A stretch of 64,000 nucleotides of DNA from Kosakonia arachidis. GTDB lineage: Bacteria > Pseudomonadota > Gammaproteobacteria > Enterobacterales > Enterobacteriaceae. Numbering within the stretch: position 1 is the stretch's first letter; every line of letters begins with the position of its first letter. Position numbers and translations under genes: made by a program. Under the pieces are notes generated by a model. It was not told where the DNA came from, ran no database searches, and saw only the letters and a program-made list of their open reading frames with translations. The stretch covers positions 979,218 through 1,043,217 of the forward strand of contig NZ_FPAU01000001.1 of the NCBI RefSeq assembly GCF_900116535.1, in the 5' to 3' direction. Shown here one piece after another: positions 1-64,000 of this stretch.

Positions 1-1284
1 ATTGTGATCGTAGGTGGTGGCGCTGGCGGTCTGGAACTGGCAACACAGTTAGGTAAAAAGCTGGGACGCAGTAAAAAAGCCAAAATTACGCTGGTCGATC
101 GTAACCACAGCCATTTATGGAAACCCCTACTGCACGAAGTGGCAACCGGTTCGCTGGATGAAGGTGTTGATGCGCTGAGCTACCTGGCTCACGCAAGGAA
201 TCATCATTTCCAGTTCCAACTGGGTTCTGTGGTGGATATTAACCGCGAAAGCAAAACCATCACCCTGGCGGAATTGCGTGATGAGAAGGGCGATCTGCTG
301 GTGCCTGAACGAAAACTGGCTTATGACACGCTGGTGATGGCACTGGGCAGTACCTCGAACGATTTCAACACGCCCGGCGTGAAAGAGCACTGCATCTTTC
401 TCGATAACCCACACCAGGCGCGTCGCTTCCATCAGGAAATGCTCAACCTGTTCCTGAAATATTCCTCTAACCTCGGTGCTAACGGCAAAGTCAATATTGC
501 GATTGTCGGTGGAGGCGCGACCGGCGTTGAACTCTCCGCAGAGTTACATAATGCGGTGAAACAGCTTCATAGCTACGGTTACAAAGGGCTGACGAATGAA
601 GCGCTGAACGTCACGCTGGTGGAAGCGGGTGAGCGCATTTTGCCAGCGCTGCCGCCGCGTATCTCCGGCGCCGCACATAATGAGCTGACCAAAATGGGCG
701 TACGCGTTCTGACCCAGACGATGGTCACCAGCGCCGACGAAGGCGGTCTGCATACCAAAGAGGGCGAATACATCAGAGCCGATCTGATGGTATGGGCGGC
801 GGGGATCAAGGCTCCGGACTTTATGAAAGAGATCGGCGGCCTGGAAACCAACCGCATCAATCAACTGGTGGTTGAGCCGACGCTACAAACGACGCGAGAT
901 GCGGATATTTACGCCATTGGCGACTGTGCTTCTTGCGCCCGTCCGGAAGGCGGATTTGTTCCGCCGCGCGCGCAGGCTGCTCATCAGATGGCCACTCTCG
1001 CGTTGCATAACATCCTGGCGCAGATCAAAGATAACCCGCTGAAATCTTACGCTTATAAGGATCACGGTTCATTGGTTTCTTTGTCGAACTTCTCTACCGT
1101 GGGTAGCCTGATGGGTAACCTGATGCGTGGTTCAATGATGATTGAGGGTCGTATCGCCCGTTTTGTATATATCTCGCTGTACCGTATGCACCAGATTGCG
1201 CTGCACGGCTATTTCAAAACGGGTCTGATGATGTTGGTCGGCAGTATTAACCGCGTGATCCGCCCGCGTCTGAAATTGCACTGA
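1..1284 (+). CDS. ndh: NADH dehydrogenase II (5' end cut by window)
   Basis: Respiratory NADH:quinone oxidoreductase of the single-subunit, non-proton-pumping type, a peripheral inner-membrane flavoprotein. The reading frame is open from base 1, and the first residues visible already belong to the N-terminal FAD-binding Rossmann motif (VGGGAGGLE). Only the start codon and roughly the first ten residues are therefore missing. A second dinucleotide-binding motif ([15 protein letters not shown]) for NADH lies near residue 165 of the visible part. The C-terminal amphipathic region that anchors Ndh to the membrane is present. It is followed by ycfJ, as in E. coli. Identity is near certain from whole-length similarity. 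Confidence 0.97.
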
Positions 1285-1479
1285 TCCTGTTTCGCTGCTC
1301 TCCTGGTCGTCGGCCGGGGAGCAGTATATCTCGCTGCCTGGTGCGCGTATGCCGGTAGGAGAACTCTGAATATCCTCTTTTACACCACCTGTACCCCTAT
1401 TTTTTCGTATTTTCCGATTGGCTTTACTATTGCTCAAGTTGCAAAATTGTTACCAATAGTCAACCAGGGAGATAATCCT

Positions 1480-2019
1480 GTGAATAAATCAATGTTAGCG
1501 GGTATCGGTATTGGCGTGGCCGCTGCACTGGGCGTTGCCGCAGTGGCCAGCCTGAATGTTTTCGATCGCGGTCCTCAATATGCGCAGGTTGTTTCATCCA
1601 CGCCAATCAAGGAAACAGTAAAAACGCCGCGTCAGGAGTGTCGCAATGTTACCATGACGCATCGCCGCCCGGTGCAGGATGAGAACCGTATCACCGGTTC
1701 TGTACTTGGCGCAGTGGCTGGTGGTGTACTTGGTCACCAGTTCGGTGGCGGAAGAGGAAGGGATGTCGCAACAGTAGTCGGCGCGTTAGGTGGCGGGTAT
1801 GCTGGTAACCAACTCCAGGGCGGTATGCAGGAGCGTGACACCTATACCACCACCCAGCAGCGTTGCAGCACGGTATATGATAAATCGGAAAAAATGCTCG
1901 GCTACGACGTAACTTACAAAATCGGCGACCAGCAGGGAAAAATCCGCATGGATAAAGATCCGGGGACGCAGATTCCGCTGGATAAAAATGGTCAGTTGAT
2001 ACTGAATAACAACGCGTAA
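1480..2019 (+). CDS. ycfJ: YcfJ, glycine-zipper envelope protein
   Basis: A 179-residue protein, the same length as E. coli YcfJ. The GTG at 1480 is chosen because a purine-rich ribosome site (caggga, 1465-1470) precedes it and it gives the E. coli N terminus MNKSMLAG. Residues 5-25 form a hydrophobic signal or anchor segment. Residues 73-110 are a glycine-zipper domain (GxxxG repeats such as GAVAGGVLGHQFGGG), which in this family is thought to associate with membranes. The biochemical role is not established. It sits alone between ndh and a strong terminator. Confidence 0.93.
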   Translation: MNKSMLAGIGIGVAAALGVAAVASLNVFDRGPQYAQVVSSTPIKETVKTPRQECRNVTMTHRRPVQDENRITGSVLGAVAGGVLGHQFGGGRGRDVATVVGALGGGYAGNQLQGGMQERDTYTTTQQRCSTVYDKSEKMLGYDVTYKIGDQQGKIRMDKDPGTQIPLDKNGQLILNNNA

Positions 2020-2040
2020 AATAGTAGTACTCTGCATGTT

Positions 2041-2074
2041 GGCTCCCCATCGCTCAGGCTGGGGAGCCTTTTTT
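2041..2074 (+). terminator. Rho-independent terminator of ycfJ
   Basis: A perfect 8-bp stem, ggctcccc (2041-2048) with ggggagcc (2061-2068), is followed at once by six T residues (2069-2074), 21 bases past the ycfJ stop codon. This is a canonical intrinsic terminator for rightward transcription. Confidence 0.9.
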
Positions 2075-2111
2075 CACTAAAAAGCCTTACATTTTGCAAG
2101 GCTTAATCAAA

Positions 2112-2261
2112 TCAAATGAAATCGTGCTGTTTAACCAGCAGTAGCCCGGTGATGAGAACAGATATAAAAGCAAATAGTACGGAACCGCCTAACATAACCC
2201 ACAGACCAAATAACAATGTAATTACTATTAGCACTTTAATGAATGGTAATAGCAAAATCAT
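2112..2261 (-). CDS. Predicted small two-segment membrane protein (49 aa)
   Basis: A 49-codon leftward reading frame lies between the ycfJ terminator and comR. It begins with ATG (2261-2259), preceded at good spacing by AGAAGGAAA, and ends with TGA at 2114-2112. The product begins MILLLPFIKVLIVITLLFG and ends LLLVKQHDFI. It is almost entirely hydrophobic, reading as two short membrane-spanning segments (about residues 2-22 and 26-42) separated by a glycine pair (GG, 25-26), with a charged tail (KQHDF). I do not recognise the family. The ribosome site, hydrophobic pattern and lack of any competing gene favour a real small inner-membrane protein; conservation would have to confirm it. There is no overlap with known genes. 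Confidence 0.55.
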   Translation of the reverse strand: MILLLPFIKVLIVITLLFGLWVMLGGSVLFAFISVLITGLLLVKQHDFI

Positions 2262-2504
2262 CTCTATTTTCCTTCTGCTTGTGATCAGTCAGTGAAGTAC
2301 CCCTTTATCCTCGACAAGTCATGCATTACAGCGCGTAAAAATGAGAGCAAAGGAAGGCCAGTTGAACATGTCATCATGACGTTTATTATGTGTATCATTC
2401 TGCGAATGATTAGCAGAGCAATAATCACAATTAATAATAGCAAAGCAGGGGATTTAGCTGATAGTTTTTATCTATTATTGAAATATGATATCTCTATCAC
2501 AGAG

Positions 2505-2540
2505 ATAAAAAAAGAGACGGTTTCCCGTCTCAATTTTTTT
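2505..2540. terminator. Bidirectional terminator at the comR 3' end
   Basis: A perfect 7-bp stem gagacgg/ccgtctc (2514-2520 and 2525-2531) with a 4-base loop is flanked by an A-run on the left and a T-run on the right (2534-2540). It can therefore terminate transcription in both directions. It overlaps the last codon of comR and would serve chiefly for comR, which reads leftward. Confidence 0.85.
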
Positions 2541-3174
2541 ATGCCTTGATCAAATTCGGCCACAGTCGCAAGGTGGTGCGCGTGATCTGTAGCAGCTTCT
2601 CAACGCTTGCACCTTCGCGTGCGCTGATCGACATTCCCTGCAAAACACAACCAAGGAATTCAGCGAGCGCCTGCGGATCCGCATCCATCGGGATCTCACC
2701 GCGCTGCTGGCGCTGGGTGAGGAACTGGAGCAGGGTGTCTTCCTGCTGCGCATGCCGTGCTTTTATTGTTTGCGAGATGGCCTGCGAAGAAGCTGCCAGC
2801 GTCGCCGAGGTGTTGATCATAAAACAACCGGCTGGCGTATCGGTGCTGGTGAAGCACTTTGCCACCGCGGTGAAATAATCCAACAGCGCGGTTTCTACCG
2901 GTTTGTCCTCGCAGAGAAGCTGGGCTTCGTGCTGTCGGGCGAACCGCGCAATATAGCGATCGAGTACCGCACGGAACAACCCCTCTTTATTGGTGAACTC
3001 AGCGTACAGCGTCGGCGCTTTCGCTCCGGTGGCTTCCACGAGATCGGATAATGATGTGGCTTCGTAGCCATGCTGCCAGAACAGCGTCATGGCTTTGTCG
3101 AGCGCCGCTTCCCTGTCGAACACTTTCGGTCGGCCACGGCATTTTTTGGTGCAACTGGTGACTTCACTGGTCAT
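2539..3174 (-). CDS. comR: TetR-family repressor ComR (YcfQ)
   Basis: TetR-family transcriptional repressor of 211 residues, matching E. coli ComR. In E. coli ComR represses the adjacent bhsA (comC) gene and is relieved by copper. The helix-turn-helix is at about residues 38-60 (GYEATSLSDLVEATGAKAPT). The C-terminal ligand-binding region carries the family's conserved QGMSISAREGAS stretch. The ATG at 3174 is chosen to match the E. coli N-terminal length; an in-frame upstream extension to 3261 lacks similarity. It is divergent from bhsA, with 242 bp between the start codons. Confidence 0.92.
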   Translation of the reverse strand: MTSEVTSCTKKCRGRPKVFDREAALDKAMTLFWQHGYEATSLSDLVEATGAKAPTLYAEFTNKEGLFRAVLDRYIARFARQHEAQLLCEDKPVETALLDYFTAVAKCFTSTDTPAGCFMINTSATLAASSQAISQTIKARHAQQEDTLLQFLTQRQQRGEIPMDADPQALAEFLGCVLQGMSISAREGASVEKLLQITRTTLRLWPNLIKA

Positions 3175-3324
3175 ATTGCCGCTTAACCTTTGTTGGTTTG
3201 TTGAACAACCATTATAAAAATAATCCTCGCCAATGACCAGCAGCAAATAGCACATATTCATAAAAGATATGCTTATGAAATTTAAGCAATTAATATTTTA
3301 ATTAACAATCATTACAAAAATATG

Positions 3325-3354
3325 TTGACCCGTGATGAAGATCACACTTACTAT
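3325..3354 (+). promoter_or_regulatory. Sigma-70 promoter of bhsA with a CRP-like palindrome in the spacer
   Basis: TTGACC (3325-3330) and TACTAT (3349-3354), 18 bp apart, fit a sigma-70 promoter about 60 bp upstream of the bhsA ATG. The spacer contains CGTGA-N6-TCACA (3331-3346), close to the CRP consensus TGTGA-N6-TCACA. A second inverted repeat, AGTTA-A-TAACT (3372-3382), lies just downstream and is a candidate ComR operator. The promoter call is from consensus; the regulator assignments are inference. Confidence 0.5.
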
Positions 3355-3416
3355 TTACCTATCGATCGTTAAGTTAATAACTAACGACATCTTTATCTTT
3401 ATTCAGGAAAACAATC

Positions 3417-3674
3417 ATGAAAAACACCACTACGCTTTTTGCCGCCGCTGCACTCAGTGCGCTTTCTTTTGCCAGCTTTGCTGCCGTTGAAGTTCAGTCT
3501 GCGCCGACCGGTCAGCAGGAAGTTGCGGCTATTGGCGTCAGTGCGGGTTCAGATCTCTCTTCCGTTGAAGCTAAACTGGCACAAAAAGCTGACGAAATGG
3601 GCGCGAAATCTTTCCGCATCACTTCAGTGACCGGCTCTGACAACCTGCACGGTACCGCAGTGCTGTACAAATAA
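3417..3674 (+). CDS. bhsA: BhsA, stress-induced outer-membrane/periplasmic protein
   Basis: An 85-residue protein of the YhcN/BhsA (DUF1471) family. Residues 1-22 are a typical signal peptide, with cleavage after ASFA. The mature domain contains the family pattern AIGVSAGSDLSSVEAKLAQKADEMGAKSFRITSVTG. In E. coli, BhsA (YcfR/ComC) influences biofilm formation, multiple-stress resistance and outer-membrane copper permeability, and is repressed by ComR. Here it sits divergently beside comR, which supports the same regulation. Confidence 0.95.
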   Translation: MKNTTTLFAAAALSALSFASFAAVEVQSAPTGQQEVAAIGVSAGSDLSSVEAKLAQKADEMGAKSFRITSVTGSDNLHGTAVLYK

Positions 3675-3705
3675 ATCTCCCCTCTCTCCCCTATGCCACT
3701 GCAAT

Positions 3706-3745
3706 AAAAAAGGCCCAGCTTAAAGCCCCGGGCCTTTCTTTTTCA
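3706..3745. terminator. Bidirectional terminator between bhsA and ldtC
   Basis: The stem aaaggccc (3709-3716) pairs with gggccttt (3730-3737). It is preceded by an A-run and followed by ctttttc, so it can act for rightward bhsA and for leftward ldtC, whose stop codon is at 3753. Confidence 0.85.
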
Positions 3746-3752
3746 CTCCGTT

Positions 3753-4718
3753 TTACATTGCCAGTAAGGCTCTCTCACTATGACGTGTAACGTCAACCGG
3801 CATACCAGAGCGAATCTCTATTGCGTAGTTTATGATGCTGGCATCGCTATGGGCATCGTCTTTGAAGGCCTGCATTGCGGCATTCAGCACGATGGGCAGC
3901 GTTTTCGGATCGTCATCTATCGATTTTGACAGTGGTTGATGTACTTCAACCAGTCGTTTACCGTCCGGCTCAACCGACGCTTTCATCGGTGTATTAATGA
4001 TGTTTACCGCTGTTCCTGGCGTCACGCTGGCAAACAGACTGGAAATATCCGCATCGCGCAGGCGAATGCAGCCGGAGCTGACGCGCATGCCGATACCGAA
4101 ATCAGCATTGGTGCCGTGCAGTAGATAAACCCCGCCAAACGCGGCAAGACGGATCGCATGATGCCCCATCGGATTACCCGGGCCGGCGGGCATCACCACA
4201 GGCAGCTCAATCCCCTGAGCCTTGTAACGTGCGCGGATATTGGCCGTTGGCGTCCAGGTGGGGTTTGCGCGTTTATCCGAAACCGTGGTGACCATTGTTG
4301 GCGTCAGGGTATCGCCACCTAACTGACCAATCCCGATCGGATAAACGCTCACTTCATTTTTTCCCGGTGGATAGTAATAGAGGCGCAGTTCCGCGAGGTT
4401 AATCACAATACCTTTGCGCGGAACATCCGGCAGCAGGGTTTGTAGTGGGATCGTCAGCACGCTGCCAGCTCTTGGCACATAAGGGTCGATGCCCGGGTTT
4501 GCCTGCAACAAAGCGAGAAAACCAACACTATATTTTTTTGCGATCGCCTCCAGTGAACCGCCATCATTTTGCACAATATGATAGCGGTTTTCTCCTACCA
4601 GACGGCTGCCCTCTGCCGGTAATGGCCAGCTATTTGCCCGTGCGGGCAGGGTGAGGGTAGTGATGGCCGCAACGGTGAGGAGGATGATCCCACAGGTTAA
4701 ACGCGCAATTTTTCTCAT
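3753..4718 (-). CDS. ldtC: L,D-transpeptidase LdtC (YcfS)
   Basis: Periplasmic L,D-transpeptidase. In E. coli it is one of the enzymes attaching Braun lipoprotein to the meso-diaminopimelate residue of peptidoglycan. From the start used here the protein has 321 residues (E. coli 320): signal peptide 1-28 (cleavage near ARA-N), a LysM-like domain at about 46-90 (YHIVQNDGGSLEAIAKKY), and a YkuD catalytic domain at about 105-230. The signature HGTNADFGIG...SSGCIRL places the catalytic His and Cys at about 201 and 217. ATG 4718 is preferred because a GGA lies 8 bases upstream; ATG 4724 in the same frame is possible. Confidence 0.93.
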   Translation of the reverse strand: MRKIARLTCGIILLTVAAITTLTLPARANSWPLPAEGSRLVGENRYHIVQNDGGSLEAIAKKYSVGFLALLQANPGIDPYVPRAGSVLTIPLQTLLPDVPRKGIVINLAELRLYYYPPGKNEVSVYPIGIGQLGGDTLTPTMVTTVSDKRANPTWTPTANIRARYKAQGIELPVVMPAGPGNPMGHHAIRLAAFGGVYLLHGTNADFGIGMRVSSGCIRLRDADISSLFASVTPGTAVNIINTPMKASVEPDGKRLVEVHQPLSKSIDDDPKTLPIVLNAAMQAFKDDAHSDASIINYAIEIRSGMPVDVTRHSERALLAM

Positions 4719-4842
4719 TATCATAATCCATGCAAATATCAAGGTTATTTATATACAACTTTATGATGGGATTATGGTTGGTCAGGGTGTCGGGAAGCCC
4801 TGGCTATTGCAAACTATTTGTAAATATTGCGAAAAATAACAG

Positions 4843-4861
4843 GCCGGGCAGGTGGCCCGGC
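4843..4861 (-). terminator. Hairpin downstream of mfd
   Basis: A perfect 7-bp inverted repeat gccgggc/gcccggc (4843-4849, 4855-4861) with a 5-base loop lies 10 bp past the mfd stop. In the leftward direction it is followed by a T-rich stretch (ctgttattttt), so it is a likely terminator for mfd. Confidence 0.65.
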
Positions 4862-4871
4862 GTAGAGACCG

Positions 4872-7800
4872 TCAGTCGATGGCATTTTCGGCCAGCTGTT
4901 GCATAAAATTACGTACCCAGCCCATGCGAGTTTTCCGTTCGCTCAGATCCTGCATAAACTTCAGCCGCGTCGGGCCATCCAGACGGAAATGCTGCGGCTG
5001 CTTCTGTAGCAGACCAATCAGCCACACCGGGTTGACCTTGTTTTTCTCGTTGAACTCGATGATGCCGCCTTTTTCATTGCCTTCCAGTTTACGGATCCCC
5101 AGCTTCTGTGCTTGCTGGCGCAGCAGGGCGATATCCAGCAGATTACGCGCTGCATCCGGTAGCAGACCAAAGCGATCGATCAGCTCGACTTTAATCTCTT
5201 CCAGCGTGTTCGCATCTTTCGCGCTGGCGATGCGTTTATAGAACGACAGCCGCGTATTAACATCAGGAATAAAATCGTCCGGCAACAGTGAAGGCATGCG
5301 CAGTTCGACCTCGGTCTGCTGGCTGGTTAAATCCTCCAGCGACGGTTCGCGACCAGCTTTCAGCGCATCAACTGCGTTTTCCAGCAGTTCCATATACAGC
5401 GAGAAGCCGATGGTTTCCATCTGGCCGCTCTGATCTTCACCGAGCAGTTCACCCGCCCCACGGATCTCCAGATCGTGCGTTGCCAGCGCAAAACCTGCAC
5501 CCAAATCCTCCAGCGACGCGATAGCTTCCAGCCTTTTTTGCGCGTCGGTAGTCATCGCTTTCGGGTGCGGCGTCAGCAGCCAGGCGTAGGCCTGGTGGTG
5601 TGAGCGGCCAACGCGTCCGCGCAGTTGGTGCAACTGGGCGAGGCCAAAGTGGTCTGCGCGTTCGATAATAATGGTATTGGCGGTCGGAATATCGATCCCG
5701 GTTTCAATGATGGTGGTGCAGACCAGCACGTTAAAACGCTGATGATGGAAATCGTTCATCACCCGTTCCAGTTCACGCTCCCGCATCTGTCCGTGGCCGA
5801 TAGCGATACGCGCTTCCGGCACCAGCTCTGCCAGCCTGTCGGCGGCTTTCTGGATATTTTCCACATCGTTATACAAGTAATAGACCTGTCCGCCGCGCAG
5901 TACTTCACGCAGAATGGCCTCACGCACCACCAGGCTATCGTACTCCCGAACAAATGTTTTCACCGCCAGGCGGCGCGCCGGTGGTGTGGCAATAATTGAC
6001 AGGTCGCGCATCCCGCTCATTGCCATATTCAGCGTGCGCGGGATCGGCGTCGCCGTCAGTGTCAGAATATCGACATCGGCACGCATCGCTTTAATGCGTT
6101 CTTTATGGCGCACGCCGAAACGGTGTTCTTCGTCGACAATCAACAGTCCGAGATCTTTCAGTTTCACATCGCTTTGCAGCAGTTTGTGTGTACCGATCAG
6201 AATGTCGATTTTGCCCTCAGCGGCCTGTTCAAGAATTTGTGACTGCTCTTTGGCGCTGCGAAAGCGTGATAGCATCTCAATGCGCACTGGCCAGTTGGCA
6301 AAACGGTCGCGGAAGTTATCAAAGTGTTGCTGCGCCAGCAGGGTAGTCGGCACCAGCACCGCCACCTGCTTGTTGTTTTCAACCGCAAGGAATGCCGCCC
6401 GCATCGCCACTTCGGTTTTACCGAAACCTACATCGCCGCACACCAGACGATCCATTGCCAGCGGCTGGCACATATCACTGAGTACGGCGTTGATCGCCTG
6501 TGCCTGATCCGGCGTGGTTTCGAAGGGGAAACCATCGCAGAACAGTTGATATTGTTCACGATCATGCTTGAAGGCAAAACCTGCTTTTGCCGCGCGCTGT
6601 GCATAGATATCCAGCAACTCAGCCGCCACATCACGCACTTTTTCCGCCGCTTTCTGCCGCGCCCGCATCCAGGCATCACTGCCCAGTTTATGCAGCGGGG
6701 CACTCTCCTCTGCGCCACCCGCATAGCGGCTGATAAGATGCAGCGAAGAGACCGGGACATAAAGTTTGGCGTCACCGGCGTACATCAGCATCAAGTATTC
6801 GCCTTTAATACCGCCAGCTTCCAGCGTCGTCATACCGGCATAACGCCCGACACCATGCTCCAGATGTACTACCGGCTGGCCGTCATGCAGCTCCGCAAGG
6901 TTACGGATCAGCGTGTCAGGATTAATTGTCCGCCGGGTATCCTGGCGGCGGCGCGCAACGCGCTCGCCCAGCAGATCGCTTTCGCATATCAGTGCCCGGT
7001 TACGCAGGGTATCGATAAAACCGTGCTCCGCCGCGCCGATCATCATCCAGGCTCCCGGCGCTGAAGCTTCGTCGAGACGTAAAATGTGTTTTGGCGTCAC
7101 GTTAATGCGTGCCAGCAATTCAATCAGTGCTTCGCGGCGGCCTTCGCTCTCGACCGAGAAAATTACGGGGCCACTGAAGGACTCAAGGAACTTACGCAGA
7201 TTCTCCAGCGGTGATTTTTGCTGCGCCTGTACCGCCAGCTCCGGCAATGCGCGATAACCGAGATTAACGTGTGCGGCTTTTTCACTGAGCCGTTCAGTTT
7301 TGAGCTGGATACGCGGCCATTTTTTCAGTTCGCTGAACAGAGTGTCGCTGCGTAGCCATAAGCTTTCCGGCGGCAACAACGGGCGCATTGGATCCACTCC
7401 GCGGCTCTCGAAACGCGCCTGCGTATCCTGTTGAAAATGTTCCGCGCTGGCCTCCAGATCGCCGGTACTCATCAGCAGCGTATTCGCCGGGAAGTAGCTA
7501 AACAGCGGCGACAGCGGTTCGCTAAAGAACAGCGGCTGCCAGTATTCGATCCCGGCGGGCAAGGTGCCTTTGCTCACTTGCTGATAAATGTGTTCTGCAT
7601 CGCGTTTCACCTCAAACCGATCGCGCCACTGGCTGCGGAACAGCTCAATGGCGTTTTTATCGGTCGGGAATTCATGCGCGGGCAGTAAATTAATTGCTTC
7701 AACCTCTTCCAGTGTGCGCTGGGTATCGGCGTCGAACAACCGCAAGCTGTCGATTTCATCGTCGAAAAAGTCGAGACGGAACGGTTGATCGCTACCCATC

Positions 7801-8318
7801 GGGAAGAGGTCCAGCAGCGCCCCGCGCGTGGCATACTCGCCGTGCTCCATCACCTGATCAACATGGCGGTAACCGGCGCTGTCCAGCTGCGCGCGCAACT
7901 GATCGCGAGACAGCCGCTGCCCTTTTTTCATCACCAGCGCATGGCCGTGCAGATAGTTGTGCGGGCAGACGCGCTGCATCAGGGTATTTACCGGCACAAT
8001 CAGCACACCGTGCTGCATGGACGGCAGTTGATAAAGGGTGGAAAGACGGGAGGAGATGATCTCCTGGTGCGGTGAAAAGCTGTCATAGGGCAGCGTTTCC
8101 CAGTCGGCCAGATTCATCACCAGATTATCGGTAAACTGGCTTATCTCATCCTGCAAGCGTAGGGCGTTTTGCATATCGGGTGCGATCAGCACCACAGGAC
8201 CTGCATGGCGCTCAATGATTTCCGCCACTTCGGTGGCACAGGCGGCACCAGTGAGTTCGCCAAACTGGCGCTGGTCACCCGCTTTGGTCGGCAGTGAATA
8301 ACGATATTGTTCAGGCAT
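4872..8318 (-). CDS. mfd: Transcription-repair coupling factor Mfd
   Basis: An ATP-dependent DNA translocase that removes RNA polymerase stalled at lesions and recruits UvrA. It is 1148 residues, exactly the E. coli length when begun at ATG 8318 (MPEQYRYS). The N-terminal third is the UvrB-homology module that binds UvrA. The region around residues 480-545 (VVHLEHGVGRYAGM) is the RNA-polymerase-interacting domain. The RecG-like motor has Walker A CGDVGFGKTEVA near residue 630 and the DEEH box (DEEHRFGVRHKER). The C-terminal autoinhibitory domain is complete. No anomalies were seen. It is convergent with nothing and reads toward ldtC. Confidence 0.98.
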   Translation of the reverse strand: MPEQYRYSLPTKAGDQRQFGELTGAACATEVAEIIERHAGPVVLIAPDMQNALRLQDEISQFTDNLVMNLADWETLPYDSFSPHQEIISSRLSTLYQLPSMQHGVLIVPVNTLMQRVCPHNYLHGHALVMKKGQRLSRDQLRAQLDSAGYRHVDQVMEHGEYATRGALLDLFPMGSDQPFRLDFFDDEIDSLRLFDADTQRTLEEVEAINLLPAHEFPTDKNAIELFRSQWRDRFEVKRDAEHIYQQVSKGTLPAGIEYWQPLFFSEPLSPLFSYFPANTLLMSTGDLEASAEHFQQDTQARFESRGVDPMRPLLPPESLWLRSDTLFSELKKWPRIQLKTERLSEKAAHVNLGYRALPELAVQAQQKSPLENLRKFLESFSGPVIFSVESEGRREALIELLARINVTPKHILRLDEASAPGAWMMIGAAEHGFIDTLRNRALICESDLLGERVARRRQDTRRTINPDTLIRNLAELHDGQPVVHLEHGVGRYAGMTTLEAGGIKGEYLMLMYAGDAKLYVPVSSLHLISRYAGGAEESAPLHKLGSDAWMRARQKAAEKVRDVAAELLDIYAQRAAKAGFAFKHDREQYQLFCDGFPFETTPDQAQAINAVLSDMCQPLAMDRLVCGDVGFGKTEVAMRAAFLAVENNKQVAVLVPTTLLAQQHFDNFRDRFANWPVRIEMLSRFRSAKEQSQILEQAAEGKIDILIGTHKLLQSDVKLKDLGLLIVDEEHRFGVRHKERIKAMRADVDILTLTATPIPRTLNMAMSGMRDLSIIATPPARRLAVKTFVREYDSLVVREAILREVLRGGQVYYLYNDVENIQKAADRLAELVPEARIAIGHGQMRERELERVMNDFHHQRFNVLVCTTIIETGIDIPTANTIIIERADHFGLAQLHQLRGRVGRSHHQAYAWLLTPHPKAMTTDAQKRLEAIASLEDLGAGFALATHDLEIRGAGELLGEDQSGQMETIGFSLYMELLENAVDALKAGREPSLEDLTSQQTEVELRMPSLLPDDFIPDVNTRLSFYKRIASAKDANTLEEIKVELIDRFGLLPDAARNLLDIALLRQQAQKLGIRKLEGNEKGGIIEFNEKNKVNPVWLIGLLQKQPQHFRLDGPTRLKFMQDLSERKTRMGWVRNFMQQLAENAID

Positions 8319-8429
8319 AGAAGATGTCGGAGTCTCTTGTGGATATACCCCCACATGGGGGCATATCACTGATACGCAATCCCTTGATTATCCGCGATTG
8401 CGTCATTTTAGCCAAGACCAACGCATGGA

Positions 8430-9503
8430 TCAGCGCGCGGTAGCGGTCTGGCGAAGTTTTGCCGGGAGGGTGAAAAAGAGATCGCCAAACAAGGCGCTGG
8501 AGAGTTTACGCACCAGCAATCCAAACAGCGTACAGATAAGCAACGTCGCAAATGGATAGACCAGCAGCAGCGCCAGTTCGGCTTGCGGTGGCCAGACACC
8601 GGTATTCAGTGGTTTGACCAGCGCCAGGCTTAATCCTTCAAGCAGAATGCGATGAGTGGTATAAATTGCCAGCGTATTGCTGCCCACCACATTCAATAGG
8701 CTCTTTTCACTCGGCGAGAAACGCTGCTCCAGTTCCCAGAACAGCCGCATAATGGCGACAATAGAGAGCAGGCAGAGTGGCAACGGCATTGTGAACACCC
8801 ACAGGCCGAAGGCCACAACCATTGCGAGGGCAAACAGAACGCCGTAACGGCGAATTGGTACGTTTTTGACCCACGCCATCAGGCTTGCGCCATACCAGGC
8901 GCCCAGCGAGTAGAAAATCATATTGCGCACTACGCTGTTCATTCCCCACCACGGCAGCGGCAGATAATTGATCGCCAGACTGCACAGGATAGTCAGCGCC
9001 AGCATCGGCACCTTCCAGCGGCTCAGCAATTTGCACAGGGTGAAATAAACCACCAGTGCATACAAATACCACAGGCTGGTGCTGGCGGTGAGCATCCCTT
9101 GTAAAAACTCAACCCAGCTACCCGCGTAAGCGGCATTCGCGGCGTTGGTCAGATCACGCTCCGGTGCCAGCCACGCACTAAGCTGGCTTAAGCCTATCCA
9201 TTGCAACACGCCCCACAGTACCAGCACATATACAATGCTCCAGATGCGTTTATCGATGCTCTCTTTCCACGGCACCTCATCGATATAGCGGCGGATTAAA
9301 TAGCCGGAGATAAAAAAGAACACCGGCATGCGAAAAGGCGCGAGGTAAAGATTGGAGTAGACCCAGCACTTCGAGAGTGTTTGCGACCATGGATGCTGGA
9401 ATAAATTAAGCTGCGGATAGAAGGTAATCACGGAGTGGTAAACCACCACCATACAAATACATAGCCCTTTAATTTGGTTAAGCCACAAAGCTTTTTGTTT
9501 CAC
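8430..9503 (-). CDS. ycfT: YcfT, inner-membrane acyltransferase-3 family protein
   Basis: A 357-residue polytopic inner-membrane protein, the same length as E. coli YcfT and recognisable throughout (QIKGLCICMVVVYHSVITFYP at the N terminus). It belongs to the acyltransferase-3 family of integral-membrane O-acyltransferases. The conserved His in VYHS and the RMPVFFFISGYL motif are typical of that family. The acyl acceptor is unknown. It is the leftward partner of the divergent lolC start region. Confidence 0.88.
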   Translation of the reverse strand: MKQKALWLNQIKGLCICMVVVYHSVITFYPQLNLFQHPWSQTLSKCWVYSNLYLAPFRMPVFFFISGYLIRRYIDEVPWKESIDKRIWSIVYVLVLWGVLQWIGLSQLSAWLAPERDLTNAANAAYAGSWVEFLQGMLTASTSLWYLYALVVYFTLCKLLSRWKVPMLALTILCSLAINYLPLPWWGMNSVVRNMIFYSLGAWYGASLMAWVKNVPIRRYGVLFALAMVVAFGLWVFTMPLPLCLLSIVAIMRLFWELEQRFSPSEKSLLNVVGSNTLAIYTTHRILLEGLSLALVKPLNTGVWPPQAELALLLVYPFATLLICTLFGLLVRKLSSALFGDLFFTLPAKLRQTATAR

Positions 9504-9710
9504 GTCCTTAGTTCCCTGTATTACAAAAACTTAAGCCTTTAATCTTGACGATTGAGGAAGTGAATATGACGTTAAAGTGTCTGTATTTTGTCATTTTAGG
9601 ATTAAGAGCAGGATCGTTCTGGTTGAACTCTGTGCAACCAGGCGGCGGTTCAGCGTTGGCAGAATGGAATTATTGAGTTGATTTCCCGGCTTTTTTTTAT
9701 ATCACGCTGA

Positions 9711-11687
<1,977 letters not shown>

Positions 11688-11688
<1 letters not shown>

Positions 11689-12932
11689 TGGCGCTGCCTC
11701 TGTCGTTATTGATTGGTCTGCGCTTCAGCCGCGGTCGCCGTCGTGGCGGAATGGTGTCGCTGATTTCGGTGATCTCCACCGTCGGTATTGCGCTGGGTGT
11801 AGCGGTGTTGATCGTCGGTTTAAGCGCGATGAACGGTTTCGAACGCGAGTTGAACAATCGTATTCTGGCGGTGGTGCCGCACGGTGAGATCGAGCCGGTG
11901 AATCAGCCGTGGAACAACTGGGACACGGCGCTGGAAAAAGTGAAAAAAGTTCCCGGCATAGCTGCCGCTGCGCCCTATATTAATTTTACCGGGCTGATAG
12001 AAAGTGGCGCGAATTTGCGCGCCATCCAGGTGAAAGGTGTCGATCCGGCTCAGGAAAGCCAACTGAGCGCGCTGCCGAAATTTGTACAGGGGGATGCCTG
12101 GCAGAATTTCCGCGCCGGTGAGCAGCAAATCATTCTCGGCAAAGGCGTAGCCGTTGCGCTAAAAGTGAAGCAGGGCGACTGGGTATCGATCATGATCCCC
12201 AACTCGGACGACGCACACAAACTGCTGCAACCGAAACGTGTGCGTTTGCATGTGACTGGGATTTTACAGCTCAGCGGCCAGCTCGATCACAGCTATGCGA
12301 TGATCCCGATGGCGGATGCGCAGCAGTATCTGGAGATGGGCAGCAGCATTACCGGTATCGATATCAAAGTGAATGACGTGTTTAACGCCAATAAACTGGT
12401 GCGCGATGCGGGCAGCGTCACGAACAACTATGTCTATATCAAAAGCTGGATCGGTAAGTACGGCTATATGTACCGTGACATACAGATGATCCGCGCCATT
12501 ATGTATCTGGCGATGGTGCTGGTGATTGGCGTGGCCTGTTTTAATATTGTCTCAACGTTGGTGATGGCGGTAAAAGACAAAAGCGGCGACATTGCCGTGT
12601 TACGTACGCTGGGGGCGAAAGATGGCCTGATTCGCGCTGTATTTATCTGGTACGGGCTACTGGCCGGGCTGCTGGGCAGCCTTTGTGGCGTGGTGATTGG
12701 TGTTATCGTGTCGCTGCAACTGACACCTATTATCAACGTGATTGAGAAGATAATTGGTCATCAGTTCCTGTCGGGGGATATCTACTTTATCGATTTCCTG
12801 CCGTCAGAGTTACACCCGCTGGATGTGGTGTACGTGCTGTTGACTGCGTTAGTCCTGAGCTTACTGGCGAGCTGGTATCCGGCGCGTCGGGCGAGCAATA
12901 TTGATCCGGCAAGAGTGCTGAGCGGGCAGTAA
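11688..12932 (+). CDS. lolE: Lipoprotein-releasing system permease LolE
   Basis: A 414-residue paralogue of LolC (same length as E. coli LolE) and third gene of lolCDE. LolE binds the incoming lipoprotein. The start ATG overlaps the lolD stop (TAATG). The N-terminal segment [25 protein letters not shown] and the C-terminal trio of membrane helices match the family. Confidence 0.97.
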
Positions 12933-12970
12933 TCCCGCCGTTTTCACAGGGCCACAACGAAGGAGTGGCG

Positions 12971-13882
12971 ATGAATTACGGATTTGATATCGGCGGCAGT
13001 AAAATCGCGTTAGGCGTCTTTGACGCTGAGCGACGCTTACAGTGGGAAAAGCGCGTCGCCACGCCCCACGACAGTTACGACGCTTTTCTGCGCACCCTCA
13101 CCGGGCTGGTTGCCGAAGCGGATGAACGCTTCGGTAGCAAAGGCAGGGTCGGCGTCGGTATTTCTGGCATGCCAGAGACCGCGGACGGCACGCTGTATGC
13201 TGCCAACCTTCCTGCCGCCAGCGGTCAGCCGCTGCGCGCCGATCTCAGCGCTCTGCTTGCGCGGGATGTGCGTATCGATAACGATGCCAACTGCTTTACC
13301 CTCTCTGAAGCCTGGGATGACGAATTCCGCAGCTATCCACTGGTGATGGGGTTGATCCTCGGCACCGGCGTGGGTGGCGGCCTGGTGGTGAACGGGAAAT
13401 CGGTGACCGGGCGTCGTTTTATTACCGGCGAATTTGGCCATATCCGTCTGCCGGTGGATGCGCTGGGGCTGATGGGGTTTGATTTTCCGTTAACCCGCTG
13501 CGGCTGCGGCAAAATCGGCTGTATTGAGAACTATCTCTCGGGGCGCGGTTTTGCGTGGTTGTACCAGTACATCTACCATCACTCGTTATCAGCGCCGGAA
13601 ATCATTTCGAACTGGGAGCAGGGTGAGGCTAAAGCGCTGGCCCATGTTGAGCGCTATGTGGATTTGCTGGCGGTGTGTCTGGGCAATATTCTGACGATTG
13701 TCGATCCCGATCTGCTGGTGATCGGCGGTGGTCTATCAAACTTCAGCGCACTGACCCGACTGTTACCGGAGCGAATTGCGCCACATCTGTTGCCGGCAGG
13801 CGATGTCCCGCGTATTGAACGTGCTCGCCACGGCGATGCGGGCGGCATGCGCGGCGCGGCCTTCCTTCATTTAACTGATTAA
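12971..13882 (+). CDS. nagK: N-acetyl-D-glucosamine kinase NagK
   Basis: Phosphorylates GlcNAc released by cell-wall recycling to GlcNAc-6-phosphate. It is 303 residues, the E. coli length, starting at ATG 12971 behind AAGGAG. It is a ROK-family sugar kinase: the ATP-binding [11 protein letters not shown] motif is at the N terminus, followed by GEFGHIRLP, then the zinc-binding cluster [17 protein letters not shown]. It follows lolE by 38 bp and probably shares its transcript. Confidence 0.95.
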
Positions 13883-13898
13883 ATCCTGAGAGGATGCT

Positions 13899-14720
13899 AT
13901 GCAATCGCGTCGTTTACATCGTCTCAGCCGTTTTCGCCGTAACAAACGTCGCCTTCGCGAGCGGTTACGCCAGCGAATTTTCTTCAGAGACAGAGTGGTA
14001 ACGGAACTGATGGAAAAACCAAGAGTTGTCGTCCTGACTGGAGCGGGTATTTCTGCCGAATCCGGCATTCGTACTTTTCGCGCTGCCGACGGGCTGTGGG
14101 AAGAGCATCATGTGGAAGATGTGGCAACGCCGGAAGGTTTTGCCCGCAACCCGCAACTGGTGCAAACTTTTTATAATGAGCGCCGTCGTCAGTTGCAATT
14201 GCCGGAAATTGTGCCGAATGCTGCGCACCTGGCGCTGGCGAAGCTGGAGAAGGCGCTGGGCGATCGTTTCCTGCTGATCACGCAAAATATCGATAACCTG
14301 CATGAACGCGCCGGCAACAACAACATTATCCATATGCACGGAGAGCTATTGAAAGTGCGCTGCTCGCAGAGCGGGCAGGTACTGGAGTGGGCAGGTGATG
14401 TCTCGCTTGAAGATAAATGCCACTGCTGCCAGTTCCCCGCACCGCTGCGCCCGCATGTAGTGTGGTTCGGCGAGATGCCGCTGGGTATGGACGAGATCTA
14501 TAGCGCCCTGGCGATGGCCGATGTATTTATCGCCATTGGTACATCCGGGCATGTTTACCCGGCAGCCGGGTTTGTCCATGAAGCGAAACTCCAGGGCGCA
14601 CACACCGTAGAGCTGAACCTTGAACCAAGCCAGGTGGGCAGCGAGTTCGAAGAGAAGCACTACGGACTGGCAAGCGAAGTGGTGCCAGAGTTCGTGGAAA
14701 GATTGCTGAAAGGGCTGTAA
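13899..14720 (+). CDS. cobB: NAD-dependent protein deacylase CobB (sirtuin)
   Basis: A 273-residue sirtuin that removes acetyl and succinyl groups from protein lysines, for example activating acetyl-CoA synthetase. The NAD-binding [20 protein letters not shown] starts at residue 48. Tyr92 and Arg95, the desuccinylase-specific pair, are present in FYNERRR. The catalytic His147 lies in HMHGELLK, and four zinc cysteines follow. The very basic N-terminal extension (residues 1-37) corresponds to the long E. coli isoform; an internal ATG at about 14010 (MEKPRVV) would give the short isoform. The gene begins 16 bp after nagK. Confidence 0.95.
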
Positions 14721-14763
14721 CGACACGCGCTCGCGCAAGCGGGGGGTAAGCTCTTTCCCTGTC

Positions 14764-14795
14764 GCCCGGTGGCACTTTGCTTGCCGGGCCTTTTG
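14764..14795 (+). repeat. REP-like palindrome / terminator after cobB
   Basis: GCCCGG (14764-14769) and CCGGGC (14784-14789) with further partial pairing (TGGCA/TTGCC) form a hairpin of the repetitive extragenic palindrome type. It is followed by cttttgttt. A similar GCCCGG...CCGGGC element lies after pepT. It probably doubles as the terminator for the lolCDE-nagK-cobB unit. Confidence 0.55.
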
Positions 14796-14894
14796 TTTCT
14801 CCCCGTCAAATAAATTACAGCTCGCTTTCCGGTAAGTTCCCCGTAAGTTATCACCGCTGATGATAGTGCTTCTATTGCCAACAGGAGCACCATT

Positions 14895-15653
14895 ATGGTT
14901 GCTGTACCGTACCGCATGATTGCGGTCAGTTTGCTGTCCCTTTCATTTCCCGCCTTTGCCGATGACGCTACCATCTGGGGACTGGGTGTCGGGGTTGTCA
15001 GCACGCAAAAACCCTATGCCGGGATCGACCGCGAATATACACCGTTGCCAGTACTGCATATCGAAAACCGTTATTTTCGCCTTTTAGGCACCACCGCCGA
15101 AGTGAAATTACCCGCATGGCAGTGGAGTGAAACCCAACAGCTAAATGTCGGTCTAATAGCTCGCTATGATGGCTCAGGCTACACCTCTGACGATGCTGAC
15201 ATTCTGCAAGGGATGGCCAGGCGCAAAGGTGGCGTGTGGGCTGGAGTCAAAGTGGCGTGGCAGAACCCGCTGGTGAATATTTTCACCGACTGGTCGCACG
15301 ATATCTCCGATAACAGTCACGGGCAACGCGTGCGTCTTGGCGCGGAGCGTAGCTGGAAGTGGCGCGGTGTGACCCTGACACCGCGTATCGTGGCGAACCG
15401 TTACGACAGCGATTATGTGAATTATTACTATGGTGTGCACAGCGATGAAGCCCGCGCCTGGCGACCTGCCTGGCAGGGAGACGCCGCGCTGAACACGGAA
15501 ATTGGCCTTAATGGCCGCTGGCAGTTCAGCACTCACCAAGTGTTGATGGTGGATGTGCAGACGACGTTGTTGGCATCGGAGATTAAGGAGAGTCCGCTGG
15601 TGGACAGGAGCAACGAAAACCAATTTTTTTTGAGTTATCTCTACTATTTCTGA
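14895..15653 (+). CDS. MipA/OmpV-family outer-membrane protein
   Basis: A 252-residue protein with a signal peptide (residues 1-22, cleavage after FPAFA). The mature part is rich in alternating aromatic strands and ends in LSYLYYF, with the terminal Phe typical of outer-membrane beta-barrels. The overall pattern matches the MipA/OmpV family (MltA-interacting/scaffold proteins). ATG 14895 follows AGGAG with good spacing. Its stop overlaps the start of a response regulator by one base (TGATG), so barrel and two-component system are co-translated. E. coli has ycfZ and ymfA at this place instead. The substrate or partner is unknown. Confidence 0.8.
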   Translation: MVAVPYRMIAVSLLSLSFPAFADDATIWGLGVGVVSTQKPYAGIDREYTPLPVLHIENRYFRLLGTTAEVKLPAWQWSETQQLNVGLIARYDGSGYTSDDADILQGMARRKGGVWAGVKVAWQNPLVNIFTDWSHDISDNSHGQRVRLGAERSWKWRGVTLTPRIVANRYDSDYVNYYYGVHSDEARAWRPAWQGDAALNTEIGLNGRWQFSTHQVLMVDVQTTLLASEIKESPLVDRSNENQFFLSYLYYF

Positions 15654-16336
15654 TGAGCCGAATACTGTTAATAGAAGATCATGATCATCTGGCGCACCTG
15701 ATTAGCAAAGGGCTGGCTGCCGCCGGGATCGCCACGGATATTGTCGGTCGTGTCGACGCTGCCTGGCACGCCATACAACAAGTGGCTTACCAGGGACTGG
15801 TACTCGATCGGGGATTGCCGGATGGCGACGGTTTGCAGCTATTGCAGCGTCTGCGCCAGGCGCAGGTTGTCACGCCGTGCCTGATCCTTACTGCCCGCGA
15901 TGCGTTGCACGACCGTGTTGAAGGGTTGGAGGCCGGAGCCGATGATTATCTGGCCAAACCCTTTGCCATGGAAGAACTGGTGGCCCGCGTGCGGGCACTA
16001 TTACGTCGTCCCGCCGAAAGCCAGACCATGAAGCCGATGTGGGGGGATATCACTTTATTGCCGGAGTCGGCGGTAATGTGCTGTGGGCAGCAGAATGTTC
16101 CGCTGGCCCCGGCAGAGCTTCAGATCATGCTGACGTTGATTCGTAAGCAGGGCAGCATTGTGCGCCGTAACCGTATGGAAGCGGCCGGGTGGGGGTTGAG
16201 CGATGCCGTCACGCCGAACGCCCTGGATGTTGTTTTGTATCGCCTGCGTCGCAAACTACTGGCGATTGGCTCGCGTTTGCAGATTGTAAATATCAGGGGG
16301 CTGGGCTATGCCATCCGGGAAAATATGCCGCTTTAA
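15653..16336 (+). CDS. OmpR/PhoB-family response regulator
   Basis: A 227-residue response regulator. The receiver domain has acidic residues E8/D9, the phosphoacceptor Asp52 (LVLDRGLPDGDG), Thr80 and Lys102. The C-terminal winged-helix DNA-binding domain spans about residues 130-222 and ends in the family's RGLGYAIRE motif. Its start overlaps the OmpV-type gene and its end overlaps the histidine kinase by 29 bp, so the three probably form one operon. It resembles QseB/PmrA-type regulators, but I cannot assign a named orthologue. The signal is unknown. Confidence 0.88.
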   Translation: MSRILLIEDHDHLAHLISKGLAAAGIATDIVGRVDAAWHAIQQVAYQGLVLDRGLPDGDGLQLLQRLRQAQVVTPCLILTARDALHDRVEGLEAGADDYLAKPFAMEELVARVRALLRRPAESQTMKPMWGDITLLPESAVMCCGQQNVPLAPAELQIMLTLIRKQGSIVRRNRMEAAGWGLSDAVTPNALDVVLYRLRRKLLAIGSRLQIVNIRGLGYAIRENMPL

Positions 16337-17675
16337 CAGCCTGTCGCTCAAGATTTTACTGGCTTTTATCACAGGCGTGCTGCTCAGCATTGCGCTGTTG
16401 ATCCTGCTCGGTATGGTGGTGAAAGAGCGTTTGCCGGGGATACATCTGACCGATTACACCAGGGCGTTAGCCCGCCAGTTGCAATTTGATGCGCATGGCC
16501 AGCCGATCGGTTTTCGTGAGCAGGTTGATTATCCGCAGTGGATCTACAGCAGTCTCAAAGAGGAGCTGGCTTACCGGGTCGTGGATGCTGACGGTAAAGT
16601 GGTATTGATGTCGCCGGGTGCACAGCAATGGCCGCCGATACCACAACTTACTGCGCCGGTTGCGGGGGGCTTCAAGTTCCAGTTTCAGTTGCAAGGCAAG
16701 GATTATCGCGGTATCAGCAATCTCTATTTTATGGAGGGAAAGCGCTGGTTTATCCAGGTGAGCACCAGTTCGCGGATTGTCGATTTCTTGCACCGCGGGT
16801 TTGCCCTGCCGTTTATTCGTCTTGGTATTGCATTGTTCAGTCTGGTGCTGTTTGTGGTGTTCGGTTTGTGCGCCTGGGTGACGCTGGCCTGGTCGCTGCG
16901 CCCACTGCGACAGGCTTCCGCCGGCGCCGCCACCATCTCGCCGCGCTCGCTGGATGCTCGTTTACCAACGGCGGGCGTTCCCACAGAGATTTTTCCGCTA
17001 ATCGACAGTTTTAACCAGGCACTTTCCCGGCTGGAGGCGGGGTTTCGCAATCAGCAGGATTTTCTGGCGAAGGCCGCTCATGAACTGAAAACACCGCTGA
17101 CGCTGATTCGCGCTGAAGTGGAATTGATGAGCGATTGCACCGAGGCTCGCGAACTGCTGCTGGCACGTGTAGAACATCTTTCCCGCCAGGTACAGCAACT
17201 GCTGATCCTCGCGGAGGCCAGCGAGCCGCTCAGCTACCATTTCGCACCCGTTGATGTGGCGGATGTCGCCCACGATAGCGCGCGATTTTTGCAACGCATT
17301 GCCGAGGAGACACGCGTCAATCTGACGCTTACCTTCAGGAATGCCACAGTGGTGTGGAATGCCGATCGCGGTGCATTGTTCACGCTATTGAAAAACCTGA
17401 TGGAAAATGCAATCCAGCATGCACCAGCGGGGAGCGACGTGCAGGTGGAAATTAATGCACAGACCATCACGCTTCGCGATTGTGGTCCGGGCGTTGCTGT
17501 AGACGAACTGCCTTTGTTGTTCACGCGTTTCTGGCGCGGCGCACACCGGCGCGATTGCGGTGCCGGGCTGGGGCTGGCGATCTGCGAGGAAATTGCCGTG
17601 GCTCATGGCTGGACGCTGACGGCGGAAAATGTGCAACCTGGTCTGCGACTGAGATTGTGTGTGACGGGGGAGTGA
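16308..17675 (+). CDS. Sensor histidine kinase
   Basis: A 455-residue inner-membrane sensor kinase. TM1 is at about residues 14-36, a periplasmic sensor region at about 40-165 and TM2 at about 168-195, followed by a HAMP-like linker. The H-box DFLAKAAHELKTPL puts the phosphorylated His at 258. The N-box has Asn363 and Asn367 (LLKNLMENAIQHA), and the G boxes are DCGPG (391-395) and GAGLGLAI (418-425). All catalytic motifs are intact. It pairs with the overlapping response regulator. ATG 16308 lies inside that gene; a later start is possible, but the first membrane segment needs this region. Confidence 0.87.
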   Translation: MPSGKICRFNSLSLKILLAFITGVLLSIALLILLGMVVKERLPGIHLTDYTRALARQLQFDAHGQPIGFREQVDYPQWIYSSLKEELAYRVVDADGKVVLMSPGAQQWPPIPQLTAPVAGGFKFQFQLQGKDYRGISNLYFMEGKRWFIQVSTSSRIVDFLHRGFALPFIRLGIALFSLVLFVVFGLCAWVTLAWSLRPLRQASAGAATISPRSLDARLPTAGVPTEIFPLIDSFNQALSRLEAGFRNQQDFLAKAAHELKTPLTLIRAEVELMSDCTEARELLLARVEHLSRQVQQLLILAEASEPLSYHFAPVDVADVAHDSARFLQRIAEETRVNLTLTFRNATVVWNADRGALFTLLKNLMENAIQHAPAGSDVQVEINAQTITLRDCGPGVAVDELPLLFTRFWRGAHRRDCGAGLGLAICEEIAVAHGWTLTAENVQPGLRLRLCVTGE

Positions 17676-17793
17676 GTGTTACTTCCTGGATCTCGCATCC
17701 CGCGTACATAATGTTCAGATATTCTGAGGATGGCCAACAAATCTCCTGACTTTCTCTGTTAGCGTTACAACCGTAGTATCTTTCTGTTGATAC

Positions 17794-17813
17794 CCATGAT
17801 GCACCCATCATGG
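17794..17813. repeat. 8-bp inverted repeat upstream of the aldehyde dehydrogenase
   Basis: CCATGATG and CATCATGG (17794-17801, 17806-17813) form a perfect inverted repeat around a 4-base loop, about 115 bp upstream of the aldehyde dehydrogenase start. It could be an operator or a leader hairpin; nothing in the sequence decides. Confidence 0.35.
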
Positions 17814-17927
17814 CGAACAACCGGATCGGCCCGGATTTCGATCTGCGCAGTACCATCAGATGAGAAAGGGCCGAGCTAAAACCGGGAAACCCTACAAGGA
17901 TCCCCGGCCCATAAAAGGAGATTTAGC

Positions 17928-19319
17928 ATGGCATATGTAACAACAAACCCGTATACCGGCGAAGTCGTTAAGACGTTCCCGGATGCCACCGATGCGGAAG
18001 TTAACGATGCGATAGAACGAGCTCACCGCGCTTTTAGCGAGTGGAAAAACGTTTCATTTGCACAGCGCGGCGCGATTTTACAGAACGCCGCCAACCTGTT
18101 ACGCCAACAAAAAGATGAATTTGCGCAGTTGCTTACGCTTGAAATGGGAAAGCTGATTTCAGAAGCGCGAGCGGAAGTTGAGCTGTCGGCGCAAATTTTT
18201 GAATACTACGTGCATAATGCCGAAAGACTTCTGGCGCCGGAGATCCTGCCGGTGGCAAATCCGAAAGAAGCCACCGCGAAAATTGTGCATGAACCGCTGG
18301 GGGTGCTGCTCGCAATTGAGCCGTGGAATTTCCCGTACTATCAAATCGCCCGCATTATTTCTCCGCAACTCTCCGCTGGTAACACCATACTGTTAAAACA
18401 TGCGTCGAATGTTCCGCAAAGTGCCGCCCGGTTTGAGCGCCTGATGAAAGAGGCCGGTCTTCCGGATGGCGGATTTATTAATCTCTACGCAACCCGTCAC
18501 CATATCGAACTGATTCTTAATGATCCACGGGTACAGGGTGTGGCGTTAACCGGTTCTGAGGGTGCGGGCGCAACCGTTGCTCAGCAAGCGGCGAAGGCGC
18601 TGAAAAAATCCACGCTGGAACTTGGCGGGGCCGATGCATTTATCGTGCTTGCCGATGCCGATATCGAAAAAGCGGCGAAGTGGGGTGTATTTGGTCGCCA
18701 CTGGAATGGCGGACAAGTTTGTGTCTCATCGAAACGCATGATCGTTGTTGATGAGGTGTATGACCAGTTTGTTGACCATTACATCAACGGTGTTGCCGCG
18801 TTGCAGGCGGGCGATCCGTTGGATGAAAAAACAACGCTGGCACCGCTCTCATCGCAGCAGGCCGCTGACGAAGTTAAAGAGAAAATCAGCCAGGCCATTG
18901 CGCATGGCGCACAGGCGCTGGAAGTTGGACCGAAAGTCCCGGAACGCGGGGCATTTGTACAGCCGACGATCCTGACCAATGTGACGCCAGACAATCCGGC
19001 CTACTATATGGAGTTCTTCGGTCCTGTGTCGATGATCTTCAGAGCCAAAAACGAAGACGACGCGGTGCGGATTGCCAATGACTCGCCGTTTGGCCTTGGC
19101 GGTTCTGTCTTCACCCGCGACACCGCGCGCGGTGAAGCGCTTGCCAGCCGCATCTCTACTGGCATGGTGTATATCAATCACCCAACACGTGTTAAAGCTG
19201 ATCTCCCGTTTGGTGGGGTTCGCCGTTCCGGTTATGGCCGCGAATTAACCGGGCTGGGGATTAAAGAGTTCGTCAATCATAAGCTGATTTCGGTTGTCGA
19301 TATTGATGCCGATTTTTAA
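17928..19319 (+). CDS. NAD(P)-dependent aldehyde (succinate-semialdehyde-type) dehydrogenase
   Basis: A 463-residue aldehyde dehydrogenase resembling the YneI/Sad succinate-semialdehyde dehydrogenases. Asn134 in PWNF, the general-base Glu231 in LELGGAD and the catalytic Cys265 in GGQVCVSSKR are intact, as is the C-terminal FGGVRRSGYGREL motif. ATG 17928 follows AAAAGGAG. Its substrate cannot be read from sequence. Its position is notable: it occupies the place of potC/potD in the E. coli order and converges on the potB remnant and potA. Oxidation of aldehydes from polyamine breakdown would suit that place, but this is only speculation. Confidence 0.85.
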   Translation: MAYVTTNPYTGEVVKTFPDATDAEVNDAIERAHRAFSEWKNVSFAQRGAILQNAANLLRQQKDEFAQLLTLEMGKLISEARAEVELSAQIFEYYVHNAERLLAPEILPVANPKEATAKIVHEPLGVLLAIEPWNFPYYQIARIISPQLSAGNTILLKHASNVPQSAARFERLMKEAGLPDGGFINLYATRHHIELILNDPRVQGVALTGSEGAGATVAQQAAKALKKSTLELGGADAFIVLADADIEKAAKWGVFGRHWNGGQVCVSSKRMIVVDEVYDQFVDHYINGVAALQAGDPLDEKTTLAPLSSQQAADEVKEKISQAIAHGAQALEVGPKVPERGAFVQPTILTNVTPDNPAYYMEFFGPVSMIFRAKNEDDAVRIANDSPFGLGGSVFTRDTARGEALASRISTGMVYINHPTRVKADLPFGGVRRSGYGRELTGLGIKEFVNHKLISVVDIDADF

Positions 19320-19362
19320 CTGTGCGAGGAGCCAGGCCCTATCGGTTCGGCTCCCCGGGTAA

Positions 19363-19397
19363 CGCAACGCGGCCCACATTCAGGGCCGCGGTTTGCG
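19363..19397. terminator. Strong hairpin between the aldehyde dehydrogenase and the potB remnant
   Basis: CGCGGCCC (19368-19375) pairs perfectly with GGGCCGCG (19383-19390). Flanking CGCAA/TTGCG (19363-19367, 19393-19397) extends the stem. It lies between convergent genes and probably ends transcription in one or both directions, though there is no strong T-run. Confidence 0.5.
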
Positions 19398-19398
19398 G

Positions 19399-19631
19399 CT
19401 TAATGGTCCAGAAGAGGATGATCAACAAGAACAGCGGCAGTACGTTGAAATAGAGCGGATCGAACAGGCGTGTGTCGGTGCCCAGTGTTAAAGACCAGCG
19501 CGACAAAATGGGCGTCATTGTGGGTTAAAAGCGGGTGGCGATGATCATCAGATTGCACAAAAAATAAGCAGAACAAACCAGGCGACAATGGTGATGATTG
19601 CCGCGTTCTGGAATTTACTTGTACTCTTCAT
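19399..19631 (-). pseudogene. potB: Decayed potB (spermidine/putrescine permease) remnant
   Basis: The leftward ATG at 19631 overlaps the end of potA and encodes [20 protein letters not shown], matching the PotB N terminus, but the frame stops at an early TGA after about 26 codons. In a second frame, LTHNDAHFVALVF matches the next PotB stretch (E. coli LTRDDASFVKMVF). A third frame gives TRLFDPLYFNVL (E. coli TRLLDPLYFEVL), joined directly to LPLFLLIILFWT, which matches a segment about 30 residues further on in PotB. The remnant therefore carries at least two frameshifts and an internal deletion, and the rest of potB plus potC and potD is missing. No functional permease can be made from it. 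Confidence 0.85.
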
Positions 19632-20754
19632 CAGCCAGTACAACCTCCCAGCTTTCCACCCAGTTAATGGCTATTTTTTGGTCCAGCGAGTGGTCAAAAT
19701 CGGGATCGTCTTCGTTAAAAAATTCGCTGACCATCACCATCTTGCCGTTCTCCAGCTCAACCATTGATTCCAGCGTCATACCTTTATAATTGCGTTCGCG
19801 CACGTAGCCGATTAGACCTGCCACTTTGGCAACATCATGAATCTTTTCCACGCGCAGATCTTCCGGGCGCAGCAGCACATTGAGTCTCTGACCCTTTTTG
19901 ACAGCGAAATTAACATGAATATTACATTCGCGACCTTCAATGCTTGCCTGCACGCGCGCCTCATCCAGACGTTCGAGCACTGTGGCGTTAAAGATATTGA
20001 TCTCGCCAATAAAGCTGGCGACAAATAGATTTTTCGGCTCCTCGTAGATTTCGCGCGGGGTGCCGTCCTGCTCAATACGGCCATCACGCATCACCACAAT
20101 ACGATCGGACATGGTCAGCGCTTCTTCCTGATCGTGGGTGACGAAGACAAAGGTAATGCCGAGCTTGCGCTGCAGCGCTTTCAGTTCGTTCTGCATCTGC
20201 TTGCGTAGCTTGTAGTCGAGTGCAGAGAGGGATTCATCCAGCAGTAGCAGGCGCGGTTTATTGACCACTGCACGGGCGATAGCAACACGCTGTTGCTGGC
20301 CGCCGGAGAGTTGATGCGGTTTACGTTGGGCGAGCTCATCAAGCTGCACCATATGCAGCGCTTCGGTGACGCGCGAGAAGATTTCGCTGGCCGGCGTTTT
20401 TTGCATCCGCAGACCAAATGCCACATTTTCGAAAACGGTCATGTGCGGGAAGAGGGCGTAACTTTGAAAAACGGTGTTTACATGGCGGTGTTCTGCCGGA
20501 ACGTTCGTTATCTCCTGATCATCGAGGCGGATATGACCGACATCGACGTTTTCCAGCCCGGCAATCAGGCGCAGAACAGTAGTTTTACCGCAGCCGGAGG
20601 GGCCAAGCAGGGTGAGAAATTCGCCGTTATTGATGGTGAGATTAAAATTGGTAATGACATTTTTTCCATCAAAACTTTTTCCAATACCGGCCAGTTGAAC
20701 CAGTGGCGAACGCGATTGTGTATTCAATTTTTTCTCTGTCTGGTGTTTGTGCAT
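19615..20754 (-). CDS. potA: Spermidine/putrescine ABC transporter ATPase PotA (orphan)
   Basis: A 379-residue ABC ATPase, full length compared with E. coli PotA (378). Walker [10 protein letters not shown], signature [14 protein letters not shown], Walker [13 protein letters not shown] and the C-terminal TOBE-type regulatory domain ([32 protein letters not shown]) are intact. It normally energises PotBC with the binding protein PotD, but here its partners are missing from the locus (see the potB remnant). It may still serve another permease or be on the way to loss. ATG 20754 has no strong ribosome site. It is divergent from pepT. Confidence 0.93.
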
Positions 20755-21013
20755 CTGATGGCGTACTGGATGCGGGGGGAGTGATTAACCACCGTAAGGA
20801 TTGTGCACGATTTAAGGGTTGGCATGCTACGGCAACGCCCTGAAATCGCCAATCATGTGAGTTTTTGCTAATCAAGTCATCACTTTCTCAACGGCATTTC
20901 CTGTGTGAGAGCAATTTTGAAAATATGCTCGTTTACGGGGTAAAGGTGACTTGACGCAATATTTATCTTTTCATGCTTACTGATAATGTTGTGACACTTT
21001 GTTGGGGGGCTTC

Positions 21014-22240
21014 ATGGACAAATTATTAGAGCGTTTTTTACAGTACGTTTCTCTGGATACTCAATCTAAGCCCGGCGTCCGCCAGGTGCCAAGCACGGAC
21101 GGTCAGTGGAAGCTCCTGCGTTTACTTCAGGCCCAACTGGAAGAGATGGGGCTGGAAAATGTGACATTAAGCGACAGAGGCACGCTAATGGCGAAGCTGC
21201 CGTCGAACGTGCAAACGCCGGTTCCGGCGATCGGTTTTATTTCCCATGTTGATACTTCTCCGGATTGCAGCGGGAAAAACGTCAACCCACAAATCCTTGA
21301 AAACTATCGTGGCGGCGATATCGCGCTCGGCGTTGGCGATGAAATTCTTTCGCCGGTGATGTTCCCGGTGCTGCATCAGTTGTTGGGGCAGACGCTGATT
21401 ACCACCGACGGCAAAACGCTGCTCGGCGCGGATGATAAAGCAGGCGTCGCGGAAATCATGACCGCGCTGGCGGTGCTGAAAAAGGAAAATATTCCACACG
21501 GCGACATCTGTGTGGCATTCACTCCGGACGAGGAAGTTGGCAAAGGGGCAAAGCATTTTGACGTTGAAACTTTTGGCGCGAAATGGGCGTATACCGTCGA
21601 TGGCGGCGGCGTAGGTGAACTGGAGTATGAGAACTTCAACGCCGCATCGGTGGATATCAAAATTGTCGGCAACAACGTGCATCCCGGCACGGCGAAAGGG
21701 GTGATGGTCAACGCTTTGACACTCGCCAGTAAGATCCATGCGCTGGTGCCGGAAGAGGAGAGCCCGGAACAGACGGAAGGCTATGAGGGCTTCTATCATC
21801 TGACCAGCATCAAAGGCACGGTTGAACGCGCTGATATGCATTACATCATCCGCGATTTTGATCGTAAAGCCTTTGAAGCGCGGAAACGTAAAATGATGGA
21901 GATCGCCAAAAAAGTGGGTAAAGGGCTGCATCCGGATTGCTATATCGAACTGGCGATTGAAGACAGCTACTACAACATGCGCGATAAAGTAGTGGAGTTC
22001 CCGCATATCCTGGAGGTCGCCAGGCAGGCGATGCGCGACTGCGATATCGAACCGGACATGAAACCGATTCGCGGCGGCACCGACGGCGCACAGCTCTCCT
22101 TCATGGGATTGCCGTGTCCGAATCTGTTTACCGGCGGCTATAACTACCACGGCAAGCATGAATTTGTAACGCTGGAAGGGATGGAAAAAGCGGTGCGGGT
22201 GATTGCCCGTATCGCCGGGTTGACCGCAAAAGGGCATTAA
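21014..22240 (+). CDS. pepT: Peptidase T (aminotripeptidase)
   Basis: A cytoplasmic M20-family metallopeptidase that removes N-terminal residues from tripeptides. It is 408 residues, the E. coli length, starting at ATG 21014 behind ggggggc. Zinc-ligand motifs are visible: HVDTSPD near residue 78, [12 protein letters not shown], the [14 protein letters not shown] glutamates, and [17 protein letters not shown] near the C terminus. It is divergent from potA with about 260 bp between. Confidence 0.96.
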
Positions 22241-22250
22241 CACCGTAAAT

Positions 22251-22276
22251 GCCCGGTAGCGCTGCGCTAACCGGGC
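22251..22276 (+). repeat. REP-like palindrome after pepT
   Basis: GCCCGG (22251-22256) pairs with CCGGGC (22271-22276), with additional pairing TAGCGC/GCGCTA inside. This is the form of an enterobacterial repetitive extragenic palindromic unit. It sits between convergent pepT and roxA. Confidence 0.65.
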
Positions 22277-22340
22277 CTGGTGCAAGGGCAGGACGTTGAG
22301 TATTTTTCAGGTCGGATAAGGCACAACCGCCCTGTTTTTA

Positions 22341-23462
22341 TTAGTCCTCGAAGAACCAGTAACCGCTGTTGACCAGCGCGGCGAGCATGGCGAGGAATGA
22401 CGGGTCTTCCAGCGCATCACCAAAGTTCTCTCCGGTTAACACGACGTCGGCTGCCAGCGCATTCAGCGCCGGGCGGTGCGGCGTATCCACTTTCTCACCA
22501 TTAACAAAGACATCTTCGCCAATACGCAACACGCGCAGGCCACCAAGACGCACCAGTTTGTCGCCCTGTTGCAGCGCATCATAGATTTCATCCGGCTGAT
22601 ACGGTGGTTCCGGCGGCGCGACATCGAGCTCATGACGCGACTGGGAAATAAACTCACCCAGCCAGTCGTTGAACTGTGCGGGCTGGTTGATTAGGTTCAG
22701 CATCATTCCACGCAACTTGTCCACCTCTTCCGGCAGAATATCTGCCGGATGCGCACGCTGCGGCACGTCCGGATCGCTGTAACGCTGGCTACCTAATTCA
22801 CGCTGTAAAACGTAATCGGCAAAACCGCTGATCAATTCGCGGGCGCTTGGCGCGCGAAAACCTACTGAATAGTTAAGCGAGTTTTCCAGCGAATAGCCTT
22901 CATGCGGGAATCCCGGCGGAATATAGAGAATATCGCCCGGCTCCAGTTCTTCATCGATAATCGCCTCGAACGGATCGACCTGGAGCAAATCCGGGTGTGG
23001 ACAGTGTTGTTTAAGCGACGTTTTTTCACCCACGCGCCAGCGACGACGGCCAGTGCCCTGAATAATAAACACATCGTACTGGTCGAGGTGCGGGCCTACG
23101 CCGCCGCCCGGCACTGAGAAAGAGATCATCAGATCGTCGGTACGCCAGTCGGGCAGAGCATGGAACGGACGCATCAGCGCGGCGGCAGGCTGATGCCAGT
23201 GGTTTACTGCCTGCACCAGCAGCGACCAGTTGTTTTCACCCAGATGATCATAGCTCTGGAACGGCCCGTGTCCGACCTGCCATTTGCCATCAAGATGGCT
23301 GACCAGCCGGCTGTCCACTTCATTTTCCATTGCCAGCCCGGCCAGCTCGTCAGGGCTGATGGGATCGACGAAATTTTTAATTCCGCGTTTCAGCACTACC
23401 GGGCGTTTTTGCCAGTAGCGTTGGATAAAATCTGGCCAGTTAATCTCTACATGATATTCCAT
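22341..23462 (-). CDS. roxA: Ribosomal protein uL16 arginine 3-hydroxylase RoxA (YcfD)
   Basis: A JmjC-fold 2-oxoglutarate/Fe(II)-dependent oxygenase that in E. coli hydroxylates an arginine of ribosomal protein L16. It is 373 residues, the E. coli length, from ATG 23462. The iron ligands of the HxD motif are His125 and Asp127 (GPHLDQYD). The distal His is in IPPGFPHEGY near residue 187. The C-terminal winged-helix-like region ends in GYWFFED. It is convergent with pepT. Confidence 0.95.
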   Translation of the reverse strand: MEYHVEINWPDFIQRYWQKRPVVLKRGIKNFVDPISPDELAGLAMENEVDSRLVSHLDGKWQVGHGPFQSYDHLGENNWSLLVQAVNHWHQPAAALMRPFHALPDWRTDDLMISFSVPGGGVGPHLDQYDVFIIQGTGRRRWRVGEKTSLKQHCPHPDLLQVDPFEAIIDEELEPGDILYIPPGFPHEGYSLENSLNYSVGFRAPSARELISGFADYVLQRELGSQRYSDPDVPQRAHPADILPEEVDKLRGMMLNLINQPAQFNDWLGEFISQSRHELDVAPPEPPYQPDEIYDALQQGDKLVRLGGLRVLRIGEDVFVNGEKVDTPHRPALNALAADVVLTGENFGDALEDPSFLAMLAALVNSGYWFFED

Positions 23463-23552
23463 ATGCGTTTCCGGCAAATAATCATTGGCTGAATAAAAGA
23501 TTATAGTAATGCTGATGCGCTATTTTGTCTGTGTAACAGGGGAGATAACAAG

Positions 23553-23581
23553 AAAAAGGGGGCGAATTCATCCCCCTTTTT
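23553..23581 (-). terminator. Terminator of phoPQ / upstream of roxA
   Basis: A perfect 10-bp stem AAAAAGGGGG/CCCCCTTTTT (23553-23562, 23572-23581) with a 9-base loop lies 24 bp past the phoQ stop. The T-run is present in either direction, so it can act bidirectionally. In the leftward direction it isolates phoPQ from roxA. Confidence 0.88.
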
Positions 23582-23604
23582 GCACACGTGGTAAATGATG
23601 GCGA

Positions 23605-25068
23605 TCAGTCACCGATGGCGCTGGTGTGCTGTCGTCCAAAAATCGCTTCCATTTTGGCCCCGCCAAGCATGCTCTCGCCAGTTAGAATTTGCCCTTCATA
23701 CTGGTCAACGATCTCCCGCGCTACGGAAAGCCCGACGCCCTGACCGGGACGCAGTGTGTCGGCGCGCTGCCCGCGATCAAAAACGATTTCGCGTTTAGCA
23801 ATCGGGATCCCGGGGCCATCGTCTTCAACCACAATATGCAAGGTATCTTCGGTTTGCCGGGCGGAAACTTCGACAAATTCAAGGCAGTATTTGCAGGCGT
23901 TATCCAGTAGATTGCCCATTACTTCCATAAAGTCATTCTGTTCGCCAACAAAGCTAACTTCCGGTGAGATATCGAGTGTGATATTCACCCCTTTGCGTTG
24001 ATAAACCTTATTCAGCGCTGATGTGAGGCTGTCGAGCAATGGCGCAATGGGATGTAGTTCGCGGCTCAACAGGCCGCTGCTGCCTCGCATTGTCGCCCGA
24101 TGCAGGTAGTAACCGATTTGCTGCGAAATACGGCTGATCTGCTCCAGCATTAAGGGTTCAGCTTCGCCAAGACTCATCTTCTCGCTGCGAAGCGATCGTA
24201 ATGTGCTCTGTAATACCGCCAGCGGTGTTTTCAGGCTATGGGTGAGGTCGGTTAGTGTCGTGCGATATTTGTCGTAGCGATCGCGTTCACTCTTCAATAG
24301 GCGGTTCAGATTGCTCACCAGACTGGTCAGCTCGCGGGTGGTTTCCGGGTTGAGTTGCTCACGGTGATGCTCTTCCAGTTCGCGCACTTCCCGCGCCAGA
24401 TCCTCAATAGGTCGCAGACTCCACCATGCCGCCAGCCACAGCAGTGGTACCACCAGCAACAGGTTGGCGGCCAGTACATAGATAAACCAGTTCCAGACCA
24501 TATTGGAGCGGTTAAGCTCGACAGGAATGGTATCGACAACCACGATGGTCAGTTGCGGCATGCGTGCCGTAGCGGGGTAAATATTCACTGCCACGGAGTG
24601 CGTCATTTCCGAGTTGCTGTCGTCGTTGCGGATCTCTTTCAGCTCTTCCTCAATGGAATGGTCGTCATCTACCAGCGTGCTGCTGGCATCGACATCGGCT
24701 TCGATTTCGTGAAAACCGTTAGCTGTCAGCCAGTCCGGCTCGATCATCTTCTGCAACCATGGCACATTTTTCTGCGACCAGATCAGTTTATTATCTTTAT
24801 CATAGATAAATGCCACCGTCGGGCTTTGCAGGTTGAGATTTTTCGGTAACTCAACGCTGAGCTGATTATTTTCCCATTTCGCCAGGGTGTAAAAGAGGCT
24901 ACTTTCACCGCGCAACAGACGGAAGGTGGTTTTATCAAAGCTGACGCTATAACCCACCAGTGCCACCACACCATACGCCAGCGAGAGCACCATCACTACG
25001 GCTGCCGTGGCGAGTAAAAAGCGAACCCGCAATGACAGCGGCATGATGTGTTGCAGCAGACGCCTCAT
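23605..25068 (-). CDS. phoQ: Sensor kinase PhoQ
   Basis: A 487-residue inner-membrane histidine kinase sensing low Mg2+, acid and cationic peptides. TM1 is near residues 17-38 and TM2 near 195-215. The periplasmic domain has the acidic membrane-facing patch ([24 protein letters not shown]). HAMP is followed by the H-box LTHSLKTPL (His near 277), the N-box [10 protein letters not shown], and the G boxes DDGPG and GQGVGL. The start overlaps the phoP stop by 4 bp. Very similar to E. coli PhoQ over its length. Confidence 0.97.
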
Positions 25069-25739
25069 TTCGGCAATTCAAATAAATATCCCTGACCGCG
25101 CACCGTGGTGATAACGTCATTGGGATACAGCGCCTGGATTTTTTTACGCAACCGGCCCATCAGCACGTCGATGGTGTGACTTTCACGCAGTTCTGCATCG
25201 GGATAAAGCTGCAACATCAAGGAATCTTTGCTTACCACTTTGCCGCTGTTGCGGATCAGTGTTTCCATAATGGTGTATTCAAAGGCCGTGAGTTTCACTA
25301 CTTCATCATTAATGGATAATTCCCGTCGTGAAAGATCAACCTGGAAAGGTGACATCGAGATCAGTTGCGAGGCCAGGCCACTGTTACGGCGCATCAATGC
25401 CTGAATGCGCGCTACTATCTCTTCAATATGGAAGGGTTTAGTGACGTAGTCGTCGGCACCCGCGCTCAGCACTTCGACTTTATCCTGCCAGCCTTCGCGG
25501 GCGGTCAGAACTAACACCGGCAGTGAAACGTCATGGCTGCGCCAGCGGCGGATCAGTGACAGGCCATCTTCATCCGGCAGACCGAGATCGACAATGGCGA
25601 TGTCCGGCAGATGTTCATTCAGAAAGTAATCTGCTTCCTTTGCGTCTTCCGCCGCGTCAACCTGATGTTCCAGTTCCTGTAACTGAACTTTTAAGTGGTG
25701 GCGCAGCAGAGCATTATCTTCCACAACGAGAACGCGCAT
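25065..25739 (-). CDS. phoP: Response regulator PhoP
   Basis: A 224-residue OmpR-family regulator. The receiver has Asp51 in [11 protein letters not shown], Thr near 79 and Lys near 101 (DYVTKPF). The winged-helix output domain ends in [11 protein letters not shown]. In E. coli it activates magnesium transport, lipid A modification and its own operon. It is preceded by a PhoP box, consistent with autoregulation, and co-translated with phoQ. Confidence 0.97.
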
Positions 25740-25784
25740 CGTCAGAACTCTCCGTATATTTTTGATTGAAATAGTTTAACGCGG

Positions 25785-25819
25785 ATTGTCAGGCGTAGGG
25801 GATAAACATTTACTAAACC
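25785..25819 (-). promoter_or_regulatory. PhoP box and autoregulated promoter of phoP
   Basis: On the minus strand, GGTTTA (25819-25814) and TGTTTA (25808-25803) are direct repeats separated by 5 bp, the PhoP-box pattern. Twelve bases downstream comes GACAAT (25790-25785), the same spacing as the -10 of the E. coli phoP P1 promoter. This strongly suggests conserved positive autoregulation. Confidence 0.85.
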
Positions 25820-25830
25820 AGGAGGGAAGA

Positions 25831-25859
25831 AACCCTCTTTTCAAGGAAAAAAGAGGGTT
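25831..25859 (-). terminator. Hairpin between purB and phoP
   Basis: AACCCTCTTTT (25831-25841) and AAAAGAGGGTT (25849-25859) form a perfect 11-bp stem with a 7-base loop just after the purB stop. It is the likely terminator of the mnmA-hflD-purB transcript. Confidence 0.75.
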
Positions 25860-25877
25860 AGCAGGCAGAAGAATGGA

Positions 25878-27251
<1,374 letters not shown>

Positions 27252-27267
27252 TCACAACTCCGGGAGG

Positions 27268-27897
27268 TTAACAATGAGCGAGAATTTGTTTGGCCTGTGT
27301 CGACAGGCGATTTCGGGAAAACATCAATTGCAGGCGGCCCCCGCCGACCTGATGCCACAGCACGGCGGCGCGGATCCCGGCGAGCAGCGTGGCGCGTACT
27401 TTTGCCTGCACCTGCGAACTTTGCAGCACGGCGGGCGAGCCAGTGACCTGAATGCGCGGCCCCAGCGGGCTGATAATGTCAATATAAATAGCAGCCATCG
27501 CGCTGAGCAGCGTCTCCGATTGCAGATCGAAATGCTCAAGCTGTCGCTGTAATCCAGCAATGCGGTTACCGAGCGTATCCATTGCGCCTTTACTGCCAGC
27601 AAGTTTACGCTCCAGTACCATCATAGAAAGAGTGTAGCGGGTTAATTCACCATTCAGACCCTGGCGACTGCTCGCGTTCAGCACACCCAGCAGCGTTTCC
27701 AGCCCGGTACGCAGGTTGGTTTCACTGCCGCCGAACACACTGAGCGTGGAGTCCGGGTTGAGATCGATAACGCTATTGAGCGAAACGTGCAGCGCGTCAG
27801 AGTCACAATGTCCCTGGTGCGCCAGTTGCTGCACCAGCCGTGCGGACTGGCAAATGCCTGCCAATGCAAGGGTAATATCGTAATAGTTCTTCGCCAC
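27268..27897 (-). CDS. hflD: HflD homologue (lysogenization regulator)
   Basis: A 209-residue helical, membrane-associated protein; in E. coli it binds phage lambda CII and affects lysogeny, but its host role is unclear. GTG at 27897 is chosen because GAAGGAG lies just upstream and it gives [14 protein letters not shown], the family N terminus. The C terminus ends ILAHC, a few residues shorter than E. coli (ILAHLTPEL). It sits between mnmA and purB in the conserved order. Confidence 0.92.
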
Positions 27898-27970
27898 ACT
27901 CACTCCTTCCACTGCCCGCATCGTTAACGGCTGCGCGGGCTTTTGCCAGTCCAGTATTTACGCTAATTCG

Positions 27971-29640
<1,670 letters not shown>

Positions 29641-29648
<8 letters not shown>

Positions 29649-30309
29649 AGCTGGCTCCCTGGTAAGCGTCACGCCACTCGCCATTGGCGAGGTTATCCAG
29701 CGTGTAATTCCCCATAGCGTAGCGGATGAGACGCAGAGTGGGAAATCCAACATGGGCGGTCATGCGACGTACCTGGCGGTTGCGCCCTTCATATAGCGTA
29801 ATTTTCAGCCAGGCGGTGGGGATCGATTTGCGCTCGCGGATTGGCGGATTACGCGGCCATAGCCAGTCTGGCTCATTGACCAGCTCAATACCTGCAGGCA
29901 GGGTTGGGCCGTCATTGAGGGTGACGCCACTGCGCAGCGCGGCGATGGCCTCGTCAGTCGGTTCCCCTTCCACCTGCACGTAATAAATTTTGCCGGTACG
30001 TTTGCCTGGCTGGGTAAGACTTGCCTGCAGCGCGCCATCGTTGGTCAATACCAGCAGCCCTTCGCTGTCACGATCAAGACGACCGGCGGCATACACGCCC
30101 TGGACCGGAATAAAATCTTTCAGCGTGCTGCGTCCGTCTTCGTCGGTAAACTGTGCCAAAACATCGTAGGGTTTATTGAACAAAATAACGCGTTTTGGTT
30201 GGCTTTGCCCGGAAGGTTTAGACGCTTGTCGCGAGCTGAATCGCTCAACCCGGTGATTTCTAAAAGAAGTTTTCTTCATGGTATTTTCAGTAGTTATCAA
30301 TTCCCGCAT
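29641..30309 (-). CDS. rluE: 23S rRNA pseudouridine(2457) synthase RluE
   Basis: A 222-residue RsuA-family pseudouridine synthase modifying U2457 of 23S rRNA. The catalytic Asp79 lies in [17 protein letters not shown]. The second family motif [24 protein letters not shown] is near the C terminus. ATG 30309 ([13 protein letters not shown]) matches the annotated E. coli start; the ATG ten codons in (30279) is an alternative. It reads away from icd and overlaps nudJ. Confidence 0.93.
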
Positions 30310-30495
30310 TATAACGGAATAACGATTGCCTTTCATGGAGCCTGAGTATCGGTTAGTATTGACGGGCTCATTACAATTTATTAACAAAAAACGGTTTGCT
30401 CTGTGTGATTCAGATAACAGGTGAACGGACGAAGTCTGAGCGCCCCGGCATGAAGTCAGCGAGCAAACAACCAGAAGTGCTCGAAGGAGAGGTGA

Positions 30496-31746
30496 ATGGA
30501 AAGCAAAGTAGTTGTTCCGGCGGAAGGTAAAAAGATCACCCTGCAAAATGGCAAGCTCAACGTTCCGAATGACCCGATTATCCCGTTCATTGAAGGTGAC
30601 GGTATCGGTGTTGACGTTACCCCGGCGATGCTGAAAGTGGTGGATGCCGCTGTGGAGAAAGCCTACAAAGGCGAGCGTAAAATTTCCTGGATGGAAATTT
30701 ATACCGGCGAGAAATCGACCCACGTTTATGGCCAGGACGTCTGGTTGCCGCCTGAAACACTTGATCTGATTCGTGAATACCGCGTTGCAATTAAAGGCCC
30801 TTTGACCACGCCAGTTGGCGGCGGAATCCGTTCCCTGAACGTTGCGCTGCGCCAGGAGCTGGACCTTTATATCTGCCTGCGCCCGGTTCGTTACTACGAG
30901 GGCACCCCAAGCCCGGTTAAACACCCGGAACTGACTGACATGGTCATCTTCCGTGAAAACGCTGAAGACATTTACGCCGGTATCGAATGGAAAGCGGACT
31001 CTGCTGACGCAGAAAAAGTGATTAAATTCCTGCGCGAAGAAATGGGCGTGAAGAAAATTCGCTTCCCGGAACATTGCGGTATTGGCATCAAACCGTGTTC
31101 CGAAGAGGGCACCAAACGTCTGGTGCGCGCCGCGATTGAATATGCGATCGCCAACGACCGCGATTCCGTGACGCTGGTTCACAAAGGCAACATCATGAAG
31201 TTCACCGAAGGCGCGTTCAAAGACTGGGGTTACCAGTTGGCTCGCGAAGAGTTCGGCGGCGAACTGATCGACGGTGGCCCGTGGCAGAAAATCAAAAACC
31301 CGAAAACCGGCAAAGAGATCATCATCAAAGATGTGATCGCTGATGCATTCCTGCAACAGATCCTGCTGCGTCCGGCTGAATATGACGTTATTGCCTGTAT
31401 GAACCTGAACGGTGACTACATCTCTGACGCACTGGCTGCTCAGGTTGGCGGTATCGGTATTGCGCCTGGCGCGAACATTGGTGACGAATGTGCTCTGTTT
31501 GAAGCGACCCACGGCACGGCACCGAAATATGCGGGTCAGGACAAAGTGAACCCGGGTTCTGTGATCCTTTCCGCTGAGATGATGCTGCGTCACATGGGCT
31601 GGGTTGAAGCGGCTGACCTGATCGTCAAAGGCATGAGCGGCGCGATTAACGCCAAAACCGTGACCTACGATTTTGAACGTCTGATGGAAGGCGCTAAGCT
31701 GCTGAAATGTTCAGAGTTTGGCGACGCGATCATCGCGAACATGTAA
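30496..31746 (+). CDS. icd: Isocitrate dehydrogenase (NADP+)
   Basis: TCA-cycle enzyme of 416 residues, converting isocitrate to 2-oxoglutarate. Ser113, the residue phosphorylated by AceK to switch flux to the glyoxylate bypass, is in GGGIRSLN. Metal-binding aspartates lie in [21 protein letters not shown] 30496 follows AGGAGAGG. It is complete at the 3' end (GDAIIANM) and shows no prophage att duplication in this window. It marks the right end of the conserved backbone block. Confidence 0.98.
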
Positions 31747-31807
31747 TCCGCTTTGCGGGTTAAACAAGAACGGGAGCCAGATGGTTTCCGTTTTTTATTG
31801 CTAACTG

Positions 31808-31834
31808 AAAAACACGTTCTATGGGCGTGTTTTT
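31808..31834 (+). terminator. Hairpin terminator downstream of icd
   Basis: AAAAACACG (31808-31816) and CGTGTTTTT (31826-31834) form a perfect 9-bp stem ending in T residues. A weaker hairpin (acggga...tttccgttttt, about 31769-31797) precedes it. Together they end icd transcription before the accessory region. Confidence 0.75.
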
Positions 31835-32005
31835 CGGCTTTTTGGCTCTGCCAGTAATAGTGGGAAAAGAAAGTGGAGGCCCTCCAGCCGGTGCCATAAA
31901 ACATAAAATTTTTTCACCACCGTAACCATCTCACACCAAAAGAAAACCAGCTAAAAATGTGTTGATGTTAAGCGAAGCGGGCTTGATCATCTGCATCGAT
32001 GAATA

Positions 32006-32025
32006 TACTGTATATAAAAACAGTA
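32006..32025 (+). promoter_or_regulatory. LexA box (SOS operator) of umuDC
   Basis: TACTGTATATAAAAACAGTA is a 20-bp site with the essential CTG-N10-CAG half-sites and an AT-rich core. It lies 18 bp upstream of the umuD ATG and is an essentially ideal enterobacterial SOS box. Confidence 0.93.
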
Positions 32026-32042
32026 TTTAGCAGGACTACACT

Positions 32043-32465
32043 ATGCAGCTCATCAAACCCGCAGATTTTCCGCGCGCCGTTGTCGCGCTACCCCTTTTCA
32101 GCGACCTTGTTCAGTGCGGCTTTCCCAGTCCGGCAGCAGATTATGTTGAGCAGCGGATTGACCTTAACGAGCTACTTGTACAACATCCCTGCGCGACGTA
32201 TTTCGTCAGGGCGGCAGGGGATTCCATGATTGATGGCGGAATCAGCGATGGCGATCTTCTTGTCGTTGACAGTTCCCGTACCGCCCGGCATGGCGACATT
32301 GTGATCGCAGCAGTAGACGGCGCATTCACCGTGAAGCGTCTTCAGCTCAGACCCTCCCTTCAGCTTAACCCAATGAATCCCGCATACAGCCCGATCCGGG
32401 TGACGAGTGAAGACACGCTCGACATCTTCGGTGTCGTGACTTTTATCGTCAAAGCAGTGGGCTGA
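32043..32465 (+). CDS. umuD: UmuD, self-cleaving translesion polymerase subunit
   Basis: A 140-residue LexA-fold protease-like subunit of DNA polymerase V. RecA-stimulated self-cleavage should occur between Cys25 and Gly26 (LVQCGFPSP). The catalytic dyad is Ser61 (GDSMIDGG) and Lys98 (FTVKRLQ). It is very similar to E. coli UmuD but in a different genomic place, just after icd. It has a perfect LexA box upstream and umuC 2 bp downstream. Confidence 0.95.
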
Positions 32466-32467
32466 TT

Positions 32468-33733
32468 ATGTTTGCGCTGTGCGATGTGAACAGCTTCTAT
32501 GCGTCGTGTGAAACCATTTTTCGACCGGATTTGAAAGGGCGACCTGTCGTCGTTTTATCGAATAACGACGGTTGCGTGATTTCCCGCAGCGCGGAAGCGA
32601 AGCCTTTTGTGTCCATGGGTGAGCCTTATTTCAGACAGAAAGAGGCATTCCGGCGCCACGGCATTGTGGCGTTCAGCAGTAATTACGAGCTGTACGCGGA
32701 CATGTCTAATCGCGTGATGACGACGCTGGAAGAGATGAGCCCGCGCGTGGAAATATACTCCATTGATGAGGCCTTTTGTGACCTTACTGGCGTGCGGAAT
32801 TGCCGCGATTTAACTGACTTCGGGCATGAGGTTCGGGCCACCGTGCTGAAACGTGCCCATCTGACGGTCGGCGTTGGCATCGCACAAACCAAAACCCTGG
32901 CGAAGCTGGCCAACCACGCCGCCAAAAAGTGGCAGCGGCAGACCGGCGGAGTGGTCGATTTGTCGAACCAGGCGCGCCAGCGAAGGCTGATGGCAATGCT
33001 TCCGGTTGAAGAAGTCTGGGGTGTAGGCCGTCGTCTTTCAAAAAAGCTCGACGCCATGGGTATCAAAACGGCACTGGATTTGGCTGACAGCGATATCCGG
33101 TTTATCCGTAAGCACTTCAGCGTCGTTCTGGAGAGGACAGTCCGGGAGCTTCGCGGCGAGCCATGTCTCGAGTTGGAGGAGTTCGCGCCAGCAAAACAGG
33201 AAGTTGTCTGCTCCCGTTCGTTTGGCGGTTGCATTACCGGTTACGAGGATATGCGACAGGCAATATGCAGCTACGCCAGCCGGGCGGCGGAAAAGCTGCG
33301 TGGTGAGCATCAGTACTGCCGGTTTATCTCCGTATTTGTTAAGACCAGCCCGTTTGCATTAAACAAGCCGTATTATGGCAACAGCGCATCTGTAAAGCTC
33401 CTCACGCCCACGCAGGACAGCAGGGGCATCATTGGTGCGGCCACACGCTGCCTGGATGCGATCTGGAAAGAGGGTCATCACTACCAGAAAGCGGGGGTAA
33501 TGCTCGGCGATTTTTTCAGTCAGGGTGTCGCGCAGCTCAATCTATTCGATGACAACGCGCCGCGGGCGAACAGTGAAAAGCTGATGGACGTTCTGGATCA
33601 GCTCAACGCAAAAGACGGGCGGGGCACGTTGTATTTTGCCGGGCAGGGTATACAACCCCCATGGCAGATGAAGAGCAATCTGCTATCGCCACGGTACACC
33701 ACAAGGTATTCAGATCTTCTTAGGGTCCGATGA
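32468..33733 (+). CDS. umuC: UmuC, catalytic subunit of DNA polymerase V
   Basis: A 421-residue Y-family error-prone DNA polymerase. Catalytic acidic residues Asp6 (ALCDVNSFYASCE) and Asp100/Glu101 (YSIDEAFCDL) are intact. The helix-hairpin-helix region (VEEVWGVGRRLSKKLDAMGI) and a beta-clamp-binding motif (AQLNLFD, near residue 355) are present. It is full length and probably active, providing SOS mutagenesis with UmuD. Confidence 0.95.
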   Translation: MFALCDVNSFYASCETIFRPDLKGRPVVVLSNNDGCVISRSAEAKPFVSMGEPYFRQKEAFRRHGIVAFSSNYELYADMSNRVMTTLEEMSPRVEIYSIDEAFCDLTGVRNCRDLTDFGHEVRATVLKRAHLTVGVGIAQTKTLAKLANHAAKKWQRQTGGVVDLSNQARQRRLMAMLPVEEVWGVGRRLSKKLDAMGIKTALDLADSDIRFIRKHFSVVLERTVRELRGEPCLELEEFAPAKQEVVCSRSFGGCITGYEDMRQAICSYASRAAEKLRGEHQYCRFISVFVKTSPFALNKPYYGNSASVKLLTPTQDSRGIIGAATRCLDAIWKEGHHYQKAGVMLGDFFSQGVAQLNLFDDNAPRANSEKLMDVLDQLNAKDGRGTLYFAGQGIQPPWQMKSNLLSPRYTTRYSDLLRVR

Positions 33734-33803
33734 GCTTTATCAGTTAACGTGGTCTGCTATGTGCCAGGCGGAAGTTGCTCGTTTCAGCCTGGGTTAATAA
33801 ACG

Positions 33804-33830
33804 GGGAGCAGATCAAGCTGATCTGCTCCC
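33804..33830. terminator. Hairpin between convergent umuC and MFS genes
   Basis: GGGAGCAGATCA (33804-33815) and TGATCTGCTCCC (33819-33830) form a perfect 12-bp stem with a 3-base loop. There is no good T-run on either side, but its place between converging genes makes a terminator role likely. Confidence 0.65.
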
Positions 33831-33845
33831 GTGTTGCTGAGGCAT

Positions 33846-35234
33846 TTACTTTTTCGGGGAGATTTTGCGGCGCAGGTAATTAGCCGCCAGGGCCGCGATA
33901 AGGCCGCACAGGCTCATCAGCAGCCAGGCTGTACGGAAGGATTCAGGTGCATCAGCCTTACCGCTTAGCGCAACAAAAAGCGCCACGCCGATTGCCGCAC
34001 CAATCTGGCGTGAGGTGTTGATGAGCCCTGTTCCTGTCGAATACATATGGGCCGGAAGCCCGGAAACTGCTCCTGCCATAAAGCCCGTCTGCGCGATACC
34101 CGCACCGAGTCCGGTCATAATCAGGCCGGGCAAATAGTCCAGTAACCAGGCATCACCAGTATGGTTACTAAGCGTAAAAAACCACCATAGTCCGCTCAGG
34201 AAGTACAGTACGGAGCCTGCGACAGCAAGGTTCTGCGGGCTGGCCTTTACCCTCCCGATAAGCAGAGAGGCGACAACGGCGGTACCGGGTCCCGCAGCAA
34301 AAGCAAGACCTGCCTGCGCGGCGGTCAGGTGCCATGCCTGGGTCAGGAACATCGTGCCGCCAAGTAACATAACGGCAAAACTCATATAAAAACATCCCAT
34401 GCCTATTGTTGCCGTTGTGAAAGCCCGGGAATGGAAGAGGCTCAGGTCGAGAAGAGGACGGGAGGATTTCAGGCAGTGGTACACAAATACCGTCAGGACG
34501 ACGATGGCTCCCACACTGCCCGTGAGAATACCGGCTTCATGGGTGGCCCATTCCGAAGTGTGAGCGATGGTGGCGGTGAGAAGGGCTATTCCTGTCGTCA
34601 GGAGTACGCTTCCCGTGATGTCGGGTGCAGGCCCGGTATGCGGTGCACTTTCTTTCAGGTATCGGGTACATATGAGAGCCCCAATCACGATTGGCACGTT
34701 GATGAAGAAAAGCAGATGCCAGTCAGCCTGTACCAGAACACCCCCCAGGACAGGACCGGCCGCTGCCGCAACCGAGCCGGTGGCTGCCCAGAAGCCGATC
34801 ACCTGCTTATGCTTCTCCTGAGGATATGCACTCAGTAGTAGCCCAAGGCTTGTCGGGATGAGCATGGCCGCTGCAAACCCCTGTATTGCTCGTGCGGCGA
34901 TGAGTATCCAGAGCGTGGGTGCTAGCCCACAGAGCAGACTCGACAGACCAAACAGGGCCAGACCTACCGAGAAGATGGTCCGTCGACCGTACCGGTCGGC
35001 AAAACGACCACTCAGCACCAGCGTTGAGGCAAAACAGACGGAGAAGATCGTCAGAATCAGTGACAGCGTGGCCTCGGGTTGCCCGGGAAAACTTCGGCTG
35101 ATCGACGGGAAGGCAAGGTTGACGACAAATAAGTCCAGTGAGCTCAGGATGCTGCCCAGTCCGATTGAAAGCAGACCTGCCGGGTGAATACGTGATGGTG
35201 AACTCGCTGTTATGGTTGATGAATTAAGGGCCAT
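33846..35234 (-). CDS. MFS multidrug-type transporter (DHA2/EmrB-QacA family)
   Basis: A 462-residue inner-membrane drug:proton antiporter of the 14-helix DHA2 family. Asp34 in the first helix (SSLDLFVVNLAFP) and motif A GRFADRYGRR (76-85) are typical, as is the motif-C-like stretch around GSVAAAAGPVLGGVLVQ. ATG 35234 follows GAGAGGAACA. It is divergent from a marR gene with a shared operator-like palindrome between them. The most likely arrangement is therefore a MarR-repressed efflux pump. The substrate is unknown. Confidence 0.85.
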   Translation of the reverse strand: MALNSSTITASSPSRIHPAGLLSIGLGSILSSLDLFVVNLAFPSISRSFPGQPEATLSLILTIFSVCFASTLVLSGRFADRYGRRTIFSVGLALFGLSSLLCGLAPTLWILIAARAIQGFAAAMLIPTSLGLLLSAYPQEKHKQVIGFWAATGSVAAAAGPVLGGVLVQADWHLLFFINVPIVIGALICTRYLKESAPHTGPAPDITGSVLLTTGIALLTATIAHTSEWATHEAGILTGSVGAIVVLTVFVYHCLKSSRPLLDLSLFHSRAFTTATIGMGCFYMSFAVMLLGGTMFLTQAWHLTAAQAGLAFAAGPGTAVVASLLIGRVKASPQNLAVAGSVLYFLSGLWWFFTLSNHTGDAWLLDYLPGLIMTGLGAGIAQTGFMAGAVSGLPAHMYSTGTGLINTSRQIGAAIGVALFVALSGKADAPESFRTAWLLMSLCGLIAALAANYLRRKISPKK

Positions 35235-35286
35235 TGTTCCTCTCTGAATAAAGCGCTACCCACTGACTGCAGGTATAACAATATAC

Positions 35287-35304
35287 GTGTATATACCCGC
35301 ATAT
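35287..35304. promoter_or_regulatory. Operator-like site A, upstream of the MFS gene
   Basis: GTGTATATACCCGCATAT closely matches the perfect palindrome GGGTATATACCC at 35916-35927. It lies 53 bp upstream of the MFS start codon. It is inferred to be a binding site for the adjacent MarR-family protein. Confidence 0.55.
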
Positions 35305-35417
35305 GGCGACGAGCGTCAATGCTTTCCAACCTGCAGAACAATAAACCTTCGCTTTCAGCCATGAAGTCTCTGCATCAGATGATTCTCTTCCGGCATCGCT
35401 TTCTGGACTCAGGTATA

Positions 35418-35434
35418 ATGTGGGTATATGCTCG
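35418..35434. promoter_or_regulatory. Operator-like site B, upstream of marR
   Basis: ATGTGGGTATATGCTCG contains the GGGTATAT half of the shared motif and lies 42-58 bp upstream of the chosen MarR start codon, where an autorepressor would act. Confidence 0.5.
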
Positions 35435-35475
35435 TAAACCCCTTTTGTTATCTGAACTTGATATGGGCACTGGAT

Positions 35476-35877
35476 ATGAGTTCTCCCTGCTACTGTAAAA
35501 ATCTGCGTGATTTCACACGTAAGATGACCGCGATTTACGACGCCGAGCTGGATGCCTATGGCATCAATATTGCGCAGTATTCGTTGATGAGGCTGGTGAT
35601 AAACAATAGTCCCGTAAGCCTTACCCGGCTCGGTGATATCGCCGGGCTGGATCGTTCTACGGTAGGACGAAACGTCACCGTTCTGGCGCGTCAGGGGTGG
35701 TTGCAGGTCGACCGTGATGGTATGGACAAAAGGCAGCAGCAGGTCTCCATCACCCCTGAAGGTGAAGCGCTCATCAGAGAAGCCTTTCCGGCCTGGCAGC
35801 GCTGCCAGCACATCATTGAAGAACGTCTTGGCGCGGACAACGTCAGGGCGCTGCAGCACATTTTTCACCAAATCTGA
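35476..35877 (+). CDS. MarR-family transcriptional regulator
   Basis: A 133-residue winged-helix regulator. The DNA-binding part is visible as SLTRLGDIAGLDRSTVGRNVTVLARQGWL, followed by the wing DKRQQQVSITPEGEALI. ATG 35476 (MSSPCYCKNLRDFTRKM) is preferred because an in-frame ATG at 35428 falls inside an operator-like repeat. CYCKNLR is typical of MarR proteins that begin near here, and Cys residues at the N terminus could allow redox sensing. It lies between the divergent MFS pump and the aldo-keto reductase, both with matching palindromes, so it is probably their local repressor. Confidence 0.82.
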   Translation: MSSPCYCKNLRDFTRKMTAIYDAELDAYGINIAQYSLMRLVINNSPVSLTRLGDIAGLDRSTVGRNVTVLARQGWLQVDRDGMDKRQQQVSITPEGEALIREAFPAWQRCQHIIEERLGADNVRALQHIFHQI

Positions 35878-35911
35878 ATTGCAGGTTGCCAGCTTAAAAG
35901 AATAAAATGAC

Positions 35912-35931
35912 ATATGGGTATATACCCGTAT
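35912..35931. promoter_or_regulatory. Operator-like site C, upstream of the aldo-keto reductase
   Basis: ATATGGGTATATACCCGTAT is almost fully palindromic, with a perfect 12-bp core GGGTATATACCC (35916-35927). It is the best of three related sites around marR and lies 57 bp upstream of the aldo-keto reductase start. Confidence 0.6.
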
Positions 35932-35987
35932 ATATGAATCTATTTTAAAGACCAAATAAATCATTAACATAAGTAAGAGGTGGCAAT

Positions 35988-36998
35988 GTGAAATATCAGA
36001 TCCTTGGCAATACGGGCGTTAGAGTCTCCTCAGTGGCCCTGGGAACGGCAAATTTTGGCATGCGGTGGGGGTACGGCGCATCATTAGACGAAAGTCGGGC
36101 GATTTTAGATGCTTTTGAAGCGGATGGCGGTAACTTTATAGATACGGCTGATGTGTATCAGTTCGGTGAATCGGAAGAGTTTCTGGGGGCCCTCCTTCAG
36201 GGACGCAGAGAAAATTTCTTTCTCGCGACAAAATATTCGAGCGGCGCATCTAAAGTGGCCGGCGGGCTGGTTACAGGCAACAGTCGTCGGGCGATGGTGT
36301 CCTCGGTGGAGTCGAGCCTGAAGCGGCTTAAAACCGATCGTATCGATTTATACTGGGTTCATCATCCTGACGATATCACGCCGTCAGAAGAACTGGTCCG
36401 GGGACTTGAAGATCTATCCAGAGCCGGAAAAATTCTTTACGCCGGTTTGTCCAATTTTTCGGCCTGGCGGCTGGCACGCGCAGCAACGCTTGCCGAACTG
36501 TATCACGCGGTGCCCATTGTCGCCTCTCAGTTCCAGTACAGTCTGGTTTCACGTCAACCCGAACGTGACATGCTGAAAGCCTGCAGAGCGCTGCAGATAA
36601 CCCCCATAACCTGGTCCCCGCTGGGCGGTGGAATGCTCACCGGCAAATACCGTGCCGGTGAAAAAGGCAGGGCAGAAGGGATGGGGGGAAAAGTATTCCA
36701 GGCGGAAAACAACGAACAGCGGAGCGCCATTCTCGACGAAGTTCTGGCTATTGCCGCTGAAACCGGGGCAAGCCCCGACCAGGTGGCTATTGCCTGGGTT
36801 GCTGCACAGCAATGTATCCCTATTATCGGCCCCCGGACGCAGGCGCAGTACGTCAGTAATGTGGGGTTTTCAGGGTTGAATCTCACAGAGGCACAAATCG
36901 ACAGGCTGAACAGCGTCAGCCAGTTTGACAATGACATTAAAACGGCCCCCGTGCAGGCATTACTGGATCAGGTTATACCAGGTAAACCAGTGGCATAA
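35988..36998 (+). CDS. Aldo/keto reductase
   Basis: A 336-residue NADPH-dependent oxidoreductase of the AKR superfamily. The catalytic tetrad is Asp52, Tyr57, Lys82 and a His at 125/126 (FIDTADVYQFGES; LATKYSS; LYWVHHPD). The C-terminal cofactor-binding stretch ITWSPLGGGMLTGKYR is present. GTG 35988 is used, preceded by AAGAGG. Placement with a MarR regulator and an efflux pump suggests detoxification of reactive carbonyls, but that is inference. Confidence 0.85.
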   Translation: MKYQILGNTGVRVSSVALGTANFGMRWGYGASLDESRAILDAFEADGGNFIDTADVYQFGESEEFLGALLQGRRENFFLATKYSSGASKVAGGLVTGNSRRAMVSSVESSLKRLKTDRIDLYWVHHPDDITPSEELVRGLEDLSRAGKILYAGLSNFSAWRLARAATLAELYHAVPIVASQFQYSLVSRQPERDMLKACRALQITPITWSPLGGGMLTGKYRAGEKGRAEGMGGKVFQAENNEQRSAILDEVLAIAAETGASPDQVAIAWVAAQQCIPIIGPRTQAQYVSNVGFSGLNLTEAQIDRLNSVSQFDNDIKTAPVQALLDQVIPGKPVA

Positions 36999-37096
36999 CA
37001 TGAGGACTATGGTCTGGGGAATAAACTGACATCAGAACTGTTGTCAGTTTATCCGACCGAAGTGACTGGAACAGGATCACGCGAACTGTCTGTGTT

Positions 37097-37684
37097 TCAC
37101 AGCAACATATCTACCGCGACCAGTACCAGTGCCCCTGCAAGGATCATATTGACCAGGCGACCGTGCCGGTGCAGAAGCGTCTGAAACAGGTGTCCTGCTG
37201 CCGCCCAGCAGAGATTGCCAAAGGCGCCGATCAGAGCCAGTAGAACGCTGACCAGAATAATCCAGACCTTACTGCTGGTATAGGGGATGACGAAGGCGGA
37301 GAGAGCCGTTATCCCGTAAAGGATGATTTTTACATTCGCAAACTGCAGTAAAAAACTGGTTCTGAAGGTCAGTGGGACGTCAGAGCCGGTGTTATTTGCC
37401 TGCTGACTTCGGGCAATTTTCAACGCCAGCCAGAGAATATAAACCACGCCTGACCAGGTCAGCCAGTGGGTGACGGCAGGCAGTGTTCGGGTTATCGCCA
37501 CGGTAAATAAGGCGCACAGGAGCATAATAATGAGAAATCCTGCTCCCATGCCAGCCAGTGGACGCAGGCTTTTACGGAATCCGTGAGTATGCACGCTGCT
37601 CAGAGCCAGAATGTTATTAGGACCCGGGGTAAGTGCAGTAATGAAAGTATAAGCCAGAAAAGCTCCGGCAATCGAAAGTGACAT
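37097..37684 (-). CDS. LysE/RhtB-family amino-acid exporter
   Basis: A 195-residue inner-membrane protein with about six hydrophobic segments. It carries the family N-terminal motif FITALTPGPNNILALSSVHTHG and GxGxGF-like GMGAGFLI. ATG 37684 is preceded by AGGAG. It is divergent from a LysR gene, the usual arrangement for a LysR-controlled amino-acid or homoserine-lactone exporter. The cargo cannot be predicted. Confidence 0.82.
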   Translation of the reverse strand: MSLSIAGAFLAYTFITALTPGPNNILALSSVHTHGFRKSLRPLAGMGAGFLIIMLLCALFTVAITRTLPAVTHWLTWSGVVYILWLALKIARSQQANNTGSDVPLTFRTSFLLQFANVKIILYGITALSAFVIPYTSSKVWIILVSVLLALIGAFGNLCWAAAGHLFQTLLHRHGRLVNMILAGALVLVAVDMLL

Positions 37685-37788
37685 AATAACTCCTCTTTTT
37701 TTTTAATTTAGAGGATGCCAATAAGAAAAAATATTGAATGTTTTCGCATTCATGATTCAACGTTATGAATACTTCACAGGAGACAATC

Positions 37789-38667
37789 TTGGACTTACGT
37801 CGTTTGTTAACCCTCAGGACCATTCTGGAAGAAGGATCGTTTGCCAAAGCAGCCAGTAAACTTTGCTGTACGCAGTCAACGGTCACATTTCAGATCAGAC
37901 AACTTGAGGCCGAATACGGTGTTCAGCTGTTTGAAAAAATTGGTCGCCGCATGGTGCCAACGGATGCCGCCAGGAATATGATGCCCTATATTGATGTGAT
38001 GATGGTCGCCATAAATGGTATTAAACAGGCCGTCCAACAACATGCTGAACCGGAAGGTGAATTGCGCATTGCCGTGGGCGAGACGCTACTTTCCTACAAG
38101 ATACCGCAGGTGCTAAAGAGTTTTAAAAAAAGAGCGCCGAATGTGTTGCTGTCTCTGCAATCCCAGAACTGTTATACAATCCGTGACAGTTTGCTGGCCA
38201 ATGAAATTGATTTGGGGATTTTCTATCGGGTGGGCAAGGATGCGTCTCTTATCACGGAAAACTATGGCGAACATCCTCTCGTGCTCGTTGCCTCTCCTGA
38301 ATTAACGCTGGTTGATTTCACACGGGGAAATCAGCATATCCCCGTCAGTTTCATTATTAATGAAAAACAATGTGTATTTCGTCTGATGTTTGAATCTGTC
38401 CTCAGACAAAGAAAAATAACGATTGACTCCACCATTGAGCTCATCAGCATTGAAAGTATTAAGCAGTGCGTCATGGCCAATACAGGCGTGACATACTTAC
38501 CGCGATTCACGGTGGAGAAAGATCTGCGTGCCGGACTGCTGCAGGAACTTCCTCTGTCACCAGTCCCTGAAACCCTTTCTGCAGTGTGTGCTCATCACTC
38601 AGGTAAGGTCATTACGCCAGCAATGGGGCTGTTTATTCAGTCCTTACGGGAGAGTCTGGACGCTTGA
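37789..38667 (+). CDS. LysR-family transcriptional regulator
   Basis: A 292-residue LysR regulator. TTG 37789 is chosen as start: AGGAG lies 7 bases upstream and it gives the usual LysR opening LDLRRLLTLRTILEEGSFAKAASKL. An in-frame ATG at 37765 adds eight residues and has no ribosome site. The helix-turn-helix is at residues 18-37 and the effector-binding domain fills the rest (LRIAVGETLLSYKIP). It probably controls the divergent LysE exporter, with about 100 bp of shared upstream DNA. Confidence 0.85.
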   Translation: MDLRRLLTLRTILEEGSFAKAASKLCCTQSTVTFQIRQLEAEYGVQLFEKIGRRMVPTDAARNMMPYIDVMMVAINGIKQAVQQHAEPEGELRIAVGETLLSYKIPQVLKSFKKRAPNVLLSLQSQNCYTIRDSLLANEIDLGIFYRVGKDASLITENYGEHPLVLVASPELTLVDFTRGNQHIPVSFIINEKQCVFRLMFESVLRQRKITIDSTIELISIESIKQCVMANTGVTYLPRFTVEKDLRAGLLQELPLSPVPETLSAVCAHHSGKVITPAMGLFIQSLRESLDA

Positions 38668-39069
38668 CCGCTGCCCTCATACTGCTTTGCAGAATTGCCC
38701 CATCGATTTTAGCCGTTGACAGGACTGATAATAGTTAACGGCTAAAGAATGTCACGATAAGCCGGATTCCCGGAAGTCCAGGTACGGCTGATGACACCGG
38801 GTCAATTTTTCCTTTCATTCTCAGGTATGCGCGGCGTGCTCCTTCTGATGATGACAGGAAAGCAACAAGTGAGTACCTGCCTGCATCAATCAGAAAACTC
38901 ATCAAAGGCTCGATATAATAAACGCGTGCGTTTCTTTTGGTAGGAGCGTCGTAAAGATAGAGGTAAAATCTTTTCTTCTGGCATTATTCGCTAAGTGCCA
39001 GAAGCGGAAGTTGATAACATTGCGATATGTTATTTTAAGGGGGCAGGGCAAAAGTTAACTAATAAACTC
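38668..39069. other. Non-coding interval with a long inverted repeat
   Basis: No gene is visible in these 402 bases. TTAGCCGTT (38709-38717) is repeated inverted as AACGGCTAA (38737-38745), with one further mismatch-tolerant extension. The loop is about 19 bases and there is no T-run, so it may be a recombination scar or a protein site rather than a terminator. Confidence 0.5.
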
Positions 39070-39609
39070 TTATGAAAGAACAAGTGAATTAAGGACATGA
39101 TCCTGCCATACCCCGTTTATTTTGAGATAAGATTGTGCATACCCTTCTTTAACAAACCCCAGTTTTTCAAGAGTCTTACTACTGCGAATGTTATCAGGAA
39201 GATGATTGGCCATAATTCTGTGCATTCCGTACTTTTCATGAACATAGGTGATTGATTTATTGAGAGCTTCATGCATTATCCCTTTACCTTGATAAGCATG
39301 ATCGAGCGAAAATCCTAGATAGCATGCTTCGAACACACCAAATATGAAGTTGGTGAAGTTTATACTTCCGATTATTTTGCTTTCATTCTTTAAAGTAAAA
39401 ACCAGGTTCAAACACTTTTTATTCTCATAATCGTTTAGTGCGTTTATTATTCTGCTTGATATGTTTTCAAGTTTAAAGTAGTCATCATTACGTAATGGTT
39501 CAAAGGGTGCCAGGTGTGACCTGTTATTAAGTAGATAGTGCTGAAAAGCTTCTGCAAGGTCGGTTACGAGCAAGTACACATCAGTTCGTTCTGTAGAAAA
39601 TAACTTCAT
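39070..39609 (-). CDS. GNAT-family N-acetyltransferase (RimJ/RimL type)
   Basis: A 179-residue acetyltransferase resembling ribosomal-protein N-acetyltransferases. The acetyl-CoA binding pattern YQGKGIMHEAL is at about residues 106-116, followed by the NHLPDNIRSSKTLEKLGFVKEG stretch typical of the RimJ/RimL subgroup. Base composition is clearly more AT-rich than in the backbone, suggesting recent acquisition. The substrate is unknown. Confidence 0.83.
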   Translation of the reverse strand: MKLFSTERTDVYLLVTDLAEAFQHYLLNNRSHLAPFEPLRNDDYFKLENISSRIINALNDYENKKCLNLVFTLKNESKIIGSINFTNFIFGVFEACYLGFSLDHAYQGKGIMHEALNKSITYVHEKYGMHRIMANHLPDNIRSSKTLEKLGFVKEGYAQSYLKINGVWQDHVLNSLVLS

Positions 39610-39741
39610 AACTTATCCTTATGTCAAAATATAGGCCTGGTGGGTTAATAAAATGCTCTCTGTAAAACGATCTATAGATATTCTGATTAATAATATATTT
39701 CTAATTTAATATTATCAATTTTTGCCGGATTGTTGGGCGTT

Positions 39742-39936
39742 TTAGGGCCAGTCTTCGCGCATAGCTGACTCGCTGCTCATGCCACTTGTCAGCCGTGCGC
39801 CAGTTATAGTCATTCGAACCCTGAGAATGACACTTTTAAGTGATTCCGGGTATGCGCTTATTGTGATCTCATCACGGAATTCAGGTGTGTACTGTTTACG
39901 GGGCGTTTTGCTGGTTGATGTGGATTTTGTCATTTG
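39742..39936 (-). mobile_element. IS3-family orfA fragment inserted in a LysR gene
   Basis: Leftward from ATG 39933 the sequence encodes MTKSTSTSKTPRKQYTPEF, which matches the N terminus of the complete IS3-type OrfA found at 53752-54051 in both protein and DNA (the stretch tgtgtactgtttacgg is shared). After about 21 codons the similarity ends and unrelated residues run to a stop at 39742. Neither IS end is visible, so this is a scar left by deletion or recombination, not an active element. Confidence 0.7.
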
Positions 39937-40213
39937 CTTCACCTGGCACGAAATCCGGCTTCCGGACCAGAGTGGCTTCAGGCTGCCGCAGCGCCTGTGA
40001 AATGGGTTCAGCCAACGCGCGCGCCGTCGGCAACAGGCCATCTGCGCTGTGCAAAAATAACGGATCTCCGAACAGCTTTCGTAACCTCGACAATGCTGCA
40101 CTCATGGCGGGTTGACTCACGCCAATCTGAGTAGCGGCCCGCGTCACATTGCGCTCGGTCATCAGCGCATCGAATGCTGCGAGCAGATTCAAGTTAATTC
40201 CGTGAAAATCCAT
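39937..40213 (-). pseudogene. LysR-family regulator, truncated by IS remnant
   Basis: From ATG 40213 the sequence encodes a normal LysR N terminus: GINLNLLAAFDALMTERNVT, then the helix-turn-helix and RLRKLFGDPLFL. The family similarity ends near residue 92, where an IS3-type orfA fragment joins; the whole effector-binding domain is gone. The original gene was divergent from the SnoaL-like gene at 40326, the same layout as the intact LysR-SnoaL pair at 46136-47572. The fragment might still bind DNA but could not respond to a ligand. Confidence 0.8.
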
Positions 40214-40325
40214 AAATCAAATAATCATTCATATCATTCATTTGTTAGACGGATTTTATCGCAAGGAAGACACTTTAGTCATCCACAACCACTTGTAGGT
40301 AACTGTACCCTAAGGGAAGCAACCT

Positions 40326-40772
40326 ATGAACACAATCAACGCCGAACTCACCGAGCGTCTGCGCATCGAGCGCCAGGCCGTAGAAACGCTGTATCGCGCC
40401 TTCAGCGAAAAGAATCCCGATCTCGTAGATACCGTGCTGGCGCCGCAATGGGAGGACATCCCGCTGGCGCCGGGCCATGCCCCCGGGCCGGAAGGTATCA
40501 AGCCGATTATCCGCGACCTCGGCGAGGCTTTTCCCGATGTACAGATCGCTATCCAGGACATGATCCAGGTGCCTGGCCAGATCGGAGTGCGTGCCGAGAT
40601 CAGCGGTACGCACCAGGGCGAATTTTTCGGAATAGCACCTACTGGCAAGAAGGTCAGCTTCCGATTGCATGAATTCCACACGCTGAGCGGCAGCCGCGTC
40701 ACCACCACATGGCACATGGAGGACTGGTTCGGCCTGTTCCTTCAGCTTGGACAGTTCCCCGTCCAGTCCTGA
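40326..40772 (+). CDS. SnoaL-like (NTF2-fold) ester cyclase family protein
   Basis: A 148-residue protein of the SnoaL-like polyketide-cyclase/ester-cyclase superfamily. The pattern VETLYRAFSEKNPDLVDTVLAPQWEDIP, followed by a central FPDVQIAIQDMIQVPGQIGVRAEISGTHQGEFFGI and VTTTWHMEDWFGL, is typical. In most bacterial cases the substrate is unknown; they are often found with oxidoreductases of small-molecule detoxification. It is the first gene of a four-gene rightward group with 23 bp to the next. Confidence 0.75.
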   Translation: MNTINAELTERLRIERQAVETLYRAFSEKNPDLVDTVLAPQWEDIPLAPGHAPGPEGIKPIIRDLGEAFPDVQIAIQDMIQVPGQIGVRAEISGTHQGEFFGIAPTGKKVSFRLHEFHTLSGSRVTTTWHMEDWFGLFLQLGQFPVQS

Positions 40773-40795
40773 TTATTTTGAAGGCAAGGTTCATT

Positions 40796-41716
40796 ATGAA
40801 AGCAGCACTCATCCAGACTTTCGGTAGCCCGGACGTCATCAGTATCGGTGAAATGACCGTGCGTAATCCGCAACCGGGAGAGGTTGTGGTTCGCATCGAA
40901 GCGGCTGGTATCAATCCCCTGGACGTGAAAATCATTGCAGGTTATCTGCAACAGGTTTTCCCGGTCGATTTCCCCTACGTTCCAGGCACCGACTTTAGCG
41001 GCGTGGTCGACGTGGTCGGCACACAGGTAACGCATCTGCAACCGGGCGACCGCGTGTTCGGGCGAAGCATGCCCAACGCTGGCGGCGCTATTGCGCAGAG
41101 CATCGTAACCGCGGCTGCAGACCTGTGTGTCATTCCGGCTGCCATGAGCTTCGAGCAAGCAGCCTCCCTCCCGACTACATTCGGCACAGCCCGTCAGGCA
41201 CTGTTCGATATCGGTCGTTTACAGCGTGGACAGCGCGTGCTAATCCATGCTGCAGCGGGTGGTGTGGGCAGCATGGCAGTTCAGCAGGCCCATCTGGCCG
41301 GCGCATACGTTATCGGCACGGCGTCGGGTGCAAATCTCGATCTGGTGAAAAGCCTGGGTGCGGACGAAGTGATCGACTACCGCACGCAAGACTTCTCGTC
41401 ATTACGCGACATCGATCTGGTGCTCGACTCCCTGGGGGGCGAGACGCTGGAGAAATCATGGTCGGTGCTGCGTCCGGATGGGCGTATCGCGAGTTTGGTG
41501 GCATTCGACATCACGGGCAGAAACGGGATGGCCGGCGAATCTGTGTTCTTCTCGAGCGCCACGCCCTATCTGCCTGAGGCGGCCAGCCGGTTTCAGGCCG
41601 GACAACTTCAGATCGTCACCGATTCGATATTCCCGCTGGAAGATGCTCGGGCTGCGCTGGAAAAAGTGGCCACAGGCCATGCGCGCGGCAAAGTCTCGAT
41701 CCGCATGCGTAACTGA
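40796..41716 (+). CDS. NADPH:quinone-oxidoreductase-like (zinc-free MDR) enzyme
   Basis: A 306-residue medium-chain reductase with an N-terminal GroES-like domain (PGTDFSGVVDVVGTQVTHLQPGDRVFG) and a Rossmann NADPH-binding motif HAAAGGVGSMAVQQA near residue 145. The zinc-binding cysteines of alcohol dehydrogenases are absent, placing it with quinone/enone reductases. ATG 40796 (MKAALIQTFGSPDV) is used. It follows the SnoaL-like gene closely, and the SDR gene starts 15 bp later. Confidence 0.85.
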   Translation: MKAALIQTFGSPDVISIGEMTVRNPQPGEVVVRIEAAGINPLDVKIIAGYLQQVFPVDFPYVPGTDFSGVVDVVGTQVTHLQPGDRVFGRSMPNAGGAIAQSIVTAAADLCVIPAAMSFEQAASLPTTFGTARQALFDIGRLQRGQRVLIHAAAGGVGSMAVQQAHLAGAYVIGTASGANLDLVKSLGADEVIDYRTQDFSSLRDIDLVLDSLGGETLEKSWSVLRPDGRIASLVAFDITGRNGMAGESVFFSSATPYLPEAASRFQAGQLQIVTDSIFPLEDARAALEKVATGHARGKVSIRMRN

Positions 41717-41731
41717 ATCAGGAGTTATTCG

Positions 41732-42658
41732 ATGACACACAACGCGAGAAATTCGCAACAAGTAGTGCTGGTGACAGGCGCTGGCTCTGGCATCGGCCGC
41801 GCGGTTTCCCTGTCGCTGGCACGCGCAGGGCATCAGGTCTACGCAAGCATGCGTGAGATTCGGCAAAAGAATCGAGAACGAGCCGAAGCGCTACTGGAAC
41901 TCGCACGGGCGGAAGGCCTTTCATTGGATATCGTCGAACTTGACGTGCTATCCGAGGTTTGCTGCCAGGCTGCGGTAAACCAGATTCTCGCCAGACATGG
42001 GCGTGTCGATGTGGTGGTAAACAACGCCGGGATGTTGATGACAGGCATCACCGAAGCGTTCTCTATCGAACAGGTCGCACGCATCATCGACACCAACGCG
42101 CTCTCCTGGCTGCGCGTCAATCGTGCAGTCCTGCCGGCAATGCGCCGGCAGGGGGGAGGTCTTCTAATGTACGTGGGCAGCACGACTGCTCGCCTGCATG
42201 AACCTTTCCTTGGTCCCTACATCGCCAGCAAAGTCGCAGGCGATGCAATAGCCGAGATAATGGCCATGGAGTTGCGTCCCGTGGGCATCGAGAGCGTGAT
42301 CCTGGTTCCAGGTGCCTTTACCTCGGGAACTGAGCATTTCGCGCATTCCAATGCCCCGGAGTACTTCGCAATCGAACAGCAGTATGGAGATTTGCCTGAT
42401 CGGATATCGGGCCTGGCCGATCAGCTCAGTGCGATTGATGCGGCCAACGGAGGGGCATTGGATGTCTCAGCTGTCGGTCAAGCTGCTGTCGATGTGCTGG
42501 CGATACCACGCGGTCAACGACCCTTCCGCGTAGTCATTGACGGCCAGCGAAAAGGCACGGATGCAATCGATGCCATTTATCACGAGAAACAGGCGGCTTT
42601 CCTACGCCAAATGGGACTCGAAGATCTGATTCTGCCAGCACCATCAAGCGCGGTGTAG
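41732..42658 (+). CDS. Short-chain dehydrogenase/reductase (long form)
   Basis: A 308-residue SDR. The cofactor motif TGAGSGIG (15-22), NNAG (97-100) and the catalytic Ser150, Tyr163, Lys167 (VGSTTARLHEPFLGPYIASK) are intact. The C-terminal 100 residues are longer than in classical SDRs, giving a variable substrate lid. It starts 15 bp after the quinone-oxidoreductase-like gene and is followed by another SDR. The substrate is unknown. Confidence 0.85.
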   Translation: MTHNARNSQQVVLVTGAGSGIGRAVSLSLARAGHQVYASMREIRQKNRERAEALLELARAEGLSLDIVELDVLSEVCCQAAVNQILARHGRVDVVVNNAGMLMTGITEAFSIEQVARIIDTNALSWLRVNRAVLPAMRRQGGGLLMYVGSTTARLHEPFLGPYIASKVAGDAIAEIMAMELRPVGIESVILVPGAFTSGTEHFAHSNAPEYFAIEQQYGDLPDRISGLADQLSAIDAANGGALDVSAVGQAAVDVLAIPRGQRPFRVVIDGQRKGTDAIDAIYHEKQAAFLRQMGLEDLILPAPSSAV

Positions 42659-42689
42659 ACGCACTTCAATCAACACTGGAGTTTTGACC

Positions 42690-43427
42690 ATGAAGAATAC
42701 AAGCAAAACAGCCATCGTGACGGGCGCATCCCGCGGTATTGGCAAAGACATCGCGCTGCGATTAGCTGCCGATGGTTTCGCTGTGGCTATCGGCTACGCC
42801 GGCAACCAAGCTCAGGCTGACGCGGTGGCGGCTGAAATTCAAGATAATGGCGGTACTGCGATTACCATCAAGGGTAATGTCGCCAATGTGGACGATGTGA
42901 GTAAGTTGTTTTCGTCGGCCGAGAAAGCGTTTGGCCGACTGGATGTTGTGGTCAGCAACGCAGGCATCATGAACTTCGCGCCGATCAAGACGGACAACGT
43001 AGAAAAACTGGACCAGATGCTGACGACGAACGTGCGGGGCATGTTCCTCGTCCTGGCCAAGGCCGCTGAAATTCTTGGTGATGGGGGGCGTATCGTGGCT
43101 CTGTCTACCAGCGTCATCGCCAAGGCGACGCCGGGCTACGGGCCATACATCGCTTCCAAGTCTGCCGTTGAAGGCTTGGTGCATGTGCTTGCCAATGAAC
43201 TGCGCGGCCGCAACATCACCGTGAACGCGGTTGCACCGGGACCCGTAGCCACCGAGTTGTTCTTCAACGGTAAGACCGAAGAACAGATCGCGATGCTGGC
43301 GAAGATGTCTCCAATGGAACGTTTGGGAACGCCGTTGGACGTTGCCAACGCGGTTTCCTTCCTGGTAGGAAAAGACGGCGGATGGGTCAACTCACAGGTT
43401 GTCCGGGTTAATGGGGGCTTCGCTTGA
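42690..43427 (+). CDS. Short-chain dehydrogenase/reductase (classical)
   Basis: A 245-residue classical SDR. TGASRGIG (11-18), SNAG (89-92), Ser at 139-141, Tyr153 and Lys157 (GYGPYIASKSAVEGL) are present, and the C terminus VNSQVVRVNGGFA is typical. ATG 42690 (MKNTSK) is preferred to an upstream TTG. It resembles 3-oxoacyl-ACP-reductase-like enzymes of unknown substrate. It is the last gene of the SnoaL/MDR/SDR/SDR group. Confidence 0.87.
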   Translation: MKNTSKTAIVTGASRGIGKDIALRLAADGFAVAIGYAGNQAQADAVAAEIQDNGGTAITIKGNVANVDDVSKLFSSAEKAFGRLDVVVSNAGIMNFAPIKTDNVEKLDQMLTTNVRGMFLVLAKAAEILGDGGRIVALSTSVIAKATPGYGPYIASKSAVEGLVHVLANELRGRNITVNAVAPGPVATELFFNGKTEEQIAMLAKMSPMERLGTPLDVANAVSFLVGKDGGWVNSQVVRVNGGFA

Positions 43428-43551
43428 ATCTAACAACCCTGAGAAAGGGCGACCCACGCATTACGGCTGTCTGGTAGCACGTGTTGCACAGGGATAAAAC
43501 CAGATAACGGTTATATCTGCACTCATCAAACAAGCCCGGGAATGACCTGCT

Positions 43552-43850
43552 GAACTTTATAAAACATTAACATGGGACCGGGGCGCTGAAATGACCAGCC
43601 ACACCCGGTTTACTGTAGCCACCGATATTCAGGTTTACTTCTGCGATCCTCAATCCCCCTGGCAACGCGGCTCCAATGAAAATACAAACAGATTGCTCAG
43701 GCAGTATTTTCCAAAAGGAACTGACTTATCGGTTCACAGCCAGCAAAGACTAAACAGTGTGCCAGGCAGCTCAACGAGAGGCCAGGAAAAACGCTGGACT
43801 GTGAATCACCCGCAGAGCGTGTTAACCAATGTGTTGCATCCATCGGATGA
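43552..43850 (+). pseudogene. IS30-family transposase C-terminal remnant
   Basis: The translation [20 protein letters not shown], then [20 protein letters not shown] and [12 protein letters not shown], is the DDE-domain C terminus of an IS30-type transposase. It includes the catalytic Glu in GSNENTNR. The frame shifts once after about codon 65 ([20 protein letters not shown] follows in a second frame) and ends at TGA 43848-43850. The N-terminal two thirds and both IS ends are missing. Confidence 0.85.
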
Positions 43851-43909
43851 ACTCACAGCCAGAAGCGGACGTAAAGGTATTTGCCAGTTTTTAAAGATAA
43901 ATCCATTTG

Positions 43910-45460
43910 TCAGGCGAGTTTAAAAATTGCAGCCGAGCGGTTTAGCTGAGCCGCCTGATCTTCCAGCGACGCGGCAGCTGCAGCGGCCTGTTGAACCAGC
44001 GCGGCGTTTTGTTGGGTTACTTCATCCATCTGCGTGATAGCGATACCGACATGCTCGATACCGTTAACCTGCTCGCCGGAGGCTGTGTAGATTTCTGACA
44101 TAATGACTGAGACGTTGCTGATCGCCGTGACTATCTCAGTCATGGTTTTACCCGCCTGAGCGACCAGATCTGTACCCTGGGATATGCGATGATTCGAGGC
44201 TTCAATCAACGATTTAATATCTTTTGCCGCTGTCGCACTGCGTTGCGCAAGAGCGCGTACTTCGCTTGCCACCACAGCGAAACCGCGCCCCTGCTCGCCG
44301 GCGCGGGCGGCTTCCACCGCGGCGTTGAGCGCCAGGATATTGGTCTGGAAAGCGATACTTTCTATTGTGCCGATAATATCAACCACGCTTTGTGAGCTAT
44401 CAAAAATGGCAGCCATGGTGGAGACGACTTCCTCCACCACTTTGCCTCCCTGCTGCGCAACCTCGGACGCGTCGGACGCCAGACTGCTGGCGTTTTGCGC
44501 GTTAGAGGCGTTTTGCCTCACGGTCGCCGTCAGTTGCTCCATGCTGGCTGAGGTTTCTTCCAACGAGGCGGCCTGCTGTTCAGTTCGTACAGAGAGATCG
44601 GTATTGCCCATCGCGACTTCTTTAGAAGCACTATCGATAGAGGACGCGGCGGTCTGAATATCAGACACCACTTTTTTGAGCTGCTCCTGCATGGCGGTAA
44701 GGGTGACGATCAGAACACCGGTTTCATCTTTTGAACGTGCAACCAAACGGGAAGAGAGATCGCCTGCAGCAATCGCCTTAGCCGCTTTTACCGCTTCCCC
44801 AAGCGGAAGGGTAATGGTGCGGGCAAGGGCATAGCCTAAAGCGGAAGCGATGAATACCCCCAACAGCGCGCCGATAAATAAGGTAAGTCCGGTCTGTGTC
44901 TGAACGGAATCGACAGAATTCTGGCGTTCGCTGAGCAGACGTGTTTCATCATTGACGATTTCATCAATGGTTTTACGCATCTGATCCATTTGCGGCTTGC
45001 CAGTATTGGATTCGAAGGCGGTAGTGAAATCCCCCTGCGTTATTGACCCTGCGTTTAGCGCGCGACGGTGATCAAGTAACTCAGCGACAAACTTCTTCTG
45101 CCACTCTTTCTCCTGATTAAGCAAATTATCCAGGCGTTTCTGCTGTGCAGGGTTATCCGCAGTTAAGTCTTTAGTTTCCTGCCAAAATTTTACAAAATCC
45201 TCTTTGCCTGAACTCCAGGGTGCCAGCATTTCCTCTTTGCCATTAATTGCATAGCCGCGCAGACCGGTTTCCATATTCACCAGACTTTGGGTCAGGGCTC
45301 GGCTTTTATCGATGACGCGCCAGCTATGAATGTTCCATTCGTTTGTATTAACGATGTTGGAAAAATTATTGTAGAAGGTTGCGCACAGCGACAATAACAA
45401 AACTAAAACGGCCCCAAAGGCAAAAAAGAATTTTTTCTTGATAGGTAAGTTCCTGAACAT
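43910..45460 (-). CDS. Methyl-accepting chemotaxis protein (short, CHASE3-type sensor)
   Basis: A 516-residue chemoreceptor. TM1 is at residues 8-28, a helical periplasmic sensor (about 30-185, CHASE3-like: [24 protein letters not shown]) follows, TM2 is near 190-210, then HAMP. The cytoplasmic signalling hairpin has the invariant tip [20 protein letters not shown] with [20 protein letters not shown]. It lacks a C-terminal CheR/CheB pentapeptide. ATG 45460 follows GAGG. A sigma-28 promoter lies upstream, linking it to the flagellar regulon. The ligand is unknown. Confidence 0.92.
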
Positions 45461-46135
45461 TTTAACCTCGATCCACATAATTTGAGATAGCAGCCTGAAG
45501 AGACGTAAAACATATAAGATATCGGCATGTATTTTTCTGGCTTTAACTAAAACGGATAAAAATATGCCGTGAAGAGGATATATTCATTCCTGCTTTTTTT
45601 ACCGACTAATTTTCAAAGAGATAGCTGCTATGAACTCAAGAAAATATAGTTCGATGCCACAGTGTTAATTGCTTGGGAACAGGTCAGTAGTCATGGCAGG
45701 CTTCAAGGAAGTATAAATTTTACTGTAAATATATTATATAATATATTCTCAAAGCCTCTATTACGCATAATGCTTTTCCTAAGGATATAGAACAGGAAAT
45801 AATCACGGAAAAAGAGTGAGTCTCTGAGGAAGTTTGGCTTTTAATATAATGACTTCTTTCAATCGATGCTCAGTCCGCTTGATCGATTTGGCGCAGATCC
45901 TGTCGGAACACGACGGTCTGTTATTTTTCCTATCTCATGTACAGCATATAGACGAGATAAAGTGGACTGAGTTTTTTAGAAAACATTACAACAAGTGTTG
46001 ATCGAAAGATGTGTTGTATCTTCGGAAGCATTGATGTTGAACATTGCCGATTAGCTGACCTGCTTCCAGAAGCTTAACATATGAAATTACCACCAGGAAC
46101 CCGATGATTTTCGCCAATTTATTGATTTTTCATGA
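45461..46135. other. AT-rich interval without a clear gene
   Basis: Apart from the sigma-28 promoter near 45519-45545 no feature is convincing. A 50-codon rightward frame (45849-46001, beginning MTSFNRCSVRLIDLAQILSE) exists but lacks a well-placed ribosome site, so it is not called as a gene. Confidence 0.5.
45519..45545 (-). promoter_or_regulatory. Sigma-28 (FliA) promoter of the chemoreceptor gene
   Basis: On the minus strand TAAAGCCA (45545-45538), 11 bp, GCCGATAT (45526-45519) fits the FliA consensus TAAA-N15-GCCGATAA with the exact spacing. It lies 59 bp upstream of the chemoreceptor ATG. Confidence 0.82.
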
Positions 46136-47044
46136 CTAAGATAACAAGGATTTCGTTGAAATATGAATAATCTGCTCGCGGATCCAAATATGAGCGGGGT
46201 CAGCATCAAAACGTGGGTGCCACGCCATAAAGATATTGATCGTCGGGACATCAAATGGAAGCGGGAAAAAATCCAAACGGTCCCTGAATTGCCTGACAAA
46301 ACGTTTAGGCAGGGTACATAGTAAATTTGAACTCTCCACCAGTGGCGGAGCCAGCATAAACTGCTGAACTGACATGGTTACGCGGCGTTGGTGTCCAAAA
46401 TCTTCTAACAAATTGTCAACTACACCCCACATATCGGCCACGACAGGCGAGACGAGCAAGTGATCGCATGTGCAATAGGATTCTATAGTAAAAGAACGTG
46501 TTCCACGCGGATGTTTTTTGCGTTGGGCAACCACGAAACTATCCTCAAACAGCTTGCGGGCCTTTACTGCCGGTTGAAGATGTTCTCTCCTGCCAATCAG
46601 GAGATCGACGTCGCCACGCTCAAGTAGCGTGGCGCTTGCGGGCTCGGACAACAGGTTTTGGAAGCTCACCTGAATTCCTGAGCCTGAGGCGTTGGTCAAA
46701 AAGCCAGCCAGGGGGACTCCCAAAACAGTCGCAGCATAGTCGCTGGCAGCAATGCTGAAACGCCGGTTGGCTGTCAACGGGTCAAATGCATCGGGCTGCC
46801 GAACAATAGTATCAATGCTTTGCAGCGCCTCGCGAAGAGGATCTCGCAAGGACATTGCCCGGGCTGTCAGAACCATACCGCGACTCGTCGCTGAGGGTAC
46901 CAGTAATGGATCTCCAAATATGTCACGGAGACGCGCCAGTTGCGTTGATAAAGCTGGCTGGCTGATACCAAGACGTGCCGCGGCACGCGTGACGTTCGCT
47001 TCCTCGATCAAAATGTTAAGCGATGTGAGAAGGTTAAGGTCCAA
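46136..47044 (-). CDS. LysR-family transcriptional regulator (NodD-like subgroup)
   Basis: A 302-residue LysR regulator. The start is TTG 47044, giving MDLNLLTSLNILIEEANVTR; the nearby ATG codons are out of frame or stop at once. The helix-turn-helix is at about residues 18-37 (RAAARLGISQPALSTQLARL), followed by RDIFGDPLLV, the NodD/LeuO-type pattern. It is divergent from a SnoaL-like gene 144 bp away and probably controls it. It is a paralogue of the IS-truncated LysR at 40213. Confidence 0.83.
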   Translation of the reverse strand: MDLNLLTSLNILIEEANVTRAAARLGISQPALSTQLARLRDIFGDPLLVPSATSRGMVLTARAMSLRDPLREALQSIDTIVRQPDAFDPLTANRRFSIAASDYAATVLGVPLAGFLTNASGSGIQVSFQNLLSEPASATLLERGDVDLLIGRREHLQPAVKARKLFEDSFVVAQRKKHPRGTRSFTIESYCTCDHLLVSPVVADMWGVVDNLLEDFGHQRRVTMSVQQFMLAPPLVESSNLLCTLPKRFVRQFRDRLDFFPLPFDVPTINIFMAWHPRFDADPAHIWIREQIIHISTKSLLS

Positions 47045-47188
47045 ATTACATATCCATGATATTTATGATTAATATATTTAGTATCTATTATATTTATGAA
47101 TGTCAATCGACTATCTTTGTCCAGGAAGACTTGAGGGCATCAGCTCATGAGCCGCCCCTCGCTAAACTCGCTAATAAGGATCGATGAC

Positions 47189-47572
47189 ATGATGAACTCA
47201 AACGAAATCGCTAAAGCAGCCCTGAATAAGGCCAGGGTTCGTGAATTCTATGAAAGAATTTACAATGGGCGCGATTTAACTGCCTTGGCCACTTTTGTTT
47301 CTGAAGATTACACCGAGCATAATCCAGAGATGAGAAGTGGGAGATCCGGGCTCGAAGAATTCCTAAAACATATTTTCCATGTCCTGCCGGAAATTGAATT
47401 CAGCGTTGAATGTCTTGTTGCCGAAAATGATTTGGTCGTCGCACATACATTGATGCGCAAAACTCCAGGCGACAACGGCTCCGTTATAGCTGAGTTCTTT
47501 CGCCTGGACGATGGAATTATCGTGGAGCGATGGGACGTGATGATGTCTGTACCGGCCGCCCCAATAGGGTGA
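47189..47572 (+). CDS. SnoaL-like (NTF2-fold) protein
   Basis: A 127-residue member of the SnoaL-like family. VREFYERIYNGRDLTALATFVSEDYTEHNPEMRSGRSGLEEFLKHI is the family signature, and HTLMRKTPG...IAEFFRLDDGIIVERWDVM completes the fold. ATG 47189 follows AAGGA at good spacing; the next codon is also ATG. It is divergent from a LysR regulator, repeating the arrangement at 40 kb. The substrate is unknown. Confidence 0.78.
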   Translation: MMNSNEIAKAALNKARVREFYERIYNGRDLTALATFVSEDYTEHNPEMRSGRSGLEEFLKHIFHVLPEIEFSVECLVAENDLVVAHTLMRKTPGDNGSVIAEFFRLDDGIIVERWDVMMSVPAAPIG

Positions 47573-47579
47573 GCAACCG

Positions 47580-47795
47580 TTAATCTAATTCCAGCCTGGA
47601 GAGCCAGAGCTCGGCGTAATCCGGTCTGGCATCTGCGATCGGATCAAGGTGCCGTATAATGATCCCGAGCTCATCATCTTCGGCGGCAACACGCGCGGTA
47701 TTTGCCAAACCGAGCCCGGACCCGAAAGATTCAGTTTTCTGGATCTTAAAACTATAATCAGTCCGGTAAAACGAATGAATAAATCGATCACCGGA
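47580..47795 (-). pseudogene. C-terminal fragment of an unidentified protein
   Basis: Leftward, one frame reads GDRFIHSFYRTDYSFKIQKT, then SGLGLANTARVAAEDDELGI, and ends DYAELWLSRLELD at TAA 47580-47582. The composition is protein-like and the frame is open for about 70 codons, but no start codon or ribosome site begins it. It sits immediately beyond the stop of the second chemoreceptor gene. It is probably the tail of a gene whose front was lost when the island was assembled. I do not recognise the family. Confidence 0.4.
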
Positions 47796-47819
47796 CTGTA
47801 ATCATGAAAGACGACTGTG

Positions 47820-49724
47820 TCAGAAAGATTCCCAGCTTCCGTTGTCTGCTGTAACAGTTACAGGACGAAGCCTCTTTGATCCAGCTGTGGCGGGACGTCT
47901 TTCCCTGCTCTCTTTCGTCAACCTGAATGCTGATACCAGGCGAGAGAGCTGGCTGGCCTGCTCTTCAAGTGAAGATGCAGCAGAGGAAGATTCCTGAACA
48001 AGTGCAGCATTCTGCTGTGTTGTGGAATCCAGCTCAGTCACTGCCTTACCAATCTGGTCAATGCCCCGGCTTTGTTCGTCAGAGGCATCAGAAATTTCAT
48101 TCATAATCCCACTGACATTCGTTACTGAGGCAACTATTTGCTCCATGGTACTTCCAGCTTTATTTGCCATCGCAGAGCCGGCGTGGACACGTTCAACAGA
48201 CTCTTTAATGAGATCGGCAATTTCTTTAGCTGCATTCGTACTACGCTGGGCAAGAGCACGCACTTCACCTGCAACAACAGCAAAGCCGCGCCCCTGTTCA
48301 CCCGCCCTTGCGGCTTCGACTGCTGCATTCAGCGCCAGGATATTAGTCTGAAAAGATATACCATTTATGACATTGATAATTTCAGTGATTTTATTCGAGC
48401 TTTCAGTAATGGCGGTCATAGTGTTGACCACATCCCAGACAATCCCTCCGCCTGAACGGGCATGATCCGCAGCCACACCGGCCAGTTTACTGGCTTCACG
48501 GGCATTCTCTGCATTACGTTTCACTGTTGAAGTCAGTTCTTCCATACTGGCTGCGGTTTCCACTACTGCTGCGGCCTGCTCTTCTGTACGGGAAGCGAGA
48601 TCAATATTACCCGCAGAAATTTCGGAGGATGCACTCGCGACATGCATCACGGATTCCTTAATCTGAGAGATCATTTCACGGAGCCGATCATTCATGGTAG
48701 CCATCGCCATCGTCAGCCGACCGAACTCATCCGTTGACTCGGGCTCAATCGTACCGGTTAAATCACCTCTGGCAATCTTCTCCGCCAGGGTCAGATTATG
48801 ACGTATCTGCCGGGTCATTTGACGCGTCAGGAGCCATGCGACAAGGATCCCGGTTACGACAGCGCAGACAGCAACCACAATCATAATGATAATGACGTGC
48901 TGAATGTTTGAGAGGTTAGAGGTGTTCTGAAACTCGAGTAGTTTTTGCATCGCGTTATCGAGTTTATCCGCAGTGACGGTTAACTGATCCGAAGCATTGC
49001 GTGAGTTTTGCCTGGCTTCGCCATAGGCTTTCACATTTAACTGTAACTTGTTTATAAAGAGATTTAATGAGGTGTTAGTTTCCGCAGGAAGAACGCCGGC
49101 GAAATTTCGTGCCATATCTGAAGCGGCTTTTTGGTCCAAAGTAAATTCTGACCAACCCTGAGTCCCATTACTTGAGCGGATTTGATAAACATCATCCCAA
49201 AGATGATTCAGTGTCGTTTGTAACTGAAAGCTTTCTTTCACCAGAAGTCCACTCTCGGATATTTTTTCAAGGAGTTTATCCAGATCGGACCTTAATGCAG
49301 GGGTTGTCAGCCTCTTTGATGATTCCTGAGTTATTTGTTCGAGTTTGACAAAGAAATCCCTTTCGTCATTATAGACCGGTAAGTTTCGTTTTAACTCATC
49401 AAAAAGAATACGCGTTTCTTTAGCCCAGACAAACGAGTCGCCGGTAACTGCCTTCTGTCGAATTCTTTCTAACGCAGCTTTGTTTTCTTCAATAGTACGT
49501 TCGTCATGGTTTATCTGAAAAGCAAGGCGGTTTCGTCTCGCCGCGTTGAGTTCATCGTGCATTTCCGTTATTAGCTTCTCTTTATGGGCGCGATCCTTAA
49601 TCCTGTCCGACTGGTAAATACTCATCAGCGAGGAGACAATAATAATCATGATAAGGATAGAAAAACCACCATACAGCTTTGCTGCGACGGGAAGGTTTTT
49701 TAACGGTAAGATATTTATTTTCAT
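47820..49724 (-). CDS. Methyl-accepting chemotaxis protein with CheR-binding tail
   Basis: A 634-residue chemoreceptor: TM1 about residues 13-35, a large helical periplasmic sensor (about 36-270), TM2 about 272-298, HAMP (about 300-350), then the methylation helices and signalling tip [20 protein letters not shown]. It ends in NGSWESF; the last five residues fit the xWxxF pentapeptide (NWETF in E. coli Tsr/Tar) that tethers CheR and CheB. It is therefore a high-abundance-type receptor able to assist adaptation. No convincing sigma-28 promoter was found (only a weak match near 49800). The ligand is unknown. Confidence 0.92.
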
Positions 49725-50516
49725 AATTTTGCCCTGATGTGAAGCGTGTGCATAAAACGATAAACGCTTATTATTTATAATATTGTGGTTTTTATTTTTC
49801 TAACCGACTAGTGATGAGTTTTTTAGCCTCGCAGTAAAAGAAAAAGATATGCTTCCTGCGTTATTAACCCATGAGATAAAGAGTAATCCATCATTTATGT
49901 TCTTCAAAAGCAAGCTTGCCTGAAAAGAAGCTAAAAAACCAATATATTTTCATCAGCGATGATATATAAATCACATATACTAATAAGCTATATGCTTATA
50001 AATTTAAAATTACGAGAAAAACTTTGTATACATAAATCAAATTTTTGCCAATTATAAGATTCATTAAATTCAAAATGCTTGCTAACACATTGAAAAAATA
50101 TCTTTTCAAAAGATAGGATTTAGAGCGGCGCTTGATAGTTAAACGCAGTTATGTCTGTACGATGAGTAAAATGGCCGACGTGGAGAAATTAGAAAACACA
50201 CACTTTTATACTTCGCAGAATTATCGATATATGGATAATGATTAGCTGATTATACAATACTACCTATTATGAGAGGGGGTAAGCTAATCACATTTCGATC
50301 TTTGTTAATTCATAGCGCCGAATGGCACTCATTTCATCAGCCCACAGTAGAGAAATAAATTCCGGTTTCAATATGATTTTTACGCTTATTTATGAACTAA
50401 AAAGCTTTCCTTTTAAGTTGCGCAGCCGAACTAACACATTGAATTCAGAGGGTTACAGAATGCAGGTTAATTATTATCGAGTGAGATTGAAGGGAATTAT
50501 CTCTTATTCATAACTA
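49725..50516. other. AT-rich interval without a convincing gene
   Basis: About 790 bases of low-GC DNA between the divergent chemoreceptor and GGDEF-EAL genes. A 63-codon frame at 50322-50513 (MALISSAHSREINSG) has no ribosome site and no recognisable content. No strong hairpins were seen. It may hold promoters and transfer-related spacer DNA. Confidence 0.5.
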
Positions 50517-50543
50517 TAAATATTTAACCTTAAGCGCCGATAA
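50517..50543 (+). promoter_or_regulatory. Sigma-28 (FliA) promoter of the GGDEF-EAL gene
   Basis: TAAATATT (50517-50524), 11 bp, GCCGATAA (50536-50543). The -10 is a perfect FliA element and the -35 keeps TAAA. The start codon is 21 bp beyond the -10, giving a short leader that still contains the ribosome site. Confidence 0.82.
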
Positions 50544-50564
50544 CAGATAAAGCGGGAAGAGTTG

Positions 50565-53150
50565 ATGTTACCTCAGATAACAAGGCGAATGATGAGCATA
50601 TCCATACTTAATCTCGGTGTTTCCGACACCGAGCAAACCAAAAAACTCATAAATAAGACATTTTCATATATGGTCTCGTTATTGATGGGTATTTTTATCA
50701 TCGCGATTATTTCATTGCTTGCCATAAAGGATAACGTTAATACAACCAATGACAGGCGTGATGAATTTTTTTTGAAAAAAACACTTTTCACGAGAGAGGA
50801 AAATATACGCAACCAATTGAAAGACTATGCTGAATGGGGTGGTGCCTATAAGCACCTTCATACAACGATCGACCTGGCCTGGGCGTGGGATAAACAGAAC
50901 CTTGGTAAGTCGCTTTATGATAATTTTGGCTACGAAGGCGTTTTCGTCCTCTCCCCCGAAGGCAGAACCCGCTACAGCGTGCTTGACGGAACACTAAGGC
51001 TGGAAGACCTGGACAGCTGGACAGGCATAGCTACAAAAAATGATTTACTTAATAAACTGAGCCAAAACCATGGAATGCCCATGTCTGTGGTGACGCTCAT
51101 CAATTCCGTTCCGGCCATTGTTTCTGCCGCATGGATAACAACGGGCAGTGATACGAGCGTGGCCACCTTACCGGGCTCCCCGTCCACCATGGTATTTATC
51201 GAAAAACTCACGCCTCAAAAGCTGCTTACAATTGGGCATGATGCAGGGATAAAGAACGTTCGCGCTTTGCCTGTCAAAGGCATTTCTCAAACAGAAAACC
51301 GGGCAGGTTTTACCTTAGCCCTTAATACTGGCGCAGTACGCATTGCCTGGGACAGAGAAAACCCGGGTGAGGCTTTGATAATTTTTCTCCTGCCATTACT
51401 AATACTCTCAGTACTCCTGACTATTTGTATGACGGTAATATTAATGCGCCATATCATGCACAAGGCCAGGATTAATGATGAAAATAGCTTTCTCCTCGAG
51501 CAGGCTCGACTAAAACTTATTACCAGTGAAAAACGGTTCAGGGATGTCAGCGAAACAACCAGCGACTGGCTCTGGGAAACGGATAACTCTTTGAAGATAT
51601 TGTGGTTATCTGAACGTTTTTTCAGAGTAACAGGTTTTGATAGTAGTGAATGGACAGGCCGCCGTCTCGATGAATTATTTCCTTCAATAAAGGATGTTTT
51701 TCAGGACTGTCTACATCGACAGGAAATATCAGGGCAGATTGCATTTAAGAACTGCCCATACATAAACTCAAAAAACTCAACGGCATATTGCACCCTGCTG
51801 GCAAAGTTTGTGGTTCAGTATGATGGCTCCGTGGTTATCCGTGGCGCTGCGAACGATGTTACGCAGGAAGTCGAGGCAACAAAACGCGTCCAGTTCCTGT
51901 CACGGCATGATGAATTAACCGGCCTCCCCAACCGGTATCACATTAAAGAGTTTCTGGCGGGCCAGTTAAATAAAGAAAAAGATTACTTCTTTTCAATGAT
52001 TTGCCTCGATCTGGATAAGTTTAAACCCGTGAATGATATTTTTGGGCATTCAACAGGCGATGCCCTGCTTGGCGAAGTGTCCTCGCGCCTTAAGAGATGT
52101 ATACGCAGCGGTGACTTTGTAGCCCGGCAGGGAGGCGATGAATTTTTAATTCTTCTCGCCGACACCAGTCAATTAAATCAGGTTGAAGAGGTTTGCCGGC
52201 GCATCGTGCAGGAACTCAACCGTCCTTTCTCCATTGATGGTAATGATGTGACGATAGGCGTCAGCATGGGGATTGCCATGGCGCCACAGGACAGCAGCAG
52301 CGCGAACGATCTTTTACGCTTTGCCGACATTGCGCTCTATGAGGCAAAACAATCCGGTAGAAACAAATGGGTTTATTACCGTCAGGATATGTCGGAAAAG
52401 CTGACCGAGCGCAGAAAAATGGCAGCGGAACTGAAAACCGCCATTCAGGAAGGTCAGCTCTCTCTGGTTTATCAGCCTCGCTTCAATCTCAGAACGTCCA
52501 ATGTGGAAGCGGTGGAAGCCCTGGTTCGCTGGCAGCACCCGGAACGAGGGAGCATGATGCCGGATCAATTCATTCCGCTGGCTGAAGAAACCGGGCAAAT
52601 TATTCACCTCAGCAATTGGGTTATACGGAAAGCCTGTTCCGACACGCTTGATAAATTGCCTGGATTATCAGTTTCGGTAAACGTTTCGCCTGTTGAGTTC
52701 CAGGCAAGTGATCTGGCGGACAGAATAAAAAATATTCTTGAGGATACGGGGCTTGAGCCCACACGGCTTGAAATAGAAGTGACTGAAAACGTCACGCTTT
52801 CTGATCCAGAAAGGACCTGTCAAACCATGAAAACTCTCAAACAAATGGGCGTGCGCATTCTGATTGATGACTTCGGCACCGGCTATGCATCGCTGAGCTA
52901 TCTGAGGAAGTTTCAGTTTGACGGATTGAAACTCGACAAAAGCTTTATTTTTTCACTGGGCGACTCGCAACAAAATCAGTCGGTGGTAGAGAAAATTATC
53001 GATCTGGGTAAAGCCTATTCAATGGAAGTGACAGCAGAGGGAGTGGAAACCGCCGATCAGTTATCTTTTCTTAAAAAGAATAAGTGTGATGAAGTCCAGG
53101 GGTATTTTCTCGGGAAACCGGTGGCCATTACAGATTTGAATTTATCTTGA
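50565..53150 (+). CDS. CHASE4-PAS-GGDEF-EAL cyclic-di-GMP protein
   Basis: An 861-residue membrane protein that should make and/or degrade cyclic di-GMP. TM1 is at about 34-55. A CHASE4-like periplasmic sensor is at about 60-265 ([17 protein letters not shown]), then TM2 at about 268-293. A PAS domain (about 325-440, [20 protein letters not shown]) precedes an intact GGDEF motif (523-527). An inhibitory-site RxxD (514-517) lies exactly five residues before it. The EAL domain has EAL (651-653), DDFGTGY (768-774) and AEGVE (824-828), so both activities look possible. ATG 50565 follows GGGAAGAG. Its 3' end abuts a truncated IS. Confidence 0.92.
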
Positions 53151-53755
53151 GTAAAAGGGCGCTTTTTTTGGCCGTGCTTCCCAATCCAGGATATATCCAA
53201 TCCTTACAAAGAGGCCTGCTAAAAGTCCTCCGGACTGACGAGACCAGTTTCGCCGTCATTCGTGAGGACATCGACCAGCCCATAATTGCACGAGACCACA
53301 GGTCGGGCACCACCGCCAGATACTGCCAGCCTTCATCCGTGCGAAGGTACGTAATGTCTCCTGCCCACTTCTGGTTCGGGCCGCTGGCGTAAAAATCCTG
53401 TTTTAGCAGGTTCTCTGACACAGGCAAGCCGTGCTCACGGTAACTGACCGGGCTGAACTTCCGGGTGGCTTTCGCCCGCAGTCCCTGACGGCGCAGGCTG
53501 TCGGCGATGGTTTTGATATTGTATTCAGGCAGTTCTTCGGCGAGACGAGGCGCACCATAACGCTGCTTTGTCTCAGTGAATGCCTGACCGACAGCAGTAT
53601 CACATATCACAGGTGAGCCGGAACTTCTGGTGAGGGCCGGGTTGATGGTGACGCTTGAGCCAGGCATACCAGCCGCTTCGGGCAACCCGAAGCACACGAC
53701 ACATGGTTTTGACGATGAACTCAGCCTGATGCTTTTCGATGAAGACAAGCTTCAT
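53151..53755 (-). pseudogene. IS3-family orfB (transposase), frameshifted and truncated
   Basis: Leftward from ATG 53755 (which overlaps the orfA stop as ATGA) one frame gives [20 protein letters not shown] and [13 protein letters not shown], then stops. A second frame continues with [20 protein letters not shown], then [19 protein letters not shown] and [18 protein letters not shown]. This is the rve-type DDE domain, with the first Asp in GDITYLRT. Similarity ends after about 180 residues; the remaining DDE residues and the right IS end are absent. The element cannot move by itself. Confidence 0.88.
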
Positions 53756-54051
53756 TTCAGGCGCTTCGTGAAGTATGTCGCGGCCTTCTGGAGAATGGCT
53801 AGTTCTTCATCCCGTTCAGCCAGTTGTCGCTTAAGGCGGGCGATTTCAACAGACATTTCCTGCTCTCGTTCGGAAGAAGAATGGGCATTCTTTAGCTTGC
53901 TGCGCCAGGCGTAGAGTTGCGACTCATACAGACTGAGTTCACGGGCGGCAGCGGCGACACCGATGCGTTCAGCGAGTTTCAGGGCTGCATCGCGGAATTT
54001 AGGTGTGTACTGTTTACGGACCGTTTTGCTGGTTTTGTCATGAGTAATCAC
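53752..54051 (-). CDS. IS3-family OrfA (transposase helper)
   Basis: A 99-residue OrfA with an N-terminal helix-turn-helix ([11 protein letters not shown]-type sequence, here [20 protein letters not shown]) and a C-terminal leucine-zipper region ([26 protein letters not shown]). It is complete and ends ATGA-overlapped with orfB, where a programmed frameshift would normally join the two. Because orfB is broken, it is only a relic gene product. Confidence 0.88.
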
Positions 54052-54376
54052 CTCTGGTTGAGAGTCTACTCACTTAGTCGCGTGTCCACTAATGGTGGGT
54101 AAGATCAATGCAGGCGAGAGCAATAAGATCAGGAGGCTAACGCTCCTCCGGTCAGATAGCTGTTGCACGATTATGTGCGGAAATCTCATTTACACCTGCT
54201 TTCTACTCGTCGAGGTTAACCATAAATATTTGCTTACGTTAATGTTCTCCATCTCACCTGGAGGATTAAGAATTTTTAGTTATTAATACAGGGGGCGCTG
54301 CCAGCGTTAGCTTTTTTACCTGTCAGTATGCAACTGCAAAGCGGTATATCTTCAGGCCAATTAAGGATATTTTCTG

Positions 54377-55555
54377 ATGTTCAGCCGTTTTATAACCTAC
54401 TCAGCATCTTTCTTTTTGTCATTGCCCGTCTTCATCATAAGTTTACCGGGGCACACAGCATCTTTAACGGACACGGCTGAATACCAACAGATAAGCGGGC
54501 TGATCAGGGAACCACTGACGCTGTCCGTCACTTTAAATAATGGTCAGCCTGCAATACTTGATGCTTTTGTCACACGGCCGGTTAGCAAGAAACCTTTGCC
54601 GATTGTGTTAATCACCAATGGAACGACCGGTACGGCTGAGTTTGATCGCTGGACGCTTAACCCAAACCGGTACTCCTCAACGGCAATCGCATTTGCACGC
54701 CACGGATATGCTGCTGTGGTTGTCCTCCGGCAGGGATATGGTCAGTCCAGTGGCGCTGCAGAATATACAGGACACTCATGCACCCAGCCCTTTCATCTTC
54801 AGGCCGGAGAACAGGACGTCCAAAATATGGTTGCGGCGCTTGACGCTGTGCGCCGGAACTCATGGGCGTCTGTTGACAACGCGATGCTGGTTGGTATGTC
54901 GGCCGGTGGATTTGCTGTAATCGCAACAGGCGCAACAAATCCACAAGGCGTTAAGGCGGTTATCAATTTTGATGGCGGCAGAGGGGCTATCGACGGCAAA
55001 TCCCTCTGTGATAAGACAGGCCTGATGAAAACGTATGAACAATACGGAAAAACAGCGAAGCTCCCTTCACTGTGGCTTTACGCAGAAAATGATAAGTCGT
55101 TTCCCCCGGATACAGGCAGAGAAATGTTTAATGCCTATCAGCAGAATACAAGCCCGGCCCGGTTCATCGTCATGCCTCCTTACGGGAAGGATGGACATGT
55201 TTTTATGGATTCAGCGCCGGAGAGTTTCTGGTGGAATACCGTTGCCACTTTTCTTGAGCAGAACCATCAGCCCTTTCAGGAGATAATCAAGCTTCCTGTC
55301 GTAAATCTAATTGAGCCGCCAGCCCTGAATGCTGCCGGAAAAAAAGCTTTTTCCGAGTATGAAACAACGCAGCGATATGAAAAAGCATTTGCTACCGATC
55401 CGGACGGGGACTGGGGAGCTGCATATTGGGCCAGAAATAGTCAGGAAGCGGCCGCAACAGCACTTAGTATCTGTACAAAGGAACAACGGAAAGGCGCAGC
55501 TAAATGCACACTTTACGCTATCAACAATAATTACGCCTCAGAGAAAGTGCACTGA
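54377..55555 (+). CDS. Secreted alpha/beta hydrolase (dienelactone-hydrolase-like)
   Basis: A 392-residue protein with a signal peptide (about residues 1-28) and an alpha/beta-hydrolase fold. The nucleophile elbow is GMSAG (173-177, Ser175), and the likely acid and His are in LYAENDKSFPP and YGKDGHVFM. Two cysteines (TGHSCTQPF and KSLCDK) could form a periplasmic disulfide. The C-terminal extension of about 90 residues (EPPALNAAGKKAFSEYETTQRYEKAF) looks like a Gly/Ala-poor helical tail seen in some periplasmic esterases. The substrate is unknown. It stands alone, convergent with the next hydrolase. Confidence 0.78.
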   Translation: MFSRFITYSASFFLSLPVFIISLPGHTASLTDTAEYQQISGLIREPLTLSVTLNNGQPAILDAFVTRPVSKKPLPIVLITNGTTGTAEFDRWTLNPNRYSSTAIAFARHGYAAVVVLRQGYGQSSGAAEYTGHSCTQPFHLQAGEQDVQNMVAALDAVRRNSWASVDNAMLVGMSAGGFAVIATGATNPQGVKAVINFDGGRGAIDGKSLCDKTGLMKTYEQYGKTAKLPSLWLYAENDKSFPPDTGREMFNAYQQNTSPARFIVMPPYGKDGHVFMDSAPESFWWNTVATFLEQNHQPFQEIIKLPVVNLIEPPALNAAGKKAFSEYETTQRYEKAFATDPDGDWGAAYWARNSQEAAATALSICTKEQRKGAAKCTLYAINNNYASEKVH

Positions 55556-55718
55556 AATAAGCTTATGCAACCGTGGCCCTGCCGCTTGTATGATATTAGG
55601 CTTCTTCCTTGAGCAGAGCGGATATGTTTTTCTCTGTACTATCCGCTAACTGCCAGGTACGGAAACGCATGTTATACATTCGAGTTCAGGAAGTAAGGAA
55701 CAACCTGGTTAAATAACG

Positions 55719-56687
55719 TTAATGACGCAATGCGTTATGAGTCATAAATTCAGTAATGGCGTCAACTACCCCTGGGGCCAGTGGTAGAGATGCGTTTGTA
55801 TAAGCTGAATTATTCTCACATCTGTCGGCTGAATGAACCTCTTTAAGAACGTGGTTTACATCCGGCAAAAGGACAAGGGTTGATTTTGGATTCGCTGACT
55901 TAAGCTTTCGGGCATCATTTTCCGTTACCTGCAGAACGCGTTGCCCCTGTAATATCAATACTGGTTTCGTAATACGGGCTATTAGATGACTTGGGTTAAA
56001 GGAAAAAATATCCATAAGAAATCCCTGAACAGCTGGATGAAATATCCTTTGCAGAGCGGGGTGCATATTCTGAACATTGGTTCGCCTGTTATGCTCTAAC
56101 TCATTGATAACGAAGAGAGCATCGTCCAGCAGGATTGCATTTTCCTGATTGGCCTTAAACTGATACCTTAACACTTCCCCCAAAGGACTCGAGGGTGTTG
56201 CAACCACAATTAAACCATATACATCACGTTCCTCCGCTGCGGCCAATGCCACGATCCCCCCTTCACTGTGCCCGAGAAGCCAGATACAGGGACTTTCCAG
56301 ATGTTGTTTCAATACCGTTATCCAGGAACGAACATCCTCAACATAATCATTGATTGTCACTGCGTTTGTGTCCGTTACCGCCGCTGAACTGGCAAACATT
56401 CCACGCTTATCTACTCGCAACGTTGCGATGTCGTTTAACGCCATATTTTCCGCAAGAAGCCGATAAGTTGAAGCATTAACGCCAAGAGGATTATTACCGT
56501 CCCGGTCAGTTGGTCCGGAACCTGGAATAATCAGAATGACATTTTTTGGATTCGGGTATGGGCTAAGTAGGATGCCCTGGAGAGAGCCTTGCGGGCCCTG
56601 CGCCTGCAGAAAGGTTTCATATGTATTTTTATGCATAATAAAATGAGCCATATAAACTATTTTTATGAAAAACACAGACTGCATCAT
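55719..56687 (-). CDS. Cytoplasmic alpha/beta hydrolase
   Basis: A 322-residue alpha/beta hydrolase. The oxyanion-hole region LIIPGSGPTDRDGNNPLG and nucleophile elbow GHSEGG (Ser141) are typical of a group often annotated as dienelactone or acyl-CoA-thioester hydrolases. The His is in LLPDVNHVLKEV. The start is uncertain: ATG 56687 is used, but 56651 or 56636 would remove a short hydrophobic N terminus, and no ribosome site stands out. It is convergent with the secreted hydrolase. Confidence 0.75.
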   Translation of the reverse strand: MMQSVFFIKIVYMAHFIMHKNTYETFLQAQGPQGSLQGILLSPYPNPKNVILIIPGSGPTDRDGNNPLGVNASTYRLLAENMALNDIATLRVDKRGMFASSAAVTDTNAVTINDYVEDVRSWITVLKQHLESPCIWLLGHSEGGIVALAAAEERDVYGLIVVATPSSPLGEVLRYQFKANQENAILLDDALFVINELEHNRRTNVQNMHPALQRIFHPAVQGFLMDIFSFNPSHLIARITKPVLILQGQRVLQVTENDARKLKSANPKSTLVLLPDVNHVLKEVHSADRCENNSAYTNASLPLAPGVVDAITEFMTHNALRH

Positions 56688-57016
56688 TTTAACGTTTTAA
56701 ACGCATAGACTAAATAGAGACATTCAACATTGTTTTCCCTTAATAACCCATCGGCTGTTAATTTATCCTATGAACACATAATATACCTGCCATATTGTCC
56801 TGATATTAAGAATTGTAAAGCCAAAATGTCACCGAATTCTGTTCAATTATCTCACGTAGAGTTCAACAACGCCTTCTGTTCGCGTAAGCACGCCTGTTTT
56901 AGTTCCACGCACTTTTTACAGGGGGAGGTCAGTGGGTAAGATCAGGGCAGACCACGGCAGTGAAAACAGACATGCCCATACAAGGCAATCTGCCCTTAAA
57001 GCTTGTGCTGATATAA
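56688..57016. other. Interval with no gene seen
   Basis: These 329 bases lie upstream of the hydrolase and downstream of ridA. They contain a copy of GTGGGTAAGATCA (56932-56944), also found just outside the IS3-family end at 54095-54107. Nothing else is recognisable. Confidence 0.5.
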
Positions 57017-57400
57017 TTAGCGGCGTATTGCCATTGCCTCAATTTCCACACCGGCATCTTTTGGCAGGCGTGCCACTTCCACGCAGGAACGTGCCGGAAA
57101 AGCGGCGTGATGTTCGCGGAAAAAGGCTTCATACACCGCGTTCACCTGCGAAAAATGATTGAGATCTTTGACAAAAATTGTTGTTTTAACAATATCCGCC
57201 ACCTGCAGACCACTTGCTTCGATAATGGCCTGTACATTTTCCAGCGACTGCCGGGTTTGCTGCTCGATACCCGCCGCCATCTCACCCGTCGCAGGGTTTA
57301 GCGGGATCTGCCCGGAAGTGAACACCAGGAAGCCTAAATCTACTCCCTGAACATAAGGCCCAATAGCGGCAGGTGCCTGCGAAGTTGAAATTGCTGACAT
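57017..57400 (-). CDS. RidA-family enamine/imine deaminase
   Basis: A 127-residue YjgF/YER057c/UK114-family protein. The arginine of the active site is in FPARSCVEVARLPKD, and the family signature EIEAMAIRR ends the protein. RidA proteins hydrolyse reactive enamine/imine intermediates released by PLP enzymes. This is a second, locus-specific RidA rather than the housekeeping ridA, judged by its context: it is the last gene of a leftward group with a ProC-like reductase, an M20 amidohydrolase and a GntR regulator. Confidence 0.9.
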   Translation of the reverse strand: MSAISTSQAPAAIGPYVQGVDLGFLVFTSGQIPLNPATGEMAAGIEQQTRQSLENVQAIIEASGLQVADIVKTTIFVKDLNHFSQVNAVYEAFFREHHAAFPARSCVEVARLPKDAGVEIEAMAIRR

Positions 57401-57425
57401 AGACCAACCTTGTTAAAAAGTAGCG

Positions 57426-58229
57426 TTATTTTTGACCGGAAAGCTCCGTTGTACGACGTACCGCAGCCAGAACGCTGCTTTGCAGTCCAGCGGCGAAATC
57501 ACTTTTATTCAGCTCGTATAAACCATTAATGCCGACACCCGCCGGAGAGTTATTAATATCCATCAGTTGGCGTGGATGGCGTCCGGATAACTTAAGCATT
57601 TCAACCGCGCCGACCAGGTTTTCCCACACCACTTGCGTTGACTGAGTACGGGTTAATCCGGCAAGAACACCGGCGTCAGCCAGCGCTTCGACAAAGTAAT
57701 AGACATAGTTGACGCCAGCGACAGCAAACCCGGTGAAGACGTCAATCAGCCGTTCCTCCAGCACCATCACCTTGCCGAAACTTTCAAGAAATGGCATAAC
57801 GGACGCACTGTTGACATAAGCATTAAACGCCACGCCGCTGTAGCCCAGCCCGGTATCCGTCAGGGTATTCGGGATGATGCGCGTAATCGGGCGCGTCTCG
57901 CCCAGCATCAAAGACAGCTGTGCCAGCGTTACGCCTGCAATAATAGATATGACCGACGCCTGTGGCGCTGCATGCTGCTTAATCAGTTGTGCGACACCCG
58001 CAATATCATCCTGCGGACGTATTCCCATCACGATGTGATCCGCTGCAGCCAGCGCGTCGGGCAGATCTTGTGTATTGCTCAACTGGTAGCGCGCTTTCAG
58101 CGTTTCAATTCGTGCGGGATCAATATCCGATAAGCTGACCTCATCCGGTTTTAATGCGCCGCGTTTTAAGGCGGCGCGCAGAATCGCTTCGGTCATTTGA
58201 CCGGCACCAATAAAGTGGATATGGCTCAT
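57426..58229 (-). CDS. ProC-like pyrroline-5-carboxylate reductase family protein
   Basis: A 267-residue NAD(P)H-dependent imine reductase of the P5CR family. The Rossmann motif GAGQMTEAI begins at residue 8. The C-terminal dimer domain contains GVNYVYYFVEALADAGVLAGLTR and the conserved NNSPAGVGINGLYEL (compare SPGGTT in ProC). The latter is altered from the usual ProC motif, suggesting a substrate other than pyrroline-5-carboxylate. ATG 58229 is 2 bp past the amidohydrolase stop. Confidence 0.85.
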   Translation of the reverse strand: MSHIHFIGAGQMTEAILRAALKRGALKPDEVSLSDIDPARIETLKARYQLSNTQDLPDALAAADHIVMGIRPQDDIAGVAQLIKQHAAPQASVISIIAGVTLAQLSLMLGETRPITRIIPNTLTDTGLGYSGVAFNAYVNSASVMPFLESFGKVMVLEERLIDVFTGFAVAGVNYVYYFVEALADAGVLAGLTRTQSTQVVWENLVGAVEMLKLSGRHPRQLMDINNSPAGVGINGLYELNKSDFAAGLQSSVLAAVRRTTELSGQK

Positions 58230-58231
58230 AG

Positions 58232-59410
58232 TTAATCCTCGGCAGTAACAGAAACAGGGCTCAATGACCTTTCCACCAGCGATACCCAAAGACCGATGCC
58301 AGGCGCGATAAGTTGGTCATTAAAATCGTAATGTGGGTTATGTAATGCCGCGCCTGGCGTTGGGCCATCGGCCCCCAGCCACAGATAAGCGCCCGGACAG
58401 GCCTCCAGAAAATAGGCGAAATCTTCTGCCGCCATTGATGGCGATAACTGCGTATGGACCTGCGTGATCCCGGGGACCTGGCGCGCGGCATCTGCCAGAA
58501 TTGTCGCTTGCGGCGCGTGGTTGACAGTGACCGGATACCCGTATTCCCAGCGAATGCTGCCACTGACGCCAAACGGCCCGGTGATCTGTTCGACATACTC
58601 CGCCATCAGGGTCTGGCAACGCACTCTGGCGGCCTGGCTCAGGCAACGCAGTGTGCCGGACAATAGCATTGTCTGCGGAACGACATTTATTGCTTCTCCG
58701 GCCTGCAGTTGCGTCACGCTGATCACAGCGCTGTCCAGAGGAGAGAGGCGACGTGTGGTGATCGTTTGCAACGCGGTAATCAGGTGTGCACCGGCCAGCA
58801 CCGGGTCGGCACCTTTTTCCGGCATTGCCGCATGGCATCCGACGCCAGTCAGCGTAATAAAAAAATTGTCCTGCGAAGCCATCATTGGACCTGCGCTAAC
58901 GGCCACTTCCCCTACAGGCAACCCCGGCCAGTTATGCAGCGCATAAACCGCAGAAACGGGAAAACGCGTCAAGATCCCTTCTTCCACCATCAAACGCCCG
59001 CCGCCAGCGTTCTCTTCCGCAGGCTGAAAAATAAAGTACACCGTACCGTTAAATGCTCTGGTCTGGCTGAGATAGCGTGCTGCACCCAGCAGAATGGCGG
59101 TATGCCCGTCATGTCCACAGGCGTGCATCGTGCCGGGCGATGCTGAGCACCAGGCAACGACATTGTTTTCCTGGATGGGTAATGCATCAATATCAGCGCG
59201 AAGGGCTATAGCCGGACCATCGCCATGGCGAAGAACACCAATCACGCCCGTACCCGCAATGCCGGTATGCACTTCAAGATCATATTCGCGCAGCAGGCTG
59301 CTGATTTTTGCGGAAGTATGAAACTCTTGTAAGCCAATTTCTGGTCGCGCGTGGATCTCACGTCGCCAGATAATCGCCTGTTGAATAATCTCTTCGGGAA
59401 TTTGGGGCAT
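58232..59410 (-). CDS. M20 amidohydrolase (hippurate/IAA-amino-acid hydrolase-like)
   Basis: A 392-residue M20D-family metal-dependent amidohydrolase. The metal ligands are in MHACGHDGHTAILLGAA (Cys98, His100, His103) and PAEENAGGGRLMVEEG, and later YALHNWPGLP; RADIDALP (71-78) is present. The group removes amino acids from N-acyl or auxin conjugates, or deacetylates. ATG 59410 is preceded by AGAGGAAAT. It is the first enzyme after the GntR gene and abuts the ProC-like gene. Confidence 0.9.
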   Translation of the reverse strand: MPQIPEEIIQQAIIWRREIHARPEIGLQEFHTSAKISSLLREYDLEVHTGIAGTGVIGVLRHGDGPAIALRADIDALPIQENNVVAWCSASPGTMHACGHDGHTAILLGAARYLSQTRAFNGTVYFIFQPAEENAGGGRLMVEEGILTRFPVSAVYALHNWPGLPVGEVAVSAGPMMASQDNFFITLTGVGCHAAMPEKGADPVLAGAHLITALQTITTRRLSPLDSAVISVTQLQAGEAINVVPQTMLLSGTLRCLSQAARVRCQTLMAEYVEQITGPFGVSGSIRWEYGYPVTVNHAPQATILADAARQVPGITQVHTQLSPSMAAEDFAYFLEACPGAYLWLGADGPTPGAALHNPHYDFNDQLIAPGIGLWVSLVERSLSPVSVTAED

Positions 59411-59531
59411 ATTTCCTCTGCATTTTCCCGGCGCAATGCCGCAGCATGGCGCTGTGAATGGATTACCGGAACGCATAATGCCCTCTGGTAGCCGCTTAAA
59501 TTATCGTTTTGATCTTAACGAAAAGATCGGT

Positions 59532-60233
59532 TCAGGGTTTACCAAAATAGATTCTGGCGAGCCCTTCTTTTGTCACTTCAACCGCGTGCCCGGCACTCAA
59601 TGAAATATGTTGCTCAATCAGCACCACGCCTTTTTCTATATCCCGCTGACGTAATGCCGCGATGATTTCGACATGCTCGTCATAGGCATTGTTCCTGCGT
59701 ACAGGCGTTTCGAGATCGATACGCCGGAAAAAACGGCTTAGCGAATTTAGGCTATCGAGCATTTCATAGAGCCGACTGTTATGAGAAATACGGGCTATTT
59801 CCATGTGAAAACGCTCATCGATTTCCGCTATCTTCGCCCAGTCCTGTTCGGTTTGCGCCGGGCGATGCTGGCTCACTTCCTCCCAGATCGCCGTGGTTGC
59901 AGCGATCTCTTCATCTGTTGCCCGCAGGCAGGCGAAGCGAAAGGTTGATTGCTCTATCACCATTCGCACTTCATACAGCTCTCGGACACCTTCCGGCGTC
60001 AGGTCACGAGAGTAAAACCCCCGGTTGGGTACAAAGTTCATAAAGCCGTCTTTTGCCAGACGGTTCAGCGCTTCCCGTACCGGGGTACGCGAGACGCCCA
60101 ACTGTGCCGCAAGCTCCACTTCATTCACCCGTTCGCCGGGACGAAAGTGGTAATCAATCGCCAGACCTTTCACTTTCTCGTAGACCTTTTCCACGCTGTC
60201 AGCGCTACGGGATTTCTTTTTAATAGTAACCAC
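59532..60233 (-). CDS. GntR-family (FCD subfamily) transcriptional regulator
   Basis: A 233-residue regulator. The N-terminal winged helix is at residues 35-65 (ELAAQLGVSRTPVREALNRL). The helical FCD ligand domain (about 80-225) has the typical metal-coordinating Asp/His residues (DERFHMEIARISHN; DEHVEII). GTG 60233 follows AAGGGG. It faces a divergent ABC-transporter operon across a 547-bp region with three palindromes, so it is probably the shared repressor. Confidence 0.9.
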   Translation of the reverse strand: MVTIKKKSRSADSVEKVYEKVKGLAIDYHFRPGERVNEVELAAQLGVSRTPVREALNRLAKDGFMNFVPNRGFYSRDLTPEGVRELYEVRMVIEQSTFRFACLRATDEEIAATTAIWEEVSQHRPAQTEQDWAKIAEIDERFHMEIARISHNSRLYEMLDSLNSLSRFFRRIDLETPVRRNNAYDEHVEIIAALRQRDIEKGVVLIEQHISLSAGHAVEVTKEGLARIYFGKP

Positions 60234-60780
60234 ATTATCCCCTTAATTTACCGCATACCCAGCACGAAAATAAAAATGCTGTACAGGTGATTTCACGTAA
60301 TATTTTTATTGATAGCACAGCAAAAAAAACAACTCAACACAAAAGTGAATACACTTTAATTTTATTTAAAAGGTACTGATTTATAATGTTTTTTTATATT
60401 ATTCATCGTCGTGAAGTTTTCTCGCACCATTTTATGGCAACACTGCACCAAAAAGACTCAAAGTGTATTCACTTTTGCATGTAAATCTTTTTGTAAACCA
60501 CGAAGATAAAGGAAAATGAAAGTTTCACTATGTGATTTTTATTATTTTCGATTCCCTTGTATTTATTCGGGAATTTGCATTTACCTCACCGGAAATAAGC
60601 AGATGCTGTCTGAGACATCCTGGCTGCCTGGCATCGTTTTTGCTTAATACACAAGTGTATGCACTTATATATTCACTTTAGTGCGCGCTTATTCGGCATT
60701 ACCAGGCAGGCTTGTGCATGTTTGCGCAGGCGACAAAACACCGGCCTCAGAAGCCGGTCACAGCAAACCGGAGAACCAAC
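60234..60780. promoter_or_regulatory. Divergent regulatory region with three GntR-type palindromes
   Basis: No gene is present. AAAGTGAATACACTTT (60342-60357), its mirror AAAGTGTATTCACTTT (60460-60475) and AAGTGTATGCACTT (60653-60666) share the form AAGTG-N4-CACTT. A half-site TATTCACTTT follows at 60670-60679. They lie between the divergent GntR and ABC-transporter genes and are the likely binding sites of the GntR protein. Confidence 0.8.
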
Positions 60781-61908
60781 ATGAAAAATTGTTTTGGGCA
60801 GGGCATGACTTTGTCAACACTGGCAGGTATGACGTTGTTAGGTCTGGCGCACACCGCGCAGGCCGATGTAAACATTGGTGCAATTTTGCCTTTAACCGGC
60901 ACCAGCGCCAGCATTGGTGAAGATCAACGTCGTGGTATTGAACTGGCGGTTGAACAGGTAAATGCCCATGGCGGCGTTAATGGTCAACCATTACATGTGA
61001 TCGTGGAAGATTCCGCCGAAAGCCCGGTAACAGGCCTGAACGCCGTACGTAAGTTAACGCAGGTTAACCATGTACCTTTAGTGGTGGGCAGTTTTTCCTC
61101 CAGCGTCACTATTCCGGTTGGGCAATATCTGGTGAAGAACAATCTGCTGCACATCAATATTTCCGGCACCAGCACTGATATCCGCAAAATCGGCGCGACC
61201 TCCTGGAGCGTTATTGGCCTGGATTCCCTTTCCGCGAGCTTCTCGGCAGAAGATGTACGTCAGCTCGGTTACAGCAAAGTAGCCTTTATCGCCCCGGATG
61301 GAGCTTATGGTCAGGGTATGGCGGAGCAGTTCACCAAAGCGTTTGAAAAAGCGGGTGGCAAAGTGGTCGCCAAAGTGCTCTATACCAGCGGTCAGCCTTC
61401 TTATCGCCGCGAGCTGGAGCAAATCTCCCGCGCCCATCCACAAGCCTATGTTTATACCAGCTACGGACAGGATGCGATTGTGCTGAACCGTGAGGCCTGG
61501 GAATTGGGGCTGAATAAAACGCCCTGGTATGGCATGTATTTAACTATGGCCATTGAAGGTTCCCCGGCGCAGTACACCAACGGGCAGGTTGGTATGGAAG
61601 TCGCGGGTATTGACCAGAAAGCGGCGAGCGGCAACGGCGCAAATTATGCTGATCTGTACCAGAAAAAATTCCATGAGAAGCCTCGCTCCGTGTACGGCAG
61701 CTATGCCTGGGATAGCGTGATGCTGGCAGCGGCAGCGATTGATAAAGCGCACAGTGCCGATCCGGCAGCCATGATCGCGGCAATGAAAACTGTTGCGCCT
61801 GGCTTTACGGGCATTACCGGAACATTAAATCTGGATGCCGATAACCAGCGTCAGTCCCAGCCATACCTGAAAGTGAAAGCGTTTAATGGCGTACCGGTTC
61901 CCCGGTAA
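60781..61908 (+). CDS. Periplasmic substrate-binding protein, branched-chain amino-acid type ABC
   Basis: A 375-residue type-I periplasmic binding protein of the LivJ/AmiC-like group. The signal peptide ends near residue 28 (AHTAQA). The opening VNIGAILPLTGTSASIGEDQRRGIELAVEQVNAHGGVNGQPL is characteristic. ATG 60781 is preceded by GGAGAACC. It is the first gene of a rightward transporter operon, 48 bp before its permease. The substrate is likely an amino acid derivative, not necessarily branched-chain. Confidence 0.92.
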   Translation: MKNCFGQGMTLSTLAGMTLLGLAHTAQADVNIGAILPLTGTSASIGEDQRRGIELAVEQVNAHGGVNGQPLHVIVEDSAESPVTGLNAVRKLTQVNHVPLVVGSFSSSVTIPVGQYLVKNNLLHINISGTSTDIRKIGATSWSVIGLDSLSASFSAEDVRQLGYSKVAFIAPDGAYGQGMAEQFTKAFEKAGGKVVAKVLYTSGQPSYRRELEQISRAHPQAYVYTSYGQDAIVLNREAWELGLNKTPWYGMYLTMAIEGSPAQYTNGQVGMEVAGIDQKAASGNGANYADLYQKKFHEKPRSVYGSYAWDSVMLAAAAIDKAHSADPAAMIAAMKTVAPGFTGITGTLNLDADNQRQSQPYLKVKAFNGVPVPR

Positions 61909-61956
61909 CGAGTCGCTTTATCTTGCCAGTTCACGCTACATCATCGGGGAAAAACC

Positions 61957-62850
61957 ATGCTGCAGTTTTTGATTGATACATTGATTCGCACTGCGGATTT
62001 GTCGCTGGTCGCGCTGGGATTAAGCCTGGTATACGGGCTGGTACGGTTCGCCAACATCGCCCATATGCAATATGCCATGGTCGGTTCATTTATTACCGCT
62101 GCCGGGCTTCATCTTGGCATGCCGTTGTCTCTGGCAATCGTGTTTTCGGCAATGGTCTGCGGCATGCTGTCCATGATGTTGCATCACTGGGTGTACCAGC
62201 CGCTGCTGAAAAGCGGCACCGCTAACGCCATGATTGGCTCGTTGGCGGTATCGATGGTGCTGATTGCTCTGGTTCTCGGGGTTGAAGGATCGGCCCCGGT
62301 GAATTATTCCCTGCCAGTTGGCGCACTCGTGCAAGTTGGTGACACCCGCATCTCCTCCGACGAGCTCTGGAGTCTTGGCGTCACGATTTCTCTGGTAGTG
62401 ATGTTCAGTCTGCTGCTGTTTCGCACGCCACAAGGCCGCGCTATCCGTGCGCTGGCCAGTAACCGGGATCTGGCAGCAGCCTCCGGGTTAAATGCCAGCG
62501 CCATTATCCACACCGTCAATCTGGTGGCCGGAATGCTGGCCGCCGTGGGCGGCAGCATGCTGGCGATGAACGCCAGCGCATGGGTTAACCAGGGCAATGA
62601 TCTGATGTTGCCGGTACTCGCTGCCGCCATTCTCGGCGGGCTGGGAAACCCAATGGGCGCCATTTTTGGCGCGCTCCTTATCGCGGCAACCGAAACCCTC
62701 GTTACCAACATCGACTGGAGCTGGCTGTTCGGCGGCGACTTATTGTTTATCCCGGTGACCTGGGTGAATGCCTCATCTTTTGTGATTCTGCTGCTGGCGC
62801 TGTTACTGCGTCCTTATGGCCTGTTTAACCGGGAGGTTCGCCGTGTCTGA
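61957..62850 (+). CDS. ABC transporter permease, LivH type
   Basis: A 297-residue inner-membrane permease with about eight helices. The family motif SLVALGLSLVYGLVRFANIAHMQ is near the N terminus, and the NDLMLPVLAAAILGGLGNPMGAIFGAL coupling region near the C terminus contacts the ATPase. Its stop overlaps the next permease start by 8 bp. Confidence 0.92.
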   Translation: MLQFLIDTLIRTADLSLVALGLSLVYGLVRFANIAHMQYAMVGSFITAAGLHLGMPLSLAIVFSAMVCGMLSMMLHHWVYQPLLKSGTANAMIGSLAVSMVLIALVLGVEGSAPVNYSLPVGALVQVGDTRISSDELWSLGVTISLVVMFSLLLFRTPQGRAIRALASNRDLAAASGLNASAIIHTVNLVAGMLAAVGGSMLAMNASAWVNQGNDLMLPVLAAAILGGLGNPMGAIFGALLIAATETLVTNIDWSWLFGGDLLFIPVTWVNASSFVILLLALLLRPYGLFNREVRRV

Positions 62851-63730
62851 GTTTTTACTGCATATCCTTTGCCTTGCCGGGATATATGCCATTGTTGCGC
62901 TTGCTCTGAATTTACAGGCAGGTTACGCCGGTTTACTGAATTTCGGTCATATCGTGTTTGTCGGCACTGGCGCTTATGCCATCGGTCTGGGAAGCAATTT
63001 GGGGTTACCGCTGTGGCTGGTGATCCCGGCCGGATTACTGTGTGCCCTTGTTATCAGCGCGTTAATGACGTTGCTGGGCCGTCAGCTCACGGCTGATTAC
63101 TGGGGCATTGCCACGCTGGCGCTGGCTGAAATCATCCGTATTGCGGTCGTCAATGAAGACCGTCTGACGGGCGGCGCGCAGGGGATTGGCGGGCTGTCCG
63201 CGCCCTGGTCAACTGGCGATACGGTCACTGATACGCGTATCTTCGCGGTCATTATTCTGCTCAGCGTTATCGTCGCCACGCTCGTCAGCCTGCGGATCGG
63301 TGCCAGCCGGTTTGGCCGGGCGCTGCGGCTGATGCGTGAGCAACCTCAATTAGCGATCTGCATGGGCTATGCGCTGCCGTGGCTGAAATGCCGCGCGTTA
63401 ATGAGTAGCGCGGTGATGTGCTGTCTGGCCGGCATGTTACTGGCCTGGTACACCGACTATGTCAGCCCGGATTATTTGCTCTCTTCGGAAACCTTTCTTA
63501 TCTGGAGCATGGTGATGATCGGCGGTATTGGCAATGTGCGCGGTGTGCTGTTGGGCGTGTTGCTGGTGGAAGCGCTGTATAACTTTATCCCCTTCGCAAA
63601 AGACTATTTCCATATCAGTTCAGATCTGACTGGCGCTCTGCGCCTGGGGTTGGTTGGTCTGGCTCTATTACTGTGTCTGCTCACCCGGCCGGGGGGCCTG
63701 TTACCGGAAAAATTAAGGACTTTATCATGA
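62843..63730 (+). CDS. ABC transporter permease, LivM type
   Basis: A 295-residue second permease of the HAAT-type importer. GTG 62843 is used with GGGAGG upstream. The motif LNLQAGYAGLLNFGHIVFVGTGAYAIGL and the coupling region IWSMVMIGGIGNVRGVLLGVLL are typical of LivM. The end overlaps the following ATPase start (TCATGA). Confidence 0.92.
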   Translation: MSEFLLHILCLAGIYAIVALALNLQAGYAGLLNFGHIVFVGTGAYAIGLGSNLGLPLWLVIPAGLLCALVISALMTLLGRQLTADYWGIATLALAEIIRIAVVNEDRLTGGAQGIGGLSAPWSTGDTVTDTRIFAVIILLSVIVATLVSLRIGASRFGRALRLMREQPQLAICMGYALPWLKCRALMSSAVMCCLAGMLLAWYTDYVSPDYLLSSETFLIWSMVMIGGIGNVRGVLLGVLLVEALYNFIPFAKDYFHISSDLTGALRLGLVGLALLLCLLTRPGGLLPEKLRTLS

Positions 63731-64000
63731 GCCGTTTGCTTGAAGTGGCTGATGTCAGCAAAGCCTTTGGTGGCAACCAGGTACTGACATCCGTGTCATT
63801 TACGCTGGAAAAGGGCGAAATTCTTGGTCTGCTGGGGCCGAATGGTTCCGGTAAAAGCACGCTGCTCAACACCATTTCCGGGTTTACCCGACCAGATGGC
63901 GGCAGCATCACATTTGATGGTCGCTCCATTGCTTGTCAGCCAAGCCACCGGATCATCCAGGCGGGCATTGCGCGTACCTTCCAGCTCCCCGTTATGCCGG
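63727..64000 (+). CDS. ABC transporter ATPase, LivG type (3' end cut by window)
   Basis: The first 91 codons of an ABC ATPase are present from ATG 63727. Walker A GPNGSGKST is at residues 37-45. The Q-loop region FQLPVMP, preceded by the LivG-type GIARTF, is just visible at the window edge. It belongs to the same translationally coupled operon; a LivF-type partner is expected beyond the window. Confidence 0.9.
   Translation, partial: MSRLLEVADVSKAFGGNQVLTSVSFTLEKGEILGLLGPNGSGKSTLLNTISGFTRPDGGSITFDGRSIACQPSHRIIQAGIARTFQLPVMP

Follow-up and report, generated by a model that had tools for sequence, protein, structure and literature searches.

The 64,000-nucleotide stretch of Kosakonia arachidis DNA analysed here (hereafter the window) ends in a divergent locus. 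On the minus strand lie genes for a RidA family protein (57017-57400; PF01042, 145 bits; TIGR00004, 171.1 bits for a subfamily cut-off of 106.25, the equivalog PRK11401 threshold of 222 bits not being reached at 183.3), a predicted imine reductase of a distinct ProC-like subfamily (57426-58229; PF14748 and PF03807 above cut-off), an M20 amidohydrolase (58232-59410; PF01546; TIGR01891, 326.6 bits for a subfamily cut-off of 153.75) and a GntR-FCD regulator (59532-60233; PF00392, 56.3 bits, and PF07729, 92.9 bits). On the plus strand follow a HAAT periplasmic binding protein (60781-61908; PF13458, Peripla_BP_6, 190 bits), a LivH-type permease (61957-62850; PF02653, BPD_transp_2, 99 bits), a LivM-type permease (62843-63730; PF02653, 138 bits) and a LivG-type ATPase (63727-64000; PF00005) interrupted by the window end. 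Profile matches and coordinates thus confirm the initial annotation, which had placed a GntR-FCD, M20, ProC-like and RidA set opposite a HAAT importer. The importer operon extends beyond the window with LivF and then a VOC gene (L009:7720-9315 for the two, the VOC gene at 8473-9315), both missed at first because the window stops before them; the VOC product matches PF13468 (Glyoxalase_3) at 97.1 bits, well over the Pfam cut-off of 25.1.

The importer shares with Liv-type amino acid importers its composition (binding protein, two permeases, two ATPases) and the LivJ/H/M/G/F order, but its binding protein and permeases score far under the Liv and Urt model cut-offs, and the closest solved structure to the binding protein is 4n0q (93 bits). 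Similarly, the M20 protein belongs with the YxeP-type enzymes, its nearest solved relative being YxeP (1ysj), but differs from its TIGR01891 kin in that it reaches no equivalog threshold (353.1 of 550 bits for ectoine DoeB2, NF038260).

Three AAGTG-N4-CACTT palindromes had been reported in the divergent gap, and all three are borne out with zero mismatches. Operator 1, on the GntR-gene side (60343-60356, AAGTGAATACACTT), is found with at most two mismatches in 22 of 22 gaps of HAAT loci; operator 2, in the middle (60461-60474, AAGTGTATTCACTT), is found in only some of the HAAT loci; operator 3, which coincides with the start of transcription inferred for the sigma54 promoter (60653-60666, AAGTGTATGCACTT), has at most one mismatch in all 22 gaps and likewise in a 23rd, that of locus L072, which came in later than the 22 used for the palindrome counts and also carries palindromes. 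Genome-wide (5.1 Mb), AAGTG-N4-CACTT occurs four times, three of them in the window, and its reversed control 13 times; the tighter form AAGTGNATNCACTT occurs three times, always in the window, and its control never. Across the 22 divergent gaps, 33 exact copies of the looser palindrome fall in 13,137 bp, versus none in the 445,985 bp elsewhere in the same loci; with up to two mismatches allowed, the counts are 62 inside the gaps and 105 outside. At this relaxed setting the window contains 19 matches, no excess over chance (shuffle mean 24), and only the exact palindromes stand out there. Conservation supports putative GntR binding at the three sites. A search of the minus strand found no sigma70-type promoter for the GntR operon.

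Just upstream of operator 3, on the importer strand, lies a predicted sigma54 -24/-12 promoter (60629-60644, TGGCATCGTTTTTGCT), the consensus for which is TGGCACnnTTnTTGC (PMC8743547). Of the 23 gaps, 22 carry such an element on the importer strand when at least 9 of the 12 scored positions must match, and 19 when at least 10 must, the background at the latter level being 90 in 1,875,344 positions, gap sites included; in L016 its -12 part is gone. It starts 24 to 33 bp before the start of operator 3, and displays the conserved TGGCA...TTGC arrangement with the correct spacing by which sigma54-dependent promoters are known. The motif TGGCAYN5TTGCW is found at 25 sites in the organism's own genome versus 7 for its reversed control. 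A pattern that combines sigma54 element and operator, and to which the TTGCC form of L017-L019 would be invisible, finds a single site apiece in 13 of 392 family genomes, a sample in which presence of the locus itself was not scored, against 0 for the reversed control; all 13 sites fall between a GntR and a binding-protein gene.

Two weak NtrC-like boxes lie further upstream on the plus strand (60423-60439, CGCACCATTTTATGGCA, and 60444-60460, TGCACCAAAAAGACTCA, 21 bp after the first), the consensus for NtrC boxes being TGCACCAnnnTGGTGCA (PMC8743547). Those of the window are degenerate and by themselves not significant, 12% of shuffles (first-order Markov samples throughout) being equally good for that gap. 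Elsewhere, perfect GCACN7GTGC boxes are present in four gaps (L016-L019), and the best box is matched by 5% of shuffles or fewer in 14 of 23 gaps; in the other nine more than 5% of shuffles match it, up to 47% in L044, and in L002 and L024 it sits away from the usual place. Activation could also come from a sigma54 activator other than NtrC. No sigma54 element with at least 9 matches was found upstream at eight PAAT loci, in five Dpp divergent gaps (both directions), in four f27 stretches or in one Sodalis stretch; with Dpp- and PAAT-linked relatives lacking the element, nitrogen control would be confined to the HAAT version of the locus.

Gene neighbourhoods were compared at 46 ProC-like loci, using matches of at least 40% of query length and E 1e-12; the GntR and binding-protein tallies were 24 each, including one unrelated weak match apiece (L035 and L028), and hence 23. 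M20 is present in 18 of the 46 loci and missing from 28, but in 18 of the 23 loci that hold both GntR and HAAT binding protein, so that the GntR/M20/ProC-like/HAAT set does recur across genomes. The VOC gene is found in 37 of the 46, across three importer types, and missing from 9; it falls into three subfamilies, two of them 19 to 24% identical to the window's type, and a literature search on the PF13468 accession, with PMC12424672 among its results, gave no known reaction for Glyoxalase_3 proteins. In four Lonsdalea loci the GntR, importer and ProC-like genes are retained with neither M20 nor VOC, and an order of M20 followed by ProC-like is therefore not general. RidA adjoins the ProC-like gene in 6 of 46 loci, which by record titles are Kosakonia or Mangrovibacter, the window's own included; a seventh row, L026, is a 32% match about 8 kb off. 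We rejected it as a core member, and found no RidA in the available stretches around the Rahnella and Dickeya copies that are 91% identical. The initial reading of a single pathway, with import of an amide-linked compound, hydrolysis, and imine handling by reduction and RidA, is accordingly partly supported: GntR, M20, ProC-like enzyme and HAAT importer do co-occur, RidA is not part of the core, and the VOC partner, the sigma54 promoter with its NtrC-like boxes and the exchange of importers had been overlooked, so that revision is needed.

In this exchange the same ProC-like clade is paired with three ABC importer families, HAAT, Dpp and PAAT. On a ProC-like tree with two true ProC proteins as outgroup, from which the fragment L045 was excluded and on which L072 forms a long branch, PAAT is one clade, HAAT requires two changes and Dpp four. 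A cluster in Pantoea and Erwinia combines a TIGR04028 ABC importer, a luciferase-like monooxygenase, AhpD and a VOC protein 45 to 50% identical to ours, and, in the four loci inspected, an amidohydrolase that is whole in two, a fragment in one and not annotated in one. It differs in that oxidative enzymes replace the ProC-like one and the importer is of another kind; the two upstream stretches checked contain no sigma54 element.

It is from these relatives that one alternative draws, namely the salvage of a sulfur heterocycle, in which the ProC-like enzyme would reduce or oxidise the ring C-N bond of a cysteine-derived thiazoline or thiazolidine, or of a modified cysteine, and M20 or an ATC-type hydrolase would open or deacylate it. 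In seven of eight PAAT-linked loci, a gene of the L-2-amino-thiazoline-4-carboxylate hydrolase family (PF14196, assigned by Pfam on one gene, the others matching it at 72 to 90%) lies upstream of the ProC-like gene; VOC is absent from two of these seven. The PAAT binding protein of L029 matches best Lmo2349, with B. subtilis YtmK third, both linked to cystine, and its best NCBIfam model is a cystine binding protein, far below threshold (62 of 312 bits). Close to the Klebsiella copy L031 there are Met-type ABC genes, and a Pantoea VOC relative (47 to 48%) is encoded beside M20 and a luciferase-like monooxygenase. Thiazolidine-4-carboxylate is oxidised by E. coli ProC (PMC12899673). However, every sulfur hint stems from loci other than the window's, PF14196 membership does not fix the substrate, and the window's own sigma54 element and NtrC-like boxes point to nitrogen. 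We therefore consider this scenario unlikely.

The ProC-like protein has the Rossmann and P5CR dimerisation domains (PF03807, PF14748) of canonical pyrroline-5-carboxylate (P5C) reductase, and an SPAGVG motif at residues 228-233. It differs in its gene neighbourhood, in its TIGR00112 score (184.3 bits, or 183.8 in the genome search, under the cut-off of 196.75) and in its proline-binding residues. Of the seven listed for E. coli ProC in PMC12899673, alignment with the organism's own canonical ProC, whose numbering fits all seven, indicates that only Ser231 is kept; the changes (E. coli numbering) are Met119 to Ile, Gly173 to Val, Ser174 to Ala, Val229 to Asn, Thr235 to Val and Thr236 to Gly. 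The Thr-Thr pair is Val-Gly in all 38 members of the subfamily's ORF cluster, which left out L020, hidden by an ORF that overlaps it, and the fragment L045. The canonical ProC is encoded separately in the genome (TIGR00112, 309.7 bits) and is 30% identical. Because of its low pLDDT (mean 77.5, and below 50 across residues 223-253), the predicted structure was set aside. At five loci (L026, L030, L033, L034 and L045) a second ProC-type gene stands in tandem, that of L033 scoring as a true ProC (285 bits), which suggests another function for the ProC-like partner. Judging from these residues and scores, the ProC-like protein is probably not a P5C reductase, and the name pyrroline-5-carboxylate reductase in database records probably wrong. 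One record gives a domain name alone.

Ordinary proline salvage, in which M20 would deacylate an N-acyl glutamate-semialdehyde-like compound that cyclises to P5C for conversion to proline, has in its favour the ProC fold and dimer domain and the tandem ProC-type genes. It is nevertheless very doubtful, given the score below the TIGR00112 cut-off, the replacement of six of seven proline-binding residues by a set that is constant throughout the subfamily, the canonical ProC already present in the genome, and the different role that a tandem true ProC suggests.

The reading that we somewhat favour is that of an accessory nitrogen-scavenging locus, induced by nitrogen limitation plus substrate. 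The sequence itself shows the gene families, the operators and the sigma54 element, their conservation, the pairing with VOC and the changed pocket; from these we infer that the proteins bind the DNA, that nitrogen controls the locus in the cell, and each catalytic step, including amide hydrolysis and imine reduction. Under nitrogen shortage, an NtrC-type activator would switch on the sigma54 promoter of the importer operon, comprising the binding protein, two permeases, two ATPases and the VOC protein. The GntR-FCD repressor would occupy the palindrome near the importer start site, with a second palindrome controlling its own operon, and would be released when the imported compound is present. 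M20 would then cleave this compound, and the ProC-like enzyme, with a pocket that probably no longer fits pyrroline-5-carboxylate, would reduce the resulting imine; the VOC protein may perform some step of the same pathway, RidA being an optional helper. More tentatively, and with less confidence than in nitrogen scavenging itself, this may be a new pathway for amide-linked or cyclic imino compounds of a new class, with a ProC branch (here found in Enterobacterales only) acting as imine reductase on a substrate without proline's carboxylate, a PF13468 VOC partner, three importer families and, in the HAAT version, an AND gate of sigma54 promoter and GntR operator responding to nitrogen limitation and substrate. 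Three orphan elements become testable jointly, namely a fixed ProC subfamily from which proline synthesis is not expected, a family of glyoxalase-like proteins and a nitrogen-type promoter; the promoter indicates the growth conditions in which to look for the substrate, which would reveal what these enterobacteria scavenge under nitrogen shortage.

Might a toxic cyclic imine or amide be neutralised rather than used as food? VOC enzymes often serve in resistance or detoxification, RidA clears reactive imines, and the distribution is patchy, the locus occurring in 5 of 15 genomes from the genus; the dedicated importer, together with the nitrogen-type promoter, favours use over defence, and leaves detoxification only a slim chance. 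A role in cleaving conjugated plant hormones, for example IAA-amino acids, suggested by an M20 match to the IAA-amino acid hydrolase ILL2 (234 bits) and by the plant origin of some carriers according to source fields, can be largely discounted, as B. subtilis YxeP is a better match (269 bits) in a broad family, and neither the reductase nor the VOC protein is known to take part in such chemistry.

In the distribution of the locus, counts are not independent, many loci being closely related. In the order, 7 of 394 sampled genomes reach E 1e-60. When a deep-branching member served as query, samples of 369 genomes from the class and 398 from the phylum (partly overlapping) returned nothing from outside Enterobacterales, its own genome alone appearing at E 1e-42. 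Among 5,426 E. coli genomes, no place covers 80% of the 3.9 kb query, a level at which weaker partial relatives, as well as records close to the window's own genome, could escape, and the best 20 of 5,382 matching records are all ridA, at about 73%. A scan of genome contigs with exact peptide patterns of one query, which may miss distant members, yielded L012 as the sole record with a non-enterobacterial name. Literature searches covering the gene set and its components as well as PF13468, thiazoline hydrolase and Kosakonia, subscription papers lying outside their scope, found no description of the gene set, nor is it mentioned in section 2.8 of PMC12899673, a survey of proC neighbourhoods. 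Among plasmids, 11 of 150 records match at 60% or more (ten Rahnella, one Pantoea), and none of the others in the best 40 exceeds 34%. The island is 91% identical both to a Rahnella plasmid and to the Dickeya copy, which suggests transfer.

The locus at 57017..64000 carries on its minus strand, from left to right, genes for a RidA protein, a P5C-reductase-related (ProC-like) protein (57426..58229), an M20 amidohydrolase and a GntR-FCD regulator (59532..60233). On the plus strand, beyond a divergent gap of 547 bp between the GntR and binding-protein genes, come the genes for a HAAT binding protein and two permeases, followed by the first part of an ATPase gene, all gene positions being as the initial annotation had them. 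Past the window end, the importer operon completes LivG and goes on to LivF, after which comes a protein of 280 residues that carries a Glyoxalase_3 (PF13468) domain (hereafter VOC). As the VOC gene starts about 33 bp downstream of LivF, it is probably part of this operon. Three ORFs beside the locus (53752-54051, 54377-55555 and 55719-56687) look by eye like one transposase and two alpha/beta-hydrolases.

The ProC-like protein scores 184.3 bits, below the P5C reductase cut-off of 196.75, and a separate canonical ProC (309.7 bits) is encoded in the same genome. Excerpts of PMC12899673 give Gly173, Ser174, Met119, Val229, Ser231, Thr235 and Thr236 as substrate-binding residues of E. coli ProC, the two threonines holding the carboxylate, which the matching Thr238 also binds in human PYCR1 (excerpt of PMC7939384). 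Aligned with the genome's own ProC, where all seven residues are present at the E. coli numbers, the ProC-like protein retains one of the seven, Ser231; Gly173, Ser174, Met119, Val229, Thr235 and Thr236 are replaced by Val, Ala, Ile, Asn, Val and Gly. These pocket changes, which include the loss of the carboxylate-binding threonines, suggest that the enzyme is probably an imine reductase acting on a substrate in which the carboxylate of proline is not presented as usual. The motifs PNTLTDTG and DINNSP[AG]GVG are found in 38/38 aligned members, together with a third, FTGF-[AG][VI]AG-x-NY, with three exceptions (FTAF in two members, FTGY in one); PNTLTDTG and SPAGVG recur in six further members. 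Loci of Serratia, Brenneria and Symbiopectobacterium have a tandem second ProC gene beside the ProC-like one (L033:9154-9972, L026:9140-9961 and the genes following each); with 285 bits, the second gene in L033 ranks as a true ProC.

We compared 46 loci with a ProC-like gene: two plasmid matches, the genome's own, 37 from a genome scan and six from further genomes. In a tree that took in two true ProC, the ProC-like genes form a single clade separate from these; the loci with a PAAT importer are one clade, and those with HAAT nearly one. GntR and a HAAT binding protein occur together in 23 loci, a Dpp-type binding protein in 10 and a PAAT-type one in 8; since one ProC-like clade spans all three, a single enzyme is combined with three ABC importer families. 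A PF13468-type VOC is present in 37/46 loci (HAAT 19/23, Dpp 10/10, PAAT 6/8), and a PF14196-type hydrolase in seven. In the VOC-bearing Dpp and PAAT loci the VOC gene adjoins the ProC-like gene or is one gene off, on the same strand; most HAAT loci have it some 7 kb off, at the end of the facing importer operon. Four HAAT loci (L020, L024, L039 and L072) have another VOC subfamily, inside the GntR operon. The nine loci devoid of VOC are four from Lonsdalea, two from Klebsiella, L037, L042 and L068. A second family of the order (f27) has the ProC-like gene in five genomes of 2.2-2.8 Mb (L067-L071, genus g62), with a Dpp importer and VOC in four of the five; these are the deepest branches of the ProC-like tree, and the genus may, as no more than a guess, be a group of gut symbionts.

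The initial annotation had proposed a pathway of import, M20 hydrolysis and imine handling by the ProC-like enzyme and RidA. This proposal is half right. Its grouping of GntR, M20 and HAAT stands, M20 being present in 18/46 loci, every one among the 23 with GntR and HAAT. RidA as a core gene was rejected. Its gene lies 25 bp past the ProC-like gene in the window, and the two are neighbours in three Mangrovibacter loci and in 5/5 HAAT-type copies from the genus sample; among the 46 compared loci, however, they adjoin in only 6, and no RidA gene was found near the Rahnella plasmid and Dickeya copies, which share 91% identity with the remainder of the locus. RidA is thus an add-on, and the core has to be revised, with RidA out, VOC in, and the ProC-like enzyme regarded as a new branch that acts on another substrate. 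The locus is made of known parts.

The regulatory part is stronger than first described. The three palindromes of the gap (60343-60356, 60461-60474 and, on the importer side, 60653-60666) are indeed exact AAGTG-N4-CACTT, and are three of only four such sites in the 5.1 Mb genome; the tighter pattern AAGTGNATNCACTT has three genome sites, all in this gap. Across 22 loci, exact matches to a looser palindrome number 33 in 13,137 bp of gaps against 0 in 445,985 bp outside them; with at most two mismatches, there are 62 against 105. At this tolerance, one palindrome lies near either end in 22/22 gaps, as well as in L072, added later; the middle one is restricted to part of the HAAT group.

A sigma54 element is directed at the importer in 22/23 gaps, with at least 10 of 12 scored positions matched in 19 and 9 in three; L016 has an element with a broken -12 part, and L018 an additional 9-match site on the opposite strand. 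The element starts 24 to 33 bp upstream of the importer-side palindrome which, given the usual spacing between a sigma54 element and the transcription start, would be placed at the expected start. The sigma54 16-mer has 25 genome sites versus 7 for the reversed control. Joined to the operator, it is found in 13/392 family genomes, at one site each (none for the reversed control), and 13/13 sites lie between the GntR and binding-protein genes. NtrC-like boxes lie upstream of the element; four gaps have the perfect form GCACN7GTGC, and the window has weak tandem boxes, degenerate against the box in an excerpt of PMC8743547. The best box is equalled by at most 5% of shuffles in 14/23 gaps, with 12% for the window gap and 47% for L044. 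We take nitrogen control to be likely for the HAAT version; no sigma54 element was found in either the Dpp or the PAAT version.

The locus is most similar to copies in K. oryziphila and K. sacchari, with 93.8-94.3% identity over an 8.7 kb core, against 91.3% for both a Rahnella megaplasmid and Dickeya oryzae. A LysE-type flanking gene is common to the window locus and K. oryziphila (by eye), and these similarities make Kosakonia the probable genus of the genome. The ProC-like gene is present in 5/15 genomes of the genus, and horizontal transfer would be the simple reading. The flank of the Dickeya copy is of mixed identity to the window's own genome, with a 1.2 kb stretch at 77% and a 0.7 kb stretch (L011:16717-17428) at 98%, the latter matching another place (C6:1496188-1496900); it may itself be mobile, perhaps as a second mobile piece. 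One genome of the genus (G401) has two subfamily members (L074 and L077), one of 98% identity accompanied by M20 and RidA, the other of 63% and at a different place. The locus of a record titled Martelella alba (L012, under Aurantimonadaceae) is nested among the enterobacterial ones, through either mislabelling of the genome or a distant transfer.

As to the substrate, the nitrogen-type promoter speaks for a nitrogen source, and we rank sulfur second, keeping both. The sulfur hints come from relatives only: the PAAT version has the PF14196-type gene and a cystine-like binding protein, one Klebsiella copy has Met-type ABC genes nearby, and a monooxygenase cluster of Pantoea contains a related VOC. 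On plasmids of Ketogulonicigenium and Methylobacterium (L051, L052), distant relatives of the VOC lie near hydantoinase/oxoprolinase-type genes, a further hint of amide or lactam substrates.
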